From NCBI RefSeq assembly GCF_003173355.1, contig NZ_QGMY01000008.1, positions 372,001-436,000 of the forward strand: a stretch of 64,000 nucleotides of DNA, read 5' to 3'. The notes beneath the pieces were generated by a model that ran no database searches, had not been told where the DNA came from, and saw only the letters and a program-made list of their open reading frames with translations. This document shows, in pieces, positions 1 through 64,000 of this stretch. Source of the stretch: Methanospirillum lacunae (GTDB lineage: Archaea; Halobacteriota; Methanomicrobia; Methanomicrobiales; Methanospirillaceae). A program made the position numbers and the translations under genes. How positions within the stretch are numbered: position 1 is the stretch's first letter; each line of letters begins with the position of its first letter.

Positions 1-20
1 CTATTTGGGGAGGTGATTCT

Positions 21-410
21 TTGAATCATGACCCTGTTAAACTAAGAGTATGTAATGGAGTTGTATCAATAAATTCTGGTGATAATACTCTAGTCAATAC
101 GATATTAAATCAAGATGGTGGCAAATATTTTGGTGAAATTGTATTTGGGTTTAATAAAAGGGCAGATAAATTAAATGAAAGTCCATATGAATTTTATGTT
201 GCTGATGGAAGTGTATCCCTAGCCTTTGGAAGAAATGATCATATAGGAGGCAACTGCGGAAAAAATTGTGGTATTGGACATCAATATAATAATAACCACC
301 AAGTTATTCATTCACACGCTGCAGTTAAAGTAGACAATATAGTTTTAGATATGCAGGATGACAGAAAACTAGAACTAATGAAGGATGGTAAATGGATGGA
401 GGTAGAATGA
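21..410 (+). CDS. Unknown protein with a Cys/His-rich C-terminal half
   Basis: I do not recognise the family. The predicted protein has 129 residues. The TTG start at 21 is chosen because a strong ribosome binding site (GGAGGTGAT, about 9-17) lies just upstream. The C-terminal half contains a GNCGKNCGIGH stretch, then HSHAAVKVDN and a hydrophobic segment ending in Asp. That Cys/His/Asp arrangement recalls papain-like folds but is only suggestive. There is no signal peptide or membrane segment. The next gene overlaps the stop by four bases, so the two are probably co-expressed. Base composition is far more AT-rich than the housekeeping genes of the window, which hints at acquired DNA. Confidence 0.6.
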   Translation: MNHDPVKLRVCNGVVSINSGDNTLVNTILNQDGGKYFGEIVFGFNKRADKLNESPYEFYVADGSVSLAFGRNDHIGGNCGKNCGIGHQYNNNHQVIHSHAAVKVDNIVLDMQDDRKLELMKDGKWMEVE

Positions 411-706
411 GTATGAGGTTGAGTAGTTATCTCGCTGAATCAACTTCCTTGCCTGGAAAAATATTTGAAATATCATTTTTAAACTCATATACATATTATT
501 GGTTACATCCGTCTGAAATTATGAAAGGATTACTATACGGTATAATACCTCCTTATCTATTTACAGTTTTCATGGATAGTAGACCATTATTTGAAAAATT
601 AGATGTAATAATATATGGACTTTTAGCGATAATTATATTTTATCATGGAATTTTATTTATTTTAGTATATCGGGATACTAAACAGGGAACAAAAAAGAAT
701 CAATGA
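407..706 (+). CDS. Small two-helix membrane protein, unknown
   Basis: This is a hypothetical protein of 99 residues. I chose ATG 407 over the in-frame ATG at 392 because GGAGGT at 398-403 is well placed for it, and the start then overlaps the preceding stop as ATGA. Two hydrophobic segments are visible, one around residues 38-58 and one around 65-88, followed by a basic tail. It is probably an inner-membrane protein. Translational coupling to the unknown upstream gene suggests they act together, perhaps as a soluble protein with its membrane partner, but nothing in the sequence tells the function. It is AT-rich like its neighbours. Confidence 0.55.
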   Translation: MSMRLSSYLAESTSLPGKIFEISFLNSYTYYWLHPSEIMKGLLYGIIPPYLFTVFMDSRPLFEKLDVIIYGLLAIIIFYHGILFILVYRDTKQGTKKNQ

Positions 707-716
707 GATGTAAAAA

Positions 717-2027
717 ATGAATTCCAATATTGGCCAATCTAAAGCAATATTATTACATGAAAAATATTGTGGGAAAATAGGTATCCATTCTAAAATAAGG
801 ATGGATGGCAATTTACCGTATGTATATACTCCAGGTATAGCAGATGTAGCACAAAAAATAAATGAAAATCCTGAATATGCATTTAAAAGTACAATTAAGA
901 AAAATTCAGTGGCTATTGTAAGTGATTGTTCACGTGTGTTGGGGTTAGGACCGATAAAACCAGCAGCAGGACTAGCAGTCATGGAAGGAAAAGCAGTTTT
1001 ATTTAAAAAAATTGCAGACATTGATGCATTCCCTATTTGTTTAGATACTACTGATGAAGATGAAATTGTCAGAACGGTCTGCAATATAGCTCCTGCATTT
1101 GGTGGTATAAATTTAGAGGATATAGCATCAGTAGGTGGGAAAAGTTTTAATGTTGAAGATAAATGTAAAAAATTGATCAAAACCAAAGAAAATCCAATAC
1201 CAATATGTCATGATGATCAACATGGGACTGCAGTGGTTGTTCTAGCAGCGATGAAAAATGCTCTTCGTATAGCGAATAAAGATATTCGAAGCGCTAAATT
1301 TGTTTTTATTGGATGTGGTAGTGCTGGCTATGCGTGTTATGATCTCTTTAAAAAAGCAAAAATGAATCCCAATAATGCAGATGTCTTCCACAAGATTATG
1401 GATAAAAATAATCACGCCGAATTAGTAACTAATATTTATAAAAATCGTGATGATTTTGATCTTTTAAATTGTAAAGAAAAAATTGTCGCTGAAGATTCAG
1501 CGAGAAAGGAAAAAATGACATTGTTAGAGGCTATGAATGACGCCGACGCGGTCATTGGTTTGTCTGAATCTAAGAAGGACGGTAATGTTATATCTGAAGA
1601 AATGATTCAAGTAATGAATCCGGAAACTCCTATCGTTTTTGCCCTAGCAAACCCGTACCCTGAAATTAGTTATCAAAAAGCAAAAAAGGCTGGCGCAGAA
1701 ATAGTTGCAACAGCGCTTTCTGGAACGCCTAATCAAGTCAATGATATTATCAGCATGCCTGCTATTTTTCGAGGAGCTCTAGATGTGGGAGCGACTGAAA
1801 TTTCAACAAATATGTTATTAGCAGCTACAGAAGCATTAAGATCTTCAGTTCCACAAGTAAATGATGTAAATCATATTATCTCATTACCTGGAAGAGTTGA
1901 AGCAGTAGCTGAAATGGCGTATCAAGTTGCAATAGTTGCAAAAAGAGATAACCTAATAAGAAATCATGAATGGGATAAAGATAGGTACAAGGATGAAGTT
2001 ACAAAACGAATAGAACCATTTTGGTAA
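717..2027 (+). CDS. Malic enzyme (oxaloacetate-decarboxylating malate dehydrogenase)
   Basis: The protein has 436 residues, the usual size of the short prokaryotic malic enzymes, which oxidatively decarboxylate malate to pyruvate and CO2 with NAD(P). Visible family motifs are YTPG near residue 37, the substrate-lysine segment GKAVLFKKIADIDAFPI near 91-107, the metal ligands in GGINLEDIA near 129-137 and HDDQHGTAVV near 165, a nucleotide-binding IGCGSAGYA segment near 195, and a late PNQVNDI...IFRGALDV block. All key motifs are present, so it should be active. The gene is clearly AT-rich, with many AAA, AAT and ATA codons, unlike the metabolic genes further along, which suggests transfer. NAD or NADP preference cannot be read. 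Confidence 0.9.
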   Translation: MNSNIGQSKAILLHEKYCGKIGIHSKIRMDGNLPYVYTPGIADVAQKINENPEYAFKSTIKKNSVAIVSDCSRVLGLGPIKPAAGLAVMEGKAVLFKKIADIDAFPICLDTTDEDEIVRTVCNIAPAFGGINLEDIASVGGKSFNVEDKCKKLIKTKENPIPICHDDQHGTAVVVLAAMKNALRIANKDIRSAKFVFIGCGSAGYACYDLFKKAKMNPNNADVFHKIMDKNNHAELVTNIYKNRDDFDLLNCKEKIVAEDSARKEKMTLLEAMNDADAVIGLSESKKDGNVISEEMIQVMNPETPIVFALANPYPEISYQKAKKAGAEIVATALSGTPNQVNDIISMPAIFRGALDVGATEISTNMLLAATEALRSSVPQVNDVNHIISLPGRVEAVAEMAYQVAIVAKRDNLIRNHEWDKDRYKDEVTKRIEPFW

Positions 2028-2065
2028 AAATCTATAGGTTATATATTCGGATTAAAATCTTTAAT

Positions 2066-2506
2066 TTATCCTAAAGGAATATATCGTAATCCATATTTTA
2101 GGTATGGATTAGTTGAATCCATATTTTCTAATTTAAATTTACAATAATCTTCTAATGTAGAACGTTTTTCTGATTTAGTAGCAGAAAAACTCATTTTCTC
2201 TCTATTCGATAAATTTTGATAATCTATCATTTGGTATAGATATTCATCAGTTGTTGAGTTATACCCCTTTATTAAATATATTTGATTTAGATCAATTTTG
2301 GCATTGGTATATAATGTGTTATTTCTCAATGTTGGCATGGTTTGAATTTTTTCTAAAAAAGATAAATTAATTTTAGATTTGATTATTGCTAGTTGATTAT
2401 AAAAAATGTTATTATCCTTATGAATAGAAGAATCTGTGTATAGAAGTGCCATTATAATACCTATTATAATAATGGGCAATATAATTCGATATAAATATTT
2501 TGACAT
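2066..2506 (-). CDS. Unknown membrane-anchored protein
   Basis: This hypothetical protein has 146 residues. A hydrophobic segment at about residues 7-24 (LPIIIIGIIMALLY) after a short basic N-terminus points to an N-terminal anchor or uncleaved signal. The remainder is polar, lysine- and asparagine-rich and presumably outside the membrane. No family is recognised. It is convergent with the malic enzyme and lies in the same AT-rich stretch. Its start is the last base before a gap that holds no convincing gene. Confidence 0.5.
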   Translation of the reverse strand: MSKYLYRIILPIIIIGIIMALLYTDSSIHKDNNIFYNQLAIIKSKINLSFLEKIQTMPTLRNNTLYTNAKIDLNQIYLIKGYNSTTDEYLYQMIDYQNLSNREKMSFSATKSEKRSTLEDYCKFKLENMDSTNPYLKYGLRYIPLG

Positions 2507-2685
2507 ACTATAATTTTCCTTATCGTAATAATAGATTAAATAGAATTTTAATCCACAAAAAAATATGCATTATTTCTATTATATTATTGGAAATATCTTT
2601 GAATAATGTTATTACAATATATTTTATCCCATCTAAATCGGAGTTTTATTCTTCTTCAACTCTGTTCAATGAGCAATTCCTTTGA

Positions 2686-3188
2686 TTTTATCTAATCCTA
2701 AAAACCTCTTTGGGCTTTATCGCCTAATTGTATTGTAAACACTGGGAGTTGTCTTAATATAAAAAATGAACTCTTTACGATTTTGTTTAAATGGTGATCG
2801 AATTAAAAAAAATAATTCGAAATCTTTTACCCTGTTCATTTAATTTGAAGGAAAAATGGCCGATTTTATATCAAAGACAATCCCTAAGTCGGCTGAGCGA
2901 TATTTCATGACCGATTGATACCATTGCGAACTTCATGGCTCTTGTCCAGTATATCCTTGACGATCACCACTGGGGGTGTTCTTCAGACACCTCAAAAAAT
3001 GATAGATGTCTGAACTACTCAAAAATCATGGTTCAATCTCAAAATTTAGTCGAAAATTGATCTATTACTCCAAGGAAACAGATCTGGCATCTCGATACAG
3101 TCTCTCTATGTTCATCAGTCCCGGAAAAAAACATCTTAAGCAGATAGATGTACTTATACATACTGAGAATCCCCAATAGGACATCAGA
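2686..3188. other. Intergenic stretch with a possible decayed ORF
   Basis: About 500 bases without a convincing gene. A 41-codon frame on the plus strand, 2935-3060, starts MALVQYILDDHHWGC and reads like coding sequence. The bases before it (2859 onward) also read as peptide in a neighbouring frame, so a frameshifted gene remnant is possible. An inverted repeat CGAATTA-A7-TAATTCG lies at 2799-2819, and a shorter one (GGTGT...ACACC) near 2975-2992. The stretch marks the change from AT-rich DNA to more typical composition. Confidence 0.3.
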
Positions 3189-3419
3189 ATGATAATCCCT
3201 GAAAAACACCGGGAAACTGAAATATTCTTTGTTGTGGAAGAGGCCGATGAGGGCGGTTATATTGCCCGATCACATGCATTTCCCATATACACTCAGGCAG
3301 ATACCCTCGATGAACTCCGGGAGATGGTTCGTGATGCCGTCCTCTGTCACTTTGGAGACAAACCAGCCCCGACCCTAATCAGACTTCATATCGTTAGGGA
3401 TGAAGTTCTCGCCGTATGA
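3189..3419 (+). CDS. hicB: HicB-family antitoxin (short form)
   Basis: The protein has 76 residues with the HicB partial RNase H-like fold: a beta strand near residues 10-18 (IFFVVEEADEGGYIA), then ARSHAFPIYTQADTLDELREMVRDAV, the usual pattern in which a helix follows a TxxEL segment. There is no C-terminal DNA-binding domain, as in the short HicB type. HicB normally binds and neutralises the HicA mRNA interferase. Here the adjoining hicA overlaps by four bases (ATGA) but is broken, so this antitoxin seems to be an orphan survivor, possibly cross-neutralising a HicA elsewhere. Family assignment rests on pattern and gene context. Confidence 0.7.
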   Translation: MIIPEKHRETEIFFVVEEADEGGYIARSHAFPIYTQADTLDELREMVRDAVLCHFGDKPAPTLIRLHIVRDEVLAV

Positions 3420-3654
3420 AAGTTCCCGGGATATTTCTGGATCTGATTTGATATCCTATCTTATTTCGATAGGATTTTAAAAAATAAGGCAGACGGGAAA
3501 TCATATTTGGCTCGAATGGGTGATCGATGGGGAACTGTATGGAATAACTGTTCCATTACATGATCCTCTCAAAACCGGAACTCTTACTCACATAGTGAAA
3601 GAAATCGCACAAAAGACCGGAAGAGACTGGATATCGATTATGGAAGAACAGTAA
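3416..3654 (+). pseudogene. hicA: Broken hicA toxin gene (frameshift plus in-frame stop)
   Basis: Starting at ATG 3416, the first codons give MKVPG. One base is then missing around 3428-3430, because the rest of the family pattern continues in the next frame: DISGSDLISYLISIGF from 3430. A TAA at 3478-3480 sits where a lysine is expected (GF-stop-KIRQTGNHIWL), and the frame then runs open to TAA 3652-3654 through VPLHDPLKTGTLTHIVKEI. Repairing the two lesions gives about 79 residues, the full HicA length, with the catalytic histidine of the TGNH segment kept. HicA is a double-stranded-RNA-binding-fold mRNA interferase. Two lesions and otherwise intact sequence suggest recent inactivation. A sequencing error could explain the frameshift, but is less likely for both. 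Confidence 0.75.
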
Positions 3655-3666
3655 TCAGACGATTTT

Positions 3667-4038
3667 ATGGCGATAGTGACGGTGGATGTCCTTCTAAAGT
3701 TGCATCAAGTGGCCATTTTGATATATGGAGGAACTGATGGAATTCTTAATGAAGGGACACTCTACTATCTCACAGAAAAGACATCTCACTGTTCTGATCC
3801 AATTATTAAGGCCACATTTTTGCTTCACGGGATAGCAACCATGCACCCATTCTTTGATGGCATTAAGAGGACTGCTCTTATGGCAGCAAACACGGTATTG
3901 GGTCTTCATGGTCTCATGATTACAGCTTCTAATGAAGTAACTGTATCATTTGTTCTGTCTGTTGCACGTGGAGAGAAGACAGAAAATCAAGTGGGGATAT
4001 GGATTGGGAAAAATAGTGATATGTATCGTAGTTATTGA
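3667..4038 (+). CDS. Doc-like Fic-fold protein with altered core motif
   Basis: The protein has 123 residues, the usual length of Doc (death-on-curing) toxins, which phosphorylate EF-Tu using the Fic fold. The N-terminal part follows the Doc pattern (LLKLHQVAILIYGGTDGILNEG), and the helix and core loop are at residues 60-68: HPFFDGIKR. Family members normally read HxFxDGNKR. The Asn is Ile66 here, while His60, Asp64, Lys67 and Arg68 remain. That Asn lies in the phosphate-binding loop, so activity may be weakened or lost. No Phd antitoxin gene precedes it. Instead it follows the broken hicA by 12 bases. Start ATG 3667 has no obvious ribosome binding site. Confidence 0.75.
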   Translation: MAIVTVDVLLKLHQVAILIYGGTDGILNEGTLYYLTEKTSHCSDPIIKATFLLHGIATMHPFFDGIKRTALMAANTVLGLHGLMITASNEVTVSFVLSVARGEKTENQVGIWIGKNSDMYRSY

Positions 4039-4184
4039 CCTAATATCTCAAGAGCTTTATTATATCGGACCAGGGTATTCTTGACTATATCCCGCATCTC
4101 TGGAGAGAAATCTGTCTGATCTAAAACACGCTCGATTTTATCGATATCTGGAGGAGTGTTTTTGTGCTGAAGCATAATGTTCAT
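4032..4184 (-). CDS. Possible small protein beside the Doc-like gene
   Basis: A 50-codon frame reads MNIMLQHKNTPPDIDKIERV at its start and is followed by acidic and amphipathic sequence ending NKALEILGQ. It is convergent with the Doc-like gene and overlaps its stop by seven bases. The composition looks like a real helical protein, and it fills an otherwise empty 340-base gap. There is no recognised family and no strong ribosome binding site. It could be an unrelated small regulator or a chance frame. Confidence 0.35.
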   Translation of the reverse strand: MNIMLQHKNTPPDIDKIERVLDQTDFSPEMRDIVKNTLVRYNKALEILGQ

Positions 4185-4288
4185 TTATCATTGTTCTGCA
4201 ACATTATCAAATCTCTTATGGACTTTTGAAACAGGGAATAGAATATAAAATGTTTTACTTTGAACGTTTTAATTCCTCATTGCAACAG

Positions 4289-4386
4289 CCGGGTTTATGC
4301 AACTGGACATGTATTGCGTTCTATAGAGGGAATGAATCGCTACTTATTCACTCTACTTCGTTCCTAGCAAAAACCCGGATTTTTTC
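4289..4386 (+). ncRNA. Nested inverted repeat followed by a T-run
   Basis: The outer arms are CCGGGTTTATGC (4289-4300) and GCAAAAACCCGG (4367-4378), which pair over 12 positions with one mismatch. Inside, GAATGAAT (4330-4337) faces ATTCACTC (4346-4353) across an eight-base loop with one mismatch. A run of six T follows at 4380-4385. On the plus strand this would fold as a long hairpin with an oligo-U end. It could be a bidirectional terminator between convergent genes, a small RNA, or a MITE-like relic. I favour a terminator or RNA. Confidence 0.35.
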
Positions 4387-5041
4387 AGGCGGATTCGAAT
4401 GTCTCACCCGGATTCAATACTACAACCTTCAGGTCTGTTGTCCGTTCAATAACCCGTTTAAATTCCCCAGCATCCTGAGCAATTTTTGGAGAGGTATTGT
4501 AGTGTATCGGAATGACAACCGGAGCACCAACAAAGTCTGCTGCAATCATCGCCTCACGCGGACTCATGGTATATCGCCCTCCAATAGGAAGCAAGGCGAT
4601 ATCCGGATTATATATCCGTCCGATGAGTTTCATATCACCAAAGAGGGCGGTGTCCCCGGCATGGTAAACAGTAACTCCGTCCATGGTGATCAGGAAACCG
4701 GCAGCAGCTCCACCATATACTCCGATCCCTGCATCCTCAATCCATGAAGAATGAACAGCAGTTGTCATTGTGAACTCGACTCCGTCTACGGTAATTGTGC
4801 CCCCGATATTCATCGGTTCAGCCTCAAGTCCCTTTTTCTCAAGATAGTGAGCGAGTTCATTCATGGCTACTGTCTTGACGCCGAGATCGAGAGCACACCC
4901 AAGATGATCAGCATGAGCATGGGTTACAGCTACAATATCTGGTGTGCAGGAAATCTTTCCGTCAGGTACAAAAGGATCGATGAGCACTGTACGTGACCCC
5001 TCAAGGAGTACACATGAGTGCCCGAGCCAGGTTAGTTTCAT
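4385..5041 (-). CDS. UPF0173-family metal-dependent hydrolase (MBL fold)
   Basis: The protein has 218 residues and is a complete metallo-beta-lactamase-fold protein of the UPF0173 type. It begins MKLTWLGHSCVLLEG and continues LIDPFVPDG. The metal-binding motif THAHADHLG is at about residues 39-47, with later His and Asp ligands in TAVHSSW, VYHAGDTALFGDM and PIHYN. The substrate is unknown; relatives are predicted cytosolic hydrolases. It is followed after six bases by an HTH-protein gene located upstream on the same strand, so the two probably form an operon in the order HTH protein, then hydrolase. Confidence 0.88.
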   Translation of the reverse strand: MKLTWLGHSCVLLEGSRTVLIDPFVPDGKISCTPDIVAVTHAHADHLGCALDLGVKTVAMNELAHYLEKKGLEAEPMNIGGTITVDGVEFTMTTAVHSSWIEDAGIGVYGGAAAGFLITMDGVTVYHAGDTALFGDMKLIGRIYNPDIALLPIGGRYTMSPREAMIAADFVGAPVVIPIHYNTSPKIAQDAGEFKRVIERTTDLKVVVLNPGETFESA

Positions 5042-5047
5042 AAAAAA

Positions 5048-5659
5048 TCAGGTGATGTCGATCAGTTCTGCTTCAGTGATATCGATCGATTCACCGAAAG
5101 CATCCTTGGTCGCACTGGTTGTCATCTGTTCAGTCAGATCACGATCTTCCATAACATCCTTGATCCGCTCGATGTACCTGTCCATATCCCGGTCAATCAT
5201 AGCCTCAAGCACATGGCGGTATTCACGCAGGGTTGAAGGACTGATCCCGAGTTCCTCGCTGATCTCCTTCATGGTCTTTCCTGAGGTCATGAGTTCTTCC
5301 ATCTTGAACCGGTCAAATGGCATCTTGAAATCAAGTTCACGGAAGAGTTTCATTCTGACACGAGCACGTGCCACGGTCTTAGACAATTTTTCGTCACCCA
5401 GATCACGGGCTATCTCAGTATCATTCTTTCCTGCATGATATGCGCAGATGAGCTTTGCAAGCTGGATGGGACGCAGTTTTGTCTTGAAGATACCCTGATC
5501 GAGCAGTTCACGCATAATAAGTGCGATCTCCCGCTCAACTGCGTCACTATCACGAAGAGTGCCGTGGATCTTCTTCATCGGCTCCACAATCTGTGTGTTG
5601 CCGGTCATATTGGTAAACAACTGTAAAAGTTGCTCTTTTTTCTGGATCTCTTCAGGCAT
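5048..5659 (-). CDS. Helix-turn-helix protein, resembling conditioned-medium-induced protein 4
   Basis: The predicted protein is 203 residues, soluble and rich in charged helices. Two segments look like helix-turn-helix units: one near residues 76-110 (AGKNDTEIARDLGDEKLSKT) and one near 122-150 (GKTMKEISEELGISPSTLRE). The arrangement recalls a conserved archaeal family that includes haloarchaeal conditioned-medium-induced protein 4; I am moderately sure of that resemblance. It is probably a DNA-binding regulator. It lies directly upstream of the MBL hydrolase and likely shares its transcript. What it regulates cannot be told from the sequence. Confidence 0.65.
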   Translation of the reverse strand: MPEEIQKKEQLLQLFTNMTGNTQIVEPMKKIHGTLRDSDAVEREIALIMRELLDQGIFKTKLRPIQLAKLICAYHAGKNDTEIARDLGDEKLSKTVARARVRMKLFRELDFKMPFDRFKMEELMTSGKTMKEISEELGISPSTLREYRHVLEAMIDRDMDRYIERIKDVMEDRDLTEQMTTSATKDAFGESIDITEAELIDIT

Positions 5660-5816
5660 GGGATATCACACTGGTAGGGATACCGATATAGATGCCGTTT
5701 AAATTATTTAAGTTTGTTGGAATTTTTCGGAAAATTGACCGATATTCCTTTTAACTAACTTATAATGACGCTGAATTTCTCCCTAATGCGACTCCTCTGA
5801 TCCCTCCTATCGGGAT

Positions 5817-5915
5817 ATGCCTGATGGAGCTGGCGGCATTGCCCCAATCCCCGGGATGAAGAATACTCCGGAATCTATATGCTCTGAATTTACTAATATG
5901 TCTAGATATTTCTGA
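5817..5915 (+). CDS. Possible 32-residue leader ORF upstream of glyS
   Basis: The glyS leader (5660-5934) contains an open frame starting MPDGAGGIAPIPGMKN and ending 19 bases before the glyS start. It has no clear ribosome binding site. The surrounding leader also has short complementary segments (CCC...GGG around 5800-5814). The frame could be a regulatory leader peptide or chance. The rest of the 275-base gap shows only AT-rich promoter-like sequence near 5700-5765. Confidence 0.2.
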   Translation: MPDGAGGIAPIPGMKNTPESICSEFTNMSRYF

Positions 5916-5919
5916 TATT

Positions 5920-5925
5920 GAGGTG
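5920..5925 (+). promoter_or_regulatory. Ribosome binding site that decides the glyS start
   Basis: GAGGTG at 5920-5925 is a good Shine-Dalgarno sequence for methanogens. An in-frame GTG at 5923 lies inside it and so cannot be the natural start. The next in-frame GTG at 5935 is nine bases downstream and is the better start. Confidence 0.6.
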
Positions 5926-5934
5926 TCATTCGCG

Positions 5935-7692
5935 GTGGTTTCAAAGGCAGATAAAAAGTCGCAGGTTCCGGAGAACGATATCTATGATCAGGTCATTGAT
6001 CTTGCCAGGCGACGTGGTTTTGTCTGGCCGTCATCTGAGTGTTATGGATCGGTTGCGGGTTTCATCGATTATGGCCCGCTCGGAACCCTTCTTAAACGAC
6101 GGATTGAAAACCTGTGGCGCCAGTTCTACGTAGTATCAGAAGGATACTATGAAATTGAGTGCCCGACCATCGGTCAGGAAGCCATCTATATTGCATCAGG
6201 TCATGTGGGTGGGTTTGCTGACAAAATGTGTCAGTGCCCGGCTTGTGAAGAATATCTTCGTGCAGACCATGTTGCCGAGGCTCACAATGTTCCTGATGCT
6301 TCGGTCCTGAATGCAGCCGAACTCCAGAAGGCGATCTGTGGGCTCCCTTGCCCTGCCTGCGGAGAAAAACTTGAAAACATCGAGGTGTTTGCCTTCAACC
6401 TCATGTTCCAGACCTCCATCGGGCCCGGTTCACAGCGGAAAGGCTATCTCCGGCCCGAGACCGCCCAGGGAATTTTCGTAGACTTTGGTCGTCTGCTCCG
6501 GTTTTATCGTGATCGCCTTCCCTTTGGAACTGTCCAGATCGGCAAATCATACCGGAATGAGATCTCACCACGCCAGGGTATGATCAGGCTTCGTGAGTTC
6601 ACCCAGGCAGAGGCCGAGATCTTTGTCCATCCTGAAGAAAAGAACCACCCGAACTTTTCCCGGTATGCTGACTACTCATTCCCTCTCTTCTCATACCAGC
6701 AGCAACAGGCAGGTGGAGAAGCCAGGGTTTACACCATGAAAGACGCGGTTGCCCAGGGAGTTATTGCCAATGAGTATGTTGCATACTACCTAGCGCTTAC
6801 TCATGACCTGCTTACCACCATCGGGGTAAAACCTGAAAAGCTCAGGTTCAGACAACATCTCCCCGACGAACGTGCACATTATGCCGAGGATTGCTGGGAT
6901 GCTGAAATCCGTTCAGAACGGTTTGGATGGGTTGAGACGGTTGGTATTGCTGACCGTACCGATTATGATCTCAACGCCCATGCCGAAGAGAGTGGCGATT
7001 CTTTTACAGTCTATATCCAGTTTGCAGAACCAAAGCGTGAACGTCGCAAAGTCATCTCTGCGAATATGGGTGTGCTTGGTCCTCAGTACAGGGGTAAGGC
7101 AAAAGCGATAGCAGATGCCCTTGCAACTGTAACCCCCGGCCCTGACGGTGCAACGGTTACCGTTGACGGGGAAGAATATTTTGTTCCATCTCATCTCTTT
7201 GAGATTTCTGAGCAGGATGTGGATGTTCGCGGGACAGATGTCAGACCGCATGTGATTGAACCAAGTTACGGGATTGATAGGATGATCTATGCAGTCCTTG
7301 AACACTCCTTTGATGAAGAGGACGTAGATGGAGAAGTCAGAAAGGTGATGCGGTTCCCGTTCAGAATCGCTCCGGTTCAGGTAGCGGTTCTCCCCCTCAT
7401 GGCTCGTGACGGGCTTGACACAATAGCACGTGAGATCACCCACACATTGCATGGTCATGAGATATTGGCAGAGTATGATGACTCCGGTGCAATCGGCAGA
7501 CGATACCGCAGACAGGATGAAGTGGGAACTCCTCTGGCAATCACCGTTGATTATGATACCAAAGAGGATCAGACTGTGACCCTTCGTGAGCGTGACAGTA
7601 TGAAACAGGTACGGGTAAAGATTACTGATCTCCCACTGCTCATATCCGGTCTCATCAAGGGTCAGAAGACCTTTTTAGATATTTCATCCTGA
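5935..7692 (+). CDS. glyS: Glycyl-tRNA synthetase, archaeal/eukaryotic type
   Basis: Class II synthetase, 585 residues from GTG 5935. It charges tRNA-Gly. The class II motif 1 region is GFVWPSSECYGSVAGFIDYG with PLGTLLKRRIENLW. Motif 2 lies around SYRNEISPRQGMIRLREF, and motif 3 around PSYGIDRMIYAV. Cys pairs (CQCPAC near residue 95 and CPACGEKL near 140) suggest a zinc-binding insertion typical of archaeal enzymes. The C-terminal anticodon-binding domain follows (RIAPVQVAVLPL). The stop overlaps the hef start by one base (TGATG), so the two are translationally coupled. Confidence 0.95.
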   Translation: MVSKADKKSQVPENDIYDQVIDLARRRGFVWPSSECYGSVAGFIDYGPLGTLLKRRIENLWRQFYVVSEGYYEIECPTIGQEAIYIASGHVGGFADKMCQCPACEEYLRADHVAEAHNVPDASVLNAAELQKAICGLPCPACGEKLENIEVFAFNLMFQTSIGPGSQRKGYLRPETAQGIFVDFGRLLRFYRDRLPFGTVQIGKSYRNEISPRQGMIRLREFTQAEAEIFVHPEEKNHPNFSRYADYSFPLFSYQQQQAGGEARVYTMKDAVAQGVIANEYVAYYLALTHDLLTTIGVKPEKLRFRQHLPDERAHYAEDCWDAEIRSERFGWVETVGIADRTDYDLNAHAEESGDSFTVYIQFAEPKRERRKVISANMGVLGPQYRGKAKAIADALATVTPGPDGATVTVDGEEYFVPSHLFEISEQDVDVRGTDVRPHVIEPSYGIDRMIYAVLEHSFDEEDVDGEVRKVMRFPFRIAPVQVAVLPLMARDGLDTIAREITHTLHGHEILAEYDDSGAIGRRYRRQDEVGTPLAITVDYDTKEDQTVTLRERDSMKQVRVKITDLPLLISGLIKGQKTFLDISS

Positions 7693-9941
7693 TGGAATAC
7701 ATCAATCATCCTCTTATTCACCCTGACCGGCTCGAAAAGCGTACCTACCAGTTTTCAATTGCGATGCGGGCATTAGATGGTAACACTCTGGTGGTCATCC
7801 CCACCGGTCTTGGCAAGACTGCCGTTGCCCTCATTGTTGCTGCTTCAAGGCTCTATAGCATGGGTGGCAAGGTTCTGATGCTTGCCCCAACAAAACCACT
7901 TGTAGAGCAACATCTCCGGTATTTTCAGAGTCATCTTAATCTCCCTGAAGCCACAGAAAAAAGTTGTGTGATCTTCACCGGGGAAGCAGCTCCAGCAGTG
8001 AGAACTGCTGAGTGGGATGCAGCAACAGTGATCCTGGCTACCCCCCAGGTAGTGAAGAATGATCTGATTGCCGGTCGGTATTCACTTCACGATGTCTCTT
8101 TGCTTGTGGTAGATGAAGCACATCGTGCAGTGGGCAATTATGCATACGTGTTCCTGGTTGAACGGTACATGGAGAGTGCCATCCAGCCGCTTGTCCTTGC
8201 GATGACTGCGTCACCTGGGGGAAATCAGGAGAAGGTAGCAGACATTGTTGAAAACCTGCATATTGTTCATGTAGAGACCAGGTCAGAAGCTGACCCTGAT
8301 GTCAGGCCCTATGTGCATGAAAAAGAAGTTGAGATCATCAATGTCAGCCTTCCTGATGAGCTAAAACAATGTCTTACATATCTCTATGATCTGATAGAGA
8401 GCCGTCTCTCCCAGCTCCGGGAGATGGGCCTGCCTGCTCCGGACAGGAAAAATCTCTCGATGAAGGCATTGCAGGAACTCAACGCTCTCATTCAGCAGCG
8501 AATAGCCGAACGTGACGCAACCGGGTATGTTGCAGCAAGCATTCATGCCGAGTGTATGAAGCTTCGCCATGCGGTGGGGCTGGCAGAGTCACAGGGATGT
8601 CTGGTGCTCAAAGGGTATCTGCAAAAACTTTCTGCAGAAGGAAAGACACCCGGTGGATCAAAAGCAAGCAAACGCATTGCAGAAGATCCCAGTTTTGGTG
8701 AACTTTTAAGCCGTGCAGAAGGATGGGAGGAAGAATGCCATCCAAAACTTCTTGCACTTCCATCGCTTGTTGAGCAGATACTTGAGGAGCATCCTGAAAG
8801 CCGGGTTATTGTCTTTGCCACATACCGGGACACGGTTAGAATGATTGTTGAGATGCTTTCTGCCCGTGGAATAACTGCAGAGCGATTTGTTGGTCAGGCA
8901 ACCAAGGATAGTGAAAAGGGTCTGTCGCAGAAAAAACAGATAGCTGCTCTTAAACGATTCAGGGAGGGTGAGTTCAGGGTTCTCGTTGCAACTTCTGTTG
9001 GAGAAGAGGGGCTTGACATTCCCTCAACAGATGTTGTCATCTTTTACGAACCGGTTCCCTCAGAGATACGAAGCATTCAGCGGAAAGGGAGAACCGGCCG
9101 GCATGGCACTGGCCGGATCATTGTGATGGTTACCCGGGGGACAAGTGATGAGATCTCACGGTTCACATCGGTGCGAAAAGAACGGGCTATGGCAAAACAG
9201 ATGTCCGGTCTTGGGAAGCGGATGAAGAATGAATTTCAGTCAGCACTATCACTGAGTCCTGAAGAGATTGCCAGGGATCGCGCTGAACAGGAGCAGCATT
9301 TCGGTCCTCAAATTGTGGTAGATGATCGGGAACTCGTCTCTAAAGTGACTGAACATCTCTCTGCTGCCGATGCGAGGATCAGTGTTGAACGCCTTCCCGT
9401 GGGTGACTACCGTATCGGTGAACGTATCCTTGTTGAGCGTAAGACTGCCCGGGATTTTGTGGATACCCTGATAGAGCGTGATCTGCTCGGACAGATCAGA
9501 CAGATGGCAGCGAATTGTACAAAGCCGGTATTGATCATTGAGGGTGGTGATCTCTACTGTCAGCGAGATATTCATCCAAATGCTATTCGGGGAGCGCTTG
9601 CTGCAATCGGGATAAACTTTGGTGTGACAATTTTCTCTGTTTCTGATCCCGGGGAGACCGCCGAACTCCTTCTGGTTCTTGCGCGCCGTGAATCAGAAGA
9701 TGGAACAGCCGAGCGTACCCTACCATTGAAACATACATATCAAGGTAATCATGAGGCACAGGAAGCGATTATTACCGCATTTCCTGAAATCGGACTCAAA
9801 CATGCCCGGTCTTTATTGTCTGCGTTCGGTTCAGTTCAGGCTATAATGCAGGCTGAACGAGATGATCTTCTTAAAGTCCCGGGGATCGGCATAAAAAAAG
9901 CAGAGAGGATTTACGAGTTGTCCCGGTTACCATACCTCTGA
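7692..9941 (+). CDS. hef: Hef: fork-specific helicase-nuclease
   Basis: The protein has 749 residues and combines an SF2 helicase with an XPF/ERCC4 nuclease, the euryarchaeal Hef architecture related to FANCM and XPF. Walker A is PTGLGKT (residues 37-43) and the DEAH box is at 141-144. Helicase motif VI appears as QRKGRTGRHGTG. The nuclease motif GDYRIG...ERKTARDF lies near residues 570-590, with IVVDDRE before it. Two helix-hairpin-helix motifs end the protein (GLKHARSLLSAFG, VPGIGIKKAERIYEL). Hef processes stalled replication forks. It is coupled to glyS and overlaps the convergent next gene by 31 bases. Confidence 0.95.
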   Translation: MEYINHPLIHPDRLEKRTYQFSIAMRALDGNTLVVIPTGLGKTAVALIVAASRLYSMGGKVLMLAPTKPLVEQHLRYFQSHLNLPEATEKSCVIFTGEAAPAVRTAEWDAATVILATPQVVKNDLIAGRYSLHDVSLLVVDEAHRAVGNYAYVFLVERYMESAIQPLVLAMTASPGGNQEKVADIVENLHIVHVETRSEADPDVRPYVHEKEVEIINVSLPDELKQCLTYLYDLIESRLSQLREMGLPAPDRKNLSMKALQELNALIQQRIAERDATGYVAASIHAECMKLRHAVGLAESQGCLVLKGYLQKLSAEGKTPGGSKASKRIAEDPSFGELLSRAEGWEEECHPKLLALPSLVEQILEEHPESRVIVFATYRDTVRMIVEMLSARGITAERFVGQATKDSEKGLSQKKQIAALKRFREGEFRVLVATSVGEEGLDIPSTDVVIFYEPVPSEIRSIQRKGRTGRHGTGRIIVMVTRGTSDEISRFTSVRKERAMAKQMSGLGKRMKNEFQSALSLSPEEIARDRAEQEQHFGPQIVVDDRELVSKVTEHLSAADARISVERLPVGDYRIGERILVERKTARDFVDTLIERDLLGQIRQMAANCTKPVLIIEGGDLYCQRDIHPNAIRGALAAIGINFGVTIFSVSDPGETAELLLVLARRESEDGTAERTLPLKHTYQGNHEAQEAIITAFPEIGLKHARSLLSAFGSVQAIMQAERDDLLKVPGIGIKKAERIYELSRLPYL

Positions 9942-10312
9942 TTCAGTATTGAGTACGCTTCTGCAACTTCTTTCAATGCATGGGTTAGTTCAGCAATATT
10001 GCGTGAATTTGTTTCCTCTTCAATGCTAATGAGCAGATATTTGAAAGTTTGTTCAAATAGTTCATCGAGATTAATGTCCATTTCTGATATCTGGGTCTCT
10101 GAATTTTTAAACCTGGGTTCCGTATTATGACTTCTGGATACTGAATCTCCTTTGTTTTCACCCATTGCTTCGAGATCTGACTCCTTACATACTACGCACG
10201 ATGTTTCACCTTTATATTCAAAGAGCGGGGAGCCGCAATTCTGACATGTCTTTGCAAGCATCTTTCCTCCCTTGAGAAGATACTCTGCCATGATCTCATC
10301 TGGTTTTCTCAT
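9911..10312 (-). CDS. Zinc-ribbon protein of the Sjogren/scleroderma autoantigen 1 family
   Basis: The protein has 133 residues. The N-terminal 45 residues carry the family signature MRKPDEIMAEYLLKGGKMLA followed by a C4 zinc ribbon, CQNCGSPLFEYKGETSCVVC. The rest is an acidic linker and a predicted helix. Members of this family are widespread in archaea and eukaryotes, and their role is unclear. The 3' end overlaps hef by 31 bases on the opposite strand. Confidence 0.85.
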   Translation of the reverse strand: MRKPDEIMAEYLLKGGKMLAKTCQNCGSPLFEYKGETSCVVCKESDLEAMGENKGDSVSRSHNTEPRFKNSETQISEMDINLDELFEQTFKYLLISIEEETNSRNIAELTHALKEVAEAYSILNQRYGNRDNS

Positions 10313-10378
10313 AACTTCACTATAGTTTTATGAGGGGCCGTAAGTAATAATAAGAGAAGCTCTCTCACGGGTGATAGC

Positions 10379-10642
10379 ATGCCAAATCCGGAACAGACGG
10401 TAGATAACTGTATACAGATGCTTTCCGCCATTATTGATGACGGAACGATTCCGCGCAATATCAGGCGGGTCGCTGACGAGACACGTACCCTTTTACAAAA
10501 TAAAGATAAGCAGGTTGGCCTCAGGGCAGCCGAAGCGATATCCAAGATTGACGAGATCAGTAATGATTCTAATATGCCGATGCACGCAAGAACCCGTGTA
10601 TGGGAATTGGTCTCTAACCTTGAGACAGTCCCTCTAGATTAA
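10379..10642 (+). CDS. UPF0147 family protein
   Basis: The protein has 87 residues, entirely alpha-helical in appearance, with no catalytic motif. The pattern [17 protein letters not shown] and [18 protein letters not shown] is characteristic of archaeal UPF0147 proteins, whose function is unknown. ATG 10379 is preceded by GGTGAT at about 10370, a good ribosome binding site. It is divergent from the zinc-ribbon gene with a 66-base shared promoter region, and is followed by a clear terminator. Confidence 0.85.
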
Positions 10643-10697
10643 TCGTTGTGCTTAGGCTTTCCGCCTACTGAATAATCAGTATCTTTGCAAAACGCGT

Positions 10698-10727
10698 ATG
10701 CCGGTAACTCCGGCATCGATTTTTTTT
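10698..10727 (+). terminator. Hairpin and T8 terminator after the UPF0147 gene
   Basis: ATGCCGG and CCGGCAT pair perfectly around a TAACT loop (10698-10716). CGA and eight T follow, ending at 10727. It lies 56 bases after the UPF0147 stop. Nothing else was seen in the 220-base gap before thiC. Confidence 0.6.
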
Positions 10728-10862
10728 GATCCTTAGTTTCGGTATTTTACCTTCAATGTTGTAGGTAGTAGGTCTTTTAGCAAATTTGCCTATAGGAGCC
10801 AAAAGAAAAAAAATGTGTTTCTTATGGTGATGGATAGAATCACCATCCGGGAAAATAGGGGG

Positions 10863-12143
10863 TTAGTTGAGTTTTTTGATAACTTTGTTTGCTATCTTAA
10901 GGGCACAGTAATCCCCACACATTGTGCAGGCTTCCCTGTCAGCAGGCATCCGTTCAGATCTGATTTTGCGTGCCCGCTCCGGGTTGATAGCAAGATTGTA
11001 CTGAGCATCCCAGTCAAGGTCCCGCCGTGCATGACCCATAGCCAGGTCCTGATCCCGCTTCTTCAGTTTGATCATGTCACCAACATGAGCTGCAATTCTA
11101 CTGCTCATCACACCTTCATACACATCTTCCACATTTGGCAGGGCAAGGTGTTCTGCTGGAGTGACGTAGCAGATAAAGTCAGCACCATATGAGGATGACA
11201 TGGCGGCTCCGATGGCTGCTACCCGGTCATCATACCCTGGAGCAATATCGGTTACTATGGGTCCGAGCATGTAGAAGGGTTTGTTTCCAGACATCCGCTT
11301 CATCAGTTTCACATTGGTCTCAATCTCATCGACAGGGACATGACCGGGTCCTTCTACAATTACCTGAATTCCCTGCTCGTGAGCCTTGTCTCCGAGCTCG
11401 GCATTGATGATTAACTCCTGGATCTGAGCACGGTCAGTCGCATCATGCACAGCACCTGCTCGCATACCGTTTCCGGTTGAGAGCGTGACTTCATGCTCTT
11501 TAAGGATTTCACACAGGTAATCAAACTCTGCAAAGAGTGGGTTTTCTTTGTCGTTGTGGAGCATCCATGCGGTAAGAAATGCACCGCCCCGTGAACAGAG
11601 GCCGCCGTGCCTTCCCTGGCGCTGCAGTCGTTCAAGAGTGATTTTGTTGATACCTGTGTGGATAGCCATGAAGTTGGTACCAAGTTTTGCCTGTTCGGCA
11701 GTGATCCTGAAGAGATCATCTTCACGCATATGGATTACTGCACCGTCCTTGCGTGCTGCCTCGATAAATGCCTGGTACAAGGGTACTGATCCTACTGAAA
11801 GGCTTGTTGCTTCAACAACACGCCTACGGATATCGAAAAAGTCACCGCCGGTTGAGAGTTCCATTAAGGTATCAGCGCCTGCCCTCTCACCTGCTTTTGC
11901 TTTTTCTACCTCCATATCCACATCAACAATATCTGAGGAAGTCCCTATAGAGCAGTTAACTTTGGTACGAAGTCCTTCTCCGATACCACAGACTTTCACT
12001 TTACGGTAAGGAGACACCGGGATGACAATATGTCCTGCAGCGATTCCACGGCGGATATAATCTTCAGTTACACCTTCCTGGGCTGCAACGACCTTCATCT
12101 CTTCGGTGATGATGCCTCTCCTGGCATCCTCAACTATTGACAT
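10863..12143 (-). CDS. thiC: Phosphomethylpyrimidine synthase ThiC
   Basis: The protein has 426 residues, the short archaeal ThiC without the long bacterial N-terminal domain. It is a radical-SAM enzyme that rearranges aminoimidazole ribotide to HMP-P for thiamine. Typical segments are CSIGTS, ELSTGGDFFDIRR, HTGINKITLERL, SRGGAFLTAWMLHN, VEGPGHVPVDEIE and SYGADFICYVTPAEHLALPN. The C-terminal cluster motif reads ACTMCGDYC, a CX2CX3C spacing rather than the textbook CX2CX4C. The gene is divergent from a radical-SAM gene. No TPP riboswitch was recognised in the 136-base leader region. Confidence 0.95.
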   Translation of the reverse strand: MSIVEDARRGIITEEMKVVAAQEGVTEDYIRRGIAAGHIVIPVSPYRKVKVCGIGEGLRTKVNCSIGTSSDIVDVDMEVEKAKAGERAGADTLMELSTGGDFFDIRRRVVEATSLSVGSVPLYQAFIEAARKDGAVIHMREDDLFRITAEQAKLGTNFMAIHTGINKITLERLQRQGRHGGLCSRGGAFLTAWMLHNDKENPLFAEFDYLCEILKEHEVTLSTGNGMRAGAVHDATDRAQIQELIINAELGDKAHEQGIQVIVEGPGHVPVDEIETNVKLMKRMSGNKPFYMLGPIVTDIAPGYDDRVAAIGAAMSSSYGADFICYVTPAEHLALPNVEDVYEGVMSSRIAAHVGDMIKLKKRDQDLAMGHARRDLDWDAQYNLAINPERARKIRSERMPADREACTMCGDYCALKIANKVIKKLN

Positions 12144-12279
12144 ACCTCATATGTACTATAATAAGATACATAAAGGCTCGGTTTTTGAAAAGGGGACTCC
12201 AATTTGGTTTCTCGCAACGCAAGTAAAATTGCTTTGTGGTTTTATGTTTTCACCATCATGATCCTACAGGCCATCACCA

Positions 12280-13068
12280 ATGAAAACAGTGATGAAAACC
12301 GGGAACCAATCTGTTACCGCAGTGACAGATCCAGTCTGTATAAACTTTGCCGGCTTTGTCCCTCTCAGTACCGTTGACTGGCGGGGAAGATCCGTTTGTG
12401 TCATCTTCTTCAGGGGATGTCCGGTCAGGTGCTGGTACTGCCAGAACCCTGGTATTCAGAGTGGAACTGATATTAAGGACTGTATGGAGATTCTCTCCAT
12501 GATTAGGTCTGCCGAACTTCTGATAAGTGGGGTGGTCTTTTCAGGTGGCGAGGCGACGATGCAGCCCGATGCACTTCGGTTCCTGGCAGAGCATGTAAAA
12601 CGGATGGGGCTCGTTACAGGTTTACATACAAACGGGGTGTTTCCTGAAGTTCTGGCAGATTTGATCTCTAAAAGGTTGATCGACCTCGTCGCCCTCGATA
12701 TCAAACCGGACTGGAATCTTAACACCGTAAAAGGGAAAGAACGGGCACTCGGGGATGAAGTAAAACGTTCACTAGCACTATGTTCATCCGGGTATCGTGA
12801 AGGGTCTCTGCCAAAATTCGAGGTGGTATTGACACTTTTTCCGGGAAGCAGTGAACAGGTAGCATCAGTTGTTCCAGATGTTGCTTTAGATGTAGACCTG
12901 GTGCTTCAACAGGGAGAGTATACCGGGATCCGGGCCCTCCAGTTTGAAGACCTTACCGCAATAGCAGATGAGCTTCATCGTCCTGTGCGAATACGGACCA
13001 GAGAGCAAGGGGAGATATGGTATGAAGGTAATAGGAATTGTAGGAATGCCGGGATCCGGGAAGGGTGA
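12280..13068 (+). CDS. Radical-SAM activating-enzyme-like protein
   Basis: The protein has 262 residues. The radical-SAM motif CPVRCWYC (CX3CX2C) lies near residue 48 inside FFRGCPVRCWYCQNPGIQSG. This is followed by FSGGEATMQPD and LHTNG, the pattern of glycyl-radical activating enzymes (pyruvate-formate-lyase or anaerobic nucleotide-reductase activases). Such proteins also include archaeal members with other, unknown substrates. No glycyl-radical enzyme gene is nearby, so the target is unknown. Its end overlaps the next gene by 47 bases, indicating an operon that runs to RNase Z. Confidence 0.8.
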   Translation: MKTVMKTGNQSVTAVTDPVCINFAGFVPLSTVDWRGRSVCVIFFRGCPVRCWYCQNPGIQSGTDIKDCMEILSMIRSAELLISGVVFSGGEATMQPDALRFLAEHVKRMGLVTGLHTNGVFPEVLADLISKRLIDLVALDIKPDWNLNTVKGKERALGDEVKRSLALCSSGYREGSLPKFEVVLTLFPGSSEQVASVVPDVALDVDLVLQQGEYTGIRALQFEDLTAIADELHRPVRIRTREQGEIWYEGNRNCRNAGIREG

Positions 13069-13570
13069 GTTTTCTGCTGTGTCTGCCGAACTTGGTATCC
13101 CGGTAGTGGTAATGGGTGATGTCATCAGGGAAGAAGTAAAAAAAGAAGGGCTTCCTCCAGTTGATGCCAGCATGGGAATTGTGGCAAGACGACTGAGGGA
13201 ACAGTATGGCATGGCTGCCATCGCTCATGTCTGCATCCCGGTCATCGAGTCACAGAACTCGCAGGTGGTTTTGATCGATGGTATCAGAGGAGATGCCGAG
13301 GTGAAGGTGTTTGCTGAACATTTTCCTGACTTCATCCTTATTGCGATTGATTCACCTCTGGAAACCCGGTATGACAGGCTCAAAGTGCGTGGACGATCTG
13401 ATGACCTGAAAAATATTTCAGAATTACATACCCGGGATGAACGGGAGTCATCGTTTGGTCTTCGAGAGGCGATGGGCCTTGCTACGATGCGGGTTCAAAA
13501 TACAGGCACCCTGGACGAGTACCGCTGTACTGTCCGTTCTACCCTTGAGCAGATAGCAGGAGCATCATGA
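13022..13570 (+). CDS. UPF0200-family nucleotide kinase-like P-loop protein
   Basis: The protein has 182 residues from ATG 13022, chosen because GGAG at 13011-13014 is well placed and the protein then begins MKVIGIVGMPGSGKGEF as in the family. The Walker A motif is GMPGSGKG at residues 8-15. Later segments VVVMGDVIREEV and VLIDGIRGDAEVKVF resemble dephospho-CoA and adenylate kinases. The substrate of UPF0200 proteins is not known to me. It overlaps both neighbours and so is probably translated together with them. Confidence 0.8.
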   Translation: MKVIGIVGMPGSGKGEFSAVSAELGIPVVVMGDVIREEVKKEGLPPVDASMGIVARRLREQYGMAAIAHVCIPVIESQNSQVVLIDGIRGDAEVKVFAEHFPDFILIAIDSPLETRYDRLKVRGRSDDLKNISELHTRDERESSFGLREAMGLATMRVQNTGTLDEYRCTVRSTLEQIAGAS

Positions 13571-14340
13571 GTATTTCCCCCTATTTTGGATCCTCAGCAA
13601 AAGTATGGGATGAGATAGACTGGATATTTGGTATTGAAGAGGCAGGGTTTTCTGGCTGGGAGGTATGTGCTGATGGAAATTATCATTTCAGCAGGCCTGA
13701 CTCTTATCACTCTGTAATTGAAACTCTGGCAAGTACGTCCCTTAAGGTCACAGTTCATGCACCGTATGGTGATCTGAATCCGGCTGCTATTAACGAGCCG
13801 ATCTGGATGGAAACAGTTCAGCAGATATCTGAGTGTATCAGGAAAGCAGCAGCAATCACCGATCGGGTAACCATTCATCCAGGATATCTCTCATGTACAG
13901 GAAAACTCGTACCAGATAAGGTCTGGCTTCTCCAAAAAGAAGCTCTTCGCGAGTTTGGAAAAGTGGCACAAGAATATGGAGTAACTGCCTGTATTGAGAA
14001 TATGCCTAACATTCCCGATTTTCTTTGTCATTATCCTGAGGAAATCCTTGGTCTCATCGAGGATATTGAAGGGATAGGGCTTACCATAGACTTTGGTCAT
14101 GCAAACACCCTTGGAAAGGTGGATGGATTCAGAAAATACCTGAGCCAAGCATCCCATGTCCATATTCATGACAACAATGGCAAATCTGATGAGCATCTAC
14201 CTATTGGTGCCGGAACCATCAACTGGAAACGTCTCTCAAAAGATCTTCTTGAACATTATTCCGGTGTAGTGGTGGTAGAAGGTCGCTCAATTGAGGAAGC
14301 AAAGGTGTCATTTGATCAGATTCGGAGGTGGGGATCATAG
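13567..14340 (+). CDS. Sugar-phosphate isomerase/epimerase-like TIM barrel
   Basis: The protein has 257 residues of the xylose isomerase-like TIM-barrel superfamily, which includes AP endonuclease 2-type proteins. Candidate metal ligands lie in VTVHAPYGDLN, TIHPGY, ACIENMP (Glu), LTIDFGHANT (Asp and His), HVHIHDNNG and VVVEGRS (Glu), the spacing usual for divalent-metal sites. The exact reaction cannot be read from sequence. The start overlaps the upstream stop by ATGA, and the stop overlaps the RNase Z start region. Confidence 0.75.
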   Translation: MSISPYFGSSAKVWDEIDWIFGIEEAGFSGWEVCADGNYHFSRPDSYHSVIETLASTSLKVTVHAPYGDLNPAAINEPIWMETVQQISECIRKAAAITDRVTIHPGYLSCTGKLVPDKVWLLQKEALREFGKVAQEYGVTACIENMPNIPDFLCHYPEEILGLIEDIEGIGLTIDFGHANTLGKVDGFRKYLSQASHVHIHDNNGKSDEHLPIGAGTINWKRLSKDLLEHYSGVVVVEGRSIEEAKVSFDQIRRWGS

Positions 14341-15302
14341 CTGGCGAGACACTACAGGTTTTTTTCCTGGGAACGTCCGGGGCCCTTCCGACGATTTCAC
14401 GGAATCTACCCTGTATTTTGCTTAAATGGGGTTCTCATGATCTCCTGTTTGATTGTGGGGAAGGCGCCCAGCGTCAGATGATGAAAGCCAGGACTGGTTT
14501 TTCATTTGAATCTGTGTTTATCACTCACTGGCATGCTGATCACTTCCTTGGCATCATCGGTCTCCTTCAGACGATGTCATTTTCTGGTAGGGAAGAACCC
14601 CTCGTGATATACGGTCCTGACACGGTTCATGAGATGGTTGATGATATCAAGCAGATCTGCAGGAGTAGGATTAAGTTTCAGGTTGAGTCAAGGCGTGTCA
14701 GGCCTGGTGATTCACTCGGATTTGATGGGTATACTATTCATGCGGTGGCAACTGATCACGGAATTCCCGGACTTTCCTATATCTTTGAAGAAGACAAGCG
14801 CCCGGGAAGGTTCAACCGTGAGCTTGCTGTAAGTCTGGGTGTTCGGCCCGGTCCTCTCTTTGGTAGGCTTCAACGGGGAGAGAGTGTGCAGATTGTCGTT
14901 GACGGGCAGGAACGTTTGATAACTCCTGAAATGATTATGGGAGAGCGGCGTCTAGGCAGGAAGATCATCTATACCGGAGATACAAGACCGAACCTGTCTG
15001 AACTTGCACCAATGGGAGAGGAAGCGGACCTCCTGATTCATGACGCCACTTTTGATGATACTGAACTTGACCGTGCACGAGAATTTATGCACTCAACAGC
15101 CGGTGAAGCAGGTCGGGTTGCAGCAGCACTGAAAGCCGGACGCCTGGCTCTTTTCCATATCAGCACCAGGTATACATCTGCCGATCAGCACCTTGTTGAT
15201 GCACGAAAAAAATATTATGGTGAACTTCTCGCACCTGATGATCTGGTCATGCTAGATATTCCGTTTTCTGACCGGACTTCCCAACCCTTTGAAGTAACAT
15301 AA
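14328..15302 (+). CDS. rnz: Ribonuclease Z (tRNA 3' processing)
   Basis: The protein has 324 residues if GTG 14328 is the start. The MBL metal motif THWHADHF includes His67, His69, Asp71 and His72. Other family segments are FFLGTSGALPT, DCGEGAQRQM, the exosite-like GYTIHAVATDHGIPGLSY, YTGDTRP and LFHISTRYT. It cleaves the 3' trailer from tRNA precursors. The start is unsettled: GTG 14328 lies within a GGAGGTGG ribosome binding site (14324-14331), and no ATG, GTG or TTG follows in frame before the conserved fold begins. A non-standard start such as ATA 14337 is possible. Confidence 0.92.
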   Translation: MGIIAGETLQVFFLGTSGALPTISRNLPCILLKWGSHDLLFDCGEGAQRQMMKARTGFSFESVFITHWHADHFLGIIGLLQTMSFSGREEPLVIYGPDTVHEMVDDIKQICRSRIKFQVESRRVRPGDSLGFDGYTIHAVATDHGIPGLSYIFEEDKRPGRFNRELAVSLGVRPGPLFGRLQRGESVQIVVDGQERLITPEMIMGERRLGRKIIYTGDTRPNLSELAPMGEEADLLIHDATFDDTELDRAREFMHSTAGEAGRVAAALKAGRLALFHISTRYTSADQHLVDARKKYYGELLAPDDLVMLDIPFSDRTSQPFEVT

Positions 15303-15429
15303 CCGCACTTATAGCAAGGGGAACAAATTCTCCGGTTTCAACCGGCTATTCTCCTGTTGCATGGTTGAATTTAAGTTCCTCAAGTTACCACTATACTACC
15401 ATCGGTTGTTTGCTTTGCCCTGCACTCCT

Positions 15430-15448
15430 CCCGTAACCGGGGTTTTTT
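15430..15448 (+). terminator. Weak hairpin with T6
   Basis: CCCG-TAAC-CGGG (15430-15441) is followed by a G and TTTTTT. It could end the upstream rnz operon. A second small hairpin, CCGGT-TTCA-ACCGG, lies at 15332-15345. The short stems keep confidence low. Confidence 0.3.
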
Positions 15449-15499
15449 CAGCTTCTTGTCTGATCGCAGAGGCCGGCCGAATATCGGTGGATAGTTCGT

Positions 15500-17341
15500 A
15501 TGCCAAAAGGAACAGAGACAATTGTATACAGCCTTGGAGATGGGTGCAGTCTTGCTGATGTGGTTGTCGGCAAGACCTATGCAGGCACTGTCCAGGGGTT
15601 TGCCGCGTTCGGAACCTTTGTGTTCCTGAATAGTTCAACCAAAGGACTCGTTCATAAAAGCAATATGCTTACCAGTCATCAGGAAGGGGATTCTATTCTG
15701 GTACGGGTAGGCAATGTCAGGGATAACGGAAATATTGACCTCGAAGAGGTCATCATCACCTCATATCAGGTTCAGCCAGTGATCTGCAAAAAGCGTGCGA
15801 TTCAACTTGGCGAACTGAAAGGTAAGGTTGGTCGCAGGGTGATGGTTGAGTGCGTGGTCGCCCAGATCAAACAAACATCAGGTCCTACCATCTTCACACT
15901 TGTGGATGCCAGCGGTTCTGAAAATGCTGCTGGGTTTGTAGAGGCCGGTAAAAGAGCATTTCCTGATGCAAGCCAGGGAAGTGTAGTCCGGGCAACCGGG
16001 GAAATCATGCAGCGTGGAGGTCAGATCCAGATCGAACTGGAAAATCTGACAGTACTTCGCGGACCTGAAGCAGATGAAGTCCTTGCAGGTATTGAACAGG
16101 CTATAGATGCACGGGCTGAACCACCTGAAGTTCCACTTCTTGTTGAAAGTGAAGTGCTTGAGAAACTCAGGCCTGCAATGCGAAAGATCGCAAAGATCAT
16201 CAGGCGTGCTGTCTTCACCGCACAGCCGATTCTTCTTCGGCACCATGCTGATGCAGACGGGATATGTTCAGCTGTATCAATTGAACAGGCTGTTATCTCC
16301 CTGATCAATGAATCCGGAGGAGATTATGACTCTGATTATTATCTCTTCAAGCGGGCACCTTCCAAGGCTCCTTTCTATGAGATAGAGGACATAGTCAGGG
16401 ATCTCGATTATGCCACCAGGGATAATGTCAGGTTTGGCCAGAAAATGCCACTCGTCCTCCTGACTGATAATGGATCAACGGAAGAGGATTTGCCTGCCAT
16501 GAAGATGGCAAAGGTGTACGGTATTCCAATGATCGTCTTTGATCACCACCATCCTGATGAGATCGTCGATCAGTACCTCGAGGCGCATGTAAACCCATAT
16601 CATGTCGGTGGAGATTATGGGATCACTGCCGGTATGCTTGGTACCGAGATTGCCCGTTTGATCTGCCCATCTGTTGATCGTCAGATCCGTCATGTCGCCG
16701 CAGTAGCGGGTGTAGCAGACCGTAGTGAAGCACCAGAGCGAAGCAGGTACCTGGAACTGAATGCAGACCGGTTTTCAGAGGAAGAATGTAAGAGAATCGC
16801 TCTGGCTCTTGACTACATTCAGTTTTATCTCCGGTTTAACGATGGAAAGGAACTGATAAAAGATATTCTGGACCTGAATGACAATCATGAGCGTCATCTT
16901 GAGATGGTGAAACTCCTTGAGGATGAAGCCAACATTGCGATTACCGATCAGGTTAAGACCTGCATGCCGCACGTCGGGCATACGGTCCTTAGCAATGGTG
17001 CTCACCTCTTTACAATCGATGTAGAGATTCATGCTCATAAATTCACATTCCCTCCACCAGGCAAGACCTGTGGAGAAGTTCATGATCGACTCTGCCAGCA
17101 ATATGCCGGTGAACCAGTTGTAACCCTTGGATTTGGGCCTGATTTTGTTGTTCTCAGATCCCGGGGTGTGTTCATGAACATACCAAGGATGGTCAGAGAA
17201 CTACGTGATGATCTTCCAGGAGCCGGAGTAAATGGCGGTGGACATCTTGTGGTCGGCAGTATAAAATTCGTTGAAGGAATGCGTTCAGAAGTTACAGAAA
17301 AACTATCTGAAAAGATTGCTCAGTTTTCTACAGTAGAATAA
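15500..17341 (+). CDS. RecJ-like DHH phosphoesterase with N-terminal OB domains
   Basis: The protein has 613 residues. An S1/OB-like domain covers about residues 20-90 (GKTYAGTVQGFAAFGTFVFL), and a second OB fold about 105-190. The DHH core begins near residue 245 with RHHADADGICSA, and the defining motif is FDHHHPDEIVD near 350. The DHHA1 C-terminal domain has GVNGGGHLVVGSIKF. This architecture matches archaeal RecJ-family single-strand exonucleases, some of which associate with GINS. Here the GINS gene is about 19 kb away. The gene stands alone, between weak terminators and a TATA-led gene. Confidence 0.85.
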   Translation: MPKGTETIVYSLGDGCSLADVVVGKTYAGTVQGFAAFGTFVFLNSSTKGLVHKSNMLTSHQEGDSILVRVGNVRDNGNIDLEEVIITSYQVQPVICKKRAIQLGELKGKVGRRVMVECVVAQIKQTSGPTIFTLVDASGSENAAGFVEAGKRAFPDASQGSVVRATGEIMQRGGQIQIELENLTVLRGPEADEVLAGIEQAIDARAEPPEVPLLVESEVLEKLRPAMRKIAKIIRRAVFTAQPILLRHHADADGICSAVSIEQAVISLINESGGDYDSDYYLFKRAPSKAPFYEIEDIVRDLDYATRDNVRFGQKMPLVLLTDNGSTEEDLPAMKMAKVYGIPMIVFDHHHPDEIVDQYLEAHVNPYHVGGDYGITAGMLGTEIARLICPSVDRQIRHVAAVAGVADRSEAPERSRYLELNADRFSEEECKRIALALDYIQFYLRFNDGKELIKDILDLNDNHERHLEMVKLLEDEANIAITDQVKTCMPHVGHTVLSNGAHLFTIDVEIHAHKFTFPPPGKTCGEVHDRLCQQYAGEPVVTLGFGPDFVVLRSRGVFMNIPRMVRELRDDLPGAGVNGGGHLVVGSIKFVEGMRSEVTEKLSEKIAQFSTVE

Positions 17342-17394
17342 TTTCCATTTTTCTATTGTATTCTTACATGATCAATCATTATTATTCAAGCATC

Positions 17395-17402
17395 TTTATA
17401 TG
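17395..17402 (+). promoter_or_regulatory. TATA box for the small wHTH gene
   Basis: TTTATATG at 17395-17402 is about 42 bases before the ATG at 17444. Transcription would start near 17425 and place the GGAGG site (17432-17436) in the leader, a consistent arrangement. Confidence 0.5.
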
Positions 17403-17443
17403 TCTGAACTCTGATTTCTTACTACGCTGATGGAGGCTGTATA

Positions 17444-17695
17444 ATGCCATCACACACATGTTTGAGAGAGAAGTACAATGAGACGCAGACGCGACTCATA
17501 ACTTATCTCCGGAATGGTCTTGGTTCTGGCAGACATTACTTTAAGTCCAAATACATAGCAAAAGATTTGGGTCTGTCGTCCAAGGAGGTAGGCACCAACA
17601 TGGCGATCCTGGCAGAAATCTGTCATGAAATCTCCATAGTCAGGTGGAGCTATTCAAACAGCACCACCTGGATGGTCAGTCCTGCAAAGAATTAA
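17444..17695 (+). CDS. Small winged-HTH-like protein (DUF7123-like)
   Basis: The protein has 83 residues. The pattern RHYFKSKYIAKDLGLSSKEVG followed by ISIVRWSYSNSTTWMV matches a family common in haloarchaea and methanogens. The first half looks like a helix-turn-helix, and the end like a wing. It is probably a DNA-binding protein, with no known target. A ribosome binding site (GGAGG) and a TATA box are both well placed. Confidence 0.65.
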   Translation: MPSHTCLREKYNETQTRLITYLRNGLGSGRHYFKSKYIAKDLGLSSKEVGTNMAILAEICHEISIVRWSYSNSTTWMVSPAKN

Positions 17696-17723
17696 ACTCT
17701 TTTTGCGCCAATAACTGGGTCTG

Positions 17724-17912
17724 ATGAAGACCATTGTCAGCTTTGAATCATCTCTGGAGTTTGTTGGTGATATCAACGACCAGAAAGATTGTCTTATGTC
17801 TCAGGATAATACTCAAGATGATCCTGGTACGCTCTGGTTCAATATTGATGTGCCCAAAGGTCATGGCCTCGTTCCTGGTGACCGGGTGCGAGTGACCGTC
17901 GAAAAATTATAA
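17724..17912 (+). CDS. Small conserved-looking hypothetical protein
   Basis: The protein has 62 residues. It is acidic in its middle part and ends GHGLVPGDRVRVTVEKL, which resembles a short beta-barrel segment. It starts 28 bases after the winged-HTH gene and may share its transcript. No family is recognised and no ribosome binding site is clear. Confidence 0.45.
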   Translation: MKTIVSFESSLEFVGDINDQKDCLMSQDNTQDDPGTLWFNIDVPKGHGLVPGDRVRVTVEKL

Positions 17913-17971
17913 TTCCATTTTATTGTAATGCTCCTGTATTCTGTGTATAATTAATACTTCTGGATTTTCAT

Positions 17972-19633
17972 ATGAACAGATCCCTATATGGCTGGTTTAA
18001 ATGTCTGATTGAGATTGGTCTTCTCCTTCTGACTAATGGTATTGCAAATTATCTTTTTATCAGGCATTACACGTACTATAGCGATGACTGGTCGGATGTG
18101 ATAACCTCCCCTGATTCTTCCAGGACATATTTGTCCGTGTTATCAGATTGTCAGCGTCCGATTCAGTTTGCATTAAAAAAACTGGCATTTTCATTTCACG
18201 GGGCAGATGCACTTTCATTGCAACTTGCAGGCCTCGTTCTCTCTTCAATTTTTCTCATCCTGCTATACCTGATAATCAGAAAAATTGCTACCGATTTTGG
18301 ATATCTGTCATATCTTCCTTTTGTAAGTTGCCTATTGTATGTAGTGATGTGGAATAAGGATGAGGCATATCCCTGGATTATTGTTTCAATCTGTAATGAA
18401 GTGGGATTCCTCTTCTTTGCTGGTTCAATTCTCTGTTATTTATACCGGGATAAACGATTTTTTCTCCCGGTATCATTACTCTTCTATTTCCTTGGTCTTT
18501 TAACATATGAAACCGGAATTGCAATTCCTGTATTATTTCTGGTATATGATCTCCTCAAAGGCCGGAAGATTAGGGACTCTCTTTATTACCTGTTCCCACT
18601 AGGTCTGGTGATGCTGATCCGGACTACTCAGTGGTTTGGGTTTGGGTATGTACGATATGGTCATGATGTTTCCAGTTTTGATCCAACTGTTATTCTTCTC
18701 CATACTGGTCTCTTCATTTTTACATCACTTCTGATACTTTCCAATCAGGTACAATTTTCTGTAATGGGATGGATGCAGGTCACTCCATTACAGGGATTCG
18801 GTATTCTTGCCTGTAATATTCTTCTGATACTTATCATTTCATTCTACCTCCGTCTGTACCGGTTTGTTGAGCGGGGCTCTTTCAGATATCTGCTAATTCT
18901 TATTACCGGGCTTGTAGTAACTTCAGTTCCAATTATCCTGACAACCGGCGGTACTCCGACCCGTGGGTATATTCTGATAGATATTTTTGTAGCTACCTTG
19001 GTAGCGTATCTTGGCATCCGGGCATGTGGTGCAAAATATGCCCGAGTTGTACTCATGGCTCTCATCTTCTGTTCTCTTTTAATCTGCCAGGGGTTGTATG
19101 TAAACTGGGTAGAATCTGGTGAAATTTCAGATAATGTGGCTGGTTATATCTGTTCGCATTCTGGTGAGATCGGTAAATATCCATATCTCTATGTCAATTC
19201 AACTGATTTTGTTAAAAATGCCCCAAATAGTCTGGGAACTGCTTATCATCCGACACGGGAGGATTTGTTCAGGTTGAAAAGAGATGTTCTTGGCAATCAG
19301 TTTGATGATCTGATCACAAAACTTGGGAATGAAGATGTGATAACCCGGATTGATTCAGGGTATGTTCAATATTATAATGCCAAATGTCTAGACCAATGGG
19401 CTTTTGATGGAATGCTGAAAAAGTGCGGGTTACGGAATGTAACGTTGATATATGGTGGAAACTGGTATGGAAATTTCCCTACATATGCCGGGAATAATCA
19501 GATCAGATACCAGCAGTATGATAATTACCACCCAACTGGACCTGAAGTGACTATCCCACGATCAAAGGTATATGAGATTACATGGGATCGTATAACCAGT
19601 TCAGATTTAAAACCGACACTTACCCTTTTTTAA
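17972..19633 (+). CDS. Polytopic membrane protein, GT-C glycosyltransferase-like
   Basis: The protein has 553 residues with about ten predicted transmembrane helices over the first 385 residues and a soluble C-terminal domain. The first loop carries an acidic pair, YYSDDWSD, near residue 36, where GT-C enzymes that use lipid-linked sugars place their catalytic acidic residues. It may take part in surface glycosylation. No partner glycosylation genes are adjacent. The C-terminal domain (residues about 400-553) is not recognised. The last 14 bases overlap the convergent psiE-like gene. Confidence 0.6.
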   Translation: MNRSLYGWFKCLIEIGLLLLTNGIANYLFIRHYTYYSDDWSDVITSPDSSRTYLSVLSDCQRPIQFALKKLAFSFHGADALSLQLAGLVLSSIFLILLYLIIRKIATDFGYLSYLPFVSCLLYVVMWNKDEAYPWIIVSICNEVGFLFFAGSILCYLYRDKRFFLPVSLLFYFLGLLTYETGIAIPVLFLVYDLLKGRKIRDSLYYLFPLGLVMLIRTTQWFGFGYVRYGHDVSSFDPTVILLHTGLFIFTSLLILSNQVQFSVMGWMQVTPLQGFGILACNILLILIISFYLRLYRFVERGSFRYLLILITGLVVTSVPIILTTGGTPTRGYILIDIFVATLVAYLGIRACGAKYARVVLMALIFCSLLICQGLYVNWVESGEISDNVAGYICSHSGEIGKYPYLYVNSTDFVKNAPNSLGTAYHPTREDLFRLKRDVLGNQFDDLITKLGNEDVITRIDSGYVQYYNAKCLDQWAFDGMLKKCGLRNVTLIYGGNWYGNFPTYAGNNQIRYQQYDNYHPTGPEVTIPRSKVYEITWDRITSSDLKPTLTLF

Positions 19634-20045
19634 GTGGATAGAGTCCGTTACTGCGTTTTACCAGGTAGTATGCCGCTCCAAGACTTAACATGAGAAGACT
19701 CAGCCCGATGAGGTGGGAATTCGTTGCTTCTGAAGTGTCAAGAACAATCACTTTTCTGGCAACTGCGATGACGGCCACCATGATGATCACCTCGACATGT
19801 ATGACATTTTCCCGGAGGTATGCAAGGATGGTTTCAAAGAATTCAATCCCTATCAATACCAGAAGAAACAGGCTGAAGATTGAGAGTACTTCCTTATTTT
19901 CAAGTAAGGGAAAGACCTGTTGATCGAAGATGTATGTAAAAATTATGTATGCAAGATCCATTACCGAGGCTATTAGAACAATTCCAAGGAGGAATAGCAA
20001 TATTCCATAGAGTGTTTTTTCAAATCCTGTGATGAGTTTGATCAT
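19620..20045 (-). CDS. PsiE-family membrane protein
   Basis: The protein has 141 residues with four hydrophobic segments (about 10-32, 48-68, 78-96 and 110-130). The middle segment FFETILAYLRENVIHVEVIIMVAVIAVARKVIV is typical of the PsiE family (phosphate-starvation-inducible E), whose biochemical role is unknown. It lies downstream of amt on the same strand, separated by 129 bases with two hairpins. Confidence 0.75.
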   Translation of the reverse strand: MIKLITGFEKTLYGILLFLLGIVLIASVMDLAYIIFTYIFDQQVFPLLENKEVLSIFSLFLLVLIGIEFFETILAYLRENVIHVEVIIMVAVIAVARKVIVLDTSEATNSHLIGLSLLMLSLGAAYYLVKRSNGLYPLKKG

Positions 20046-20103
20046 TATCTTGAAAGTACGTAGTTTCCCGCAGAGAAGAATATTACGTGAAAGGAATAAG
20101 GAT

Positions 20104-20152
20104 GATGAGGGGTAACCTCATCCGTGATCCAAAGGCATCTTTCTTATGCCTT
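20104..20152 (-). promoter_or_regulatory. Two consecutive hairpins between amt and the psiE-like gene
   Basis: GATGAGG-GGTAA-CCTCATC (20104-20122) and AAGGCAT-CTTTCTT-ATGCCTT (20132-20152) are perfect seven-base stems. They lie just after the amt stop on the minus strand. No T-run follows on that strand, so they may stabilise or separate transcripts rather than terminate them. Confidence 0.4.
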
Positions 20153-20174
20153 GTGGTGAGAAAAGAGATTGAAG

Positions 20175-21371
20175 TTAATTTCTGTGCGTCTCCCCATGCT
20201 GGGAGATATCAAGACCCACATATTCTTCTTCCTCGCTTACACGCAGTCCAATCAGTTTGTCAACAATGATGGCGAGGATCCAGGTTCCAATAAACGAGTA
20301 TGCGAGTATGATAAAAGCACCGCCGAGCTGTAGAATGAGCTGATGACCGTTTCCTGCAATGAGCCCGTTTACCCCTCCTACTGCTGCAGAGGCAAAAATT
20401 CCTACAGATATCGTTCCCCAGAGTCCACCGGTTCCGTGGATTGCCCAGGCATCCAGACTTTCATCCCACTTTTGTTCAAGTCTGAATACTAAGGCAAAAT
20501 AACAGAGAAATCCTGAAACCGCTCCGATAACAACTGCTTCCATCGGGCCGACAAACCCTGCTGCCGGAGTTATTGCCCCGAGTCCTGCGATGGTGCCCGA
20601 TATCATGGAAAGTGAGCTTGGCTTGCCTTTGTACCACGATACAAACATGTACGAGAATGTCCCCGCTGCTGCAGCAATGTTGGTCACTATGAATGCGTTA
20701 ACTGCAATGTTGTTCACTGCTAAGGCGCTTCCTGCATTAAAACCAAACCAGCCAAACCAGAGGATAGCACCACCGATGAGTGTCATCGGGATATTGCTGG
20801 GTTGAAGAGAGTACTCTCCAAAACCTCTGCGTTTGCCGATAACGAATGCCAGTGCAAGGGCTGAAAATCCAGCACAAATATGAACGCCTATACCTCCGGC
20901 AAAATCGAGCACTCCTATCTGCTGGGCCCATCCTCCTCCCCAGATCCAGTGTGCCACAGGATCATAGATCAACGTTGTCCAGATGAGGCCGAGCAGAAGG
21001 AAAGAAGAAAGTTTGATCCTTTCTGCCACGGCTGAAGTTACAATGGCAAGGGTGATGGCTGCAAATGCCATCTGAAACATCATAAAAACCAGTTTTGGGA
21101 TATTGTCTCCTTCCATGGTAACGCCTGCAAGACCAATATGTTCCAAGCTGCCTATCAGACCCCCAAAGTCAGATCCAAATGCAAGTGAATACCCGAAAAA
21201 TATCCACTGGAGAGAGACCAATGCAAATGAGATGAAAGAAAGGGTTAGCATTGATATGATATTCTTTCGGTGCACAAGTCCGGCATAAAATAACCCGACT
21301 CCAAAGGTCATAAAGATGACAAGTGTTGTGCAAATTAGCACAAATCCCGTGTCGACATAGTTTATCGGCAT
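20175..21371 (-). CDS. amt: Ammonium transporter Amt
   Basis: The protein has 398 residues with eleven predicted helices. It belongs to the Amt/Mep/Rh family, which conducts ammonium across the membrane. The two conserved channel histidines are visible in [17 protein letters not shown] and in [14 protein letters not shown]. The N-terminus reads [28 protein letters not shown], typical of the first helices. Most archaeal amt genes sit next to glnK, the PII regulator. None is found on either side here. Nitrogen control is therefore not visible locally. Confidence 0.95.
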
Positions 21372-21645
21372 TTACCACCTGCGTTAACGCTAAATATTCA
21401 GAGTTTATCATGAAACCGGCGAATGAATATCCGGTGATTGATTTATTTCTGAATAATATCTGCGATGAGAGAAAGAAGTTTATTTCCTCCTAATATAATC
21501 TTTTGTATGTGGTGATCAATATTGCATCCTGTTATGCTCATCAGGTTCGTTAAGGTAGTAATGAGTTCAACTCATGATTTTTATTTTAATTTGAAATTGT
21601 CAACGGGAAAAATTGATACCTGATAATTATGAATATATAGATACT

Positions 21646-22233
21646 ATGAATCGCCGATATCTGATGATCGTCATAGTTTTCAGTACAATAATTCTTCTTC
21701 TGATAGCTAGCCAAGTTGCGGCAAAAACCGTCTGGAGTATTGCTGATCCAAGTGATCCAAAAAATTCGGCTCTGATTTCTGAAGCAGAATCTAAAGGATA
21801 TTGGAATTTTGCCTATGATGATGCCGCCCCTTTCGTTACTGCAGGTTTGTACTGTTGCTGGTGGGAACGGTGGTACAAGTGGAATAAATTTAGTGAGTGG
21901 AAAGATGCCCAGGCTAATACTCTGAACTTAGGAAAATCGGTGGATACCAAGAGTTTCACTCCTGGATCAGTTGGTTCCTCTGAAGTCAAGGCTTCTCCAA
22001 CATTGACTCAAATTCAGCCTGAAGACGGATACTGTCCAAGCTGTTGTTCTATCTGCGACGATGATACTGCGATGGATCTTCAGGCGAGATCTGACGCTAT
22101 CATGGCGAAGAAGCCCTGGCTGACTGAAGGGAAAAACACAGGGACGACCTCAACTGGCACAACTGAAATGGCTAAATCGATGGTAACTGCATCACCAACA
22201 GTGGCACAAATGACTTTTTCAGATGCAATATAA
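21646..22233 (+). CDS. Exported cysteine- and tryptophan-rich protein, unknown
   Basis: The predicted protein has 195 residues from ATG 21646; an upstream TTG at 21613 would only add polar residues before the signal. A signal peptide is visible (LMIVIVFSTIILLLIASQVAA, positive charges before it). The mature part has two unusual clusters: LYCCWWERWYKWNKF near residue 70, and YCPSCCSICDDD near 127. Cysteines would form disulfides or bind metal outside the cell. The C-terminal part is Ser/Thr-rich like a linker. No family is recognised. The gene is monocistronic and followed by an AT-rich gap. Confidence 0.6.
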   Translation: MNRRYLMIVIVFSTIILLLIASQVAAKTVWSIADPSDPKNSALISEAESKGYWNFAYDDAAPFVTAGLYCCWWERWYKWNKFSEWKDAQANTLNLGKSVDTKSFTPGSVGSSEVKASPTLTQIQPEDGYCPSCCSICDDDTAMDLQARSDAIMAKKPWLTEGKNTGTTSTGTTEMAKSMVTASPTVAQMTFSDAI

Positions 22234-22541
22234 TCTTTAAGGTAGTTTCATTTTTTTGGGATAATAATAACTAAAATAAAAATGATGTTTCCTTATGTTT
22301 TTTTTTATTTTTTCATTATTCAATTATTATTAAAATCTGATTTTCGTTGTAAAAAGAGATATTTTTTAAGTTCTATAGAGAGGTATCTGAATAATTAAAA
22401 AGCAACTTTAAATCATAAAATAGGTAACCTAAAATAAATCGAACTTGAAACTTTCATTGCCATCCATTGATGACTTAACAAACGTCTTACGGTTTAGAAT
22501 GATAAGAATAACAAAAAATTGCTGTCGAATATCAGAATGTG
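22234..22541. other. AT-rich intergenic gap
   Basis: About 300 bases without a gene. T-runs near 22249-22258 and 22299-22314 may end the upstream transcript. Nothing else is recognisable. Confidence 0.4.
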
Positions 22542-23012
22542 ATGTATAAAAAAGAATTTGTAATTTTTTGCTTTCTATATTTTTTATGTCCTCTTCATTT
22601 TTTTATTATTGGTGAAGGGAATGGATATGGTATTCAAGGTTTTTTATTCCGGTATCAGATAACACCCCAAGGAAACAGTTTTATATCGATTATAAATGAG
22701 ATTCGATATGTGTTTTCAGGCCTAATTGATGGAAAAAGTGGATTTTCAATCATATTTTGGGTCTTTGGTTCATTTCTTTTCTCATTAGCTTTTTTTTTGT
22801 TTTTATATAATTATAATCTATTCACACGAAAAAAATTTTTTTTAATCTTTAGTTTGATGGTTATTTCCGGTATTTGTTTATTATTATCTTGTGTTATTCA
22901 ATATGGAATTTTCTTTAATGGTCCAGCAGGTGTCTCAATCTTGATTGGTCTACCCTTCCTCATGTATTTTGCATGGATATTTTTTATAGGCAATAATCAA
23001 TGTTCTGCTTAA
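22542..23012 (+). CDS. Hypothetical four-helix membrane protein
   Basis: The protein has 156 residues from ATG 22542 (a GTG lies one codon upstream). Hydrophobic segments lie near residues 5-24, 68-90, 96-120 and 130-148. There are no recognised motifs. It is very AT-rich, like the convergent gene whose stop it overlaps by four bases. It might be an accessory surface-synthesis protein, but that is only a guess from the neighbouring GT-C-like gene. Confidence 0.5.
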   Translation: MYKKEFVIFCFLYFLCPLHFFIIGEGNGYGIQGFLFRYQITPQGNSFISIINEIRYVFSGLIDGKSGFSIIFWVFGSFLFSLAFFLFLYNYNLFTRKKFFLIFSLMVISGICLLLSCVIQYGIFFNGPAGVSILIGLPFLMYFAWIFFIGNNQCSA

Positions 23013-24943
23013 CAAGTATTGGATAAAATATACTCAAAAAATGCTTTTATAGCAGGAAGTAGACAAGGATATTGATCAAAGAGATTGCTTGAATAGTTTA
23101 TTATTATTAACTGTGAGAATTGCCATAATAATGGAAGAACAATAAGAATTGGAAGTAAGAGATAAATTATTTTATTCGTTTTAAGAATAATAATTTCGAA
23201 ATAGAATAATATTGTTAATATTCCTAAAATCGAAAAAATCAATGAACCAATAATAACATTGATCCAAAGAAAAAAATCAGAATAATCAAAGTACGGATAT
23301 GATCTTGCTGTTATTCCTATAATGATAAATATTCCTATCAAGGTAAAAATCGCGATTCTCTTTACCATTTTTTGGAGACAAAATGAAGAAATCTTGAATT
23401 TCAGAAGAATAATAAGACCAATCAAAGATAATGGTAAATATAGTGGACTTAAATATCTGACATCTGGATAAATACCGACACTATTTCCTAAATTTCCAAT
23501 TGATGTTAAATAAGCTAGAATTGTCGTTACTGATAAACTTCCCAAAATGAAAATTATTTGAATTTCTATTAGTTGTATTTTTGGTTTTATATATATGATT
23601 AGAATGGGTAAAACTAACATTGATAGAAAGAAAATTGGCGTCAAAGCAAAGATAGGTAGTTTCAAAGATTCTGGAAATAATAAAACTGAAAAAATACCAC
23701 TAAACAAGTTTTCTCCAGGTGTCATTCGTTGAATGAAGACGAATGTTATATTTATTAGGGTATGAAGACCAGTTTCAATTATATTTTGATCTGAAATTCC
23801 ATAGTAATTTAATGAAGCATTACTTTCGGTAATAATCTCATATCCACTAATGGTTTGCCATGGCATTTTAAGGACGTTTCCCATAACAATGTAGTTATTA
23901 ATAAATAGTGGTATTAAACCGATAAGATAGGAGAATGGTGATAGTAAGATGATTAATATTGATTTTAAATTTTTATGAATTTCTAATTGTATTCCTATTA
24001 ATGGGAGATACGTTGTACATAATCCCAAAAAAATAAAAGAACCATATTCAGGTCTGATCCATGTAAGCAATCCAGATATTATAAATGTGGTAATTCCAAA
24101 CCAGGGATCCTTTGTTTTCATGTGGAGGAGAATGCTGTATATTAGAAGGGCGAAAAAAAACATGATGTCAAGGTGGTCTTTTACAGTGTTCGTCCAAAAA
24201 ATAGAAGAGGAGCAACATATGCAAGTCACTGAACTAAATATGACTCTGTTTGGTTGGATGAATAACAATTTATTAATTGAGAAAATGAGTTGAAAGTATG
24301 CTGCTAGTATAAGGATATGGTAAAGAATAACAGCTAGGATCTCTACTGAATCTGTATTGTTTGTAGTTGCTATTTGGCTGTAATATAATATGTTCAAAAA
24401 TAAAAAAATAAATATTGATGATAATACTAAAAGTTTTTTTCTGGTAGTGACCTTGAATGTTACTGAAGATAAAAATTCTCTAAATTTTTCTCTGGAAATG
24501 TTCTTTTGATTGAAATTATTAAAGCAGTTCTTTCCAACTAATGAAAATTCTTCTTCAGTCATCAAGCAGGGCTGTATGGATTTTTTAACTTCGTGGTTAT
24601 TTTCATTCCATTTTAGAAATACGAGAAAAGCCAATGAAAACCAAATAATAATAAAAAAATAGGGTATATTTCCATCACTAAATTTTACTATCCAAAGCAT
24701 TGGCGTCGAAAAAAGTGGCAAATATGATGTGTAAGGTAATATATTTTTTCGAATTTCAAAGTATTTATAGGGAGTCCCATTTGAAAAAGTACCATATTTA
24801 CCTTCATTGAAAAGTATTTGAGATCCGTGTGATAATTGATTGAGTTGGTTTACGGTAATCCATTCATCATTAAGGAACATTATTGGATGAATAAATATTA
24901 AGGCTATTAAGAAAATGATGGGTAACAGTATTTTCAAGTTCAT
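23009..24943 (-). CDS. Large polytopic membrane protein, GT-C glycosyltransferase-like
   Basis: The protein has 644 residues with about twelve predicted helices. The first periplasmic loop has an acidic pair in FLNDEWITVNQLNQLSHG near residue 25, the position of catalytic acidic residues in GT-C enzymes. It resembles dolichol-phosphate-sugar-dependent transferases, but I cannot name a substrate. It is strongly AT-rich and lies alone between unknown genes and a pilin, which suggests a role in surface or pilin glycosylation in acquired DNA. Confidence 0.55.
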   Translation of the reverse strand: MNLKILLPIIFLIALIFIHPIMFLNDEWITVNQLNQLSHGSQILFNEGKYGTFSNGTPYKYFEIRKNILPYTSYLPLFSTPMLWIVKFSDGNIPYFFIIIWFSLAFLVFLKWNENNHEVKKSIQPCLMTEEEFSLVGKNCFNNFNQKNISREKFREFLSSVTFKVTTRKKLLVLSSIFIFLFLNILYYSQIATTNNTDSVEILAVILYHILILAAYFQLIFSINKLLFIQPNRVIFSSVTCICCSSSIFWTNTVKDHLDIMFFFALLIYSILLHMKTKDPWFGITTFIISGLLTWIRPEYGSFIFLGLCTTYLPLIGIQLEIHKNLKSILIILLSPFSYLIGLIPLFINNYIVMGNVLKMPWQTISGYEIITESNASLNYYGISDQNIIETGLHTLINITFVFIQRMTPGENLFSGIFSVLLFPESLKLPIFALTPIFFLSMLVLPILIIYIKPKIQLIEIQIIFILGSLSVTTILAYLTSIGNLGNSVGIYPDVRYLSPLYLPLSLIGLIILLKFKISSFCLQKMVKRIAIFTLIGIFIIIGITARSYPYFDYSDFFLWINVIIGSLIFSILGILTILFYFEIIILKTNKIIYLLLPILIVLPLLWQFSQLIIINYSSNLFDQYPCLLPAIKAFFEYILSNTC

Positions 24944-25235
24944 TGTATCAGGTTATAATAATTACGTTAATATGTGATCTTCCATCATTGTTTAATTATT
25001 ATTATCAGAATATTATGAAATTAAGTAGAATTTTTGAAATCATTAGTTTTTTATACTGACTAAAAACCGATTAGAATATCTGGTACAATATGGAAGTTCT
25101 TTAAGTTTTTAATCAATGGTATTTCAAGAATAAAAAACTCCTTTGAATAACAACTTGGACGATATAATAATTTTAATATTATTATAATAATTAAATTACA
25201 TCTATCTAATAAAAAAAGAAAAAAATTAATTATTG
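24944..25235. other. AT-rich gap with pilin terminator
   Basis: No gene was found. On the minus strand, oligo-T runs (A-runs at 25210-25226 on the plus strand) follow the pilin stop by about ten bases, fitting an archaeal T-rich terminator. The rest is low-complexity AT sequence. Confidence 0.45.
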
Positions 25236-25622
25236 TTATACTGATGTATCAACAACAACTTGCTTACTTCCATCTTTAAAGGTTGCAGTAACCACTACCT
25301 TTGATTTGGCAGTTTGGGAAGCACCCCCTATCGTTTTATATGATCCTATTGTTGTTGGCCCAGCTGTTCCCGTAGATCCATCAATTGACACAAGCGTTGA
25401 ACTTATATCTGCGCTATCCTTCCCTCCCTGAGAGGTAACAATAACTTGTGTAGTTGATGAAGATGATCTTTCAACGGTGAAAGCTACATTTTTTGTTTTT
25501 TGGACATTCCCTGTCATACCAAAAACAAATGCTGCAATCACTGCTGCCAGAATAACTGTGATTGCCACCATCAGAATAACACCAATAACCGGAGATACTG
25601 CTTCTTCTTTTTTCGTATACAT
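25236..25622 (-). CDS. Archaeal type IV pilin (DUF1628 class)
   Basis: The protein has 128 residues. The N-terminus KKEEAVSPVIGVILMVAITV is the classic archaeal pilin signal: short charged leader, processing region, then a 25-residue hydrophobic helix ending near VFGM. The remaining 90 residues are Ser/Thr/Gly-rich beta-type sequence. It would be processed by a prepilin peptidase and assembled at the surface by type IV pilus machinery not in this window. The ribosome binding site is strong (GGAGGTG on the minus strand, nine bases before ATG). A TATA box lies about 95 bases upstream. Confidence 0.9.
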   Translation of the reverse strand: MYTKKEEAVSPVIGVILMVAITVILAAVIAAFVFGMTGNVQKTKNVAFTVERSSSSTTQVIVTSQGGKDSADISSTLVSIDGSTGTAGPTTIGSYKTIGGASQTAKSKVVVTATFKDGSKQVVVDTSV

Positions 25623-25713
25623 GTCGCACCTCCTGAGTGCGTATCAACTCTAAGATTTTAATATATTTGAATATTCCTTATTACTCTTATCATTATGCAA
25701 TTTTAATACTGGG

Positions 25714-25724
25714 TTTATATACTT
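25714..25724 (-). promoter_or_regulatory. TATA box upstream of the pilin gene
   Basis: On the minus strand the sequence reads AAGTATATAAACC, a good archaeal TATA element, with A-rich bases before it that could serve as a BRE. It would give a leader of about 65 bases ending in the strong ribosome binding site. Confidence 0.45.
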
Positions 25725-26287
25725 TATTTAAATAAAACTCTCTTAAAAGCCATCCAATTTTTACTGTTAAGAAAAGGTAATTATCTTCTTTGGAATATAA
25801 TATTTTAGTTCGACTAGGGAGGTTTATTTAGGCCTTATAATAGCAATACCCGTTTACTCTTCATTATTGCCTCTCTAAATTCCTGTGTTATCTTTCGTGA
25901 GTCAATAACATCCGTGAAAATTGGTAGATCTGAATCAAACAATTTCTCTTTTAATTAAGGTGAGATCGGTTTATTACCTTCAATGTAATGATCCGAATCA
26001 GACCCACGATGGTTAGTCCCCTCTCCAATGGATCTAAATGTATATACGCTTAAAGACACTCATGAAAAATATCAAGAAGACTCAATAGTCTCCATCACTC
26101 ATAACAAACATTACCAACTACCACTTCCCGATAGAAATCTTTGCTTCGATGACTTCTTTGATATTACAGGTATACACTTTATTTCCCTCTTCATCCTGTA
26201 ACACTAAAACATCATTATCCAAAGAAGTGAGGTTAAGTATATAATATCATATTCTTTGAAAAAAAGGCACATCAGTTTGTTCTTTTA
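25725..26287. other. Gap with a short coding-like remnant
   Basis: About 560 bases without a convincing gene. On the minus strand, 26118-26222 reads TTG-started LDNDVLVLQDEEGNKVYTCN and continues to IKEVIEAKISIGKW before a stop, 34 codons. The composition looks like coding sequence, so this may be a small protein or the tail of a decayed gene. The rest shows only AT-rich sequence. Confidence 0.25.
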
Positions 26288-27073
26288 TTATTGCACCCCT
26301 CCCGGATTGATCATTCTCATTCCACCTGAACCTGCTATTGCCTCTTTGATAGCCTTTGTTACAATATCCTTACCTAATCTGCAGGATTCTGCAACTCCAT
26401 ATCCTTGTGCCATAAACCCGGTAACCGCAGCCGAGAAACAACACCCTGATCCATGTACCTGGTATGGCATCCGGGGAGAGGTGAGCCTGGTTACTCCATT
26501 CCTATCAATCAGGAGATCCACTGACTCATCACCGGTTCCATGACCGCCTTTCACAACCACGGCCTCTGTTCCAAGATCCAGGATTTTCATCCCTGCTTCA
26601 ATCATGGATCCATCATCTATAATTCTCATTCCGGCTAAAACCTCCGCCTCTGGTATATTCGGAGTTACTGCGGTAGCTCGTGGAAGAAGTACCTCTTTCA
26701 TGCACCTAATTGCTGATTCATCCAACAACCGGTGCCCTGATGTGGAGATCATCACCGGATCTACAATCAGTGGAATGGTTTCGGGCAGGGTCTGTACCAC
26801 TGTGTGGATGATTTCAGCTGTAGAAAGCATCCCGGTCTTTACTGCTCCTGGTGTGATATCCTCAAGCAGGGTTGCGATCTGGTTTCTCACTACATGACAT
26901 TCCATGGACCAGACACCTGACACCCGAGTGGCGTTCTGTGCAGTAAGGGCTGTTACCACTGCCATTCCCCAGACACCCACTTCAGCAAATGTCTTCAGGT
27001 CAACCTGAATACCGGCGCCTCCTGAAGGATCTGAACCGGCAATTGTGAGGGCAGTATGAAATGTGCATGTCAT
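26288..27073 (-). CDS. thiD: Hydroxymethylpyrimidine/phosphomethylpyrimidine kinase ThiD
   Basis: The protein has 261 residues from ATG 27073; an upstream in-frame TTG at 27082 is less likely. It is a ribokinase-fold enzyme that phosphorylates HMP and HMP-P in thiamine synthesis, supplying the step after ThiC. Visible motifs are ALTIAGSDPSGGAGIQVDLK at the N-terminus, PLIVDPVMISTSGHRLL, TPNIPEAEVLAG, and VVVKGGHGTG with VHGSGCCFSAAV, the ATP- and anion-hole region. No C-terminal ThiN domain is present. Confidence 0.95.
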   Translation of the reverse strand: MTCTFHTALTIAGSDPSGGAGIQVDLKTFAEVGVWGMAVVTALTAQNATRVSGVWSMECHVVRNQIATLLEDITPGAVKTGMLSTAEIIHTVVQTLPETIPLIVDPVMISTSGHRLLDESAIRCMKEVLLPRATAVTPNIPEAEVLAGMRIIDDGSMIEAGMKILDLGTEAVVVKGGHGTGDESVDLLIDRNGVTRLTSPRMPYQVHGSGCCFSAAVTGFMAQGYGVAESCRLGKDIVTKAIKEAIAGSGGMRMINPGGVQ

Positions 27074-27186
27074 ATGGATCAAAAACCAGTAATTGTCGGA
27101 TTATTTCAGTAGGTATTAGTGGGTATTCTTCACGCTCATGGGATAAATGAGATAGGTTCATCTCCAATAACTAGGGAATAGTGGTT

Positions 27187-28251
27187 ATGTTATTTAGAAA
27201 AGATCTCATCCTGGCACTATTATGTATCACAGTTCTCTGTACCTGGTGCGGTGCAGAGTTTCAGGGGGGAAATCATGTGGGTCCTGTCTCTTCTGATCCA
27301 CCCATCTCACTCACTGACCCTACCGGACCTGTAAATTCTCCATCACCGATCTCTCCAAACCCTCCCTGGCAAAATCCGGTTTCTCATCCTAGTGTTGCAA
27401 GCAACATTCAAACTCTGATCCCCATGCCTGGCCCACGGACACCGATTTCAAATCCCTACCCTGCTCCTCTGTCACCGGTTGTTGCAGATGAGCATTTTCT
27501 TAGCCCTGACTATCGCCGGCCCGTGAGTAACCCATACCCGGTCTGTAATAATCCTTCTGGATACAGGTATGTGTCGCATTCATACTCGGATTACTATTAT
27601 CCTAATTACCCATATTATTCAAATTATCCGTATTACTCTTCTAACTATTATTATCGCTCAGGTTCACTTCAGATACTGAGTTCTCCTTATGGTGCTTCAG
27701 TGTATCTGAACAATAAATATAGAGGACGGACTCCCCGTACCGGATATCTTGACATCTCCTCACTCCAGCCAGGAACCTACGATCTGTTAATACAGTACGA
27801 TAATTATCTTCCGTATACAAGCACGGTCTTTGTTGAACGAGGCCAGGTCAGAACTATCAATGTTGTGCTAAACCAGGACACTCAGCAGGGCCCCTCCACT
27901 GGTTCGATACAGATACAATCTGAACCCGCTGATGCACAAGTATTCCTAAATAATCAGTTTATGGGTATAACTCCTGTCTACCTTTCCGACCTGGCACCTG
28001 GTGATTATACTCTCACTCTTCAGAAAGAGGGTTATGCCTCGTATGTCAGTGTAGTAAAGATCGTTGAAGGACAGACCCTGCCGATATCAGCAGTTTTGAG
28101 TGGGGTTCCAACACAACCGCCAACTCCTGTTCCAACATCCACTCCAGTCCCATCACAAACACCTCTGCCAGCTCCGACACGTGCCGGTTTGCCAGTTATG
28201 GTGGTGTTGCTGGGGATTGCTGCCGGGATGATCTGTATTTCCCGGCGATAA
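27187..28251 (+). CDS. Surface protein with two PEGA domains
   Basis: The protein has 354 residues from ATG 27187. After a signal peptide (LILALLCITVLCTWCGA) comes a Pro/Ser-rich stretch of about 100 residues and a Tyr/Ser-rich segment around 135-160. Two PEGA domains follow: residues about 160-232 (SPYGASVYLNNKYRGRTP) and 238-306 (EPADAQVFLNNQFMGITP). A Pro/Thr stalk and a C-terminal hydrophobic helix with a basic end (LPVMVVLLGIAAGMICISRR) finish the protein. PEGA domains occur in envelope proteins; the ligand is unknown. The C-terminus looks like a membrane anchor or sorting signal. Confidence 0.85.
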   Translation: MLFRKDLILALLCITVLCTWCGAEFQGGNHVGPVSSDPPISLTDPTGPVNSPSPISPNPPWQNPVSHPSVASNIQTLIPMPGPRTPISNPYPAPLSPVVADEHFLSPDYRRPVSNPYPVCNNPSGYRYVSHSYSDYYYPNYPYYSNYPYYSSNYYYRSGSLQILSSPYGASVYLNNKYRGRTPRTGYLDISSLQPGTYDLLIQYDNYLPYTSTVFVERGQVRTINVVLNQDTQQGPSTGSIQIQSEPADAQVFLNNQFMGITPVYLSDLAPGDYTLTLQKEGYASYVSVVKIVEGQTLPISAVLSGVPTQPPTPVPTSTPVPSQTPLPAPTRAGLPVMVVLLGIAAGMICISRR

Positions 28252-28301
28252 CCGGGGAGAAAGTTCCTTTTTTAAATTAAAAAAAGGCAAAGAAAGTGGG
28301 A

Positions 28302-29738
28302 TTAGTAACTCCGGCCGACCAGGGTCATAACAGAATCCGGCTTTCCGCAGATCACACAGGTTCCGGATCCATTACCAATAAGCTCTGACCTAACTTCTGT
28401 TCCTAGGATACTGGCATCTGCCGCTTCCTCTATCCGGTCAGCACACTCTTTACATCCACACCAGTGAACGGCTGCAACACCCTTTGTGATAACTTCCTTC
28501 AGGCCAGTGATGTCTTCCACCGGGAAGAGATGATCTTTTATGTGCTGCACTGCCCGGGTAGTCATCGCTTCACTCATGGCAGCCATCTTCATCTGGACTC
28601 CACTAATGAAATCTTCCCGTGAAATGGTTGACTTCTCACCAAAGCGTGTAACAGCAGTTACTACCCCATTGTCGATATCCCGTGGGCCGATCTCAATCCT
28701 GAGTGGGACACCGCGAAGTTCCCAGTAGTAATATTTCGCCCCTGGACGGAGGTCACGGGTATCAACCTTGACCCGGTATCCTGCTGTCACGAGTTCTTTT
28801 TTAAGTACTTCAGCTGCTTCAAGGACTTCTTCTTCACGCTTCTTCATGATCACCGGTACAATGACTACCTGCGTTGGGGCTACTTCAGCAGGCAGAGCGA
28901 GGCCCCGGTCATCACCGTGCAAACTGATGAGGGCTGCGATGGATCGTTCTGATATCCCATAACAGGTCTGATAGCAATATTGCTGTTCACCTGCGAGATT
29001 TTCGTAGCAGATCGAGAAGGTTCTAGAGAAGTGATCACCAAGGTGATGGACTGTTCCAATCTGAAGAGTCCTCCCATCCGGCATGATCGTGTCCACGGCA
29101 ATTGTATAATCTGCACCAGGGAACTTATCCCAGTCTGGTCGTTTTGAGATCAGGACCGGGATGCACATCCTGTCGTAAAACTCGCGATACAAAGCGATCG
29201 CCTCTTCGACAGTCTTTTCTGCATCTTCCCAGGTAGCATGAACGGTGTGTGCTTCTTTAAACGAGGTGATCTCTCTAAGCCGAATCAACGGTCGTGTATG
29301 CTTGGTCTCATACCTGAACGTGTTGACGATCTGGTACACTTTTATTGGAAGGTCAGCATGAGATCTGACCCAGAGGGCGTACATCGGATAGATAGCCGTC
29401 TCACTTGTTGGACGCAGGGCAAGCTTAACATCAAGAGGACTGGTTCCTCCGTGGGTAACCCAGTATACCTCCTCTTCAAATCCCTTGATGTGTTCTGCCT
29501 CTTTCATGAACTCATTTTCAGGAATGAGCAATGGGAAAAGCGCCTCTTCATGGTCACGATCAAGCAGTTCACGCAGAACTCCGTATACTCTCTTGCGGAT
29601 CCCAAACCCGAATGGGAACCAGACGTAGAGTCCTTTTACGGGGTAGCGTACATCCATGATCTCTGCACGCCATAAAATATCGTTGTACCATTCTGAGAAT
29701 TCCGCCTTTGGCGGGAGAGTTGCCTCTTGCTCTTCCAT
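28302..29738 (-). CDS. proS: Prolyl-tRNA synthetase, archaeal/eukaryotic type
   Basis: The protein has 478 residues, the usual size for archaeal ProRS, without the bacterial editing insertion. Class II features include [35 protein letters not shown] (motif 2 region follows at [19 protein letters not shown]), the [11 protein letters not shown] segment and GDDRGLALP (motif 3). The anticodon-binding domain starts near QVVIVPV. The C-terminal zinc-binding domain has Cys pairs in WCGCKEC and CVICGKP. It charges tRNA-Pro. Its start lies 10 bases downstream of the SpoIIM-like gene stop, so it is likely part of the same operon. Confidence 0.95.
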
Positions 29739-29748
29739 TACACAGCTC

Positions 29749-30393
29749 CTATGCTACCATCCCTAAGACTGCGGGAGTGATAAATGCCTCTATACATGCC
29801 GCGATTGCGATGAATGGGACTACATATCGTATAAAGAGTCTTCCCAGCACGTACGCCTGTGCTGAAGCATCTCCCTGTCCGGCCAGTTCAAGCATTACAG
29901 CCCGACCAAGCATCAGACCCAGGGTCGATGATACAAGTACAGCAGGGAGTTCAAAGATCCCATGCGGAACAATGGAGGCAAACATCACCACGATATCTGT
30001 CTTACCCCTTACAACTTCCAGGATACCTCCGATAACAATCCCGTTAAAGGAGAGGACGAGCAGAGTAACCACACCAAGAATAGCCCCGCCGAGAAAGAGT
30101 AATACACACGATTCCAGGTTATTCAGAAACAGTTGTAGCGCTAGGAGCGGGGGAGCATCAGACATGATGTCGTTTGTGATCATCTCTTTAAAGAGTTTCA
30201 CAAGTGATTCGCCAAATGCGGGATCAGCCTGTGAGGATAAAACCCCCCCAACACACCCAACGATAAATATCAGGACAGAAATTCCGAGATATCTGAGAAA
30301 TTCCTGCTGAAATGGAGTGTAGCGGGAGGAGGATACCGGTTCGGGTGTTTGCCTTATTATATCCTCTTCATCATTCCAGGGCCGATCAGACAT
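29749..30393 (-). CDS. SpoIIM/DUF95-family membrane protein
   Basis: The protein has 214 residues from ATG 30393 ([12 protein letters not shown]); longer frames upstream lie inside the preceding gene. It has an N-terminal cytoplasmic acidic segment and about five transmembrane helices, with the SpoIIM-type central pattern [20 protein letters not shown] and [12 protein letters not shown]. Archaeal members are of unknown role. It overlaps the DUF63-like gene stop by eight bases and precedes proS. Confidence 0.75.
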
Positions 30394-31231
30394 AGAGCAC
30401 CATCCTGAGCATATCCCGAATTCCTGGTGCCATTCCAACCATTATCATTGCAAGGAGGATTAGATACCAGATACCTGAATTATCAGAGCGACGGTACTGT
30501 TCCAGGATCCAGATCCCTGGAATAATGACCAGAAGTTTAAGCGGAAACATCACGAATGCGGTACCGGTCATGGCAATCAGTGCTGATCCGACTACATGCT
30601 GCTCTACATACGGGACAGAATGAAGATCTATTCCATAACTTGTTGCACTTGCATCTAGCATATGCCCGAAGATAAGCAGTTGATAGAGCCGGTCAGATAC
30701 GTACTCCCACTTGAATACATGCCTGAGAAGTCCGTAAACGATACCTGTGGAGACGGCTGCCATGGAGAGGATGGTTGCGGCAACCATCAGATCTACCCGT
30801 GTTGTGGTCAATCCATACCAAAGCAGGAATATGAGAGTTCCCAGACTTACTATTGCGCCAACGATCCCAAAGGTCTGTTTGAATTTTAAAATAACCTGTC
30901 TTTTTTCCAAAAACCATAGGACCCAGAGTGTGGGTGCTGCAACTGTAAATATCAGGAAGAATATAAACGGGGTGGTGAGAAGCATCCCCCATCCTGATCC
31001 TGAAACTCCTGTATCTTCTACGACTCTAAGTAATCCTCCCCAGATAACCCATGGGATAAGAGCATACACAAACTCACGGTCTACAGAAATATTGCTCTTG
31101 CAGAGCCACCGGTAGATCAACCAGACACAGATGATAAGAATTCCTGCGTAGGTCAGCGTGTCAACAAGGGTATAGGGCTGACCATACCTGATAGGATCTA
31201 TGTAGTATTTGTAGATGAATTCCCTAATCAT
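30386..31231 (-). CDS. DUF63-family membrane protein
   Basis: The protein has 281 residues from ATG 31231 (MIREFIYKYYIDPIRYGQ), which fits the start of DUF63 proteins; the longer frame to 31339 would run into the opposite egsA gene. Eight or so transmembrane helices are predicted. The family pattern includes FVYALIPWVIWGGLLRVVED, LLIFGHMLDASATSYGIDLH and a late FPLKLLVIIPGIW. The function is unknown. Its start lies only 14 bases from the start of egsA on the other strand. Confidence 0.8.
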   Translation of the reverse strand: MIREFIYKYYIDPIRYGQPYTLVDTLTYAGILIICVWLIYRWLCKSNISVDREFVYALIPWVIWGGLLRVVEDTGVSGSGWGMLLTTPFIFFLIFTVAAPTLWVLWFLEKRQVILKFKQTFGIVGAIVSLGTLIFLLWYGLTTTRVDLMVAATILSMAAVSTGIVYGLLRHVFKWEYVSDRLYQLLIFGHMLDASATSYGIDLHSVPYVEQHVVGSALIAMTGTAFVMFPLKLLVIIPGIWILEQYRRSDNSGIWYLILLAMIMVGMAPGIRDMLRMVLYV

Positions 31232-31245
31232 GTGCTGAGAGCTAC

Positions 31246-32328
31246 ATGAGTGCAGATGACATAAATGTACTGAGGAGGGACTTTTCCAAGTCACGATGGA
31301 CACAACTCCCACGTGATGTTCTCGTCGGTCATAATGCAATAGAACAGCTCCCTGCTATCCTTGCTGATATCAAACCAGGGAGGTCTGCACTTATCATCAC
31401 CGGCACTGCAACTCGTGAAGTTGCCGGAAATCAGGTCTGTGCCGTGCTGAATCATGATTATTCAATATTCCATTTTTCAGCAACCCGGCTGGATGCCGGT
31501 CTCCTGAAAGAGGCAGAGCAGGCCGGCAGAGAGGCAGGTGCAGAGTTTATCATCGGGGTTGGGGGCGGCCGGGTTATTGATACTGCAAAGATAGTCTCAT
31601 ACAACCTTGACATCCCGTTCATCAGCGTGCCTACCGCTGCATCTCATGATGGAATTGTATCAGGCAGGGCTACTCTTCCAACCGAAGATGGGAACGTTTC
31701 TGTGCAGGCCCATCCTCCGATTGCTGTAGTGGCTGATACCGGAATAATTGCCCGGGCTCCTCATCGCCTTCTGGCTTCTGGGTGTGCCGATGTCATTTCC
31801 AATTACACAGCGGTTCTTGACTGGGAACTTGCCCACCGTCTGAGGGGAGAAGAAATCAGTGAGTATGCTGTCTCACTCTCACGGATGACAGCAGAGATTC
31901 TCGTGAAAAATTCCCGGTTGATAAAGCCTGGCCAGGAAGAAGCTGCCTGGATCGTTGTCAAAGCACTTGTCTCATCAGGAGTTGCGATGAGTATAGCCGG
32001 CTCGTCCCGTCCGGCTTCAGGTGGAGAACACAAGTTTGCTCATGCACTTGAACGAATTATGCCCGGAGGAGCACTCCACGGGGAGGTCTGTGGTATTGGT
32101 GCTATTATGACTATGTATCTGCATGGTGGTGACTGGCGAGCTATCAGACAGTCCCTGATTCAGATTGGTGCTCCGACTACACCTGAACAATTAAAAATCC
32201 CTGACCGGGTTGTAACCGAAGCCCTGCTCAGCGCAAAGGATATCAGGCCTGAACGATTTACTATCCTAGATACAGGAATCACCCGCGAATCGGCTGAACA
32301 TCTGGTACAGATGTTATACGAGGAGTAA
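31246..32328 (+). CDS. egsA: sn-Glycerol-1-phosphate dehydrogenase
   Basis: The protein has 360 residues. It makes sn-glycerol-1-phosphate from dihydroxyacetone phosphate, the first committed step of archaeal ether lipids, and is a hallmark archaeal enzyme. Visible segments: FIIGVGGGRVIDTAKIVSY (nucleotide binding), PTAASHDGIVSGRATL, and the zinc ligands in ASGCADVISNYTA (Asp), GEHKFAHALE (His) and ALHGEVCGIGA (His). The neighbouring UPF0179 gene follows after three bases, suggesting an operon. The promoter must overlap the DUF63-like gene because the two start codons are 14 bases apart. Confidence 0.95.
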   Translation: MSADDINVLRRDFSKSRWTQLPRDVLVGHNAIEQLPAILADIKPGRSALIITGTATREVAGNQVCAVLNHDYSIFHFSATRLDAGLLKEAEQAGREAGAEFIIGVGGGRVIDTAKIVSYNLDIPFISVPTAASHDGIVSGRATLPTEDGNVSVQAHPPIAVVADTGIIARAPHRLLASGCADVISNYTAVLDWELAHRLRGEEISEYAVSLSRMTAEILVKNSRLIKPGQEEAAWIVVKALVSSGVAMSIAGSSRPASGGEHKFAHALERIMPGGALHGEVCGIGAIMTMYLHGGDWRAIRQSLIQIGAPTTPEQLKIPDRVVTEALLSAKDIRPERFTILDTGITRESAEHLVQMLYEE

Positions 32329-32331
32329 TTT

Positions 32332-32805
32332 ATGGAGCAGAAAAAGACTCGGGTTACAATTGTCGGGTCAGCATATGCGAAGCCTGGTATTCAGTTTGTA
32401 TATACCGGAAAGACTGAAGAATGTGAATCATGTTCCATCTCCCGGGTATGTCACAACTTGGAAATAGGGAAAAGATATGAGGTCGTGGCGATTAGGGCGG
32501 CAAACCATTCATGCCCGGTTCACCTAAAAGGAGCTGTAACCGTTGATGTAACCGAAGCACCAGTTGATATTCGTATTCCTGATGGCCTCGCAAAGAAAAA
32601 TACGACCGTTCTTATCAAACTCCCTGTCTGTGATGAAGCATGTGAATGGTATGCCGAATGCCATCCGGCCGGGGTTGTCAGCGGTCAGAAATATATCATC
32701 ACTGATATCTTGCCGGATGACCTGGTTCAGTGTCGTGTAGACCTCAAACCTGTAATGGTAAGAGTAATTCCCCTCCCTGATGTACTGCCAAAAATTTCTT
32801 CATAA
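32332..32805 (+). CDS. UPF0179 family protein, cysteine-rich
   Basis: The protein has 157 residues and several conserved Cys: ECESCSISRVCHNLE near residue 28, CPVHLKG near 62, and CDEACEWYAECHP near 101. The spacing suggests an iron-sulfur or zinc site. UPF0179 is an archaeal family of unknown function. The gene follows egsA almost without a gap. A link to lipid synthesis is only suggested by this position. Confidence 0.8.
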   Translation: MEQKKTRVTIVGSAYAKPGIQFVYTGKTEECESCSISRVCHNLEIGKRYEVVAIRAANHSCPVHLKGAVTVDVTEAPVDIRIPDGLAKKNTTVLIKLPVCDEACEWYAECHPAGVVSGQKYIITDILPDDLVQCRVDLKPVMVRVIPLPDVLPKISS

Positions 32806-33014
32806 GTCTTCATTTCAAGATGAATTTCTCTTTGTGCTTTACATCTTCTCTGGATATACGATCAGGACATCCTTCTCTAAAGGCGCGGACAAAATCTTTG
32901 AATTTCAGTTATTTCATCTCGTGCGCTCTTCAGAGTCTTCCCTTAAATAAATCATTTGCATAACATATATCCAAACCCCGGTGGAGAATCCTGTTGAGTG
33001 TTCCAGGTGATAGA

Positions 33015-33284
33015 GTGCAGAAGGAAGAGTTGCTACATTTACACATGCTTTTTGTCCACGTTAAGAAGTATTATGAACTTACAACCAGTGAGGAAGTTCC
33101 CACTGATCGGTATGATACTCTGCACATCTCTCCTGTCCATATCCACAAGAATAAGAGGTCACATAAGGAAGCTATCCTCATTCTTGGACAGGAGATTGTT
33201 GACCATATCAAACAGCAACAGCATAAGCCCCCTGTGATTGGGTTTACTGATATGGTCACACCTGAAATAGCGGTTGAAAACTGA
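33015..33284 (+). CDS. UPF0058 family protein
   Basis: The protein has 89 residues from GTG 33015, which follows the ribosome binding site CAGGTGAT (33004-33011) and gives (M)QKEELLHLHMLFVHVKKYY, the usual family beginning; an in-frame TTG at 32994 is rejected. The middle part DTLHISPVHIHKNKRSHKEA is characteristic. The function is unknown. It starts the information-processing run that continues with elp3. Confidence 0.8.
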   Translation: MQKEELLHLHMLFVHVKKYYELTTSEEVPTDRYDTLHISPVHIHKNKRSHKEAILILGQEIVDHIKQQQHKPPVIGFTDMVTPEIAVEN

Positions 33285-33288
33285 CATA

Positions 33289-34926
33289 ATGGACGACGAG
33301 ACCGCATATCGGGAGATCGTCTCCCTTCTTTTAGTATCCGATTCTAAAGATTGTAATCTTCGAAGGATCGTCGCAACTGTCTGTAAGAAATATCATCTCT
33401 CACGGGTTCCACGCAATTCTGAAATCTTTGCCTGTGCAACTGCCGACGAGCGAGAGCTGCTTCGCCCGATATTGTTGGTTAAACCATCACGTACCCTTTC
33501 CGGGGTTGCGCCGGTTGCAGTCATGACTTCGCCTGCTCCCTGTCCTCATGGCAAGTGTCTCCCCTGTCCGGGTGGACCTGATCATGAGTATCATTCTCCC
33601 CAGAGTTATACCGGTGGAGAACCTGCAGCAAGACGAGCCTTCCTGCACCGGTTTGATCCCTATGATCAGACAACTGCACGGCTTTCACAGTTTGAGCAGC
33701 TCGGTCACCATGTAGACAAAGCAGAACTGATCATCATGGGGGGAACTATTACTGCCAGGGATGAGGAATATCAGGAATGGTTTACTGCAAGTTGTATCAG
33801 GGCGATGAACGAGTATGAATCAGGTTCTATACCCGAGTTCGTACCTCCGTCAGAAGAAATTGGGCAAAGACCTGTTAGTGAAGTCACTCCTCTTCAGCCA
33901 GGAGAGAGGGACTCCATATTTGCCAGAAATGAGGAGGCAAAGGTTCGATGTGTGGCAACTACCTTCGAGACCAGGCCTGACTGGTGTCGTGTTGAACATA
34001 TTGATCGGATGCTTTCCCTCGGCGTGACAAAGGTTGAACTAGGAGTTCAACACCTGGATGACCGAGTTCTTGAGTTGAATCAGCGTGGATGCACTGTTGC
34101 AGATGCTGTCAAGGCGAATACGCTGCTTCGAGATGCAGGCATAAAAGTAGGGTTTCACATGATGCCAAATCTTCCGGGTAGTGACGCAAACCGGGACCGG
34201 TTGATGTTTCAGGAACTATTTTCCGATCAGAGGTTCAGACCCGATTTTCTTAAAATATATCCAACGCTCATCACCCCTGGCACAGATATAGAAGAACTGC
34301 ATAATCAGGGTGGCTATGATGTATATCCGGAGGATGAACTGATCGATATCGTTGCAGATGCCAAGGCTGCCATTCCTGAATACTGCCGGCTTCAACGTGT
34401 CCAACGCGATATTCCGGCAGACCGGATCCTGGCCGGATCTAGGCACTCCAACTTTCGTGAACTTGCCAAACAGCACCTTATTGAAAAGGGTGGGGTCTGC
34501 AGGTGTATCCGGTGCCGTGAGATCGGCCGGAGATCTTCGGATGATGAAGCAGTCCTTCAGACACTGCCATATGAGAGCTGTGATGGAGAGGAACGGTTCA
34601 TCAGTTTTGTCTCCGGTGACTCTCTGATTGGGTTTGCAAGGCTGCGGCTCCCTGGCAATACCTGGCGGCCAGAGACCCGGGACGCCGCGTTCACCCGCGA
34701 GCTGCATGTGTATGGGAAAGTTGTTCCGATAGGAAGAAGTGGTTCTGGAGAAGATCGGCAACATCGCCGGTTTGGCACTGAGCTCCTAACTGAAGCTGAG
34801 CAGCAGGCTGCTGATGCCGGTTATTCCCGGATGGCAATCATGGCAGGTATCGGGGTGAGACCTTACTACCGCCGACTTGGTTATGAACGCTCCGGCCCCT
34901 ACATGATAAGGGATCTTTCGGCATGA
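33289..34926 (+). CDS. elp3: Elp3: tRNA wobble-uridine radical-SAM/acetyltransferase
   Basis: The protein has 545 residues from ATG 33289. The radical-SAM cluster ligands are Cys85, Cys90 and Cys93 in CPHGKCLPC, the CX4CX2C spacing of Elp3. A C-terminal GNAT acetyltransferase domain begins near residue 420, with GRSGSGEDRQHRRFGTELL and the end GVRPYYRRLGYER. A second Cys cluster (CRCIRCREIG) lies between the domains. It installs the carboxymethyl group on tRNA U34 using acetyl-CoA. As usual in archaea there are no other Elongator subunits. The stop overlaps the priS start as ATGA. Confidence 0.93.
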   Translation: MDDETAYREIVSLLLVSDSKDCNLRRIVATVCKKYHLSRVPRNSEIFACATADERELLRPILLVKPSRTLSGVAPVAVMTSPAPCPHGKCLPCPGGPDHEYHSPQSYTGGEPAARRAFLHRFDPYDQTTARLSQFEQLGHHVDKAELIIMGGTITARDEEYQEWFTASCIRAMNEYESGSIPEFVPPSEEIGQRPVSEVTPLQPGERDSIFARNEEAKVRCVATTFETRPDWCRVEHIDRMLSLGVTKVELGVQHLDDRVLELNQRGCTVADAVKANTLLRDAGIKVGFHMMPNLPGSDANRDRLMFQELFSDQRFRPDFLKIYPTLITPGTDIEELHNQGGYDVYPEDELIDIVADAKAAIPEYCRLQRVQRDIPADRILAGSRHSNFRELAKQHLIEKGGVCRCIRCREIGRRSSDDEAVLQTLPYESCDGEERFISFVSGDSLIGFARLRLPGNTWRPETRDAAFTRELHVYGKVVPIGRSGSGEDRQHRRFGTELLTEAEQQAADAGYSRMAIMAGIGVRPYYRRLGYERSGPYMIRDLSA

Positions 34927-36089
34927 GAGCATCGACCCTGACGTTCATCAGGCAGCGGTTTACTGAATACTACGGTAGGGTGCAGATCACACCTCCATCT
35001 TCGTCAGGCCAGCGTGAATTTGGGTTCATCTTTTTTGATGGGAATTATCCTGAAGACATCAGAATGAGGAGGCATATCGGATTTGGCTCACCTGAAGAGA
35101 TGCAGGCGTACATAAAAAATCTCGTTCCTGCCCATGCCTATTACTCAACTGCATATTATCAGACACCACTGGCGGCGACTATGGGCGACAAGAAATGGCT
35201 CGGCGCTGACCTGATATTTGACCTGGATGCTGATCATATTCTTCGGGGATCCTACCAGTTGATGCTTGAGCGGATCAAGGAAGAAGCTGTCAAACTTATA
35301 ACTGTCCTTGATGAGGAACTTGGAATAGATATGCGTACCGTTCGCCTTGTCTTCTCAGGGGGGCGAGGGTATCATATTCATGTGCAGGAGATTGCACTCC
35401 GGAGTTTTGATGCACAGGAACGACGTGAACTGATCGACTATATCTGTGGAATCGGGGTCAGCCCGGCCCGGATGTTGAGTGATTTTGAGCCCGGCCGCTC
35501 CGGATGGCACCAGCGATATCGTTCCTGTCTTACTACATACCTGGAGGACCTGCTCTCACTCCCTGCATCGGAAGCGAAAGCCTCTCTCTGCTCACTCCGT
35601 GGAATCGGGGACACAAGGGGTACCAGATTTTTACAAAATGCTCCAGCACTGGTAAGGCAACTCAATTCTGATCCCAGGCAGGTGAATGTCAGGGATCCGA
35701 CAACGATCGAGATCCTCTCCATCCTTGCAACAGAGAAAGATAGTCCACTGCAAGCGAAAATACGTGAAGCAGGTATTCAGGCTGATGAACCAGTGACCAC
35801 CGATATCCGTAGACTTATCCGGCTTCCCGGCTCACTGCACGCCAAATCTGGCTTTAAAGTAACTCCTCTCGCAGTGAAAGAACTCCCTGACTTTGATCCG
35901 CTCATTGATGCTGTCCCGTTTGGGGACAGGGGTGTTGGAGTCGAATCGCCCCGTGACTACATGGTGCAACTGCTTGGAAATGAATGGGAGATACATCCCG
36001 GAGTCCAGCAGGTCCCTGAAGCGGTGGCACTCTTCCTCTGTTGCCGGGGAATGGCAGAGATATCAGGAGGTGGGTCTCCTGCATCTTGA
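34923..36089 (+). CDS. priS: DNA primase small (catalytic) subunit PriS
   Basis: The protein has 388 residues. It is the catalytic subunit of the archaeal/eukaryotic-type primase that makes RNA/DNA primers. The metal-binding motif is LGADLIFDLDADH near residue 98, and the SGGRGYHIHV motif near 148. The (S/T)-rich C-terminal part includes RRLIRLPGSLHAKSGFKV, another conserved primase block. Its 3' end overlaps the GINS gene by about 20 bases. The large subunit priL is not in the window. Confidence 0.93.
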   Translation: MRASTLTFIRQRFTEYYGRVQITPPSSSGQREFGFIFFDGNYPEDIRMRRHIGFGSPEEMQAYIKNLVPAHAYYSTAYYQTPLAATMGDKKWLGADLIFDLDADHILRGSYQLMLERIKEEAVKLITVLDEELGIDMRTVRLVFSGGRGYHIHVQEIALRSFDAQERRELIDYICGIGVSPARMLSDFEPGRSGWHQRYRSCLTTYLEDLLSLPASEAKASLCSLRGIGDTRGTRFLQNAPALVRQLNSDPRQVNVRDPTTIEILSILATEKDSPLQAKIREAGIQADEPVTTDIRRLIRLPGSLHAKSGFKVTPLAVKELPDFDPLIDAVPFGDRGVGVESPRDYMVQLLGNEWEIHPGVQQVPEAVALFLCCRGMAEISGGGSPAS

Positions 36090-36849
36090 AGATCTTCGGG
36101 GTATTCTCCTCGGAGAGCGGGATAGTGGGACTCTGGTACAGATTCCTCACGATCTCTACCAGACGACTGCGCTTTTAATAAAAACACTACAGCAGGAGGT
36201 GATCGTCATGGACGATCCCTTCTCTGATGAAGCCCGTATCCTGATAGAAAAGGTTGCAAGCATCAGGACGACTGCAGAGGAACTCTTTCACCTTCGGTCT
36301 GAGAAGATCGTTTCCCTTGCCCAGAGTCAGGCTGATGGCTCCTATATTGAACGTGAAGAACTTCGCATGCTCATCCCGGCTGAACTCGAAATGTTCAATA
36401 GGATCGTGGATGGCATTCGTGTATGTCGTATCGCACTCATAGAGTGGAAGACTGTTGGCAGGAGTCCGGTTCCAGTAAGGGTTGAGATACCTGAACGGAT
36501 ATCTGATACCCCTATTTCAGCCGAAAACGAATTTGTCTCCCCTACTGACAGTGCTGCTCTGATTTCCGTCACTGATCCGGACAGCTCTGAATCTGTAGTC
36601 GCCATCGATCTTGTATCCGAGTCTCCCGGACGCGCATACGAGCAGGAGGAGGGCTGGACGCCATCCGATGACGAGGATGATGAGCCGTTCGCGTATACTC
36701 TCGTCCGTGTTCTGGCAGATATGGAGCCGTTTATGGGTGTGGATGGCCGGACTTATGAGATCTCAACCGGGGATATCCTGACATTGCCGGGAAGAAATGC
36801 CGAAGTGCTTGCAGAACGCGACATAGTCTTAAATATAAATCCGGGCTAA
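36070..36849 (+). CDS. GINS complex subunit (Gins51/Sld5-like)
   Basis: The protein has about 259 residues. The helical A domain begins LHLEDLRGILLGERDSGTL and runs to about residue 150. An acidic linker (about 170-215) and the small beta B domain follow, ending VRVLADMEPFMGVDGRTYEI. The GINS complex sits with MCM and primase in the replisome, which fits its place right after priS. GTG 36070 lies inside a GGAGGTGG ribosome binding site (36066-36073); CTG 36079 is the next in-frame codon at a suitable spacing, so the real start is uncertain. Confidence 0.82.
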   Translation: MGLLHLEDLRGILLGERDSGTLVQIPHDLYQTTALLIKTLQQEVIVMDDPFSDEARILIEKVASIRTTAEELFHLRSEKIVSLAQSQADGSYIEREELRMLIPAELEMFNRIVDGIRVCRIALIEWKTVGRSPVPVRVEIPERISDTPISAENEFVSPTDSAALISVTDPDSSESVVAIDLVSESPGRAYEQEEGWTPSDDEDDEPFAYTLVRVLADMEPFMGVDGRTYEISTGDILTLPGRNAEVLAERDIVLNINPG

Positions 36850-36888
36850 TAATGTAGGTATTCTCTATACCCAGATGAGGCTCATTTT

Positions 36889-37167
36889 ATGAAGATGCCA
36901 TCAAAATTCAGGACATACTGCCCGTTTTGTCGCAGTCATCAGCAGCACGAGATTGAAAAGGTTAAGAAGGGTAAGACCACCGGTCTTCACTGGATCGATC
37001 GTCAGAAAGCACGCCGTGGCCGTGTCGGTAACATGGGTAAATTTTCCAAGGTTCCTGGAGGCGACAAGCCGACCAAGAAGATCAATGTACGGTACCGCTG
37101 TACTTCATGCCACAAGGCACACCTGAGAGCAGGGTACAGGCTGGGCAAGTTCGAACTTACGGAGTGA
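36889..37167 (+). CDS. rpl44e: Large ribosomal subunit protein L44e
   Basis: The protein has 92 residues with two Cys pairs, CPFC near residue 13 and CTSC near 74, forming the zinc site of L44e. The basic middle part includes [20 protein letters not shown] and [14 protein letters not shown]. It is a component of the 50S subunit near the E site. It begins the conserved archaeal order L44e, S27e, aIF2-alpha, Nop10. A second in-frame ATG two codons later is also possible. Confidence 0.95.
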
Positions 37168-37172
37168 GTAAG

Positions 37173-37361
37173 ATGGTAGAAGCAAAACGCGAAAACCGGA
37201 GCAGGTTTGTCAAGGTAAAGTGTCCTGACTGTGAGAACGAGCAGCTCATCTTTGAGAAGGCAAGCAGCACTGTTGCCTGTGCCGTATGCAGTCATGTACT
37301 CGCCACCCCAACCGGTGGAAAAGCAGATATCAAGGCAGAAATCATATCTGCATTTGAGTGA
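37173..37361 (+). CDS. rps27e: Small ribosomal subunit protein S27e
   Basis: The protein has 62 residues from ATG 37173, preceded by GGAGTGAG. It has the C4 zinc finger CPDCENEQLIFEKASSTVAC followed by AVCSHVLATPTGGKA. It starts five bases after L44e and is co-transcribed with it. Confidence 0.95.
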   Translation: MVEAKRENRSRFVKVKCPDCENEQLIFEKASSTVACAVCSHVLATPTGGKADIKAEIISAFE

Positions 37362-37368
37362 GCACCTA

Positions 37369-38163
37369 ATGCAGGAGAGAGAGTGGCCAGATACCGGCGA
37401 ATTGGTCGTCTGTTCTGTTAAGAATGTAAAGGACTTTGTGGCCTTTGTAACTCTTGACGAGTACAACGATCAGGAAGGGTTGATCCCGATCTCTGAGATC
37501 GCCCGCGGTTGGATTAAGTACATCAGAGACCACATCAGGGAAGGACAAAAGGTCGTCTGCAAAGTACTGAACGTCGATCCGCAGAAAGGCCATATCGATC
37601 TCTCCCTTAAGGATGTCAACGAGCATCAGCGGCGTGAAAAGATCAGGATCTGGAAGAACGAGTCCAAGGCACGTAAGTGGATCGGGTTTGCTGCCGCAGA
37701 AGCAGGTCGTGAAGATGCTGTTCAGGCGATAACTGACTCATTGTACCGCGAATATCCAGACCTTCACCCAGCCTTTGAGGATTTTGTTCTCGAAGGACGT
37801 GAAATCCTTGATAAACTTGGTCTTGATGCTCCAATCGCAGATGCGTTGTATAAGATAGCAACAGAGAATGTCAAACTGCCGACTGTAACGGTTTCAGGTG
37901 ATCTCTACCTGCAATCCAGCAAGTCGGACGGTGTCAATATCATCAGACGTGCTCTCCGCAGTGCAGAGCCCAAATCTGAAGATGAGCATGTTGAGATTAT
38001 TTATCTCGGCGCTCCAAACTATCGGATCAAGGTATCTGCCCCCAATTATAAGGAAGCAGAGAAGTCTCTTGAAAAGGCCTCCAGTGCCGCAATCGGGGTA
38101 ATGAAACGTGCCGGCGGGGAAGGCCGGTTTACCCGGAAGGCAAAAGCTGGTAAGCACGTATGA
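37369..38163 (+). CDS. eif2a: Translation initiation factor aIF2 alpha subunit
   Basis: The protein has 264 residues from ATG 37369. The N-terminal S1 domain (about 10-82) shows TGELVVCSVKNVKDFVAFVT and EGLIPISEIARGWIKYIRDH. A helical domain and an alpha-beta domain follow (VEIIYLGAPNYRIKVSAPNY), as in all archaeal aIF2-alpha. It is one of three subunits that deliver initiator tRNA to the small ribosomal subunit. The stop overlaps the Nop10 start as ATGA. Confidence 0.95.
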   Translation: MQEREWPDTGELVVCSVKNVKDFVAFVTLDEYNDQEGLIPISEIARGWIKYIRDHIREGQKVVCKVLNVDPQKGHIDLSLKDVNEHQRREKIRIWKNESKARKWIGFAAAEAGREDAVQAITDSLYREYPDLHPAFEDFVLEGREILDKLGLDAPIADALYKIATENVKLPTVTVSGDLYLQSSKSDGVNIIRRALRSAEPKSEDEHVEIIYLGAPNYRIKVSAPNYKEAEKSLEKASSAAIGVMKRAGGEGRFTRKAKAGKHV

Positions 38164-38309
38164 AAGGTCGAATCAGGCAATGTCCTGTTGACCACCTCTA
38201 TACTCTTTCTGAAACCTGTCCACAATGTGGTCATCCCACGGTTACTCCGCATCCTGCACGGTATTCCCCGCAGGATCGGCTTGGTTCATATCGGAGGATG
38301 GCCCGGTGA
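38160..38309 (+). CDS. nop10: Nop10: H/ACA RNP protein
   Basis: The protein has 49 residues, starting MKGRIRQCPVDHLYTLSETC and followed by PQCGHPTVTPHPARYSPQD. It has the zinc-binding CPVD...CPQC pattern and the Pro-rich C-terminal part of Nop10. Nop10 supports Cbf5 in guide-RNA-directed pseudouridylation. It overlaps aIF2-alpha by four bases and the PAC2 gene by one base (TGATG). Confidence 0.93.
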   Translation: MKGRIRQCPVDHLYTLSETCPQCGHPTVTPHPARYSPQDRLGSYRRMAR

Positions 38310-39061
38310 TGGAAGATATCACGGTGGTTTTTGATGAAGCGGTAGCGCCCGAAGACCGGACCGCTCCTGTATTGATCGAAGGACTTCCGGGAATTGGTCA
38401 TGTCGGCAAACTTGTCGCAGAGCATATGATCCAGGAACTCGGAGCGGTTAAGATTGCTGAAATACACTCAATCTACTTTCCGCCACAGGTCCTCATCGGT
38501 GAGAACGGAGTGGTCAGGCTCTGTAATAATGAGTTGTACCGGTGTTCAGGAGAAAAAGGGGCGTTTCTCTTTCTGATCGGTGACTTTCAGAGTACCTCCA
38601 ATGAAGGCCATTATCTCCTCTCTCAGGTGTATGTAGATATAGCCCACAAACTTGGGGTAAAGAGGATATACACAATTGGTGGGTACGGGGTAGGCCATTT
38701 CATAGAGACTCCCAGGGTCATTACAGCGGTAAATAAAGAGTCACTCTCACAGCTGGTAATTGAAGCGGGTGGGGTATTCGGTGATGGAGAGCCTGGCGGA
38801 GGAATTATCGGTGCAGCAGGCCTGATGCTCGGACTCTCAGCACCACTTGAGATCGAAGGAATATGCCTGATGGGAGAGACATCTGGTTACCTCGTTGATC
38901 CAAAGAGTGCTGCCCTGGTTCTGGAAGTTTTGACACGGCTTATCGGTATTTCAATCGATCCTGCAAACCTCAAGGAACGTGCAGGTGAGATGGAAGTTGC
39001 CGTGCAGCGTCTTCTTGAGCAGGAGAAAAAGTCAGAGGAAGAACTCTCCTACATCGGCTAA
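38309..39061 (+). CDS. PAC2/proteasome-assembly-chaperone family protein
   Basis: The protein has 250 residues from ATG 38309. Family segments are APVLIEGLPGIGHVGKLVAE, EIHSIYFPPQV, IGDFQSTSNEGHYLL, IYTIGGYGVG and IIGAAGLMLGLSA. The C-terminal 35 residues are charged and helical. Archaeal homologues are proposed to act in proteasome assembly; direct evidence for this subgroup is limited. It is coupled to nop10 and precedes the EndoQ gene by two bases. Confidence 0.85.
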   Translation: MEDITVVFDEAVAPEDRTAPVLIEGLPGIGHVGKLVAEHMIQELGAVKIAEIHSIYFPPQVLIGENGVVRLCNNELYRCSGEKGAFLFLIGDFQSTSNEGHYLLSQVYVDIAHKLGVKRIYTIGGYGVGHFIETPRVITAVNKESLSQLVIEAGGVFGDGEPGGGIIGAAGLMLGLSAPLEIEGICLMGETSGYLVDPKSAALVLEVLTRLIGISIDPANLKERAGEMEVAVQRLLEQEKKSEEELSYIG

Positions 39062-39063
39062 GA

Positions 39064-40185
39064 ATGCTCCTCAATATTGATCTCCATATTCACTCCTGTT
39101 TTTCTATGGCATCCTCTGCACGGATGTTGCCTGAAGCGATCCTTAACGGATGCCGATTGAAAGGCATCTCTGTTATTGGGACCGGAGATATTCTGCATCC
39201 TGTCTGGCGAGAAATGTGGGAGAAAACATCAGTGCCAGTGGATATGATTGCTGTTCCCACAACAGAAGTTGAAGGAGCAGACAGAGTCCATCACCTGATT
39301 TTACTCCCAGATTATGATGCTGCCCGGGATCTTGCAGATGCCCTCATCCCATTTAGCAAAAATGTTGAGAAAAACGGGCGCCCCCAGGTGAAACTTCAGG
39401 GTGAGGATATTGCTCGTCGGGTTCATGATCTGGGAGGGATGATAGGCCCTGCCCATGCTTTTACTCCCTGGACTTCCCTGTACGCCTCACACAACTCGGT
39501 TGCATCCTGCTATGGTGATGAACAGATTGATCTCCTTGAACTTGGTCTCTCTGCTGACAGTGGATACGGAAGCAGGATCGCTGATCTTGCCGGTGTACCG
39601 TTTCTTACAAACTCAGATGCTCATAGTCCCGAACCTGCAAAACTCGGGCGTGAATTCACCAGAATAGAGACCAACTCAAACCATCCTGATACAATGGCAG
39701 TACTGGATGCTGTCAAAGCCGGAACAATTGTCATGAATGCAGGGTTTTTTCCTGAGGAAGGCAAGTATAACCGGACTGCATGCACCCGATGTTTTACTCC
39801 GTATTCCCTTTCTGAAGCAGAAGAACACAAATGGAAATGTCCTATAGATAAAGGCAGAATAAAGAAAGGTGTTCGTGATCGGGCAGAAGAACTCTCATCG
39901 GGTCCTGAAACCCAAAGGCCTCCATATCTGCACATTATTCCTCTCGCAGAGATTATTCAGCGGACTCTTGGAACGTGCTCTCCTACTACGAAAAAGTGCT
40001 CTGATCTCTATCAAAGATGTTTGGTCGCATTCGGCGATGAGATATCAATACTTACTGAGACACCAATCGACGATATCAGAGAGTTCCACCTGGAACTTGG
40101 TGATGCAGTCTCGGCGTTCCGGGAGGGAAGGATTGTCCTGCACCCCGGAGGGGGAGGACAGTACGGGACCTTCTCTCTCGGGTAA
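39064..40185 (+). CDS. Endonuclease Q (PHP-type, deaminated DNA repair)
   Basis: The protein has 373 residues of the TIGR00375/EndoQ family, which nicks DNA 5' of deoxyuridine, hypoxanthine and similar lesions. The PHP metal ligands include DLHIHS (residues 6-11), GTGD near 39, TEVEG near 67, GPAHAF near 128 and NSDAHSPEP near 183. The zinc module after residue 240 has Cys240, Cys243 and Cys259. The fourth position is Asp262 (KCPID), where relatives usually have a second CxxC. The gene closes the replication/translation run. Confidence 0.85.
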   Translation: MLLNIDLHIHSCFSMASSARMLPEAILNGCRLKGISVIGTGDILHPVWREMWEKTSVPVDMIAVPTTEVEGADRVHHLILLPDYDAARDLADALIPFSKNVEKNGRPQVKLQGEDIARRVHDLGGMIGPAHAFTPWTSLYASHNSVASCYGDEQIDLLELGLSADSGYGSRIADLAGVPFLTNSDAHSPEPAKLGREFTRIETNSNHPDTMAVLDAVKAGTIVMNAGFFPEEGKYNRTACTRCFTPYSLSEAEEHKWKCPIDKGRIKKGVRDRAEELSSGPETQRPPYLHIIPLAEIIQRTLGTCSPTTKKCSDLYQRCLVAFGDEISILTETPIDDIREFHLELGDAVSAFREGRIVLHPGGGGQYGTFSLG

Positions 40186-40306
40186 ATACAATACCTGCGC
40201 TGTCTCTTTTTTGATTAAGTAATCTGTTTGACCTGTCTGTTTTTCCTAAGAAGTCACGCAGAGCACACAGAATAGTTAAAGGAGTCTCCCACCCACCTCA
40301 TAAGGA

Positions 40307-40480
40307 ATGATCATCGTTCGTCGGGACATTTGTGCCTATTGTGGCTGCTGCATTTCAGTCTGCCCAGAAGGTGCACTTGAGCTGATAGATGCCTATCTGG
40401 ACGTTGATGCAAATACCTGCATCACCTGTGGCATCTGTGTCCGTGCATGCCCGCTCGGGGCACTGGAGGTTAAGAAATGA
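40307..40480 (+). CDS. Small 2[4Fe-4S] ferredoxin
   Basis: The protein has 57 residues with two cluster motifs: [12 protein letters not shown] (residues 9-20) and [12 protein letters not shown] (38-49). It overlaps the geranylgeranyl reductase start by four bases (ATGA). Established work shows ferredoxin as the electron donor for archaeal geranylgeranyl reductases, so it probably feeds that enzyme. Confidence 0.92.
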
Positions 40481-41688
40481 AGAGTACCTACGATCTGCTT
40501 GTGATCGGAGGCGGACCTGGCGGAGCATATGCAGCGAAAACCGCGGCGGAAAAGGGCTTATCTGTCCTGATGGTCGAGAAACGCCCGGCACCTGGTGCCC
40601 CTGTCAGGTGCGCAGAGGGAGTTGGCAAGGAACTGCTTCGCGAGTTCATGAAACCTGATGAGCGGTGGGTGGCAGCAGAAATTGAACGTGCCCACCTGAT
40701 TGCCCCGGACGGTTTCTCAATGGAACTTAATCCAGCGAAGGCAGGTTCAGAAGTCGGGTATGTTCTCAACCGTAAGGTGTTTGATCGCGAACTTGTCTGG
40801 CAGGCTGCTGCAGCTGGCTCAGACATTATGGTCAAGACCCGTGCCTGCTCACCAGTGATGGAGAACGGCGCCGTTAAAGGTGCCCTCCTCGAATACAATG
40901 GAACCGTCACCGAAGTCAAAGCAGATCTTACAATAGCAGCGGATGGTGTTGAGTCCAAGTTCGCCCGCTGGTGTGGAATCAATACGACGGTCCCACTCAG
41001 AGAGATGGAGACTTGTGCCCAGTACCTGATGACCGGTATCGATATCGATCCTCATGCAACCGAGTTCTTCACTGGTAATGAGGTTGCCCCGGGGGGGTAT
41101 GTCTGGATCTTCCCGAAAGGTGAAAAGACTGCAAACGTGGGAATCGGTATCGGCGGAGACCGTGGTGGGAAGCCCGGAATAAGACCGAAAGATTATCTTG
41201 ATCGCTTTGTCCAGAAACACTTCCCTGATGGAAAAATTATTGAACTGATTGCAGGTGGCGTCTCGATCTGCAGGCCTCTTGAGTGCACTGTTGCCGATGG
41301 TCTGATGATCGTCGGTGATGCAGCACGTGTATCTGATCCAATCACCGGGGGAGGAATATACGCAGCATTGTACACCGGAAAGTCTGCAGCTGAAGTAGGT
41401 GCAGATGCTGTTGCAAAAGGTGATGTCAGCAAGAAGAACCTCATGAAGTATGATCAGGACTGGCGTGCATCATACCTTGGCAAGGCTCTTGATCGGAACT
41501 ACCAGATAAAAGAGGTCTTTGTTAAACTGAATGATGATGACTTGAATGCAATCATCCATTCGGTCTCAAAGATGGACATGACCGAGTTCAATACCCTGAG
41601 TCTTGTAAAAAATATTATCACTGCCAATCCAATGGTTGCACTGAAACTTGGAAAGGCCGGACTCAAGAGTCTGATAGACTCTATCTGA
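40477..41688 (+). CDS. Digeranylgeranylglycerophospholipid reductase (GGR family)
   Basis: The protein has 403 residues. The FAD-binding Rossmann motif is [18 protein letters not shown] near residue 7. The conserved CAEGVGKE segment near 46 and the [10 protein letters not shown] block near 207 are typical of geranylgeranyl reductases, with [19 protein letters not shown] as the second FAD motif. It saturates the isoprenoid chains of ether lipids. Coupling to a ferredoxin gene supports this. Confidence 0.92.
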
Positions 41689-41697
41689 ACTTTTTTT

Positions 41698-44600
41698 TCA
41701 TCCGGTTACTGGTTGCAGATCTGCTTCTTCTTCCAGATGGATCCAGTACCCGCGTGATGGATACATTATTGCTGTTTCTCCTCCGTCTCTGAATATTGGA
41801 GGATCATATTTCTGGCTTGTTGCATTATATCCCATCACGTATGACCAGGATTTGTCCAGGGAACGCAAAGCATCACCGGCTGTTGACGCCTGTATTCCAG
41901 GGAACCCGATAGCATTCCATCCTTTCATCAGGTGCACCGGTGTTGGGACAGTCCCGGGATCAAAGATCAGAGGCACAGTTGTGGCATCTGTGGCATAGAT
42001 CCAGAACCCATGTAATGGCTGGATGATATCATTTGCTTTTACTACTGTCCAGGATCCATTGGCAAATGAGTACATACTATGTCCCCCTGAATTGACATCG
42101 CTAAATATCAATGCGGTATTATGGCCTGAAGCCAGGTCTGATGGTGTGGATATAAGATTCCACCCTGATTTAAGATCCAGTGGATATCCACCTCCTTCAG
42201 TCTGGTACTGGTTCTGTAGTCCGGTTAATGGATATTTGTCGACATTGTCTGTATTTATTGTATATGGTGTGTCTCCGACTCCGCTGGCTGCAATCTCATT
42301 TCCTTTGTAATTGGTCCAGTGGTTTCCGAGAAGACCTGAGAATGTCGAATTTCCGTAGATGTACCTGACCCGCTCGCCGGTATCCCATGTGTTTGATGTT
42401 TCTACCTGCTCAACCTGCTTACTCTTTCCAGAATCTACAAAGTCCACATTTGCAGGAGTAAATCCCCCCCAAGAGTCATCTGAATCTGATCCGCTGTCCT
42501 GTGAAGATAATCCGGTTAATCCGGTTGTGGCGTTTCTGGAATTAAAGTCGTTTAGGACAAAGGTATTACCATATATCCATTCAGAAGAGTCTTTGATCTG
42601 CAGGGGTTTTTCTGCAGTGATACTGTTTCGAACCACCTTGTTTCCAAAAGATGCCCTGCTTTTGGTTATTGTTGATGGATGTATGGTTCCCTGTGCGAGA
42701 GATAACCCGGTATTATATGCCTCAATCTGGTTTTCTTTGACATTAAGATCCTGTGAACCAGAGAGATTCAGCCCATCTGATACCTCTTTGATCTGGTTTT
42801 GTCTGATCATTCCGGCCCCTCCTCCGGAAGAAACAATTCCTGTTTTGCATCTGTTTATCCGGTTACCGGAAAGATCTCCAAATCCTGAACTGCTGAATCC
42901 GTCCTGAATCTGAAATCCGATAAGATCACCGGAGAATGAATTTCCAGAAAGGTTCACCCCTGATGAGATCCCTCTGATAGCAACCCCTATTGCGTTGTCC
43001 CTGAACTCACTGCCTACTATCCTGATACTGCTGGAATCAGATACCCCGAGCCCGTACCTGCTTGAGTTGTGGACAGTAGTTTCTGCAATAGTTCCTCCTA
43101 TAACCCCTGTGATGAGGATATTCTGATTCAGGTTCCTGCCCACTGAAATATTCTGGATGGTAAGATCTCTCCCGCCTTCTGCAACAATTCCATACCCGTT
43201 CCTTGATTCCATCGCGATATTTCGAACTGTTATGTCTGAACAGTTCACCAGGTATAGCGTTGCAGGAGAGAGATCCTCGATGGTTTTTCCAGATACTCCT
43301 TGGAAATAGAGGATTGGAAGACTGTCAATAATGTTTGACTGATCTATTGTATTCGTCTCCGTGATTTCTCCGGTGCAGGAGAATCCTACAGCATTATTGC
43401 GGAGAGTATTGTTTGTAACAGTAATCTTTGCAGGCTTGTCAAGTCTGAAACCAACACCCAGGTTGCTTACTATCTGGTTTTCTGCAACAGTTACATTCCT
43501 GGTATTGTCTAACCGGAGAGCATCACCCGGACGAGGTGAAGTATCAGGCAGGGCTTTAGAATTTCCTGAAATGATATTTCCTCTGATTTCAGAATCAGCA
43601 ATCCCGTCAAAGAAAACTCCTCTCTCTTCTGCGTCATTGATCTGTGTTCTCTGCATGAAAAGACCGGTCAGGTTCTCTCCTATAAGGTCAGTTTTACATT
43701 CTGAAACTCTGGTCTGTGAAATCCGGATGTCGTTGCTAGTGATAAGACTGATTCCGTTTCTGCTGATATTTGTGATGTTACACGCGGTAATTGTAACATT
43801 TTCGCTACCGCTTACAATCAGACCGTTCTGTGACCTGGAGATCTCACATTGCTCAAGGGTTAGATTCCTGATACCTGTTGCTGACACAGCTGTTATGAGA
43901 TCGTTTTCATCCTTTCTGGCATCAGTAATCTGCAGCCTGTTTAACGACACCTGGCTGACGGTGATTAAAAGAGCAGAACCGTTCTCTCCTGCAGAGATGA
44001 GAGGTCTTTCTTCACCTTCTTTCCCGGTGAGAGTGAGGGGTTTGGTGATGATAACCTGTTCTTCGTATGTGCCTGGATCTATCCGAACGGTTTTTCCTGG
44101 TGATGCGCTATCGATTGCATCCTGTATCCTGGTAAAATCAGCCCCGGTTCTGCCTACGGTAATAACCTGTGAAGAGGATTCCTGCTGTTGTGATGGTTGT
44201 TGTATTGGTTCTGGCTTTACAGCGCCGCGATATGGTGTTGGTTGTGGTGTTGTCTGAATTACGCATGGTGTCCCGGTAGGTTCAGGAGAATGAACAGTGC
44301 TCCGGCTCACGGGTCCGAAGATAACGTGAACTGCAATATCATGCGTAACCGGGGAGATGGTGAATGTAGGGATTGAACCCTTGTCAATCTGATCCACCAT
44401 GACATGATCTATCTCAAACCCGGGCTGGGGTGTGATTATAAATGTTATGTCAGATCCTGATGGAACAGTTGTAGCACCGAAAGGGTTTACAGATCCTCCC
44501 TCGGTACTGGTGACCAGTACCATACATGATGCAGGTCCGTCTGCAGGTGCTTCAGCACCTGACTGACCTGCCAGTAGGGCTAATACCAGTAGTGTAAACA

Positions 44601-44706
44601 GGATCTGCGCTCTGATCCCACTGGTTTGAATATTCGGAAGAGAACCTAACGTTCGGAAAGGAGTTTTCTGCTCCCGTAACCGAAAATCTAAAAACTTCTG
44701 TATCAT
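41698..44706 (-). CDS. Large exported beta-helix surface protein
   Basis: The protein has 1002 residues. It carries a signal-like hydrophobic segment (ILFTLLVLALLAGQSGAEA, about 35-53), then a beta domain near 58-130 (TSTEGGSVNPFGATTVPSGS). A long right-handed parallel beta-helix runs from about residue 180 to 690, with repeated N/G-rich coils such as NVTITACNITNISRNGIS. Two WNLIS/WNAIGFPG-like modules end the protein. It is NosD/pectate-lyase-like in fold only; no catalytic residues can be assigned. There is no C-terminal anchor. It is divergent from rnhB. Confidence 0.82.
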   Translation of the reverse strand: MIQKFLDFRLREQKTPFRTLGSLPNIQTSGIRAQILFTLLVLALLAGQSGAEAPADGPASCMVLVTSTEGGSVNPFGATTVPSGSDITFIITPQPGFEIDHVMVDQIDKGSIPTFTISPVTHDIAVHVIFGPVSRSTVHSPEPTGTPCVIQTTPQPTPYRGAVKPEPIQQPSQQQESSSQVITVGRTGADFTRIQDAIDSASPGKTVRIDPGTYEEQVIITKPLTLTGKEGEERPLISAGENGSALLITVSQVSLNRLQITDARKDENDLITAVSATGIRNLTLEQCEISRSQNGLIVSGSENVTITACNITNISRNGISLITSNDIRISQTRVSECKTDLIGENLTGLFMQRTQINDAEERGVFFDGIADSEIRGNIISGNSKALPDTSPRPGDALRLDNTRNVTVAENQIVSNLGVGFRLDKPAKITVTNNTLRNNAVGFSCTGEITETNTIDQSNIIDSLPILYFQGVSGKTIEDLSPATLYLVNCSDITVRNIAMESRNGYGIVAEGGRDLTIQNISVGRNLNQNILITGVIGGTIAETTVHNSSRYGLGVSDSSSIRIVGSEFRDNAIGVAIRGISSGVNLSGNSFSGDLIGFQIQDGFSSSGFGDLSGNRINRCKTGIVSSGGGAGMIRQNQIKEVSDGLNLSGSQDLNVKENQIEAYNTGLSLAQGTIHPSTITKSRASFGNKVVRNSITAEKPLQIKDSSEWIYGNTFVLNDFNSRNATTGLTGLSSQDSGSDSDDSWGGFTPANVDFVDSGKSKQVEQVETSNTWDTGERVRYIYGNSTFSGLLGNHWTNYKGNEIAASGVGDTPYTINTDNVDKYPLTGLQNQYQTEGGGYPLDLKSGWNLISTPSDLASGHNTALIFSDVNSGGHSMYSFANGSWTVVKANDIIQPLHGFWIYATDATTVPLIFDPGTVPTPVHLMKGWNAIGFPGIQASTAGDALRSLDKSWSYVMGYNATSQKYDPPIFRDGGETAIMYPSRGYWIHLEEEADLQPVTG

Positions 44707-44818
44707 CGGTTTTTTTCTGCTGTGGGAAATATTCGCTTATATTAATAATAAAAGGTCTGATCTGATCATTTCTTTTGATGTGTAGAGTAGCCGATATAAA
44801 TCTCCGGCCCACACATGC

Positions 44819-45508
44819 ATGCACCAGAATATGTCCGCGTTCAATAATCCTGAAAGAACTGGTACGCGAGTCAGGAACATTTGTGGGGTGGATGAGGCAG
44901 GCAAAGGACCTGTGATTGGGCCTATGGTGGTTGCCGGGGTCGCCTGTTCAAACCTTGATGAGCTTGCCGGATTAGGAGTGATGGATTCCAAAGTTCTGAC
45001 AGCGAAGCGTCGTGAGGCCTTGTTTGAACTCATAAAAAAAGAATTTCCCTATGCTGTGGTCATCAGAACAGCATCAGATATTGACACCCTGAGATCAGAA
45101 ATGACCATGAACACCATAACGGCACGAGCTCATGCTGAAGTGGTTGCAACACTCGACTGTCCGGTTGCCTGGCTTGACGCCTGTGATGTGAATGAGGACC
45201 GGTACGGAAGGACCGTTGCCGGTTACATCGGAAAACCCTGTCAGGTGATCGCAAAACACAAAGCTGATCGTACCTGTCCTGCAGTTTCGGCAGCATCTAT
45301 CGTGGCCAAGGTAATCCGCGACGGACTGGTCGATTCCTATAAAGAGGAGTACGGGGAGATTGGGAGCGGGTATCCGGCAGATCCGGTGACGATTGGATTT
45401 TTAACCAGGTACATCAAGGAACACGGCTCCCCCCCGCCAATCGCACGGAGGAGCTGGGCCACTGTAAAGAACCTGATGAATAATACCGGGCAGAAGAAAC
45501 TCTTCTGA
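44819..45508 (+). CDS. rnhB: Ribonuclease HII
   Basis: The protein has 229 residues. Active-site acids are visible in GVDEAGKGPVIGP (Asp and Glu), WLDACDVNEDR (Asp) and ASIVAKVIRDG (Asp). It removes RNA from RNA/DNA hybrids and single ribonucleotides from DNA. The start could be ATG 44819 or ATG 44831; the conserved fold starts about residue 20. A TATA-like CTTATATTA near 44742 lies upstream in the divergent region. Confidence 0.93.
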   Translation: MHQNMSAFNNPERTGTRVRNICGVDEAGKGPVIGPMVVAGVACSNLDELAGLGVMDSKVLTAKRREALFELIKKEFPYAVVIRTASDIDTLRSEMTMNTITARAHAEVVATLDCPVAWLDACDVNEDRYGRTVAGYIGKPCQVIAKHKADRTCPAVSAASIVAKVIRDGLVDSYKEEYGEIGSGYPADPVTIGFLTRYIKEHGSPPPIARRSWATVKNLMNNTGQKKLF

Positions 45509-45543
45509 TATGGCAGTCTGTTCTTTTACTGCACAAGTTCAAT

Positions 45544-46908
45544 GTGTACACATCTATGGACTGGTATCTTGTCGCTCTGGTGGTCATTGTCATTTACCTG
45601 GCATTGGTTGCTATCATCAAAACCTATCTCCCTTCACCCCGCACTGATACCACTTCTGGTGAGGAGCCGGAGCCTTCTGGAGAGAAATCCGCCCTTGCAT
45701 CCCATATTACATTCTATGGCCCGATTCTTGCCTTGAAGACCGAAAGTGTCACCTTCTTTGACTGGTTCAAGAAGTATAGCCGTGGACTGCGGATATATGG
45801 AACCATTGGTGTTTTCATGGTCATCATTGTCTCGATATTGATGGTGGCCATGATACTTCTCTCGGTCCACCTCACTGTTGCCCTGAAACCTGAACCAACT
45901 GCAATTAACAAACCACAAAATCTCTTTCTCATCCCTGGTCTGAATGAGTTTGTTCCGTCCACGTTTGCAGTCTGGTTTGCCTTTATCCTCACCCTTGTGA
46001 TCCATGAGTTTGGTCATGCAATCCTGTGTCGGGTAGAGAAGATCAAGGTCAAAGCCATGGGTGTTCTCTTTTTTGTGATCCCCATCGGTGCATTCGTGGA
46101 ACCTGATGAAGAGGAGGTGAACAAGTCAGAATCCTGGCCAAAGATGAGGATGTATGGCGCCGGGATTATGAATAATATGGTTATCGGGGTACTTTGTTTT
46201 GTCCTTATGATTGGTATGATAGGTTGGGCTGTGCCCAGTACTGAACCAATCGTGGTCGGATTTTACAAGGACTACCCTGCAGCATCTGCCGGTATCCCGG
46301 TACCTTCAGTCATCAAAACCATCAATGACTCTCCTGTCCATAATACCGCAGAGGTGGCCTCACTGCTCAACGAGACTATCCCTGGAACTCATATTATGGT
46401 TGGGTTTGAGAAGAACGGGACAATATCAGAACATGAATTAAATTTGTCCACCTGGCCGGCTGATCTTGGTGTCCGTGAGTCTGGATTCATGGGCGTATAC
46501 TATTATAATGGACAAGGTGTCATTCAGACAACACAGCGGTTCCTCTCACCAACCGGATTTCTGATGCTTTTGTCACTACCATTTATTCCCGGGTACGAAG
46601 GTCAGCAGCTTCGGATTCTGGGATTTGATGTTGAAGACACGAGTTATTACACCGAGCCTTTCCCGCTGTACTGGCAGATTATTCATCTGCTCTTCTGGTC
46701 AGGGTTCATCAATCTGGCAGCCGGCCTCTTTAATGCCCTGCCGATGCTCCCACTTGATGGTGGACTTATCTTTAAAGAAGCAACCGAACGCCTGCTGGCC
46801 AGACGCGGGCTCTCCCGGTATGGATCTCAGATTGTGGGAACTGTGAGCAGCCTGATTCTCATTCTGATGGTTGCAATGCTTACTCTCCCATACCTCTTCC
46901 ATATGTGA
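45544..46908 (+). CDS. Site-2 protease-type membrane metalloprotease (M50)
   Basis: The protein has 454 residues. The zinc motif HEFGH lies in TLVIHEFGHAI near residue 156, and the second motif NALPMLPLDGG near 400. Between them is a PDZ-like domain (YKDYPAASAGIPVPSVIKTI). About seven transmembrane helices are predicted. Such enzymes cleave membrane-bound substrates within the bilayer; the substrate here is unknown. It starts 35 bases after rnhB. Confidence 0.88.
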   Translation: MYTSMDWYLVALVVIVIYLALVAIIKTYLPSPRTDTTSGEEPEPSGEKSALASHITFYGPILALKTESVTFFDWFKKYSRGLRIYGTIGVFMVIIVSILMVAMILLSVHLTVALKPEPTAINKPQNLFLIPGLNEFVPSTFAVWFAFILTLVIHEFGHAILCRVEKIKVKAMGVLFFVIPIGAFVEPDEEEVNKSESWPKMRMYGAGIMNNMVIGVLCFVLMIGMIGWAVPSTEPIVVGFYKDYPAASAGIPVPSVIKTINDSPVHNTAEVASLLNETIPGTHIMVGFEKNGTISEHELNLSTWPADLGVRESGFMGVYYYNGQGVIQTTQRFLSPTGFLMLLSLPFIPGYEGQQLRILGFDVEDTSYYTEPFPLYWQIIHLLFWSGFINLAAGLFNALPMLPLDGGLIFKEATERLLARRGLSRYGSQIVGTVSSLILILMVAMLTLPYLFHM

Positions 46909-47024
46909 AGATGAGTATCCCTGCCTCCTCTTTTACTGCATTTTGTAGAAAATACAAATGCTGAAATAATCCGGATACTTTTATCTTCCTTTATAGGTAT
47001 GATATACCAGGAGAAGACGACAAG

Positions 47025-47318
47025 ATGCTGAATATTGGATCTGATGTTCAGGGAGGGCTTCTGGTTGTCAGTTTTTTAATAATAATCCAGATAACGTTCA
47101 ATTTTTTTCGATCAGGTATACCAAGACTTCGTGTAATTTTTCTAACAATTCTCTGCTATCTTATATGGTTCTGCAGTTTCCTCTTAACCCTCACTGGAGA
47201 TGGGCTCAGCGAGGGTATTCTCTGGGAGATACTAAGTTTTCTTGGAATGGCTTCAACTCTCTTTGTCCTATTCATTGGAATTTACGAGATTCTGGCAAAC
47301 CCTGGTGTGATCCGCTGA
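47025..47318 (+). CDS. Small three-helix membrane protein upstream of the CARF-HEPN gene
   Basis: The protein has 97 residues. Three hydrophobic segments lie near 10-30, 37-55 and 65-88. ATG 47025 follows AGGAGAAG (47008-47015), and a TATA-like CTTTATAGG lies near 46988-46996. No family is recognised. It precedes the CARF-HEPN gene by 72 bases on the same strand, which makes a shared function possible. A TATA-like ATATATAG between the two genes (47327-47334) means they could also be transcribed separately. Confidence 0.55.
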   Translation: MLNIGSDVQGGLLVVSFLIIIQITFNFFRSGIPRLRVIFLTILCYLIWFCSFLLTLTGDGLSEGILWEILSFLGMASTLFVLFIGIYEILANPGVIR

Positions 47319-47390
47319 AGCAGAGTTGAATATATAGGATCACTATCCTGTATCGGAAGGAAGATTATCCATCCTGATCTATCTTCTCCG

Positions 47391-48659
47391 ATGTATCTCC
47401 TCATGACGGTTGGGACTGGAATAGGTTCTGATACCGTTGATGCAATTGAGCGACTCGTCCGCTCATGCAGTTATGTAATCCACTTCTACCGGCCTGAGCA
47501 TGTTATTTATTTCTGCTCACCTGAAAGCAAAGAACTGGTCAGCAATATCAAGGAGGGATGCAAAAGGCTGTGGGGTCAGGAGCCCCCGGAGTCTGAAACA
47601 TGCATAATCGGAGATCCAAATGATTTTTCCCAGTGTTTTGAGGTGATCTATGGTGTCTGTGTCCTCTTTCAGGAATTTGAGATAGTCATTGATGCAAGTT
47701 CAGGAACGAGATCAATGACCATGGCAGCATCTATCGTATCATTTCTGACCCGGAGTCCGGTGGCACATGTTACCGGAGAAAAAAAGGGAGGTTTGGTGAT
47801 CCCGGGAACTGAAAAGATGAAGGAAATGACCCTTTTTGCTGCTTATGATCGTCTCCGTTTTCATCAGGCAGTTGATCAGTTCAATAATAATCACTTTGGT
47901 AGTTCACTTGAACTGCTATCCGGACTCTCTACCATCCCTGAACGTGATCTCTATTATTCTCTCTTTCATGGATACTACTCCTGGGACAAATTGAACTATG
48001 CTGAAGCATTCAGGTATTTACAACATGCAGATGACCTGACGGAAGGTGTAGCCCGAAACCGGGAATTTCTTCACAAACTCCTCGACCTTGAAGTAAAAGG
48101 AGAGAATGGGTTTTCAAAAAAAGAGCGGTGCAGATACAAACAGGAGAAGTACCTCTATGTCCTCGTGGATCTTCTCAATAATGCCAAACGGCGGATCGAG
48201 GGAGAACGATATGATGATGCTTTTGCTCGGCTTTACCGGGTAGTAGAACTCCTCTCTCAGGTCCTCCTACTCAGATGGAACATTGACGATATTGAAGGAA
48301 AGATCCATTTCACTGAGCTTCGTAAGATTCTTCGCAACAAGAAAGATGTCTCACTCTATGCCCGTAGGGCAGACCGGAAGGGAGTGATTCGTATAGGGCT
48401 GCGATCAAAATTTATGCTGCTTGAAGATCTCGGGATGCAGGGTGCCGGAGAATATTATCTGCACCTTGAGCCTTTCCTCAGAATCCGCAATGAATCAATC
48501 CTTGCCCACGGTCTTTCACCAGTGCATGGTGACGAGGCACGGGAGATGTGGGGTGAGGTCTTCACTATTACCCGCCGTGCATGTACTGATATGCCATTTG
48601 ATCTTGAGAATCTCCTGGTGCAGTCTGCATATCCACACCTTGAGAATCCGATAAATTAA
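47391..48659 (+). CDS. Stand-alone CARF-HEPN ribonuclease (Cas02710/Csm6-like)
   Basis: The protein has 422 residues. The N-terminal CARF-type Rossmann domain (about 1-145) shows MTVGTGIGSDTVDAIE and the ligand-loop motif DASSGTRSM at residues 101-109. A helical middle part follows. The C-terminal HEPN-like domain carries the catalytic pattern RNESILAH (Arg366, His373; RX6H). This is the layout of the TIGR02710/Csm6-type proteins, which are activated by cyclic oligoadenylates made by type III CRISPR complexes and then cut RNA. No cas gene, Cas10 or array lies within the window, so the activator would come from elsewhere or be different. Confidence 0.8.
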   Translation: MYLLMTVGTGIGSDTVDAIERLVRSCSYVIHFYRPEHVIYFCSPESKELVSNIKEGCKRLWGQEPPESETCIIGDPNDFSQCFEVIYGVCVLFQEFEIVIDASSGTRSMTMAASIVSFLTRSPVAHVTGEKKGGLVIPGTEKMKEMTLFAAYDRLRFHQAVDQFNNNHFGSSLELLSGLSTIPERDLYYSLFHGYYSWDKLNYAEAFRYLQHADDLTEGVARNREFLHKLLDLEVKGENGFSKKERCRYKQEKYLYVLVDLLNNAKRRIEGERYDDAFARLYRVVELLSQVLLLRWNIDDIEGKIHFTELRKILRNKKDVSLYARRADRKGVIRIGLRSKFMLLEDLGMQGAGEYYLHLEPFLRIRNESILAHGLSPVHGDEAREMWGEVFTITRRACTDMPFDLENLLVQSAYPHLENPIN

Positions 48660-48690
48660 CAATTGAGCGTCATTGAACAAATGATTCGGG

Positions 48691-48921
48691 TTATAAACCC
48701 TCTAATGCCTGCTTTATCATCCCTTTTGCTTCGTCAGGAATTTGGAACTGGTCAAGCATTGAGAGCAGGATATTAGCACCAATCTTCCTCCCTTCTGCAC
48801 TTCCCATAAATTCTTTGATGGTTTTCATTCCTTCAGGAGATGAAATATACTCCTTGATCATCTGTTGCCCTTCAGGTGAAGAGAGATATTTCTTCACCAT
48901 GGCACCGCCTACGTCAAACAT
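48691..48921 (-). CDS. Small protein with SSPEG-type repeats
   Basis: The protein has 76 residues from ATG 48921 (MFDVGGAMVKKY); longer frames upstream overlap the DUF2769 gene in another phase. A unit of about 11 residues is repeated three times: LSSPEGQQMIKEY, ISSPEGMKTIKEF and MGSAEGRKIGANI. The repeats should form stacked amphipathic helices. No family is recognised. The gene follows the DUF2769 gene by 25 bases on the same strand and is probably co-transcribed. Confidence 0.55.
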   Translation of the reverse strand: MFDVGGAMVKKYLSSPEGQQMIKEYISSPEGMKTIKEFMGSAEGRKIGANILLSMLDQFQIPDEAKGMIKQALEGL

Positions 48922-48946
48922 AAGATCTTTGAAAAAAAAGATTAAA

Positions 48947-49267
48947 TTACTCGGAGAGGGTGGATCCCCAGACCGATTGTTCGTATCGCTGTCCCTTCTC
49001 GTCTCCGCGGGTGCAGAAATATTTGTACTCGAGACCGACCTCTTTGGATATTGGGCAGGTAGGACAGTTACACCCCTCTTCATATGAGATACACATAAAA
49101 CTTCTGCCAAGAAGGCAGAAGAGTTTCTCCCGCTCAACAATAGCACACTTGTTGAAACTCGGGCATGTCGGGCAGATACATACCTTCTTCTTCTCCTCAA
49201 CCAGTTTATCCCGCTCTTCCAGGGGGAGACTTTTCATCTCCTTGACCAGCGACACAAATTTGTCCAT
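48947..49267 (-). CDS. DUF2769-like cysteine-rich protein
   Basis: The protein has 106 residues. Two cysteine groups are visible: CICPTCPSFNKCAIVEREKL (about residue 30) with a following FCLLG, and CNCPTCPISKE (about 67) with YFCTRG. This is the duplicated CxCxxC pattern of DUF2769, known mainly in methanogens, which probably binds metal. The function is unknown. A TATA-like sequence lies near 49300 on the minus strand, ahead of the start. Confidence 0.75.
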   Translation of the reverse strand: MDKFVSLVKEMKSLPLEERDKLVEEKKKVCICPTCPSFNKCAIVEREKLFCLLGRSFMCISYEEGCNCPTCPISKEVGLEYKYFCTRGDEKGQRYEQSVWGSTLSE

Positions 49268-49430
49268 TACGATCCCTCGCTTGAGAACTTGCGTTTTTAC
49301 GGTTATATAATTGTCTGTTGCTTCTGCGTCTTTTGATCTATGCTGTTTTTAGGCTGAATTCTCAATTTTTTTTGGTTTTCAGTCAGGATCAGATCTCTTT
49401 TCAGGGTTCAGAACCAACACGTAATAATCA

Positions 49431-50651
49431 ATGAAACTCGCTTCGTGCAGGAAACGGTATCAACAGGAGACTCACCGGACAAAATCCCCTGAAGAAACCT
49501 ACGCGATTATAAAGGACCTTGTTGTTCCGGCCGGAATAACCCGTGTTGCTGACATCACCGGACTTGATCGGCTAGGAATCCCTGTATTTTCATGTATAAG
49601 GCCGGATGCTGCCGAAGGATCAATTTCTGTCTATAACGGGAAAGGTGCAACCGAGATGGCTGCACGGGTCTCTGCCATCATGGAAGGGCTTGAGCGGTAC
49701 TCTGCCGAGATGCATGATCGTCTCCCGGTGATGGGAACAATTGATCAGATGGCAGACGGCAGGGATCTGATCGATCCCACTGAACTAATTCTGCCCAAAG
49801 GCGTTGATCTGACCTTCCCGATTCCCTGGTTTTCAGCAAGTGACATTATGCAGGAGAGTGATGTCCTTGTACCTGCTCATGCAATCTTTCACCCGGTTCA
49901 CCGGAGTATGGGCCAGCTCTTCAGAACCAGTACCAACGGGATTGCATCAGGCAACACTCTTGAAGAAGCGGTGTTTCATGGCCTTTGTGAGATCATTGAA
50001 CGGGATGCCTGGTCTCTGGCAGAGGCTGTAAACAGAGGAGGTCCGGTAATTTCTGGGATTGAAAACCAGACCATTCTCTCTCTGTTGAATCGATTCAAAG
50101 AAGCAGGAGTTGAGATAATTCTTCGGGATATCTCAAGCGAAATTGGCCTTCCAACTGTTGCTGCAGTTGCTGACGATGTCACACTCAGAGATCCGACTCT
50201 CCTCTGTATCGGGATGGGAACTCATGCTGTCCCAGAAATTGCAATTCTCCGTGCCCTTACCGAAGCTGCACAAAGCAGGGCAACCCAGATTCACGGAGCA
50301 CGTGAAGATACCCAGGACAGCCACATGAAGCGGCAGATCGGATATGACCGGACAAAGCGTCTGAATAAAAAATGGTTTGAGACCGGTCATACTATCGACT
50401 TTTCAGAGATGTACGCCTTTCGATCTGAAGATTTCCTTGATGATATTGCATACACCCTCAGGGAGCTGAAGAAGGCAGGAATCAACCATGTCCTCGTTAC
50501 TGATCTCACAAGACCTGAAATCGGGATTCCTGTCGTCAGGGTTATCGTTCCAGGGCTTGAACATTTTGCAATGGATCCTGAACGTATTGGAAATAGGTGC
50601 AGAAGTGCCAGACGTAATTATTTACCTGGGTCCAAGCCTGCCTCTGCATGA
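49431..50651 (+). CDS. ycaO: YcaO protein for McrA glycine thioamidation
   Basis: The protein has 406 residues of the YcaO family, ATP-dependent enzymes that activate backbone amides. Family segments include YNGKGATEMAARVSAIMEGL (ATP-binding Glu), GIASGNTLEEAVFHGLCEII, ERDAWSL and ALTEAAQSRATQIHGAREDT. In methanogens YcaO with TfuA converts a glycine of methyl-coenzyme M reductase alpha to thioglycine. The adjacent tfuA, which overlaps by 47 bases, supports this subtype rather than a natural-product YcaO. Confidence 0.92.
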   Translation: MKLASCRKRYQQETHRTKSPEETYAIIKDLVVPAGITRVADITGLDRLGIPVFSCIRPDAAEGSISVYNGKGATEMAARVSAIMEGLERYSAEMHDRLPVMGTIDQMADGRDLIDPTELILPKGVDLTFPIPWFSASDIMQESDVLVPAHAIFHPVHRSMGQLFRTSTNGIASGNTLEEAVFHGLCEIIERDAWSLAEAVNRGGPVISGIENQTILSLLNRFKEAGVEIILRDISSEIGLPTVAAVADDVTLRDPTLLCIGMGTHAVPEIAILRALTEAAQSRATQIHGAREDTQDSHMKRQIGYDRTKRLNKKWFETGHTIDFSEMYAFRSEDFLDDIAYTLRELKKAGINHVLVTDLTRPEIGIPVVRVIVPGLEHFAMDPERIGNRCRSARRNYLPGSKPASA

Positions 50652-51282
50652 GGCAGAATTGATCCTTCCTTCAGGATCAGCAGTTCAATATTGTCCACCG
50701 GTAAAACGGGGTGATCTTGCCGCAGCCATTGCAGCAAAGCCGAAGATTATCGGGATCATCGATGGCCTCTTTTTTGAGAATGCTTCGGTTGGTCATCGTG
50801 AGATCCTGGGAGCGATGAAGGCCGGGATCAGAGTGATAGGAGCGTCGAGCATGGGTGCCCTTCGTGCAGCCGAACTCTCTTCATTTGGCATGGAAGGAGT
50901 CGGTGAGGTGTATCGCCGTTATCAGGAAGGTGAGATTGAGTCTGATGATGAGGTTGCTCTCATCTGCGATCCCGTATCAAACACCGCCCTTTCTGAAGCA
51001 CTCGTCAACATCAGAATTACTCTTGAAAAAGCTGAATCATCAGGTATTATAACCCCGGAAGAACGGATGGCTTTGTTTTCAGAGGCACAAAAACGGTATT
51101 ATCCTGATAGGACCTGGACCCAGGTGATCAGGGGGGCAGGTCTCCCCTCAGATCGCACAGAAGAAATTCTCTCCTGGGTCAAAACTTCCCGGGTGGAGCA
51201 GAAGCAGGATGATGCGAAAGCCGCTCTCAAATATATTGCCACATTGATGCATCCTTCCAAAACTCAGGATGAGATTTCATGA
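50605..51282 (+). CDS. tfuA: TfuA-related McrA glycine thioamidation protein
   Basis: The protein has 225 residues from GTG 50605, preceded by AGGTG; the longer frame to 50488 lies inside ycaO in another phase. It begins VPDVIIYLGPSLPLHEAELI as in the family, and contains IIGIIDGLFFENASVGHREI and GASSMGALRAAELSSFGM. TfuA partners YcaO and is thought to deliver sulfur or to recruit it. The stop overlaps the thiF-like gene as ATGA, giving a coupled operon. Confidence 0.9.
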   Translation: MPDVIIYLGPSLPLHEAELILPSGSAVQYCPPVKRGDLAAAIAAKPKIIGIIDGLFFENASVGHREILGAMKAGIRVIGASSMGALRAAELSSFGMEGVGEVYRRYQEGEIESDDEVALICDPVSNTALSEALVNIRITLEKAESSGIITPEERMALFSEAQKRYYPDRTWTQVIRGAGLPSDRTEEILSWVKTSRVEQKQDDAKAALKYIATLMHPSKTQDEIS

Positions 51283-52001
51283 ACACTACTAGTACCCGCT
51301 ACTCAAGGCAACTCCCACTCTTTGGGAGAGAGGGTCAGCAAAAACTTGCTGATGCAACTGTTTTCATCGCTGGGGCCGGAGGACTCGGTTCTCCGGTTGC
51401 TTGCTATCTTGCCATGGCCGGGATTGGCGAACTGATCATTGTTGATGATGATCAGGTTCAGGAGTCGAACCTGAATCGTCAGTTTCTTCATGCCAACCGG
51501 AACATCGGTATGAGAAAGGTGTATTCAGCAGCAGAAACCCTTACAGCCCTTAATCCTGATCTGACGATTACAGCCATTCCTGAACGCATCACAGCTGAAA
51601 CCATTGAAAGCCAGACCGGGGATGCAGATATCCTGGTTGACGCAACGGATAATTTTGAAACCCGGTATCTCCTGAATAAAGCAGCCTTTCAATCAGGAAT
51701 ACCCCTGGTACATGGGGCTGTTGAAGGTTTTTCAGGCCAACTAACCACGATTCTTCCCTGGGAGACCCCATGTCTGTCCTGTCTTTTTCACAGGGCACCT
51801 CCTGAACGTGATACTCCGGTAATCGGTGCGACAGCAGGTGTGATTGGATCTCTCCAGGCCATGGAAGTAATCAAGTACATAACCGGATCTGGTCGTCTTA
51901 TTGCAGGCAGACTTTTGATTTGGGATGGTCTGAGCGGAAGATCCGACTACCTTACATTATCAGCCCGGCCAGACTGTCCTGTCTGTCAAACCCTACGGTG
52001 A
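51279..52001 (+). CDS. ThiF/MoeB/HesA-family adenylyltransferase
   Basis: The protein has 240 residues. The nucleotide-binding motif is FIAGAGGLGSPVACYLAMAG. The segment DDDQVQESNLNRQFLH is the conserved catalytic region, and DATDNFETRYLLN follows. Zinc ligands appear as CLSC and CPVC. It adenylates the C-terminal Gly-Gly of a ThiS/MoaD-like carrier, here most likely the product of the next gene but one base group downstream. Confidence 0.92.
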   Translation: MNTTSTRYSRQLPLFGREGQQKLADATVFIAGAGGLGSPVACYLAMAGIGELIIVDDDQVQESNLNRQFLHANRNIGMRKVYSAAETLTALNPDLTITAIPERITAETIESQTGDADILVDATDNFETRYLLNKAAFQSGIPLVHGAVEGFSGQLTTILPWETPCLSCLFHRAPPERDTPVIGATAGVIGSLQAMEVIKYITGSGRLIAGRLLIWDGLSGRSDYLTLSARPDCPVCQTLR

Positions 52002-52008
52002 GTGAATC

Positions 52009-52287
52009 ATGAAGATAACGATAATCTGCTATGCCCGATTCAGGGATATATTTGGAGAAGAAACGCCGGTGGATCTTCCAGAGTCTGCATCAATTCTGGA
52101 TGCTGTAAGGAATCTTGCCAGTACAGCAGGATCTGATGCAGAGCTGCTGCTCAATTCAGAAGGATTGATCCAGGAGTACGTGATGATGGTGTACCAGGGA
52201 ACTCGGATTCTCCCGGCAGAGGCAGGAAGTATCACACTCACAGATGGCGAGACTATAACTCTGTTTCCTCCGGTATCTGGTGGATAA
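52009..52287 (+). CDS. MoaD/ThiS-like sulfur carrier protein
   Basis: The protein has 92 residues with a ubiquitin-like fold: ITIICYARFRDIFG at the start, the family pattern TLTDGETITLFPPVSGG at the end. The terminal Gly-Gly is the thiocarboxylation site. It lies between an E1-like gene and moaE. It could serve molybdopterin synthase, thioamide formation, or both. Confidence 0.9.
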   Translation: MKITIICYARFRDIFGEETPVDLPESASILDAVRNLASTAGSDAELLLNSEGLIQEYVMMVYQGTRILPAEAGSITLTDGETITLFPPVSGG

Positions 52288-52698
52288 ATGATCGGGATAA
52301 CACGCGATGATATTGATATCTCTGCCTTGATTGAACGGGCAAGAAAACCAGAAACAGGTGGGATTGTGACGTTTATCGGTACAGTCCGCGATGACGGGTT
52401 TGAAGCCCTTGAACTTGAGGTCTGTGAAGAGATAGCAGTCAGGGATCTGAACCGGATTGCTGCTGAAGCCACTGAAAATTTCTCTCTCAAATCGGTAGAG
52501 ATCATCCACAGAAGTGGCAGACTTGCACTCACTGAAACTATCGTTGCCATTGTCTGTGGTGCGGGTCACCGCCAGGAAGCATTTGCAGGGTGTTCATGGA
52601 TCCTTGAGGAGATCAAAGCCTACGTGCCAATCTGGAAAAAAGATATCGGCGAATCCGGGACCTGGCACTTTGCAGCTCCCGGGGATCAGCAGCCCTGA
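52288..52698 (+). CDS. moaE: Molybdopterin synthase catalytic subunit MoaE
   Basis: The protein has 136 residues. Segments ETGGIVTFIGTVRD, CEEIAVRDLNRIA, IIHRSGRL and CSWILEEIKAYVPIWKKD (active-site lysines) are typical of MoaE. With MoaD it converts precursor Z to molybdopterin. Its ATG directly follows the moaD stop, so the two are coupled. Confidence 0.93.
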   Translation: MIGITRDDIDISALIERARKPETGGIVTFIGTVRDDGFEALELEVCEEIAVRDLNRIAAEATENFSLKSVEIIHRSGRLALTETIVAIVCGAGHRQEAFAGCSWILEEIKAYVPIWKKDIGESGTWHFAAPGDQQP

Positions 52699-52761
52699 TC
52701 ATAGGGTATCGTCTCTCCTGGGTCTCCCTTTTCTTTCTGTGCCTCTTATCTATGAGGAGAT

Positions 52762-53232
52762 ATGGATATCACGATCCGAGAAGCAACACCTGATGATGCC
52801 TCCATCATTGCCCAGTATAACCAACGTATGGCGATGGAAACTGAAAAAAAACTTCTTTATCCAGATACTGTCGAAAAAGGAGTTTCCATTTTTCTTTCCC
52901 GGCCTGATAAGGGCTTTTACCTGATTGCAGAGTCATCCGGAGTTGTTGCAGGGCAGTGTATGGTTACCTATGAATGGAGTGACTGGCGATGTGGCGACTT
53001 CTGGTGGATTCAGTCTGTATATGTTCTCCCTGAGTTCAGGAGGAATGGTATCTTTTCAGCTCTGTATCATCATATTCTGGAGCGGGCAGCATCAGATGAT
53101 CTGGTAGCAGGTATCAGGCTGTACGTGGAGAAACAGAATTTCACAGCCCAACAGACATACCTCAGTCTCGGAATGGATCACACCCATTACGCGATGCTTG
53201 AACGGGATTTTACAAAAAATCCCCTGAAGTAA
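52762..53232 (+). CDS. GNAT-family N-acetyltransferase
   Basis: The protein has 156 residues. It begins MDITIREATPDDASIIAQYN, with the acetyl-CoA region FWWIQSVYVLPEFRRNGIFS and a late LYVEKQNFTAQQTYLSLGM, the pattern of GNAT enzymes. The pyrophosphate loop reads RRNGIFSAL. The substrate cannot be predicted. Confidence 0.85.
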   Translation: MDITIREATPDDASIIAQYNQRMAMETEKKLLYPDTVEKGVSIFLSRPDKGFYLIAESSGVVAGQCMVTYEWSDWRCGDFWWIQSVYVLPEFRRNGIFSALYHHILERAASDDLVAGIRLYVEKQNFTAQQTYLSLGMDHTHYAMLERDFTKNPLK

Positions 53233-53278
53233 AGAAATATGTCTAAATGTTGTATTCCAGAGGTGACTCCTGTACGAG

Positions 53279-53656
53279 TTACGGTGCTCCCGGAATTGGT
53301 GTCTGGTACCATCGTTGATCATCCCATTTCTTCCACCAGGGATACAGGTACTCACTGAGAGCATACAGGTCCGGGGATGATATCAGAATTCCGGTGGACA
53401 GAATCCTGATCTGCATGAAGAGCGGAAGTAACTCAAATATCCTGATATCATAACGGTCCGCCCTGATGTGACGCCATGCCTGTTTTTGGAGCCAGGCAGG
53501 ATCCAGATCAGGTCCCGCAACCAGGCAGAGATCAGTATCACTTCTCTCATCTGCCACTCCTTCTGCCTGCGAGCCGTAGAGGAACACTCCGGGAAGGATT
53601 ACTGGCAGAGATGAAAGTTCCTGAAGTATCCCTTCTTTCAAACTTTGTGGATCCAT
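53279..53656 (-). CDS. MntA-like nucleotidyltransferase antitoxin
   Basis: The protein has 125 residues from ATG 53656 (MDPQSLKEGILQEL). It has the minimal nucleotidyltransferase motif GS-X10-DXD: Gly28, Ser29, Asp40, Asp42, in YGSQAEGVADERSDTDLCLV. It overlaps the preceding HEPN gene by 19 bases. In characterised HepT-MntA pairs the nucleotidyltransferase AMPylates the HEPN toxin and silences it. Confidence 0.85.
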   Translation of the reverse strand: MDPQSLKEGILQELSSLPVILPGVFLYGSQAEGVADERSDTDLCLVAGPDLDPAWLQKQAWRHIRADRYDIRIFELLPLFMQIRILSTGILISSPDLYALSEYLYPWWKKWDDQRWYQTPIPGAP

Positions 53657-54060
53657 TCCTCTATTACCTGTACAAGCAAGCAAATTTCAGGAAGTGACTG
53701 ATTGATTCCTGCCAGTGCAAGAACTTCATCGGTACCGTTGTACCGGTGAATAATCCGGTTTCGAAGGCCGTTCATCTCACGGAGCAGTCGTTTCTGTTCA
53801 GCTGAAAAGAGAGATATCTGGTCAATATTTGAGTAGTCATCCCGGGCAGGAACCTTTGTATCCCGCAGGATCATCGAGATACAATCCATGGTTGCTTCAG
53901 TTATCTCCTGAAAAGCCTTGAATATTGCCAGCATCGTCTTTGTGTCGCAACCGGGACCACTGATTTCATTGATTTCTTTAAACCAGGTGTCTATAAGATC
54001 TGCACGTCCGTGGATCCAATTTATTTTATCCTGGTACCGAAGACGGCGATCCTCATCCAT
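53638..54060 (-). CDS. HepT-like HEPN toxin (DUF86)
   Basis: The protein has 140 residues from ATG 54060 (MDEDRRLRYQDKINW); a longer start at 54129 is less likely because no ribosome binding site precedes it. The catalytic motif RNRIIHRY lies at residues 100-107 (RX4HXY), with Arg100, His105 and Tyr107, the last being the AMPylated tyrosine in related systems. It is an RNase toxin of the HEPN fold. The MNT antitoxin gene follows and overlaps it. Confidence 0.85.
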   Translation of the reverse strand: MDEDRRLRYQDKINWIHGRADLIDTWFKEINEISGPGCDTKTMLAIFKAFQEITEATMDCISMILRDTKVPARDDYSNIDQISLFSAEQKRLLREMNGLRNRIIHRYNGTDEVLALAGINQSLPEICLLVQVIEEWIHKV

Positions 54061-54154
54061 GCATACTGATCCGTTTTTCTTTGTAAAAACTCTGGCTTTG
54101 CAAAGTTTTAGGGGTAGTCCTTGATCCATCTGACCAGGACATTCTTGCTGACCT

Positions 54155-55096
54155 CTATTTCCCCACGGTTCTTAAAGCGTACCTGAACCCGACTACCAGG
54201 TGAAATCCTACTGTGAGGACCCGGTCAAGAAGAGCAATTGCAAGTCCGGCTGCAGCTGGTATACCATACTGTGCAAATACTGCGACATACCCACCTTCAA
54301 CAAAACCGAGTCCTGATATTGAGATTGGAATCAGTGCGAGAGCACTTATCAGTGGCTGGATGAAAATCATCTCCTGAATCGGGATGACAAACCCTGCTGC
54401 GAGAGCAATGAGCACAAGACGCAGGCTTTGAAGTGTCCAGATAAAGAGTGTGAAAAGGATAGATGACCCCATGGTCAGTGCAGGATGAGAGAGTGCATCC
54501 ATGGCTTCACCAAGGTCAGTGGCAAAAGAGGAGAGCCGGGGCATCCTGAAGATATGCACCAGGTTCAGCACTGCTGATCTCTTCACCCAGAATGCAGTAA
54601 GAATGACGATTGGAATAGAGAGGACTGCGGTCACCATTAAAAGAAGTCCTGGAGAATGAGCAGCCGAGAGGAGAAGAAGTCCGCCACATCCGAGTATGAA
54701 GATTGCGACAAAGTCACAATACCGGTCAAGAAAAACAGAACCGAGTCCTGCATGGGTTGGTACCCGATCACGGATCGTAAGGGGTCTTGAGATCTCCCCG
54801 ACCCGGGCAGGGGTCATATCAGACATCAGTATTCCAGCGACAAACCCCTGGTATGTAACGAGTACAGGAACATGATATCCCATCTGCCTGAGAATAAATC
54901 TCCATCTGAGGGAGAGCAGAAGCAGAGTGATGGCATAGACCAGAACAGCGACAACGAGCAGAGAGATCTGGACTCCTGCGAGGGCATCTATGATATCTTT
55001 AGGGTTAAATCTGAAGAGCAGCCATCCGATGATGATGATACCGATTGTAATTTTAAGGACAGTCTTCAGCCAGGCAGGGATAGTATTGATCATCAT
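54155..55096 (-). CDS. UPF0104/LPG-synthase-type integral membrane protein
   Basis: The protein has 313 residues with about eight predicted helices. Family segments are LLLLSLRWRFILRQMGYHVP, SDMTPARVGEISRP, and FLDRYCDFVAIFILG. The family is related to the membrane half of bacterial lysylphosphatidylglycerol synthase and to archaeal AglD-like proteins. It probably handles lipids or lipid-linked precursors. The substrate is unknown. Confidence 0.8.
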   Translation of the reverse strand: MMINTIPAWLKTVLKITIGIIIIGWLLFRFNPKDIIDALAGVQISLLVVAVLVYAITLLLLSLRWRFILRQMGYHVPVLVTYQGFVAGILMSDMTPARVGEISRPLTIRDRVPTHAGLGSVFLDRYCDFVAIFILGCGGLLLLSAAHSPGLLLMVTAVLSIPIVILTAFWVKRSAVLNLVHIFRMPRLSSFATDLGEAMDALSHPALTMGSSILFTLFIWTLQSLRLVLIALAAGFVIPIQEMIFIQPLISALALIPISISGLGFVEGGYVAVFAQYGIPAAAGLAIALLDRVLTVGFHLVVGFRYALRTVGK

Positions 55097-55186
55097 GATG
55101 AAATATGGTGAGATCTGGGTCCTGTGAGAGATATTAGGAGGTCTTTCTCAGTAGTCGTCAGATAACCTGATAAACAGATGGAGAGG

Positions 55187-56473
55187 TTACTGTTTTTCCC
55201 ACCTGAGGAGGTTCATGACCTCAGCCAGGGTACTGCCATCGCGAATCTCTGCCCTGATGCGGTCTTCAGTCTTTTTCACCTCAAGAGCTCTTCTGGCTAC
55301 CTCGTATGCCCGCTCTTTTGGTATAACAACAACCCCGCTCTCGTCAGCAACGATCCAGTCACCAGGTCTGACTGTCTGGCCTGCACATCTGATCTCCGCG
55401 TTGATCTCCCCGAATCCTTTCGGTTCGCCTGCGTTCGGCACTGTTGCCTTTGCCCAGAGTGGGAAGTTCATCTTCCTGATGTCATCCACATCCCTGACCG
55501 CCCCGTCGATAACTACACCGGTGACACCGCGGTTCTTTGCTGAAAGGGTGGCGAGTTCTCCCCATGGAGCAACACTCGTCACCTCATCGTTGCTGATAAC
55601 GAGGAAATCACCTTCCCCTGCCGTATTTATTGCCTCAACCGGTTTTGCCCAATCCCCGCCGATGGTCTGCACAGTCACTGCCCGGCCGGTCGCCTTTGTC
55701 CCGGGACAGAGTGGAAAGAGCCCGTGCATGGCACCTTTCCGATGCATCGCATCAGTAACATGAGGTGCAGAAACCATGCTGAATATTTTGCGAATCTCGC
55801 TCTCCTTATCAGGAGGCTGCCATCCACCCGGGCCCGGGTTATCCAGTGAACTCCGAATCTCTCTGGCAGAGCCGGTGACATCAGAAGCCCGGACGATCCA
55901 GCCACCGACAATAACGATATCTGCACCTATTCGAACTGCCTCACTGGCAATGGCAGCATCGATTCCACCTGCAATTGCAATCTGAACTGAAACAGTTCCA
56001 ATTATCTGAGTAAGAACATCCAGGGGGTTTTTACCAGTCATCTGCTGATCGATACCGGTATGAACAGCGATGATGTCAACACCGAGTGTTTCAAGTACCC
56101 TGGCCCGTGCTGGCGGATCAGAAACATTCAGAAGATCAGTCATGATCTTCACGCCGTATTTGGCACCTGCACGAACTGATTCTGCAATTACTTCATCATC
56201 AGCTGAGCCAAGCACACAGACAACAGAGGCTCCTGCCTTTGCAGCCATCTCCACCTCGATGGCCCCGGTATCTGCTGTTTTCATATCAGCAACTATTGTT
56301 TTGCCGGGAAAGGCTTTTGCAAGGGCTGTGACCGCTGCCATTCCCTCACTCTTGATAAGAGGAGTTCCTGCTTCCAGCCAGTCAGCACCTCCGGCAACAG
56401 CAGCCTCTGCAATCCGGAGTGCCCGATCCGTCTCGACCAGGTCAAGTGCAACCTGCAGGATGGGTGGATTCAT
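55187..56473 (-). CDS. Fused hexulose-6-phosphate synthase and RraA-like domain
   Basis: The protein has 428 residues. Residues 1-210 form a hexulose-6-phosphate synthase barrel (LQVALDLVETDRALRIAEAA, IVADMKTADTGAIEVEMAAK, IAIAGGID, VIVGGWIV). Residues about 225-415 match the RraA/DlpA fold (GRAVTVQTIGGDW, GVVIDGAVRDVDDI, DWIVADESGVVVIP). In archaea HPS feeds ribulose monophosphate metabolism and pentose supply. The RraA-like half of such fusions has an unproven role despite the annotation as RNase regulator. Confidence 0.9.
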   Translation of the reverse strand: MNPPILQVALDLVETDRALRIAEAAVAGGADWLEAGTPLIKSEGMAAVTALAKAFPGKTIVADMKTADTGAIEVEMAAKAGASVVCVLGSADDEVIAESVRAGAKYGVKIMTDLLNVSDPPARARVLETLGVDIIAVHTGIDQQMTGKNPLDVLTQIIGTVSVQIAIAGGIDAAIASEAVRIGADIVIVGGWIVRASDVTGSAREIRSSLDNPGPGGWQPPDKESEIRKIFSMVSAPHVTDAMHRKGAMHGLFPLCPGTKATGRAVTVQTIGGDWAKPVEAINTAGEGDFLVISNDEVTSVAPWGELATLSAKNRGVTGVVIDGAVRDVDDIRKMNFPLWAKATVPNAGEPKGFGEINAEIRCAGQTVRPGDWIVADESGVVVIPKERAYEVARRALEVKKTEDRIRAEIRDGSTLAEVMNLLRWEKQ

Positions 56474-56655
56474 GAGGTACAGATCTGCCTGACTGAGGGA
56501 TAATCATTCCTTTCACCGAGTAAAGAAAATCCCGTTCTCTTCAATTGACTATAGTCCAGCAAAGAATATACCGCAGGGCTTTATGTTACTGCCATTCCAA
56601 TATCCTACTACAGCAGGTCTGCCTTAATACAGACACTGGTGGGTGGGGTTATCAT

Positions 56656-58320
56656 ATGATCAATCAGCGGGAGCTCTGGAGATCGCTCATTGTTTTTCTT
56701 CTGTTAATATCCACCGTTGTAGCCCTTTCTGTGGCAGACGGTACGAATAGCTCTATAAACAATTCTGTAAATGGGACTTCAAATACTACAACCAACCTGA
56801 CCGATGCACCCTATGTTCCGGGCGAGATTATTATCAAGTATAAAAATACTGATAGCGTTTCTGCTATGAGTGTCCCGTCTGCCAAACTGGCAAGCCTGGG
56901 CGCCGGGGTTAGTGACGACTTCTCTGCCGAGGGCCTTAAAGGGATGCAGATGATCGATGTTGATACTTCAATCTCGGTTGAAAAGGCCATCGAAGAGCTG
57001 AATAAGTCATCATATGTTGCATATGCAGAGCCCAACTATGTCATCCAGCTCTCCCTCCCGTCAGAACCTGAACTCCCTAATAATACAACTGCCGAATCTT
57101 TCAGCGCTGAATCAGTCTCCGGTGCTCCCAATGATCCTCGTTTCTCTGAGCAGTGGGCCCTCTCCAACACAGGTCAGACAGGTGGGACCTCAGGAGCAGA
57201 TATCGGTGCCCTCTCTGCCTGGTCTGTGACCACAGGTTCAGATTCTATCGTGGTTGCGGTCATTGATACCGGGGTTGACTACACCCACCCGGATCTTGCT
57301 GCCAATATCTGGACCAACCCGGGAGAGATAGCAGGGAATGGGATCGATGACGATGGGAACGGGTATATTGATGACGTTCATGGATGGGATTTCATCAACA
57401 ACGACAACGATCCGATGGATGACAACGGTCATGGAACCCACTGTGCCGGAGTAATTGGTGCTGTAGGAAATAACGGGATTGGCGTCAGTGGAATAGACCA
57501 GAAAGTGAAGATCATGCCACTTAAATTCCTGCGTGCTGATGGCAGCGGCGATGTTGCGGCATCTCTGAATGCAATTGCATACGCAAGAAAAATGGGAGCA
57601 GATGTGATAAGCTGCTCCTGGGGTGGCACAGCCAAGAGTCAGGCTCTTGAGGATGCAATATCTTCAACCAATGTACTGTTTGCATGTGCAGCAGGCAACT
57701 CTGGTGTCAACACGGATATCATACCTCAGTATCCGTCCTGTTTTACAGAGGCACAGATCATATCAGTAGCTGCCAGTAATGCAAAGGATGGCATTCCATC
57801 CTACTCTAATTACGGTCCTGTATCGGTTGATGTTGCAGCACCAGGTGATGGTATCCTTTCCCTGTATCCAACCTCGCTTGGTTCCCAGTACATGAGCATG
57901 AAAGGCACCTCGATGGCAACGCCTCATGTTGCAGGTCTCGCTGCTTTGTTACTCTCACAAAAATCGAGCCTCACCCCTGCTGAACTGAAGTCACTGATCA
58001 TGAGTAATGTAGATACGATCTCTGCCTGGTCAGGAAAGACCGTGACAGGTGGGCGGATTGATGCAGGAAAAACCCTTTCAGCCCTGTCTGGCAGTTCAGT
58101 ATCTGCCCTTCCCGGCCAGTCTAATAAACCAAAGGATCTCAATGGTGACGGGGTGTATGACGATATCAATGGAAATGGACGCCGGGATTATGCTGATGTC
58201 TCACTCTATTTCCAGTATCTTGACTGGATCAAATCTAATGAGCCGGTAGCAGCGTTTGATATTTCCGGAAACGGAAGAATTGATTATAGCGATGTCGTAA
58301 AACTTTTCCAGGGTATCTGA
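56656..58320 (+). CDS. Exported subtilisin-like protease with dockerin-like tail
   Basis: The protein has 554 residues from ATG 56656. A signal peptide (SLIVFLLLISTVVALSVADG) is followed by an I9 propeptide-like domain (YVPGEIIIKYKNTD, AIEELNKSSYVAYAEPNYVI). The S8 catalytic residues are Asp in AVIDTGVDYTHPDL, His in NGHGTHCAGVIG and Ser in GTSMATPHVAGLAA. The C-terminal 60 residues have two calcium-loop segments, DLNGDGVYDDINGNG and DISGNGRIDYSD, forming a dockerin-like module. No cohesin-bearing protein is seen in the window. Confidence 0.9.
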   Translation: MINQRELWRSLIVFLLLISTVVALSVADGTNSSINNSVNGTSNTTTNLTDAPYVPGEIIIKYKNTDSVSAMSVPSAKLASLGAGVSDDFSAEGLKGMQMIDVDTSISVEKAIEELNKSSYVAYAEPNYVIQLSLPSEPELPNNTTAESFSAESVSGAPNDPRFSEQWALSNTGQTGGTSGADIGALSAWSVTTGSDSIVVAVIDTGVDYTHPDLAANIWTNPGEIAGNGIDDDGNGYIDDVHGWDFINNDNDPMDDNGHGTHCAGVIGAVGNNGIGVSGIDQKVKIMPLKFLRADGSGDVAASLNAIAYARKMGADVISCSWGGTAKSQALEDAISSTNVLFACAAGNSGVNTDIIPQYPSCFTEAQIISVAASNAKDGIPSYSNYGPVSVDVAAPGDGILSLYPTSLGSQYMSMKGTSMATPHVAGLAALLLSQKSSLTPAELKSLIMSNVDTISAWSGKTVTGGRIDAGKTLSALSGSSVSALPGQSNKPKDLNGDGVYDDINGNGRRDYADVSLYFQYLDWIKSNEPVAAFDISGNGRIDYSDVVKLFQGI

Positions 58321-58356
58321 TTTTTGAAAACCCCAAAAAAATAATTTTCTCAAAGG

Positions 58357-58869
58357 TTACGCTTCTTCTTCTTTCCAGGTATCCATGAAAGAGACTTCAT
58401 CAAGATGCTTCTTCTTTGGTATCGTGATCTCTTTGGGGAATCCGCCAGCGATCAGGGAGACCAGGGTATACTTTTCAGGGACATTCAGAAGTTTTCTGAC
58501 TGGTTCTCCGTACTCTTTCTTGTCTCCGGCAACCCAGCAGGTCCCCAGGCCATACCCCTGCAGACAGATTATTAAATTTTCAGTTGCAGCGCAGCCATCC
58601 TCAAGGTAATACTTGGCGTCCTTCTCTCCAAAGATAGCAAAACAGACTGCTGCAGTCTCAATAAATCGTCCATGATCTGTCAGTTCAGCGATTTGCTTGA
58701 GCAGTGCCTTATTCCTGACAGCTCCAAAAAGCCATGGCTGTAAATTCATTGCCGTCGGTGCTAGCCGGGCACATTCGAGGGCTTCGTGGACGATCTCATC
58801 ATCAACTGGTGCATCTGTGAAACTACGGACACTTCGCCGCGATTTGATGAGTGTTGCCCCAAGATTCAT
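58357..58869 (-). CDS. Nitroreductase-family flavoprotein
   Basis: The protein has 170 residues from ATG 58869. FMN-binding patterns are SRRSVRSFTDAPVDDEIV, ARLAPTAMNLQPWLF and GYGLGTCWVAGDKKEYGEPV. Such flavin reductases often act on quinones, nitro compounds or flavins. The substrate is unknown. It lies downstream of the DUF3821 gene on the other side of a short gap. Confidence 0.88.
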   Translation of the reverse strand: MNLGATLIKSRRSVRSFTDAPVDDEIVHEALECARLAPTAMNLQPWLFGAVRNKALLKQIAELTDHGRFIETAAVCFAIFGEKDAKYYLEDGCAATENLIICLQGYGLGTCWVAGDKKEYGEPVRKLLNVPEKYTLVSLIAGGFPKEITIPKKKHLDEVSFMDTWKEEEA

Positions 58870-58931
58870 GTGATATACTCTATCTGAATCCAAAAAAAGA
58901 TTGAGGTTCCTGATTTCTGATCACATGTCTT

Positions 58932-60068
58932 CTATCTCTTTCCGGCCCGGCATAGTGCTGCCATGGCTGCAAATACAGTTAGGATTACACCCGGTACAGA
59001 GAGGGGTACAGATTTTGTCTGGACAGGGACCGGTAAAGCCGGTACTGGAGTATCTGTTGGTACCTGAGATGCCTGTGTTATTGTTGGAGGCACTGGAAGC
59101 GGTGACTGGTTTGCGACCGGTTGCTGAATGGAAGAGGCTGGAACCGGAACCTCTGTCTGCTGTGTTGTGACAATAGACGTCCCTCTGGGTGAAGATGTAG
59201 CCATGTTGTTTTGGGACACAGTAACTGCGGCTCCTGTTGTCATCGTCTGCGCAGGAGTTGCCTTGATAGTTGGTACCTGGGTTATTTTCTCTCCGGTGTC
59301 AGTTGAGGAAGAACCGGTTTCTATCCCCACCTGTCTGCCTGAATTTGACAGCGGGTTAATGTCCTGAATGAGCACCGTGATAGGTTCTGATACACCTGTT
59401 CCCGGGTCAGCACTGTTTGAATCAAGTTCATTTGCGGTGCACTTAGCCTGGATTGTATAGGTTCCGGAATCTGTCCCGCCTGTGTTCCAGACCGGTCCGG
59501 TATCATACAGAGAAGAACTGACCGGGATTCCATTGAGTCTGAATGAACCTGAAGGGCCTGAAACAGTTGAATATTCGCTTCTGCTGGGAGTTGTAATGAG
59601 GATATCTACCGGGGCTCCGGAAATACCCCCCCGCGATCTGATTTCGTACAGGTTACTCTCGATCTGAAATGAGGCCAGATGGCCCCGGGGCAGCCACTTT
59701 CCTGTGGCGTCAAAATCAGAAGTCGTATCCTTTATCTTAACTTTCAGTTTCGGTTGCTTGATCTTCATCACTGGTGTCTTTGTTGTGAGTGTGTACCAGA
59801 TCCCTTCTTTTCCTAAAAAGGTTGCACTGAGAGCTGAGAACCTGGCAGGGTTTGAGACCGTGACTGTATCTGCCGGTGCCTCATCAAGTGAAGTCCCTGG
59901 GGCCCACCAGGCGATCTGACTTCCTGAACTGACTCCTGATCCACTGATATCAAGGTTTTCTTCACCGATGAAAACAGTCCCGCCAGGAGGGACTGTTTTA
60001 ATGTCAGCCAGTACCGGAAAGAACAGTGTGAGAATGATACAGATAGTAACTGGTATCCATAATCGCAT
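58932..60068 (-). CDS. DUF3821-like surface protein
   Basis: The protein has 378 residues. It has a signal peptide (PVTICIILTLFFPVLADIK), an archaeal DUF3821-type domain (GGTVFIGEENLDISG, ATGKWLPRGHLASFQIESN), a beta domain near 140-235 and a Thr/Pro/Ser-rich stalk from about 240 to 350. The end LSVPGVILTVFAAMAALCRAGKR looks like a membrane anchor. The function is unknown; such proteins are common in Methanomicrobiales. Confidence 0.8.
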   Translation of the reverse strand: MRLWIPVTICIILTLFFPVLADIKTVPPGGTVFIGEENLDISGSGVSSGSQIAWWAPGTSLDEAPADTVTVSNPARFSALSATFLGKEGIWYTLTTKTPVMKIKQPKLKVKIKDTTSDFDATGKWLPRGHLASFQIESNLYEIRSRGGISGAPVDILITTPSRSEYSTVSGPSGSFRLNGIPVSSSLYDTGPVWNTGGTDSGTYTIQAKCTANELDSNSADPGTGVSEPITVLIQDINPLSNSGRQVGIETGSSSTDTGEKITQVPTIKATPAQTMTTGAAVTVSQNNMATSSPRGTSIVTTQQTEVPVPASSIQQPVANQSPLPVPPTITQASQVPTDTPVPALPVPVQTKSVPLSVPGVILTVFAAMAALCRAGKR

Positions 60069-60154
60069 GATGCAATCAGGTTTCTTCTGGTGTATATAGA
60101 TTTACATGGTGAGCATGTACCACCCTGATAAACCCGTGCATCAAACGTACCCAC

Positions 60155-60625
60155 ATGGCTATTGCTACCGTTGCAGCAGGATGTTTCTGGGGTGTTCAGG
60201 CAGCATTCCAGCAGGTACCCGGGGTCCTTGCTACCCGGGTGGGCTACACTGGAGGAACGATGTCTAGCCCAACCTACCGCGATGTCTGTACTGACAAAAC
60301 CGGGCATGCCGAAGCTGTTCAGATTGAGTATGACCCAGAGCAGGTCTCATACCGGCAGTTGCTTGAGGTCTTTTTTCATCTCCATGATCCAACCCAAATG
60401 AATCGTCAGGGTCCTGACGAGGGAACCCAGTATCGGTCTGTGATATTCTATGGATCAGAGGAAGAGAAGGACTGTGCAACCAGAATGATACACGAGATCA
60501 ATCAGTCCGGGTTATTCAACTCACCTGTTGTTACTCAGGTTGTTCCTGCAGATACATTCTGGCAGGCAGAAGAGGAGCATCAGTCATATTTCCTGAAAAT
60601 GGGAAGGCGTTATGGCGGACTGTAG
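60155..60625 (+). CDS. msrA: Peptide methionine (S)-S-oxide reductase MsrA
   Basis: The protein has 156 residues with the catalytic GCFWG motif (residues 9-13) and the sequence [18 protein letters not shown]. It reduces methionine sulfoxide, relevant for oxygen tolerance in an anaerobe. The family-typical [20 protein letters not shown] block is complete. No msrB is adjacent. Confidence 0.95.
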
Positions 60626-60689
60626 TGAAACCAGATCATGATCTGGATACCTGACTCCCGGTCATGGGAGATAAGAAGATAATACAGAT

Positions 60690-61145
60690 TCAGTTTCCGG
60701 TATGGACCATTGGCCGGTTCATATTTCGCCAGTAATTGATAAGTTCACGAATTGTCTCAGCATACTTTTCGAACTGGACTGGCTTTACAACATAACTGTT
60801 TGCCCCAAGCTGGTAACTCTTCACAACATCGATGTCCTGATTTGATGATGTGAAGACAACCACCGGGTGGGTCACACTGCGCGGATTTTCTTTGAGTGCT
60901 TTAAGCACCTCTATCCCGTCTACGAGTGGCATTTTTAAATCAAGGAATATTACGACAGGATAATCCGGAGCCTGTCCCTCGTATTTTCCAGTCCCGAGAA
61001 GATATTCAAGTGCTTCCCTTCCGTCAGGAAAGACACGTACCTGATCTCCCATGTCAATCCATTCCACAACATTGAGGAAGAGTTCAATGTCATTTGGGCT
61101 ATCCTCAATGAGGATTAATTCCAGTCCTGCGTCACTTCGTGCCAT
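60690..61145 (-). CDS. Single-domain response regulator (Rcp1-like)
   Basis: The protein has 151 residues, a single receiver domain. Acidic residues in LILIEDSPNDIELF and the phospho-acceptor Asp in VIFLDLKMPLVDG, the Thr/Ser in VVFTSSNQ and the Lys in YVVKPVQFE are all present. There is no output domain. It overlaps the histidine kinase gene by 14 bases and is presumably its target. Confidence 0.9.
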   Translation of the reverse strand: MARSDAGLELILIEDSPNDIELFLNVVEWIDMGDQVRVFPDGREALEYLLGTGKYEGQAPDYPVVIFLDLKMPLVDGIEVLKALKENPRSVTHPVVVFTSSNQDIDVVKSYQLGANSYVVKPVQFEKYAETIRELINYWRNMNRPMVHTGN

Positions 61146-63780
61146 GTACCATCCCTACCGTGAAAAAGAAGGTTGTTCCAGATCCTTCTTCTGATATGAC
61201 TCTGATGTGTCCGCCATGCCTGATTATTATCCGGTTTACTATTGCAAGGCCAACGCCGGTTCCTTCGTACTCTCCAGCAGGATGCAGCCTCAGGAACACG
61301 TCAAATATCTTATCTGCGTATTGCATATCAAAACCTATCCCATTATCCTGAACAAAGTACTCGGGAACATCATGAGAGATCGTGTATCCGACCCTGATCT
61401 TTGGCCTGTGTCGTTTTTGTGAAAACTTCATCGCATTAGACAGGAGCCTGGTGAGTACCTGCCTGAGCATGAGGAGATCACCATAAGCCGGCGGGAGTTC
61501 ATCAATTGTTACCTCAAACCTGACGAGGGGGTAAGAACTCATGAGTTCACAGACTACTTCCTCAGTAATTGTCTGCATGTTAACACTGGTCAGTTCGATC
61601 TGCCGCCGTGACATTTGAGAAAAGGTGAGGAGATCATCGATCAACAGGTCCATAAACCTGATATTTTCGTGAATCTTTCCAAGATAATGAGCAGTATCTG
61701 ATTGTTTATCGTGTTCCGTTTTCAGGGTTAAAATATGGGAAAATCCATCGATTGCTCTGAGAGGAGCTCTGAGGTCATGTGAGATTGTGTACGTGAATGA
61801 GTCGAGTTCATGTATGATCGCCTCAAGCTCCTGAGTTCTGATCTTTACTTCATGCTCCAGCATCTGATTCATATTCTGTTGTGCTATCGCTGCCAGGTGT
61901 TTGTCTGTAGTATCCCTGAGGATGGTGACAATCTTCTCAACCCTTCCGTCTAGCCAGATTGGAATCTTGCGGGTTTCAGTGTGAATTATCCCTTTCTCCT
62001 GATTCAGGATTTCTTCGGTGATCAGCATTCTGCCTGTTTCAAAAACTTCAATATATTCTGCCCTGATCTTCTCGTCCAGAAATGGAAAGACATCAAAGAG
62101 GTTCTGGTTGATAAGCGATTCAACAGTGGGAAGATCTATCCAGACATGGAAGGCATCGTTGATTAGAAGTATGGTATATGACCGGTCGATCACATGAACG
62201 CCATCAACCATCGCGTTTATTGTTGACCGGTAGAGAAGATCTGATGCACGAATGTTTTCTTCAAGCTGTTTCAGATCTGTGATATCTCTGCCAACTGACT
62301 GGTATTCAATGACTACGCCATCTTCGTTGAATATCGCTGTATCGTTCCACTGAACCCACCTGGCGGTTCCATCATGGGAAAGTATTTTTTGTTCTATGGT
62401 TGCTGATGGAGTTTGTCTGTTTAATGATGAGAGGTGATTTGCCATGATCTGCCTCTCTTCCTGAGTCATCTCCGGGGTAAACCGTGACCCGAGCATCTCA
62501 TTGATGCTTTTTCCAAAAAATCGTGCGTATGCATCGCTCACAAACAGGTGACTTCCATCAGGTTTGAACCTGCATATGAGTTCGGCTTGGGTCTCCACTA
62601 CTTTGCGGTACCGCTCTTCACTCTGGAGAAGCTTCTCTTTTTCTTTTTTGAGATCATACACCAGGGTTCTGATACTTGAGACAAGTCTTATAGTGCTCTC
62701 CTGAAGACTGCGAAGCTCGATACTGGCACCAGTTCTGATGGTGTGATCGAGGTTTCCACAGGCCACTCTGTCGACATCTTCGACGAGATCTTCAATCGGT
62801 CGTGTTATCCTTCTTGAGAGCTGCACGGAAAGCAACATACCGCATATAATTATTATCAGAGCAAGAATGAGATGATTTACGAGTATGCGGTTTAATTTGT
62901 CCTCAAGCCGATTGTTATGATACGTGATCTCTGCAACAAGACTCATATCAACACCATAGATTCCATTACGCATATCAACAAGGAGATATTTTACAACAGA
63001 CTCGTTTTCGGGGTAATGAAACTCTCGACTTTTACGATCAGTGAGAATACTACTGATGATTGAACGTTCCTCGTCGCTAGCGTTATATTTTGGATCACCA
63101 ACAAGTCGGAAATTTTTTCTGAACAGTCGTGCGTGATCGATATCAGGATTGATCTCTTTGATCTGAGTCATAACCCTACGATAATCGAGACGAAGTTCCT
63201 GTTGCCCAAACTCCGGCTTACTGTATGCAAGCTCCATGATGTACTTGTGATCAGGCGTTGGCATGTATGCATACTTTGTCAGGTTCCCGGTGTAGTAGTC
63301 AGGTGTAATCCGATCCGGGTACATTTGGCTTGTATTTCTGATTTTTTTTAAAAATTGTGCGACGTTTGGATAGATTTGGTTAAAATCAAGTGCGGGGTTC
63401 TGGGTATTTGAACTTTGTACAATGACGGCGGACTCGTTGATAAGGTAGATTTCCATCCCAAGTTGCTGGCTAAGATTCTGCAGGTCCCTTTGAGAGAGAT
63501 CCCCACCTGTTTCATTGTACTTCTCCATTGCCAATGAGAACCCGTTCTCCATTATGCCATTAAACGAGTTATCATAGTTCTCAAGTCCGGCATTGATGAT
63601 ACGAAATGAGGTGTTGATCATCTGTTCAGAGTGATCTCTGAGTCTCAAGGAGTTATCCTGAACAGCTCCCACCGTTACAAAATAATTAATCAGAATAATT
63701 CCTGTAACGATGAGTGCCACGGTGCAGAAAATAATGAGTGATATCTGCCGGGACAGTCTCCATTTCTCTAACATTCTCAT
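61132..63780 (-). CDS. Membrane histidine kinase with two PAS domains
   Basis: The protein has 882 residues. Helix 1 lies near 12-40, an extracytoplasmic sensor region of about 260 residues follows, helix 2 near 306-328, then HAMP (about 325-380), PAS domains near 395-505 and 515-635, HisKA with the phospho-acceptor His in TYTISHDLRAPLRAID, and a HATPase domain with LLSNAMKFSQK, QDNGIGFDM and GTGVGLAIVNRI. It is a complete sensor kinase. The signal is unknown. The following gene is its response regulator. Confidence 0.92.
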   Translation of the reverse strand: MRMLEKWRLSRQISLIIFCTVALIVTGIILINYFVTVGAVQDNSLRLRDHSEQMINTSFRIINAGLENYDNSFNGIMENGFSLAMEKYNETGGDLSQRDLQNLSQQLGMEIYLINESAVIVQSSNTQNPALDFNQIYPNVAQFLKKIRNTSQMYPDRITPDYYTGNLTKYAYMPTPDHKYIMELAYSKPEFGQQELRLDYRRVMTQIKEINPDIDHARLFRKNFRLVGDPKYNASDEERSIISSILTDRKSREFHYPENESVVKYLLVDMRNGIYGVDMSLVAEITYHNNRLEDKLNRILVNHLILALIIIICGMLLSVQLSRRITRPIEDLVEDVDRVACGNLDHTIRTGASIELRSLQESTIRLVSSIRTLVYDLKKEKEKLLQSEERYRKVVETQAELICRFKPDGSHLFVSDAYARFFGKSINEMLGSRFTPEMTQEERQIMANHLSSLNRQTPSATIEQKILSHDGTARWVQWNDTAIFNEDGVVIEYQSVGRDITDLKQLEENIRASDLLYRSTINAMVDGVHVIDRSYTILLINDAFHVWIDLPTVESLINQNLFDVFPFLDEKIRAEYIEVFETGRMLITEEILNQEKGIIHTETRKIPIWLDGRVEKIVTILRDTTDKHLAAIAQQNMNQMLEHEVKIRTQELEAIIHELDSFTYTISHDLRAPLRAIDGFSHILTLKTEHDKQSDTAHYLGKIHENIRFMDLLIDDLLTFSQMSRRQIELTSVNMQTITEEVVCELMSSYPLVRFEVTIDELPPAYGDLLMLRQVLTRLLSNAMKFSQKRHRPKIRVGYTISHDVPEYFVQDNGIGFDMQYADKIFDVFLRLHPAGEYEGTGVGLAIVNRIIIRHGGHIRVISEEGSGTTFFFTVGMVHGTK

Positions 63781-63858
63781 TCCTATACGACTCTAAACCT
63801 GATCTGGTTGTTTACCATAAAGCAGGATAACACTTCCCATATGAATTCGTAACGATCA

Positions 63859-64000
63859 TCACCCCTCTTCAAACTCCTCCTCTTCTCCGGAGTTTTCATC
63901 GTAGGACTGGTCAAACTCTGCCTGGTCCTGGTCAGCGACAGGAACATTCTGCATGATTAGATCCCAGGCATTTTCGTCACCTGCATATGCTTCAGGCCAT
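63859..64000 (-). CDS. C-terminal part of an acidic protein (cut by the window end)
   Basis: Forty-six codons and a stop are visible on the minus strand. The peptide runs WPEAYAGDENAWDLIMQNVP and ends in a very acidic tail, ENSGEEEEFEEG. The start lies beyond the window. No family is recognised from this tail alone. Confidence 0.6.
   Translation of the reverse strand, partial: WPEAYAGDENAWDLIMQNVPVADQDQAEFDQSYDENSGEEEEFEEG

Follow-up and report, generated by a model that had tools for sequence, protein, structure and literature searches.

A 422-residue protein with the CARF-6H-HEPN architecture of Csm6 was found to be encoded in the genome of Methanospirillum lacunae, away from any type III CRISPR-Cas locus and in a host in which no Cas10 was detected. 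Comparison across the genus showed that the gene belongs to the Methanospirillum core, is inherited vertically and is under strong purifying selection. On the evidence of sequence and phylogeny, it is best described as a former csm6 whose departure from its CRISPR operon predates the radiation of the genus. Its product is very probably a Csm6-derived, ligand-gated RNase, with dimerisation, ligand gating and RNase activity being predicted from its intact domains, and the evidence leans somewhat towards this RNase working without Cas10.

Locus organization and domain composition

The gene lies in a 64-kb stretch of M. lacunae DNA (referred to here as the window), taken from an assembly (G000) of 3.74 Mb in 25 contigs with a completeness of 99.94%. 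The locus is common to named Methanospirillum relatives at 80–85% identity. Features of the gene and its immediate upstream region are given in Table 1.

Table 1. Features of the CARF-HEPN locus of M. lacunae (positions are those of the window; residues are those of the 422-aa protein).
Feature	Residues	Position	Strand	Basis or remark
Three-helix membrane protein, 97 aa, genus-only		47025..47318	+	Three hydrophobic segments; 72-nt gap to CARF-HEPN gene
Candidate RNA stem-loop over CARF-HEPN start codon		47351..47393	+	-14.2 kcal/mol, z -1.9
CARF-6H-HEPN protein, Csm6/TIGR02710 type		47391..48659	+	422 aa; profile matches and AlphaFold2 fold
CARF domain	1-150	47391..47840	+	Strands and helices alternate in model; CARF fold matches
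CARF motif I, VGTGIG	7-12
CARF motif II, DASSGTRSM	101-109	47691..47717	+	Sequence
Csm6 6H linker domain	152-229	47844..48077	+	PF22205
HEPN RNase domain	249-386	48135..48548	+	PF09670
HEPN catalytic motif, R366-N367-x5-H373 (RX6H)	366-373	48486..48509	+	R366-N367-E-S-I-L-A-H373

By sequence the protein is a member of the Csm6/TIGR02710 family, as its match to TIGR02710 (1.3e-47, residues 28-394) reaches 162.6 bits against a curated cut-off of 83.9. Profile searches also identified the HEPN domain of Csm6 (PF09670, 1.3e-34) and the Csm6_6H domain (PF22205, 1.5e-13), the start of the latter being used to set the end of the CARF domain. The resulting order of CARF, 6H and HEPN is that of Csm6/TIGR02710, and the best of the PADLOC CARF_HEPN models matched with an E-value of 3e-98. 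No membrane segment was indicated in the protein by Pfam or by the structure model described below. An earlier, sequence-only reading of this DNA had proposed a CARF ligand motif and an RX6H motif in the layout of Csm6/Cas02710 effectors. Both motifs were confirmed at the predicted residues, the latter inside the HEPN domain, and the layout is backed by all of these profiles as well as by the predicted fold.

The same reading had described a gene surrounded by housekeeping functions and not by a CRISPR locus, which was borne out. The neighbours scanned in the window encode RNase HII, an M50 protease, a DUF2769 protein, YcaO, TfuA and ThiF, and no array-like direct repeats were found in its 64 kb. 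Neither here nor elsewhere in the genus is the gene part of, or adjacent to, a type III CRISPR-Cas locus, its neighbours being housekeeping genes throughout. The candidate stem-loop over the start codon has a z of -3.3 in locus L037 and is weak in L038. Conservation is good in three genomes (G000, G167, and G199) and weak in G200, and the other half of the genus lacks the element; a conserved RNA hairpin was consequently ruled out, the element being confined to one genus half and weak in one of that half's four members.

Structure model

An AlphaFold2 monomer model of the protein, built from 32 aligned sequences, had a pLDDT of 91.6. The top Foldseek match in the PDB was cA4-bound Thermus thermophilus Csm6 (E 3.3e-13), followed, after the structures of this protein, by Csm6 of Streptococcus and Enterococcus. 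T. thermophilus Csm6 was also the sole strong family in a profile search of PDB sequences. The CARF domain additionally matched those of Cam1, Can2, Csa3, and ring nucleases among the PDB structures. Full-chain TM-scores were modest (0.4–0.6), which a difference in the inter-domain angle would explain; the match therefore rests on the individual domains and their order. The sequence-only reading had said that a structure without a CARF or HEPN fold would count against it; both folds are present in the model.

Type III genes in the host and the genus

No match to the Cas10 palm domain (PF22335), to the RAMP domain (PF03787) or to a full-length Csm1 query was obtained in the host genome. The PF22335 search was positive in five of 14 control genomes, and the Csm1 query recovered the Cas10 of G200, which served as its positive control. 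These three markers ruled out an overlooked type III locus in the host; the absence claimed is that of type III markers and does not extend to every CRISPR system. The earlier suggestion of an activating cyclic oligoadenylate (cOA) supplied by a remote type III locus is thus unsupported for this host, in whose nearly complete assembly neither Cas10 nor RAMP proteins were detected. A complete type III locus with a Csm6 of its own, which had been named among the evidence that would weigh against the sequence-only reading, was likewise not found, the host being without a detectable type III locus.

Two other candidates were also rejected. A CBASS-type CD-NTase (SMODS) as a source of cOA is absent from the host and above cut-off in G171 only. 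A Cas1-marked CRISPR system finds no support in the single Cas1 of the host (contig C3:93585-94532, or L106:13585-14532 on the plus strand; PF01867, 1.7e-56), which has neither an array nor another recognized cas gene near it in the stretch inspected. This gene is possibly a cas1-solo, and similar Cas1 genes occur across the genus. The same stretch holds, on the minus strand (L106:662-5648), a gene for a radical-SAM-like protein (CNLKCKYC), small repeated ORFs starting MVKK...VIDLSIEGVTGIG and short PqqD-like ORFs, which together look like a cluster for peptide (RiPP) modification.

Cas10 (PF22335) was detected in six of the 12 Methanospirillum genomes. The six in which none was detected are the host, the single-contig genomes G167 and G182, and G171, G199, and G202 (96, 67, and 75% complete, respectively); three of the genomes without a Cas10 match are incomplete or fragmented. 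This distribution bears on the main alternative, in which the protein would be an ordinary Csm6, activated by cOA, and would serve in trans whichever type III locus a strain carries, such loci being gained and lost often and the gene paying its way on average. Its appeal lies in the six genomes that have Cas10 and in the locus of G156, whose Cas10 retains a GGDD motif and in whose 19-kb stretch no CARF effector gene was seen among ORFs of at least 120 aa; such a locus would need an effector supplied in trans. For type III loci that lack effectors, it has been proposed that cOA signals pass from one locus to another (PMC11229360). However, three genomes of 99% completeness lacking all type III markers keep the gene, at a dN/dS of 0.045, and the III-A locus of Methanospirillum stamsii (L079) encodes a Csx1-type CARF-HEPN protein of its own. 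Moreover, three residues of motif II that do not vary among relatives encoded in type III loci are altered, even if an arginine could replace the lysine. Taken together, the in-trans alternative is regarded as possible but rather doubtful.

Maintenance within Methanospirillum

An orthologue was present in 11 of the 12 genomes of the genus, the exception being G201, which is 64% complete. In every genus locus the CARF-HEPN gene is directly followed on its own strand by ycaO and then, on contigs that extend far enough, by tfuA and thiF. This ycaO-tfuA-thiF row, at 49431-52001 (+) in the window, is conserved across the genus; in methanogens, ycaO and tfuA function in thioamide formation in methyl-coenzyme M reductase. 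The CARF-HEPN and YcaO trees have the same topology but for a single fork of weak support within the group of G000, G167, and G199.

Between G000 and G167, both of which are species without Cas10, the gene has a dN/dS of 0.045 (Nei-Gojobori), at a dS that is high (1.5) and near saturation. The values for YcaO, the M50 protease and ThiF in the same pair are 0.054, 0.061, and 0.087, respectively. Pairs with a lower dS gave similar ratios, namely 0.047 for G167-G199 (dS 0.81) and 0.039 for G156-G177 (dS 0.30). A dispensable leftover would not look compatible with these ratios and this pattern of inheritance. It may be that the species without Cas10 lost type III systems only recently, in which case the purifying selection may reflect an average over the past.

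Origin and relatives

A search across 199 genomes of the order returned 12 with a match. Eight belong to the genus, one to another member of the family (38% identity) and two to another family (35–36%), while the remaining one is a CARF-only fragment. The relative in G077 adjoins cmr1-cmr6 and cas6, and those in G036 and G060 lie between csm5 and cas6, so that both kinds of outside relative belong to type III operons; Cas10 was identified here as well. In a maximum-likelihood tree all genus sequences form one clade with a support of 100/100 on a stem of 1.07 changes per site, and this clade joins the G077 gene first and the G036 and G060 genes next. The nesting of the genus clade among relatives in Cmr and Csm operons is what points to a csm6 that would have left such an operon before the radiation of the genus.

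A wider scan of 84,980 species, with one genome per species, yielded 30 loci. Its motif-based patterns accept motif II in either version, and any relative from outside that carried the Methanospirillum form would thus have been found had it been in that collection. Most loci outside the genus have csm, cmr, cas6 or cas1 next to the gene, with short contigs limiting some others. The exceptions are five loci of Methanobrevibacter (L067, L070-L072, and L076), in which no match to Csm, Cmr, Cas6 or Cas1 was found. No small membrane gene of the 97-aa kind occurs beside them. In L070, L071, and L072 the Csm6-type genes start near position 10000, and the genome of L072 has a second copy (L068) inside a III-A operon; the genes of these three loci may therefore represent a second relocation. 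Locus L067, in which no cas gene match was found, holds two overlapping ORFs (1450-4037, +), the first for a 453-aa protein with a Rossmann-like start and the second for the Csm6-type protein. One scan of viral contigs found no relative.

Changes in the CARF pocket

The residues of the HEPN active site are maintained with little exception. In the alignment of 32 sequences (12 from the genus and 20 from outside), R366 and H373 are present in all 32 and N367 in 31, and the catalytic residues are intact throughout the genus. Motif II of the CARF domain, on the other hand, reads DYTSGTK outside the genus versus [DE]AS[ST]GTR within it, with Y/T/K in 20 of 20 outside relatives against A/S/R in 12 of 12 genus sequences (Y102A, T103S, and K107R). 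A further residue, R131, is replaced by lysine in all 12. When columns conserved in at least 16 of the 20 outside relatives were considered, those changed in the genus amounted to 11 of 40 in the CARF domain, one of 12 in the linker and two of 35 in the HEPN domain (CARF versus the rest of the protein, Fisher p = 0.009). As the pocket changes fall on one stem branch, the 12 sequences count as one event and not as twelve.

In the alignment with T. thermophilus Csm6, R107 falls on K137, and the K137A substitution in that protein abolished both cA4 binding and RNase activity (PMC10897365). The altered residues suggest a CARF pocket with a changed ligand or a changed affinity. The exchange of lysine for arginine is conservative and keeps the positive charge, and cA4 may still bind.

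An altered motif II would also be in keeping with a sensor of RNA damage, in which the pocket would read RNA ends or short linear oligonucleotides instead of cyclic oligoadenylate. Outside CRISPR signalling, a CARF-type sensor has a precedent in RtcR, whose domain of this type is reported to respond to damaged tRNA (PMC7790460; PMC9650030). However, the CARF domain of RtcR is divergent, and this analogy is considered a very improbable guide to the function of the present protein.

The adjacent membrane protein

The small membrane protein encoded upstream was modeled as three helices with low confidence (pLDDT 65), too poorly for a fold search or docking. Its family was recovered in eight of eight genus genomes at 1e-36 or better among the 199 genomes of the order, where nothing outside the genus passed 1e-3, and it is present in 11 of the 12 genus genomes.

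The sequence-only reading had suggested this protein as a partner, giving a membrane-linked RNase, and such a tethered unit, with the 97-aa protein anchoring or regulating the RNase and RNA cleavage thereby coming under the control of damage to the membrane or of a membrane signal, would account for several observations. The family and the CARF-HEPN lineage are both confined to the genus; the two genes are adjacent, with the membrane gene just upstream, in 11 of 12 loci; the membrane gene keeps this place though the gene upstream of it is not the same in one half of the genus as in the other; and its dN/dS of 0.05–0.20 indicates purifying selection. Against this, all cases come from one genus and the co-occurrence is not independent, the model does not permit docking, and the pairing is broken in several loci. 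In G182 the pair is separated by a DOMON gene of opposite orientation, the same wide gap is seen in G156 and G177, and L053 has an intact CARF-HEPN gene with no membrane gene at the expected site (this being a metagenome-assembled genome, the membrane gene could be elsewhere in it). The interrupting gene itself is at L031:9544-10107 (+) and matches PF03351 at 7.9e-31. The DOMON insertion, the wide gaps and L053 show that the two genes do not form a fixed operon and that the small protein is not an obligate partner at the locus; a strict operon was ruled out on the grounds of G182 and L053. What stands of the suggested partnership is an adjacent, genus-specific and constrained gene, upstream in nearly all loci; the idea of an obligate partner or fixed operon is weakened by the sequence comparison to the point of being unsupported, and the membrane-tethered unit is judged unlikely.

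Proposed function

The explanation that is marginally preferred is that of a Csm6-derived, ligand-gated RNase without a resident Cas10. A csm6 would have left its type III operon before the Methanospirillum ancestor and become a vertically inherited core gene. Judging from the biochemistry of Csm6 (PMC10897365) and the intact residues, the protein would act as a homodimer in which the pair of CARF domains binds a small ligand of the adenylate type. Binding would switch on a composite HEPN site that cleaves single-stranded RNA non-specifically, and the cell would thereby be slowed or stopped. The activator is probably not, or not only, cOA made by Cas10; a source elsewhere is suggested because species without Cas10 keep the gene under strong selection.

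A more far-reaching form of this explanation, held only tentatively, has Csm6 gone from CRISPR for good, as a core RNase whose remodeled CARF domain would read a nucleotide signal not made by Cas10. One candidate for this signal is c-di-AMP, because two genes with diadenylate-cyclase (DAC) domains occur in most of the genus genomes. Such domains were detected in all 12; as a pointer to a specific source of the activator the cyclase was set aside as uninformative, since it is present in all genus genomes and also in most control genomes. Both c-di-AMP and RNA ends are guesses as to the activator. The DAC genes of the host are at C3:111151-111531 (-; L107) and C8:264487-264864 (+). The former is fused to PAS domains, and c-di-AMP synthesis by this protein may therefore respond to a sensor.

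CARF-HEPN RNases are regarded as the enzymes that carry out the type III CRISPR response, and as dependent on Cas10. A lineage which has fixed such an RNase as a core gene, with its ligand-contact motif changed, offers a test of whether other signals can command these enzymes, since in species that have no Cas10 its active site is under selection as strong as that acting on the housekeeping genes nearby. The genus is culturable and includes members with and without type III systems, providing a natural comparison. If Csm6 has indeed been emancipated here, machinery of cOA signalling would have been recruited to ordinary cell regulation.

Comparison with known systems

Members unlinked to CRISPR-Cas exist in every CARF family (Makarova et al., 2014; PMC4012209). 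A text search of that paper found no Methanospirillum case named in it, and no paper treating CARF proteins in Methanospirillum was found among the literature searched, a mention in the 2020 CARF classification being possible; one paper on another subject contains both Methanospirillum and Csm6. What is shown here beyond the 2014 paper is the vertical fixation of a Csm6-type CARF-HEPN protein together with the loss of Cas10 and the change of its pocket.

Among membrane-associated CARF effectors, Cam1 differs from the present case in that the 422-aa protein has no membrane segment and its pairing with the 97-aa gene is broken in several loci. The Csx1 family, represented in the genus by the M. 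stamsii type III locus, is alike in its CARF-HEPN layout; however, that protein is classed as CARF2 by PADLOC and lies inside a type III locus, whereas the 422-aa protein is classed as CARF1. The nearest outside relatives, at 35–38% identity, are the III-A csm6 genes of Methanocalculus and other Methanomicrobiales (L041 and L042) and the Cmr-linked gene of L040. Unlike the genus gene, these are part of type III operons, where they adjoin cmr genes or sit between csm5 and cas6, and they have kept DYTSGTK. The best fold match is T. thermophilus Csm6 (PDB 5FSH and 8JH1; TIGR02710, Cas_Cas02710, PF09670), with which the protein shares the order CARF-6H-HEPN and the R-N-H residues of the HEPN site. 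It departs from this enzyme in being encoded outside a CRISPR locus, as a core gene, in a host without Cas10, and in the replacement of Y/T/K by A/S/R in motif II.
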